Below, one piece after another: positions 1 to 12,079 of a DNA stretch of 12,079 nt. The stretch covers positions 1-12,079 of the forward strand of contig CAJWBT010000034.1 of NCBI GenBank assembly GCA_913020235.1, given 5' to 3'. Position 1 is the first letter of the stretch; the number at the start of each line of letters is the position of its first letter. The translations under genes and the position numbers were made by a program. The notes under the pieces were generated by a model, which was not told where the DNA came from, made no database searches, and saw only the letters and a list, made by a program, of their open reading frames with translations. Source of the stretch: an uncultured Chloroflexota bacterium (GTDB taxonomy: Bacteria > Chloroflexota > Dehalococcoidia > UBA3495).

Positions 1-518
1 CCGGCCTTGGCGGCATCATAGGCCGATGACCGGGGCCGTCCCCTGAAGGAAGCCCATCCGGAGATATTGGTCACGCAACCCTGGCCTCGCTCCAGAAAAT
101 GGGAGCCAAACGCCCGGCAGCCTTGAAAGGCCTCGGTCAGGTTGATGTCCAGGACGTGATGCCACTCCTCCTCGGTCATCCCCTCCGCCGTGGTGCCTGG
201 AAGGGTTACAACCGGCTTACGAATGGCATCGCCCACACAATTGACCAGAGTATCCAAGCCGCCAAACTCATCCAGAACCTGCCGGGAGATGCGGTCCATC
301 TCCGCCCCTTTGGTGGCGTCTCCGGTAAGGGGAAGGGCGACGCGCCCCAGTGCCCGAATCTCTTGGGCCACCCTGTCGACTCCCGTTGATGTCAGCCCGG
401 TAATCGCTACCTCGGCCCCTGCCTCGGCAAAAGCCAGGGCGATGCCCTTTCCGATACCCCGCCCGGCGCCGACCACCAGGACCTTTTGACCGGTTATGTC
501 AAACACCGAGACGCCCAT
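1..518 (-). CDS. SDR-family NAD(P)-dependent oxidoreductase, C-terminus beyond window
   Basis: The reading frame opens at an ATG on the minus strand and is still open at the left edge, giving 172 residues of a family that usually has 240-280. A GGAGGG ribosome site lies four bases before the ATG. The Rossmann glycine motif is GAGRGIG (residues 17-23). D67 follows beta3, N93-C-V-G stands where NNAG is usual, N126 matches the conserved helix Asn, and Y167 and K171 form YxxxK. The residue 13 before the Tyr, normally the catalytic Ser, is G154, with S153 next to it. SDR enzymes oxidise or reduce alcohol and ketone groups with NAD(P) in the cytoplasm. The substrate cannot be read from the sequence. 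The family call is secure; activity is less certain because of the Gly. Confidence 0.93.
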   Translation of the reverse strand, partial: MGVSVFDITGQKVLVVGAGRGIGKGIALAFAEAGAEVAITGLTSTGVDRVAQEIRALGRVALPLTGDATKGAEMDRISRQVLDEFGGLDTLVNCVGDAIRKPVVTLPGTTAEGMTEEEWHHVLDINLTEAFQGCRAFGSHFLERGQGCVTNISGWASFRGRPRSSAYDAAKA

Positions 519-588
519 GGCACCCTCCGGTTACCCAAGGCTTTTCCGGCTCGGTTGCCGCCTAAGCCTGACCCGCATTCAGGGTGGG

Positions 589-617
589 AGTTTAATGGAA
601 GACGTCAACACCGTCAA
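589..617 (-). promoter_or_regulatory. Sigma70-like promoter for the SDR gene
   Basis: On the minus strand, TTGACG (612-617, five of six consensus bases) is followed after exactly 17 bases by TAAACT (589-594, four of six). The start of transcription would fall near 582, leaving a leader of about 64 bases before the ATG at 518. CGTCAAC occurs twice (603-609 and 612-618) over the -35 box. This is consensus matching by eye only. Confidence 0.45.
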
Positions 618-765
618 CGCAGCCTATACCTCCTGCCAAGTCCAACACTGGGCCGCGGGCTGCCAACGCCCAGCTTCCAGGTGGAGCGCCCCAGCCTCCC
701 GGTGGCCGGTTCCCGATAGCGGTGTTTCTACTTCCCTGCGATGGGAGCCGGGGCTTTGACGCCAT

Positions 766-793
766 TTGCAAACGGGAGTAAGATTCGGATACT
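766..793 (+). promoter_or_regulatory. Candidate promoter for the relic and FAH gene
   Basis: TTGCAA (766-771) and GATACT (788-793) are spaced by 16 bases, each matching four of six consensus bases. Transcription would begin around 800, directly at the tandem 11-base repeats, and run about 90 bases to the relic's ATG at 890. No better pair was seen before the FAH gene. Confidence 0.33.
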
Positions 794-801
794 CTTCGCC
801 A

Positions 802-824
802 AGAACGTCCGGGAGAACGTCCGG
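802..824 (+). repeat. Tandem 11-bp direct repeat, possible operator
   Basis: AGAACGTCCGG occurs twice, at 802-812 and 814-824, a period of 12 bases. Just beyond it CGGCCCTC occurs twice (829-836 and 843-850). The position directly downstream of a candidate -10 box would suit a repressor site. No regulator gene is in view, so the role is inferred. Confidence 0.4.
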
Positions 825-889
825 CCGTCGGCCCTCAGGCACCGGCCCTCGGATGTGCAGTCAACCGTCTTCGACCAGGAGATCGACCC

Positions 890-1027
890 ATGAAAGCGGT
901 GTTCATCGAGCGGCACGGCGGCCCGGAGCCCGGTGATTCCTTGGGCCGGCCAGGAGCCACAGCGGGTCCGGCCCCAGACCCAAAAATCCAAACAGGTAAC
1001 AGGAGCAATGGCCATGAAATTCGCTAG
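890..1027 (+). pseudogene. Truncated start of a zinc-type alcohol dehydrogenase/quinone oxidoreductase gene
   Basis: An ATG with an AGGAG nine bases upstream opens a 45-codon frame beginning MKAVFIERHGGPE. That is the typical amino terminus of medium-chain dehydrogenase/reductases such as quinone oxidoreductase (about 320-340 residues). After GGPE the likeness is lost and the frame ends at TAG 1025-1027. The rest of the gene, including the Rossmann fold and any zinc ligands, is absent. The simplest reading is a gene remnant left by an internal deletion. Its end overlaps the FAH start (1014) by 14 bases in another frame, so it may still be translated as a coupled leader. Thirteen matching residues are few, so the family call is moderate. 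Confidence 0.5.
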
Positions 1028-1769
1028 GTATCTTGCCCACGGACAGGTCGCCTACGGGGTGGTGGAAGGGGAGACAGTAAAGGAGTTGAGCGCCAGCCCC
1101 TTCGAGGACTACAAGGTGACCGACCACTCCCACAAGCTATCGGAGGTCAAGCTGCTCGCCCCCTGCCTCCCATCCAAGATCTTGGCCATCGGGCTGAACT
1201 ACTCCAGCCACCTGGGCGACCGTACACCGCCCGCCGAACCCATGGTGTTCTTCAAGACCCTGAGTTCGGTAATCGGCCCGGACGACACTATCATCCGGCC
1301 CAAGGGCACCGCCAGGCTCGATGCCGAGTGTGAACTGGTGGTCGTGATAAAGGATCGCTGCCGCAACGTGCCCAAGGGGGAGGCGATGCAGCACGTCCTG
1401 GGCTACACTTGCGGCAACGACGTGAGCGCCCGCGACTGGCAGCAGGCAGACCGCAACTGGTGGAGGGCCAAGTCTTCGGACACCTTTTCTCCCGCGGGCC
1501 CCTTCATTGTGACCGACCTCGACCCTGACAACGTGCGGGTTGCCTGCCGGATCAACGGCAAGGAGATTCAGGGGGAAACCACCAAGTTCCTGATCTTCGA
1601 CGTCCCCACCATCATCTCCTACGCCACCCAATTCATGACCCTAGAGCCGGGGGACATGATCTACACGGGCACGCCGGGGACGCCGGGCGAACTCAAGGAC
1701 GGCGATGTCTGCGAAATCGAAGTGGAAGGGGTGGGCGTGCTGAGCAACCCGGTAAAGCTGGAAAAGTAG
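1014..1769 (+). CDS. Fumarylacetoacetate hydrolase (FAH) family protein
   Basis: This 251-residue protein has the FAH catalytic fold across most of its length. Motifs in order are IGLNYSSH (59-66), EPMVFFK (75-81), the metal-ligand pair E105-C-E107, GYTCGNDVSARD (130-141) with D136 as another likely metal ligand, K153, INGKEIQ (180-186) and PGDMIYTGTPG (212-222). The family cleaves C-C bonds in diketo acids, hydrates or decarboxylates ring-cleavage products, or decarboxylates oxaloacetate, using Mg2+ or Mn2+ in the cytoplasm. The length and motifs fit the bacterial catechol-pathway and acylpyruvase branch better than true tyrosine-pathway FAH. I chose ATG 1014 because GGAG at 1002-1005 is eight bases away; ATG 1008 is only two bases from it. 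The substrate is unknown. Confidence 0.93.
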   Translation: MKFARYLAHGQVAYGVVEGETVKELSASPFEDYKVTDHSHKLSEVKLLAPCLPSKILAIGLNYSSHLGDRTPPAEPMVFFKTLSSVIGPDDTIIRPKGTARLDAECELVVVIKDRCRNVPKGEAMQHVLGYTCGNDVSARDWQQADRNWWRAKSSDTFSPAGPFIVTDLDPDNVRVACRINGKEIQGETTKFLIFDVPTIISYATQFMTLEPGDMIYTGTPGTPGELKDGDVCEIEVEGVGVLSNPVKLEK

Positions 1770-1798
1770 ACCCAACCGTGGCTGGGCTGGATTCACGG

Positions 1799-1832
1799 GA
1801 GAGGGGCCGGCCGGCCTTCCCCGGCTCCTCTC
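1799..1832. terminator. 12-bp hairpin between convergent genes
   Basis: The arms GAGAGGGGCCGG (1799-1810) and CCGGCTCCTCTC (1821-1832) pair over 12 positions with one G-T wobble, around a 10-base loop. It lies 29 bases after the FAH stop and about 160 bases beyond the FIST stop on the other strand. There is no T-run on either side, so it is not a classic intrinsic terminator. In a GC-rich genome it may still end or stabilise transcripts from both directions. Confidence 0.4.
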
Positions 1833-1992
1833 GCCGACCCAGTTCGTGAGCCTAGTTGGCGCAGCCTTTGCCGCTGCGTCCGGCGTCTCTACCAGCCTCC
1901 GGGCATGAATGGAGCCGAGCCCCGTTAGGGCCAGGTACCGGTGGGGGTGGATGGCGTCAACGGCCTCGGCAAACCACTCTTTTGGATGGTCC

Positions 1993-3177
1993 TCAGTACT
2001 TGGGCCGGAACATGGCGAAGGAGCTGGTGTAGCCGTGCAGGAAGGTCGTGCCGCTGACCGGGCCGATCTCTCCGTTGCAGAAGAATCCCCCCAAGGGCAC
2101 CGGGCCAAGCTTCTGGCGGAAGATGTCGGAGTCGTGGTTGGGCCGGCCGTACAGGTACTGCCCCCGGCCCAAGCAGGAGAACAGCAGGGCGCCATCAACC
2201 TGGTTCTCCCGGTTGTCCAGAGCGTACCGCTCCAGCACGGCGGTCAGGTCTTCGGCCGAGGTTTCGGCGTCCCGAAGGTGGAACTGCACCAACTGGCCTT
2301 CTTTCAGCAGCTCACCGATGGCCAGGGTTCCGGTACGGCTGTCGATACCGACCACATTGCGGATCAAGAAATCGCCCTGCTCCGGCGCCTCTATTAGCTC
2401 GTCCATCACCACCCCCAAGAACAGCGAATGGCGCATCAGCTCCCGGTCCCGGCGGTTGACCTGCTCGAACAGTTTCTTCATCACAGTCAGGGGCGGCTGC
2501 CCTTCCAGTCCGATCAGCACGTTGCGCCGGCTCTTGGATACTCGCATGGGCTGGCCGATGGGGCGGCAGCCTTGGGCCACGACGGTGTCCACGGTGATGT
2601 TACCGTGGAGGGCCAATCCAACGGCCCCGGAGCGGTACACCCGGCCATTCAGGAACAGCGCATTTCGCCCCATTTGGTCGGCGCTGCTGGCCAGCCCGCC
2701 TATCTTAACCGACCGGCTGAACGCGAAGTCCAGCCCCATCAATAGGTCCTGGACCGGGAAAGAAAGAGGGTCCGCCAACATGACGAACTGGGGGTCCTGG
2801 CCGAGGGATACGTGGACCAGCGCTTCCCAGGCGCCCGGCCCGGCGTCCAGGTCCGGGAGGCTTTCCTGGTCCAGGCAGAAGTCCACGATCTCCACGCCGG
2901 GCAGAACGGCGGCGGTTATGGACACGGCAGGACGGTGCTCCACCTCCTGGCCGCCACCAATGACACCACCACTGGAACAACCGAAGACCATGGCCGTGGC
3001 CAGCTTCTCCTCTACGAGCCGGGCCACGTCGTCGTAATCCCGCTCATAGTGGGAGGAAACGAATGTCACCGCCAGGTCTGGCGCCGGATCTCCCAGTCTG
3101 GATCGCACGCCGGCGGCACACTCTTCAACGGCACGGGTCAGGTCTGCCTGTTCGGAAACCGCCGAAGCCCATTTCAT
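1993..3177 (-). CDS. FIST N- and C-terminal domain protein
   Basis: The 394-residue protein matches the two-part FIST architecture. The N-domain (about 30-235) has AVTFVSSHY (36-44) and GCSSGGVIGGGQEVE (66-80). The C-domain (about 240-385) has ALLFSCLGRG (330-339) and GGFFCNGEIGPVSG (363-376). FIST domains were defined as putative ligand-binding sensory modules, often joined to signalling domains. This copy stands alone, with no signal peptide or membrane segment, so it is probably cytoplasmic. There is no clear Shine-Dalgarno before ATG 3177, although that is the only Met near the domain start. It lies 61 bases downstream of the M28 lipoprotein gene on the same strand, but a candidate promoter between them suggests separate expression. 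The function is not established. Confidence 0.9.
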   Translation of the reverse strand: MKWASAVSEQADLTRAVEECAAGVRSRLGDPAPDLAVTFVSSHYERDYDDVARLVEEKLATAMVFGCSSGGVIGGGQEVEHRPAVSITAAVLPGVEIVDFCLDQESLPDLDAGPGAWEALVHVSLGQDPQFVMLADPLSFPVQDLLMGLDFAFSRSVKIGGLASSADQMGRNALFLNGRVYRSGAVGLALHGNITVDTVVAQGCRPIGQPMRVSKSRRNVLIGLEGQPPLTVMKKLFEQVNRRDRELMRHSLFLGVVMDELIEAPEQGDFLIRNVVGIDSRTGTLAIGELLKEGQLVQFHLRDAETSAEDLTAVLERYALDNRENQVDGALLFSCLGRGQYLYGRPNHDSDIFRQKLGPVPLGGFFCNGEIGPVSGTTFLHGYTSSFAMFRPKY

Positions 3178-3219
3178 ATAGCGCCCGCAGACAGTTCAGA
3201 GTCCGGATGAACTACTCCG

Positions 3220-3249
3220 AGTATACCAATTCCGGCCGCTATTTGAGAA
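3220..3249 (-). promoter_or_regulatory. Extended -10 promoter candidate for the FIST gene
   Basis: On the minus strand, TGG-TATACT (3220-3228) gives an extended -10 element with five of six -10 bases matching consensus. TTCTCA (3244-3249), 18 bases further upstream, matches the -35 in four of six. The -35 would lie inside the end of the peptidase gene. The leader to ATG 3177 would be about 35 bases. Confidence 0.4.
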
Positions 3250-4612
3250 TCGCCAGAAAATCCGGTGACTCGAGGAGGGCCAGAGCCACACCGGCCGCGT
3301 CGCCCAGGAGGTGCGGCGTAACAAACGCCAGCGTGTCTTGGGGGGTGTGAATCCGGGAAAAGTCCTCGGCGAAAAACATTATCGCCGGTATGCCCATACC
3401 GGTGAAGCTCATGTGGTCGCTGCTCGCTCCTTCAAGCCCGGCGCCGACCTCCAGATCGATCCCCAACCCGGTTCCCAGCCGCACCGCCAGGCCCGTCAAC
3501 TCCTCGCTACCCAACACCCTCGGACTGTCGCCGTTCCCGAGGGCGTCGAAGTTCAGCATCGCCTTGATCCGACGTTGCTGATCATCGGATAGCGAGTCCA
3601 CGTAGTGTTTGCTTCCCAGCAAGCCCAACTCCTCGGACCCGAAGGCTATGAGACGAAGGGTGAACGGGAACGGCTGCCCCGAAAGCTCTCCGGCGACGGC
3701 GAGGAGCACCGCGGTCCCGGATGCGTTGTCGTTGGCGCCGGATATGTTTGGCAGCGAGTCGTAGTGGGCGCCCAGTACCACCACCGCGTCGCCCGGCCCT
3801 CGCTTCTCCGCGATCACGTTCTGCGAGGGACGCATTACGCTCTTGACCGAAACGCTCAACTCCACCGTTCCAGCTGATGTCAGCTGCTCCAGCCGTCTCC
3901 CGTCCGCTCGAGACATGGACATAGCGGGAACGGCGCCCGGACTGATGAGCACTCCCCGGAAATTGCCGGGCCGGTCGTTGTAGATGACGACGGCGATGGC
4001 GCCAGCCTCCGCGGCCCGGTTGACCTTCTCCTCGAAAGTTATGAGGCCCCGCTCTGCCATGGCGATCTTCCCTTCCAGCCCCCCCTCTGGAATATCCCCA
4101 TCCAAAGCCAATCCGACGGGAACCAGGGTTCCCGAAGCGTCACCCGTACCGGAACCCGTCAGCGGAAAGGCATCGACCGGCTCAGGCTCTGGCCCCTCCA
4201 GAACCACGCCCGACTCCTCTCTGGACATGAACTCCACGACGAAGGGCTGTAACTCCACGGCGTAGCCGAAGTTTTCCAGTTGGCTTGCCAGATACTCCGC
4301 CGCCGCCCGTTCCTGGCCGGTGGCGCTCTCCCTTGGTCCCAGGTCCTCCACAAGCTCGGTGAGGTAACCGAAGGCGATGTCCGCCAGGCCAGTGCCGCCC
4401 GCAGGGGATGGGGTCACGGCCGGTACAGCGGTGGGCCTGGGGGTAGAAGTAGGGGTTAGAGTAGGGGTAGAGGTGGCGGGCGGAGCCGGAGTAGGCGTCG
4501 CGGAGGTAGCTGCGCTGGAACAGGCGAGTGCAATGGCGGCCAGTAAAACCACAAGACCAACGATGACAGCCGGCCGTCCGGGCGCAACGCCCGATGCAAG
4601 GTGATTCTTCAC
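3239..4612 (-). CDS. M28-family metallopeptidase lipoprotein with PA domain
   Basis: This 457-residue protein has a hydrophobic signal (about 15-30) ending in IALAC. C31 is the likely lipidated cysteine, although Ala rather than Leu is at -3. A Thr/Pro-rich linker (36-70) follows. Residues about 155-250 resemble the protease-associated insert. The M28 zinc site is complete: H283 (GAHYDS), D295 (GANDNASG), E327-E328 (GSEELGL, E327 the general base), D356 (NFDALG) and H422 (RIHTPQDT). The family contains aminopeptidases that release N-terminal residues. Here it would act at the cell surface, supplying amino acids or trimming peptides. The start is GTG 4612 with a weak AAGGG site; an in-frame TAA (4619-4621) rules out an earlier start. 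Specificity is unknown. Confidence 0.93.
   Translation of the reverse strand: MKNHLASGVAPGRPAVIVGLVVLLAAIALACSSAATSATPTPAPPATSTPTLTPTSTPRPTAVPAVTPSPAGGTGLADIAFGYLTELVEDLGPRESATGQERAAAEYLASQLENFGYAVELQPFVVEFMSREESGVVLEGPEPEPVDAFPLTGSGTGDASGTLVPVGLALDGDIPEGGLEGKIAMAERGLITFEEKVNRAAEAGAIAVVIYNDRPGNFRGVLISPGAVPAMSMSRADGRRLEQLTSAGTVELSVSVKSVMRPSQNVIAEKRGPGDAVVVLGAHYDSLPNISGANDNASGTAVLLAVAGELSGQPFPFTLRLIAFGSEELGLLGSKHYVDSLSDDQQRRIKAMLNFDALGNGDSPRVLGSEELTGLAVRLGTGLGIDLEVGAGLEGASSDHMSFTGMGIPAIMFFAEDFSRIHTPQDTLAFVTPHLLGDAAGVALALLESPDFLAILK
4433..4473 (+). repeat. G-rich 12-bp tandem repeat encoding the Thr/Pro linker
   Basis: On the plus strand four G-runs (4433-4435, 4439-4443, 4452-4455, 4464-4467) are separated by 3, 8 and 8 bases, and AGTAGGGGT recurs with a period of 12. 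Read on the minus strand this encodes part of the lipoprotein's Thr-Pro linker, so the repeat is explained by coding. Length change by slippage is likely in such a tract. Confidence 0.6.
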
Positions 4613-4642
4613 GGGCCCTTACTGAACCTCGACAGTTTGAAT

Positions 4643-4659
4643 ACGTACAAAGCGTACGT
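4643..4659. promoter_or_regulatory. Palindrome upstream of the M28 gene, possible operator
   Basis: ACGTAC (4643-4648) and GTACGT (4654-4659) are perfect inverted arms around five bases, 31 to 47 bases upstream of the GTG start. The same spacer holds a GC-rich near-perfect palindrome (GCGCCGG-A-CCGGCGC, 4687-4701) and ATGAGC-GG-GCTCAT (4749-4762). No matching -35/-10 pair is convincing here. The 219 bases between the two minus-strand genes contain no gene that I can see. Confidence 0.3.
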
Positions 4660-4831
4660 TGGCCGGCTTCAGGACTCGGGCTCGGGGCGCCGGACCGGCG
4701 CGCGGCCTGCATCCCCCGGCTTGGTATAGATTGGTACGAAATTGGGGCATGAGCGGGCTCATCCGCGAGGGGCGACGACCGGCCAGTCCTCCCGGCCGCT
4801 TGAAGACCAAGTGCTTTTTGATGAGTCCGGA

Positions 4832-7800
4832 CTAGCTCCAGTCCACCGCGTACACCCGGTGTACCCCGGCCAGCCCCTTCAGCTCCACCTCTTGCTCTTC
4901 TCCAAACCGAATGTCTCCACCGCTCTCGGTCAGCTCTTTGAGGAGCGCCGACACCAGGATTTCCCCGCCATCAGCCTGGTCTGCGATACGCGACGCCAGG
5001 ATTACGTTCTTGCCGAAGAAGTCCTCCATTTCCTGGACGAACTCCCCGGTGTGCAGGCCAATACGCACCAGGACAGGTTCCTTGGAGTGCTCCTGGTTGT
5101 GGGCGGCAAAGGCCCGCTGGATGGCCATGGCACATTGTAGGGCCCGGCGGGCCGAGGAGAAAGCCAGCATGAAGCCGTCGCCCAGGGACTTGACCTCAAA
5201 CCCGCCGTGGGCCGCCACCTGGTGCCGGACGATGGCGTTGTGGCCCCGCAGCACCTGCTGGGCGCGCTGGTCCCCCAGCCGCTCGGTCATCTGGGTAAAG
5301 CTCTCGATGTCGCTGAACAGGATGGTAACAGTGCCGTCGGGAGCTGTTTGGGGGCGCAGGTCAGGTTTCTCCCCCTGTACTGCCGAGGCGACGGAGTCGA
5401 TGGAGGTCTTGATATCCACCGAGGCGACTCCCTGGATTTCCAGCTTGCGGGCCAGGACTCGTTCCATCAGAGGCCGCATGCCCAGCTCGCTGGAGATGGC
5501 CAAGGACTCGTCCAAGAGAGCGATGGCCCGCGATCGATCATCCTGAGCCTGTCGAAGGACGTCGGACGCCGGTGGTTCGACAGGCTCACCACGAACGGAC
5601 CGAGAACGCTGGATTAGGCAATCGGCATTGTCGCAGCAGGCCCAGGCCAACTCGGGACGGTAACCCCCATTACGGCAGAAGGTCAAGGCGTCGTCGAAAT
5701 GGACGATCGCCTGATCGAGCTTCCCCATAGTCTGAGCCAACAGGCCCAGTAGACGGTCCCCAGAGATTACGAATAACGAGAATGTGTGCCGCCATTGCTT
5801 GATGACGGCATATTGCTTCTCGGCCAAGCCGGCGTCACCCGATAGGACCGCTATCATCGCCAGACCGGCGTTAGAGTACCCGATCGCGAGTGGCGTGGCC
5901 TGGGCGTACCCCAGAACACGCTCAGCAGCACTCTTGGCGGACTCTAGATGATCCACCACCCCGGTTATCCTGGCGACTAATGGCGCAGTCATCGCCATGC
6001 GGCCGGAAACGGATGTATTCATGAACGCGGATTCTCCCGCCTCCCCAGCAGCCTTCGACAGCAAATCCAAGTGGAAGTTACCTTGATGATGGTCGCCTAT
6101 TTCGTGTTCAATCAGAGCAAGTTCTACCCATGCATGGAAAGGACGTGACCCTATCTCTAATGTGCGTTGGCTAAACGATCGCGCCATCTCCCACTCTCCA
6201 CCGAGACGCAACGTCATCGCGTTTTTCCATAAAGCGCCCTCCAGCCAGAACCGGTCACGCAACTGTTCTGCTGGCGACATCATCTCCGAAGCATGCCGCT
6301 TAGCTGCCTCCAACTCACCTTTTTCGATTAGGCAGGTTACCACGAAGTAAAGGGCGGACACCTCTGGACGTGGATCGGGTACACGTTTAGTCAGCTCGAT
6401 CGCTTTGAGGCCGCTATCCAGAGCTTCGTCATATCGCATGTGATTGGAGTACACGGAAGCGACCGCTACCAAACTTTGCAACTCCAGGGCCTCATCTCCC
6501 TCACGTCGTGAGATAACGAGGGCTTGGTTTAGTGCGTCAAGGGCTTCGTCGAAGGCGGCATCTTGCAAGCCGATGAATTGCCCATACCGTGACAGCAGCC
6601 GGCCTGACAGCAACGAATCCGCCGGGACAAGGGGTAGAGCCCGAGCGACGAGTTGCCCCAGTCCGATACGCCTCGCTGCCCCATAGTCCGGGAACTCCGC
6701 GATGGCCACTACCTGTTCCATGTCTCCGGATTCCGCATAGTAGTCCAAGGCCCGGCGGAGGGTGACATATGCCTCATCATCAAGAAGCGCTATCTGGGAA
6801 CGGCCCAGGCCAACCAGCACTGCCGCCGTCTCGGCGTCAACGGGCTGCCCTTCCTTGGCTGCCAGCGCCCGCTGGAAGTGCCCCAGCGCCCTCTCGTAGG
6901 CGTAGGCGGCCAAACCGCGCTCCCCGGCCAGCAACGAGTAGCGGACCAGCTTTTCAGCGCCCAGCAACGTCTGGGCCTCGGCGAAGTGGCGGGCCAGCTC
7001 CCCGGCGTGGGCCTCCGCATTCTCGCCGTACAGTTCCTCCAGGGCTTGGGCGATGCGGGCGTGCAGCCGCACCCGCCGGGTGGTGGACAGCTCCTGGGCC
7101 AGGGTATCCTGAATCAGCGCGTGGGTGAACTGGTAGCGGCCCACCGCCTGGGGTAGCTCCTCTATCACCCGCGCCCCCAGCGCCTCCTCCAACACCCCCA
7201 AAATGCGGTCCTCGGACATATCCTCGACCAGGGGCGCCAGCTGCTGAAACTCGAACTGCCGGCCGATTACCGAGGCGATTGTCAACGTCTCGTTGCACCT
7301 TTGGGATAGCCGGTTGAGGCGCCGCCCGATCACCTCCTTCACCCCTTCGGGTATCCGCACACGCCACGACGCCCTCGTGCCCAGCCGGTCCGGCGTAAGC
7401 TCTCCTTCCTGGACCAGCAGCCGCACCACCTCGGTCACGAACAGAGGGTTGCCCTCGGTGTGGGCATGCACTGCGCTTACCAGGCCCCGGGGAGGCGTGA
7501 TCCCGGCAGCTATCTCGATGAAGCGCGCCACGTCCTGCCGGGTCAGCCCCCGCAGCAGCACCCGTTGGAATAGCCGTTCCCGGTTCAGCCCACCCAGGGT
7601 CTCGGACAGAGGATGCTGCCGGTTAAGCTCCATGTCCCGGTAGGTGCCGATCACCAACAGCCGGGCTCCAGCCAGCTCCCGGGCCAGGAACTCCAGCAGC
7701 AGCAGAGAGGGCTTGTCGGCCCAGTGCAGGTCATCCAGCATCAGCACCAGGGGCTGCCGCTGACTCGCCGTCTTCAAGAACGCTGTAATGGAGTCGAACA

Positions 7801-9295
7801 AACGGAACCGGGCCTGATCCGGCTCCAGGGCCGGCGGCGCTGCCAGGCCCGGCAGCCGTTCGCTTACGTCCGACACTATCCGGGCGATGTCCGCCGCCCC
7901 GGACCCCATCTCCGTGCGTAGCTGCTCGGGGTCCCGGTCCCGGACGTAAGACCGAATAGCCTGAACCCAAGGCCAGTAGGGAGGCGTGCCCACCTCCTCG
8001 TAACAGCGGCCCCACAGGACCTGAGCGCCCCGCAGTCCCGCGTTGGTGGCCAGCTCCTGGGCCGTCCGGGTCTTGCCGATGCCTGGTTCCCCCACCAGCA
8101 TCACCAGCCGGCCGCGCCCCGACAGTGCGTCTTCTAGGCCCGCCTTCAGTTCACCCATCTCGGCCTGTCTGCCGACAAACACGCCGCCCGCCAAGCGGTC
8201 CAGGGAGTGGGCGCCGTCCTCTGGGGGTCCCGATGCATCGGGACGAATCGCCCCTACGTCCGCCAGATCAATCCCCTCCAGGGCGGCGAGCACGTCGGCG
8301 GCCGACTCCGGTCTGTCCGATGGGTCCTTGGCCAGTAGCCGGAGTATTAGCGCTTCCAGATGACGCGGGCATTGCCCGCTGTGCCAGGTGGGGGCCACCG
8401 GCGGCGTGTTGATGTGCTGGCCGATGATGGCCACCGGATCATCCCCCAGGAACGGTGGCCTCCCGGTGACCATCTCGTACAGCATGGCCCCCAGTGAGTA
8501 CAGATCGGACCGGGGGGTCACTTCGCCGCCCATGGCCTGCTCCGGCGGCATGTAGGCCACCGTGCCCACCATCATGCCCTCGGTGGTGATGCGGGAGTAG
8601 TCCAGCACCACCGCCAGGCCGAAGTCGCCGATCTTGGGAGTGCCCTCCGAAGTCAGCCACACGTTTCCCGGCTTCACGTCTCGGTGGACGATGCCCCGGC
8701 TGTGGGCGAACTCCAGACCCCGGCACACTCCTCTGGCGATGTCTAAAGACTGCTCCAGGTCGATGCGGTGATCCGGAGCGTCTGCGATGAGTCCCTCGAC
8801 ACCCCCACCCGGCATCAACGGCAAGACCAGGTAGGGCCGGCCCCGTTCTTCACCCATGTCATGTATCTGGAGGATGTTGGGGTGGTCGCCCAGGCGTGCC
8901 GTGGCCTGGGCTTCCCTAGTGATGCGGGTCCTGGAGGTTTCATCCAACCCCTCTGCTTTGATAACCGCCAGTGCCACGTCCCGGTCCAGGACGCCGTCAT
9001 GGGCCATGTAGACCCTTTTCTTGCCGCCCTCACCAAGGAACTGTTTGACCTGGTAACGGCCGTTGGCGAAGGAGGAGGGGTCGGCAGCACCGCTCTGAAC
9101 ACCTCCGGGGCCGGGAGAAGAGACCGGTGCGTCGGCGGCACTCAAGCGGGCGCCGCAACCCCGGCAGAACCTCAGGCTCGAGGGATTGGGGTGGCCGCAT
9201 GCAGGACAGGGCCGCTCCGAAACGAAGGAACTCCCGCAGTGACCGCAGAACCTCGAGTCTTCAGGGTTTTCCTGGCCGCAGGACGGGCAGAGCAT
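4832..9295 (-). CDS. Zinc ribbon - Ser/Thr kinase - ATPase - TPR - nucleotide cyclase fusion protein
   Basis: This is a 1487-residue cytoplasmic signalling protein. (1) Two zinc ribbons: C3/C6/C17/C20 and C30/C33/C44/C47. (2) Kinase, about 81-344: glycine loop GEGGKKRV (88-95), alphaC E128, HRDVKPGN (204-211), DFG (224-226), PPE (250-252), R328. The beta3 VAxK lysine is A110. (3) STAND/AAA_16-like ATPase, about 371-640: Walker A GEPGIGKT (402-409), Walker B LVLMLDD (516-522), GTYRD (550-554). (4) Helical TPR part, about 770-1290. (5) Class III cyclase, about 1320-1487: metal Asp D1329 and D1373, K1369 in the base-selecting position, R1436 kept, but I1432 where Asn is usual. ATG 9295 was chosen because a GGAGG site lies nine bases before it and zinc ribbon 1 starts at once; the open frame upstream has no domain. 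Substrates of both catalytic domains are unknown. Confidence 0.95.
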   Translation of the reverse strand: MLCPSCGQENPEDSRFCGHCGSSFVSERPCPACGHPNPSSLRFCRGCGARLSAADAPVSSPGPGGVQSGAADPSSFANGRYQVKQFLGEGGKKRVYMAHDGVLDRDVALAVIKAEGLDETSRTRITREAQATARLGDHPNILQIHDMGEERGRPYLVLPLMPGGGVEGLIADAPDHRIDLEQSLDIARGVCRGLEFAHSRGIVHRDVKPGNVWLTSEGTPKIGDFGLAVVLDYSRITTEGMMVGTVAYMPPEQAMGGEVTPRSDLYSLGAMLYEMVTGRPPFLGDDPVAIIGQHINTPPVAPTWHSGQCPRHLEALILRLLAKDPSDRPESAADVLAALEGIDLADVGAIRPDASGPPEDGAHSLDRLAGGVFVGRQAEMGELKAGLEDALSGRGRLVMLVGEPGIGKTRTAQELATNAGLRGAQVLWGRCYEEVGTPPYWPWVQAIRSYVRDRDPEQLRTEMGSGAADIARIVSDVSERLPGLAAPPALEPDQARFRLFDSITAFLKTASQRQPLVLMLDDLHWADKPSLLLLEFLARELAGARLLVIGTYRDMELNRQHPLSETLGGLNRERLFQRVLLRGLTRQDVARFIEIAAGITPPRGLVSAVHAHTEGNPLFVTEVVRLLVQEGELTPDRLGTRASWRVRIPEGVKEVIGRRLNRLSQRCNETLTIASVIGRQFEFQQLAPLVEDMSEDRILGVLEEALGARVIEELPQAVGRYQFTHALIQDTLAQELSTTRRVRLHARIAQALEELYGENAEAHAGELARHFAEAQTLLGAEKLVRYSLLAGERGLAAYAYERALGHFQRALAAKEGQPVDAETAAVLVGLGRSQIALLDDEAYVTLRRALDYYAESGDMEQVVAIAEFPDYGAARRIGLGQLVARALPLVPADSLLSGRLLSRYGQFIGLQDAAFDEALDALNQALVISRREGDEALELQSLVAVASVYSNHMRYDEALDSGLKAIELTKRVPDPRPEVSALYFVVTCLIEKGELEAAKRHASEMMSPAEQLRDRFWLEGALWKNAMTLRLGGEWEMARSFSQRTLEIGSRPFHAWVELALIEHEIGDHHQGNFHLDLLSKAAGEAGESAFMNTSVSGRMAMTAPLVARITGVVDHLESAKSAAERVLGYAQATPLAIGYSNAGLAMIAVLSGDAGLAEKQYAVIKQWRHTFSLFVISGDRLLGLLAQTMGKLDQAIVHFDDALTFCRNGGYRPELAWACCDNADCLIQRSRSVRGEPVEPPASDVLRQAQDDRSRAIALLDESLAISSELGMRPLMERVLARKLEIQGVASVDIKTSIDSVASAVQGEKPDLRPQTAPDGTVTILFSDIESFTQMTERLGDQRAQQVLRGHNAIVRHQVAAHGGFEVKSLGDGFMLAFSSARRALQCAMAIQRAFAAHNQEHSKEPVLVRIGLHTGEFVQEMEDFFGKNVILASRIADQADGGEILVSALLKELTESGGDIRFGEEQEVELKGLAGVHRVYAVDWS
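5544..5588. repeat. Dispersed-type inverted repeat inserted in frame in the TPR region
   Basis: TGAGCCTGTCGAA (5544-5556) and TTCGACAGGCTCA (5576-5588) are perfect 13-bp inverted arms around 19 bases. This core, with the following CCACGAACGG, looks like a short palindromic repeat that I recall in many copies in several bacterial genomes. On the coding strand it reads as about residues 1231-1254 (SVRGEPVEP ... RQAQDD), a hydrophilic piece unlike the helices on either side. Its length keeps the frame open. Only one copy is in this window, so dispersal is from recall. Confidence 0.75.
8227..8244. repeat. Perfect 18-bp palindrome in the kinase-ATPase linker
   Basis: GTCCCGATGCATCGGGAC reads the same on both strands. 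It encodes roughly residues 351-357 of the fusion protein, within the linker between the end of the kinase domain and the start of the ATPase. It resembles another dispersed palindrome that I recall from metagenomic genomes. A regulatory role inside a coding linker is unlikely. Confidence 0.6.
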
Positions 9296-9431
9296 CGGAA
9301 ATGTCCTCCTCCTTCCATGCCCCGGGTCGGGATGCTCCACGGCTTCATCCGGCCCGAAAATGGAGACCGGGAGCCGAGCATTCCAAATAAAGGGTCTTCT
9401 GAGCACCCGTCTGACCTTTGATGCGTGGCTG

Positions 9432-9461
9432 AGTATAGCATCACCCACCCGATGGTGTGAA
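9432..9461 (-). promoter_or_regulatory. Promoter for the kinase-cyclase fusion gene
   Basis: On the minus strand, TTCACA (9456-9461, five of six) and TATACT (9432-9437, five of six) are 18 bases apart, and TGC just before the -10 gives an extended element. Transcription would start near 9425, giving a leader of about 130 bases before ATG 9295. No riboswitch-like fold was recognised in that leader. Confidence 0.5.
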
Positions 9462-9580
9462 GCGTCAGGCCCCTGGCCGCCGGCAATGCTTGCAGGAACC
9501 GGTCGACAGCTACACTTTCCGGATGAGGGTAGGTCACAGTCACCTGAAACCGCTGCCGGGTGGTGCGACCTGTTTGCGGC

Positions 9581-9609
9581 TGGACACGTGGCCGGGCCAA
9601 GGGTATATT
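9581..9609 (+). promoter_or_regulatory. Promoter for the GatC-like/amidase operon
   Basis: TGGACA (9581-9586) and TATATT (9604-9609) each match consensus in five of six bases and are exactly 17 bases apart. Transcription would begin near 9616, about 24 bases before ATG 9640. This is the best promoter match in the window. Confidence 0.6.
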
Positions 9610-9639
9610 GATGACCGGGCAAACCGAGGGGAGGACGCC

Positions 9640-9822
9640 ATGGCATGGTCCGATGAAGACCGGGTCCGGGAGCTGGCGCGGCTGGCCGGGATCACCATCG
9701 CGGAAGACGAGGTGCCCGAGGTGACCAGCCGGTTCGGCAGCCTGATGCAGGAGCTGGAGCGGCTCACGGAGCTGGACCTATCCGACATTCAGCCGGTGGT
9801 CATATTCCCGGAGGAGCAGTAG
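9640..9822 (+). CDS. Short GatC-like protein
   Basis: The 60-residue protein follows the GatC pattern: RVRELARLAGITIAEDEV, then a helical QELERLTELDLSDIQPV. In GatC this part wraps around GatA in the tRNA-dependent amidotransferase that makes Asn-tRNA or Gln-tRNA. Typical GatC is about 95 residues. This one stops after the IQPV stretch and lacks the C-terminal tail. GGAGG at 9630-9634 is five bases before the ATG. The gene lies 39 bases ahead of an amidase-signature gene, and no gatB is seen, so it more likely serves as a partner or stabiliser of that amidase than in tRNA amidation. The family call rests on a short sequence. Confidence 0.72.
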   Translation: MAWSDEDRVRELARLAGITIAEDEVPEVTSRFGSLMQELERLTELDLSDIQPVVIFPEEQ

Positions 9823-9861
9823 GCCAACCCGGTAGCAAGGCATACTTCAAAAGGAGGAAGG

Positions 9862-11286
9862 ATGACCGGCCAGGAGATCGCCATGCTCTCGGCGGCCGAG
9901 ACCGCCTCGGCCATACGGTCCAAGCGGGTCTCGCCCGTCGAGGCAGTTCAAGCCTACCTGGAGCGCATCGACCGGCTGGATTCCAGGCTGGCCTCCTACA
10001 TCACGGTGTGCCGGGAGGAAGCCTTGGAGGCCGCCCGCCGGGCTGAGCGCGCCCAGATGCGGGGCGACGCCCTGGGGCCCCTGTTCGGCGTACCCATTGC
10101 GGTCAAGGACCAGTTCTGGACCAAGGGCATCCTCACCACCAACGGCTCCCTGGTCTATCGGGACTTCGTTCCGGACGAGGACGGCACGGTCATTGCCAGG
10201 ATCAAACAGGCCGGGGCGATCCTGCTGGGCAAGCTGAACCTCAGCGAGTTGGCCATGGGAGGCACCGAGCAGCCGCCGTGGGGCATCCCGGCGAACCCCT
10301 GGGACCTGGAGAGAACGCCGGGCGAGTCCAGCAGCGGGTCCGGCGTGGCCTTGGCGGCCCACCTGTGCGCCGCCTCGGTGGGCGAGGACACCGGCGGCTC
10401 CGGCCGGGGTCCGGCGGCCTACTGTGGCGTCGTGGGGCTGCGGCCCACTTTCACCCGGGTGAGCCGACACGGTATGACCCCCATGTGCTGGTTCCTGGAC
10501 TCCGCCGCTCCGATGGCCAAGATAGTGGAGGATTGTGCGCTGGTGCTCGGCGCGATCGCGGGATTTGACTCCAAAGACCCCTACACCAGCCGTAGGCCGG
10601 TCCCTGACTATACCGCCACACTCGATACCGGGGTCAGGGGCCTGCGGGTTGGCCTGATCCGCGAGTTGCACGAGAGCGAGGACATGCACCCCGAGGTGAA
10701 GCAAGCGGTTGAGAAGTCCATGGAGGTTTTCCGGGACCTGGGGGCCCAGGTGCGAGAGGTGTCGATTCCCCTGGTCCCCTGGGCTGGAGCCGTCTTCGTT
10801 GGCATTGCGGATACCGAAGGGGCCGGAGCCCGCGACGATATACTGCGGTCCAGGCCCGGCGAGCTGGACCGGGCCACCAGGACCCGGCTGCAGGCCGCGG
10901 CCCTGATGCCCGCCAAGGTGTACAACCGGGCCGCCCGGGCCCGAGTGCTGCTGCGCCGCCAGTTCATGGAAGCCCTGGAGCAGGTGGACGTGCTGGTGTC
11001 GCCAACCTCACCGTACCCGGCCCCCAAGCACACCGTCCTCAGCGCCCCCTTCCAAAACGCTGACGACGTCCGGGCCCGGTTCTTCTTCCGGCGCTCCTAC
11101 ACCAGTTGCTACGCCCTAACGTCGATGCCCGCAATCTCCATCCCCGGCGGTTTCACCTCGGACAACCTGCCCATAGGGCTACAGCTGGGGGCCCGCCCCT
11201 TCGCCGAAGAGACCCTGTTCAGGGCCGCTCGCGCCTACGAGCAGGCGACCCCCTGGCACGAGAGGATTGCCCCGGCAGCAGCATAA
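9862..11286 (+). CDS. Amidase signature family enzyme (GatA-like)
   Basis: This 474-residue protein has the amidase-signature Ser-cisSer-Lys triad: K82 in IAVKD, S156 in GESSSGSG and nucleophile S180 in GEDTGGSGRGPAAYCG. The S156-S180 spacing of 24 agrees with FAAH. The surrounding LTTNGS and KLNLSELAMGG are also family-typical, and the length is normal. Such enzymes hydrolyse amides or esters, or in GatA release ammonia from Gln. Small departures are E155 where Gly usually precedes the cis-Ser, and G181 where Ile is common after the nucleophile. A strong AAGGAGG precedes ATG 9862. With the GatC-like gene upstream it resembles a gatCA pair, but with no gatB and a hydrolase gene next, a catabolic amidase is the better guess. 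The substrate is unknown. Confidence 0.93.
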   Translation: MTGQEIAMLSAAETASAIRSKRVSPVEAVQAYLERIDRLDSRLASYITVCREEALEAARRAERAQMRGDALGPLFGVPIAVKDQFWTKGILTTNGSLVYRDFVPDEDGTVIARIKQAGAILLGKLNLSELAMGGTEQPPWGIPANPWDLERTPGESSSGSGVALAAHLCAASVGEDTGGSGRGPAAYCGVVGLRPTFTRVSRHGMTPMCWFLDSAAPMAKIVEDCALVLGAIAGFDSKDPYTSRRPVPDYTATLDTGVRGLRVGLIRELHESEDMHPEVKQAVEKSMEVFRDLGAQVREVSIPLVPWAGAVFVGIADTEGAGARDDILRSRPGELDRATRTRLQAAALMPAKVYNRAARARVLLRRQFMEALEQVDVLVSPTSPYPAPKHTVLSAPFQNADDVRARFFFRRSYTSCYALTSMPAISIPGGFTSDNLPIGLQLGARPFAEETLFRAARAYEQATPWHERIAPAAA

Positions 11287-11295
11287 TGTGCCGGT

Positions 11296-11312
11296 GGCCG
11301 GAAGTCCCGGCC
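11296..11312. terminator. Small hairpin after the amidase gene
   Basis: GGCCGG (11296-11301) and CCGGCC (11307-11312) pair around a 5-base loop, nine bases after the amidase stop. No T-run follows. It could attenuate transcription or protect the 3' end, but in GC-rich DNA a 6-bp stem can arise by chance. Confidence 0.25.
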
Positions 11313-11364
11313 CCTCCGCCCGCTTGTTTCTGAAGGCTTCGATCTCAACGGGAGGATATACCCC

Positions 11365-12079
11365 ATGCCAACCGTGCCCGCCGGCCCCGATGTGGAGCTG
11401 CACTACTACGACGACGACTTCACCGACCCCTGGCGCTCCGCCCCCGCCATGCTGCTGCAACACGGCTTCTCCCGCAACGGGCGTTTCTGGTACAACTGGG
11501 TGCCGTTGCTGGCCAGGGAGTTCCGGATTCTCCGCCCGGATATGCGGGGCATGGGCCGGTCCGCCATGGACGAAGCCAAGTACGAGCCGTCGCTGGACAC
11601 GTTTGCCGGAGACGTTCTGCGTGTCCTGGACCGGGCCGGGATCGAAAAAGTGGTGTTCGTGGGGGAGTCCTTCGGTGGCATCATCGGGCTGAAGTTCGCC
11701 CACGCTTACCCGGACCGGGTCCGGGCGCTGGTGCTTTGCAACACGCCCTGCCGCCTGCCCCACGCCGACCTCCGGAAGAGGTTCTCCGCGGGCGGCGACT
11801 GGGACGCGACGATGCGCCGGGGCATAGGAGCCTGGTCCACTTCCACTATCGGCATGCGTCTGGACACGAGGGTCGCGCCCCAAGGGCTGGTGGACTGGTA
11901 CATCGCCGAGATGGACCGGACTTCCCCGGCCATCGGCCTGAAGCTGCAAGCCTCCCTGGACACCCTGGACTTCAGCCCTCACCTGAAAGAGGTCGCCGGG
12001 CCGGTCCTATTGCTGGTGGGGGAGGAGTCCCCTACTTCCACCCTGGAGCAGCAGCGCTTCATGGCGGAGCAGCTACCCA
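11365..12079 (+). CDS. Alpha/beta-fold hydrolase, C-terminus beyond window
   Basis: The frame from ATG 11365 is open to the right edge (238 residues; the family is usually 260-300). GGAGG at 11351-11355 lies nine bases upstream. The oxyanion motif is LLQHGF (30-35), then the conserved RPDMRGMGRS (57-66) and the nucleophile elbow GESFGG (100-105, S102). A helical cap spans about 130-200. The catalytic acid is usually in G-x-x-D after strand beta7; here that spot reads GEESP (219-223), with Ser in place of Asp. The catalytic His would be beyond the edge. The gene follows the amidase by 78 bases on the same strand and may be in its operon. Esterase, C-C hydrolase or haloperoxidase-like activities are possible. 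Confidence 0.9.
   Translation, partial: MPTVPAGPDVELHYYDDDFTDPWRSAPAMLLQHGFSRNGRFWYNWVPLLAREFRILRPDMRGMGRSAMDEAKYEPSLDTFAGDVLRVLDRAGIEKVVFVGESFGGIIGLKFAHAYPDRVRALVLCNTPCRLPHADLRKRFSAGGDWDATMRRGIGAWSTSTIGMRLDTRVAPQGLVDWYIAEMDRTSPAIGLKLQASLDTLDFSPHLKEVAGPVLLLVGEESPTSTLEQQRFMAEQLP

Follow-up and report, generated by a model that had tools for sequence, protein, structure and literature searches.

Protein kinases are called dead or alive on the basis of three residues, among them the β3 lysine. WNK1 and WNK3 have no lysine on β3 (C250 in WNK1) and carry one on strand β2 instead (K233), 17 residues apart, while HRD and the glutamate of helix αC are kept. In POMK (SGK196) the VAIK lysine is likewise absent and carried by β2, and mutation of the β2 lysine abolishes the activity of both WNK1 and POMK (PMC10211241). 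For POMK, a swap that returns the lysine to β3 is reported to keep or raise activity. For the CAK-chloro family, Kannan et al. proposed that the positive charge has shifted from position 72 to position 55, there as Arg, with the same shift to position 55 in WNK; in the same 2007 survey WNK was the sole functional ePK family without K72, the β3 lysine (PMC1821047).

Among bacteria, the pseudokinase families reviewed by O'Boyle et al. in 2025 (ActPs1-3, GLW, CP1, DYD and DLHK) also lack or vary the β3 lysine, and the DLHK family has conserved β2 arginines that are proposed ATP binders (PMC12599244, section 13). In the part of the review covered, however, HRD, DFG or the αC glutamate is missing from these families as well, or Arg, Thr, Leu or Trp stands on β3, and no family with a β2 lysine and all other motifs intact is described. 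Among the titles and abstracts covered by the literature search, no bacterial no-lysine Hanks-type family was found; the atlas of bacterial kinases behind that review (Sci. Signal. 2025, adt8686) may include one.

The kinase family described here resembles WNK1 and WNK3 in having a lysine at the same β2 position, a non-lysine residue 17 positions on in β3, and intact HRD and αC glutamate. It differs from them in being bacterial, in being PknB-like by sequence and fold, in adjoining canonical prokaryotic kinases in the tree, in having mostly Ala or Ser rather than Cys on β3 and DFG rather than DLG, and in its other fused domains. In POMK, migrated motifs replace HRD and DFG and a sugar is phosphorylated, whereas the present family has both motifs intact. 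CAK-chloro belongs to another family of the superfamily, uses Arg rather than Lys and has exchanged the αC glutamate for Phe, whereas the present family is Hanks-type and keeps this glutamate.

Gene layout and residue map

The window, that is the whole stretch of DNA analysed, comprises 12,079 nucleotides. On its minus strand, a mechanically called open reading frame at 9646-4832 holds the gene of a 1,487-aa protein (4832..9295), which probably starts at the ATG at 9295, with GGAGGAGGA eight bases upstream of it. The protein contains a double zinc ribbon (Pfam DZR/Zn_Ribbon_1; residues 3-48, 9152..9289), a protein kinase domain (PF00069, 152.6 bits; residues 81-330, 8306..9055), a STAND-like AAA_16 ATPase (residues 373-549, 7649..8179), TPRs, and a class III adenylate/guanylate cyclase domain (PF00211, 79 bits; residues 1320-1481, 4853..5338), all encoded on the minus strand; Pfam's own residue coordinates run one higher than the ATG-based numbering. 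By Pfam, the protein thus has an N-terminal kinase followed by an AAA_16 ATPase and TPRs, a layout which we take to be defining for PknK. A dead gene is unlikely, as the reading frame is long and intact and the motifs are conserved. Judging from the domains, with the kinase at the head of a protein that has zinc ribbons, a STAND ATPase, TPRs and a cyclase, we propose that it probably provides either the input or the output of a large switch that integrates signals.

The domain has a Hanks-type, PknB-like kinase fold (AF2 model, pLDDT 89.4, pTM 0.88), and the top solved-structure sequence matches, among the best 60 of 2,716, were PknB, StkP and PknA. It carries Glu128 of helix αC (8912..8914), the HRD motif (residues 204-206, 8678..8686), the DFG motif (residues 224-226, 8618..8626), PPE (250-252) and Arg328. 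The lysine of the Hanks-type VAxK motif is absent: VALA (residues 107-110, ending at 8966) has Ala110 (8966..8968) in its place. The glycine loop and the start of β2, GEGGKKRVY (88-96, 9008..9034), contain Lys93 (9017..9019), the proposed relocated ATP-binding lysine, and Lys113 (8957..8959) follows three residues after Ala110.

A preliminary description of this DNA had placed K93 on WNK1 K233 and A110 on C250, and had read the pair as a lysine relocated to β2. Every residue that it named was found where it had put it in the numbering from the ATG at 9295, and the placement held: the solved WNK1 chains have their Lys and Cys 17 residues apart, the same gap-free spacing as from K93 to A110. PknB (6b2p) aligns without gaps from the glycine loop to β3, with A110 on the PknB catalytic lysine and K93 on the Ser after GGM. 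In the AF2 model, which is confident, K93 (model residue 24) is the first residue of β2, A110 lies inside β3, K113 one residue past the end of β3, and E128 in αC. An alignment error is ruled out by the gap-free PknB alignment, the shared WNK1 spacing and the matching strands of the model.

Exchange of lysines 93 and 110

We compared the residues at positions 93 and 110 in several samples of related domains. The search for close relatives covered 5.8 billion proteins, and its best 120 of 6,644 matches gave 128 aligned kinase-domain rows including the query, 4 of which lacked the region at 93. K93 was found together with Ala (115), Gly (3) or Ser (1) at position 110 in 119 of these rows. K93 was thus present in 119 of the 120 rows without K110 that were readable at both sites, so that its conservation in close homologues, on which the preliminary description had staked its reading, was borne out among these matches; the exception was a degenerate tandem domain of P0001 with V93/D110. 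The 4 rows with K110 had Ala or Gly at position 93 and came from the multi-kinase proteins P0001 and P0014. Furthermore, E128 was present in all 119 K93 rows, and the HRD and DFG aspartates in all 118 with residues at these positions.

A second protein search was seeded with the divergent member L107 (Ser110/Asn113), and the best 120 of 4,473 matches gave 126 rows: 115 with K93, one with H93 (P0221), 8 canonical or degenerate tandem domains and 2 without the region. Among these matches position 110 was Ala, Ser, Cys or Gly, with Cys110, as in WNK, in P0151 and P0153, and position 113 was Lys, Asn, Arg, Cys, Gln or Thr. P0221 combines His93 and Ser110 with intact HRD and DFG. GTDB genomes were scanned with patterns of the catalytic loop and the activation segment; of 567 loci ranked by similarity to the query, the best 80 were examined. 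All 82 readable domains carried K93 and none K110, a further 11 rows being without the region. The record titles of these 80 loci named Chloroflexi, SAR202, Dehalococcoidia, Actinomycetota, Acidimicrobiia and Solirubrobacterales, and in addition Acidobacteria, Deltaproteobacteria, Myxococcales and Thermomicrobiaceae. The surmise that the kinase belongs to a whole subfamily was therefore correct, the K93 type being present in records of several phyla. Plasmids gave 939 matching records, all below 60% identity and the best listed at ~41-43%, with no close relative seen among them by identity.

As a same-genome control we collected Pkinase matches from 28 family-carrying genomes, leaving out many of those of G004 and several fragments. 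The 199 unique rows included 12 without the region, and the remaining 187 comprised 83 with K93 and no K110, 100 with K110 and Gly, Ala, Ser, Thr or Val at position 93, 4 with R110 and Thr, Ala or Gly at position 93, and none with both lysines; three of the four R110 rows were also without HRD.

Pooling reduced 780 rows to 706 unique ones and 678 readable at both sites. These domains were chosen because they resemble family members or relatives, or share a genome with them, and are not a random draw of kinases; they comprised 372 with K93 and neither Lys nor Arg at position 110, 293 with K110 and no K93, 11 with R110, 2 with neither lysine (P0221 and P0001) and none with both. K93 was therefore kept in 372 of the 374 unique domains without Lys or Arg at position 110, as the preliminary description had expected of a relocated lysine. 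At 80% identity the pooled set (n=308) held 134 K93, 164 K110, 9 R110 and 1 with neither, and position 110 in the 135 domains without K/R110 was Ala in 91, Ser in 38, Gly in 2, Cys in 2, Thr in 1 and Asp in 1, the last being P0001. In these alignments the pairing of K93 with a non-lysine residue 110 exceeds chance. For a previous pooled count (122 and 124, without R110 and neither), Fisher's test gave 1.8e-73, a value that is not a probability because the rows share descent; likewise, the row counts are not independent because the switch was one event or few.

Catalytic residues, the pocket and competing readings

We next consider the rest of the catalytic set. E128 was present in 372 of the 374 unique domains without K/R110 (Gln in L211 and Ser in P0001). 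Among the 360 readable family domains, D206 of HRD was kept in 358 (Val in L060 and Asn in P0001), N211 in all 360, D224 of DFG in 359 and F225 in 356. Canonical rows at 80% identity (n=164) kept these residues no better, with D206 in 154, D224 in 158 and E128 in 156. With this constraint on the other catalytic residues, an active kinase that uses K93 is the most economical reading. We thus consider it likely, at a probability of about 80%, that the domain is an active Hanks-type, PknB-like Ser/Thr kinase and belongs to a distinct subfamily whose lysine for the ATP phosphates has moved from β3 to β2 (Lys93), as in WNK and POMK. The residue exchange, the near-invariance of K93, the intact remainder of the catalytic set, the β2 position in the model and the place in the tree are observed or modelled, and from them we infer the contact of K93 with ATP and catalysis. 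Position 110 now holds Ala in the window and Ser, Gly, Cys or Thr in other members; Lys93 most likely reaches from the glycine loop and β2 into the pocket, where it would contact the α and β phosphates and pair with Glu128, and HRD and DFG are predicted to work as usual, which would make the protein an active enzyme rather than a pseudokinase.

Catalytic motifs may remain conserved in nucleotide-binding pseudokinases. The domain could bind ATP through K93, or not at all, without transferring phosphate, and could serve the STAND/cyclase protein as an allosteric or nucleotide-sensing element. By the usual rule, as given in PMC12599244, loss of the β3 lysine makes a pseudokinase. The kinase domain is fused to other enzymes, some genomes hold many copies (11 in G012), and single members show decay (HRV for HRD in L060, His93 in P0221); a few members may be inactive or contain sequence errors, given the HRV of L060 and the Gln128 of L211. 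However, of the three residues of which at least one is absent in a pseudokinase (β3 Lys, HRD Asp, DFG Asp) only the β3 lysine is missing, and the HRD aspartate, Asn211, the DFG aspartate and the αC glutamate are kept at least as well as in canonical rows, whereas degenerate domains in the same sample (the R110 rows L242, L243 and L245, and residues 605-858 of P0001) are without HRD too. If these were pseudokinases, moreover, none of the kinases examined in several genomes would be an active one of this fold. We therefore regard a family of pseudokinases as unlikely, and an active kinase using K93 as the better account.

Besides 93 and 110, the positions at which the family differs most from canonical rows are 213 and 223. 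Position 213, which we take to correspond to PKA L173, the C-spine residue under the adenine, is aromatic and nearly always Trp in the family (126/135, against 12/164 canonical rows, at 80% identity; Trp in 332/360 readable family domains; Trp213 of the window at 8657..8659). Position 223, directly before DFG, is Gly (130/135 against 6/164; 353/360 readable domains; Gly223 of the window at 8627..8629), and both marks occur together in 125/135 family and 2/164 canonical rows. WNK1 is alike in both respects, with Phe at the 213 position and Gly at the 223 position, before DLG. That Trp213 and Gly223 changed together with the lysine move is an idea weakened by the canonical sister kinase P0353, which has both and yet is G93/K110; the other three sisters have Met or Leu213 and Met223. 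The two marks may therefore precede the lysine move, and P0353 may represent a state in which the pocket had changed first and the lysine moved after.

The preliminary description had also suggested an ion-sensing role as a speculative extension. On this reading the freed pocket would sense chloride or another ion as in WNK and thereby switch the kinase. The small residue at position 110 together with Gly223 before DFG should leave space for an ion, and the ocean names of several family-bearing records, taken from titles only, would be in keeping with such a role. The family, however, has the DFG Phe in the window and in 356 of the 360 readable domains (Leu in 3, Tyr in 1) where WNK1 by spacing has L369, the Leu of DLG, and the WNK1 L369F and WNK3 L295F exchanges abolish chloride sensitivity (PMC13397483, available part). 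Because the family's Phe equals these chloride-insensitive forms, we consider WNK-type chloride control very unlikely.

We also examined whether K113, which the preliminary description had named as rival candidate, or K92 fills the role of the missing lysine. Both are well kept in close relatives (best 120 of 6,644 matches: K113 Lys in 118/119, K92 Lys or Arg in 118/119). Across 374 family domains, however, K113 varies (Lys 306, Arg 29, Asn 31, Asp 2, Thr 2, and Ala, Cys, Gln and Glu 1 each) and is non-basic in 39. At 80% non-redundancy it is Asn, Asp, Ala, Cys, Gln or Glu in 14/135, and K92 is Gln, Thr, Leu, His, Ser or Val in 66/135 (Gln in 58) while K93 is kept in 134. The only column that is more than 90% basic in the family and has no basic residue in canonical rows is 93 (122/123 against 0/124). 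K110 rows found with L325 (n=156) had K113 in 68 and Arg113 in 68, and K92, G93, K110 and K113 occur together in each of the four canonical sisters in the tree, so that K113 and K92 predate the loss of the β3 lysine. With K113 also lying one residue beyond β3 in the AF2 model, a substitution by either residue is highly improbable.

Origin and spread of the K93 type

To place the family we built a careful tree of 84 rows, with columns 92-94, 110, 113 and 213 left out and no WNK row, in which the bootstrap was incompletely settled. Here, 41 family rows, one of them with H93, grouped at 99/95. Four canonical kinases with G93/K110 formed their sister group at 97/85, and three of these four bear names from Dehalococcoidia, Bathyarchaeota and Thermoplasmata. 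To this neighbourhood belongs a canonical kinase-AAA_16 group (L325/P0241/P0353), which shares with the window protein the order of kinase and AAA_16, the GEGGK start and K113, and is sister to the family in the tree; the kinase domain of L325 is 51% identical to that of the window. The group differs in having G93 and K110, with Met at 213 and 223 in L325 and P0241, and Trp213 and Gly223 in P0353. Because the family adjoins canonical G93/K110 kinases in the tree, the switch is derived and parallels those of WNK and POMK. The best solved relatives are PknB, PknA and Stk1, and the sister group in this tree without WNK rows consists of prokaryotic canonical kinases. Most likely, then, the K93 state arose among prokaryotic canonical kinases and is convergent with WNK. 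No WNK was among the 50 Foldseek and 50 VIA matches listed (PknB, PknA, Stk1, Nek7, Aurora and others), an absence that is uninformative.

One row, L198, has the exact WNK pair K93/Cys110, with Met213 and Ala223, and fell outside the family clade in the careful tree. It may represent a second, independent relocation; an AU test did not reject a single clade including L198 (p 0.505), and a preceding quick tree united all 42 rows at 80.

Within carrier genomes, all Pkinase matches were of the K93 type in G012 (11/11), G001 (5/5), and G015, G017 and G022 (3/3 each), and in G006 this held for 4/4 matches above the cut-off, one weaker match yielding no row. Every kinase examined in these six genomes, which have 3 to 11 kinases each, was thus of K93 type; the absence of canonical kinases from them is unproven because they are drafts. 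Further K93-type matches were 2 in G010 (with a fragment left over), 1 in G013 and 1 in G014 (one match unlisted). We tentatively propose, as a rather doubtful extension, that the whole Hanks-type kinome of some bacteria runs on relocated-lysine enzymes, and that the lysine move depends on a reshaped pocket (small residue 110, Trp213 under the adenine, Gly223 before DFG) which alters nucleotide preference or admits a regulatory ligand, thereby coupling the kinase to the STAND ATPase and the cyclase.

Across taxa the family is patchy. Of 301 genomes sampled from the phylum of G001, 16 passed E 1e-60, only 3 of which (at least 387 bits) were K93 type, the others fetched being A93/K110; of 296 sampled from the phylum of G003, 45 passed the same threshold, with 8 (at least 294 bits) of K93 type and 12 other loci fetched of A93/K110. 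At E 1e-75 the counts were 4/188 for the phylum of G002, 1/199 for the phylum of G004 (the centre itself) and 17/197 for the class of G001. One of these 17 is unconfirmed, as the other match in the L325 genome lacks the N-lobe. Among loci L301-L330, 27 of 28 unique readable domains had K93, and L325 was canonical. Within these samples the class to which the SAR202 genome belongs has the family most often, and the branch with Gln92 is probably undercounted because the thresholds had been chosen to suit relatives of the window.

Together with its canonical sisters, this conserved family of bacterial kinases, in which the WNK move recurs, forms a natural before-and-after pair for the relocation of a catalytic residue, and it supplies bacterial models for WNK-like ATP binding. 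It is also a warning against motif-based pseudokinase calls in bacterial kinomes: the usual rule would class the members of the relocated-lysine family as dead, although they are probably functional enzymes.

Variants bearing on the origin of Lys93

The kinase encoded at locus L198 (L198:89-856) combines Cys110 with Lys93, the exact WNK pair, yet carries Met213 and Ala223 at the positions where Trp213 and Gly223 otherwise mark the K93 family. The main K93 clade excluded L198 in one tree, and this kinase possibly represents a second origin of the K93 state. Trp213 and Gly223 were already present in P0353, a protein-search match assigned to Dehalococcoidia by name, which is a canonical sister kinase with Gly93 and Lys110; P0353 may be an intermediate that preceded the move of the lysine. 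Among other canonical relatives of the L325 group, the protein matches P0332, P0335 and P0356 bear source names from Bathyarchaeota and Thermoplasmata, which hints either at transfer across domains of life or at contigs placed in the wrong bin.

Exceptional family members and the Gln92 branch

At position 93 the sole exception of its kind was the protein match P0221, in which His93 occurs with Ser110 while HRD and DFG are intact. Two further deviations were each confined to a single family member: HRV where HRD is expected in the kinase domain of L060, and replacement of the alphaC residue E128 by Gln in L211:59-874. Both could be either real decay or sequence error. Matches from the Gln92 branch (locus L107 and protein matches P0121-P0240) carried alpha/beta hydrolase, class III cyclase, receiver or DUF4242 domains, and from this variety of partners we infer that the kinase module has been widely recombined.

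The kinase gene and its neighbours

Pfam identified an FAA hydrolase (window 933-1769), a FIST protein (1993-3177), an M28 peptidase (3239-4612), an amidase (9862-11286) and an alpha/beta hydrolase (from 11365), and a short frame at 9640-9822 had no Pfam match. The neighbours of the kinase gene across window 933-12078 thus look ordinary. Within the kinase gene itself, an in-frame inverted repeat with 22-nt arms (82%) was found at window 5535-5597, within a RGEPVEPPASDVLRQAQDD stretch. Both arms carry TTCGACAGGCTCA, with 0 expected from shuffles, and this 13-mer was present in 1 of the 300 loci compared (L066). The feature looks like a palindromic repeat that was inserted into the coding region.
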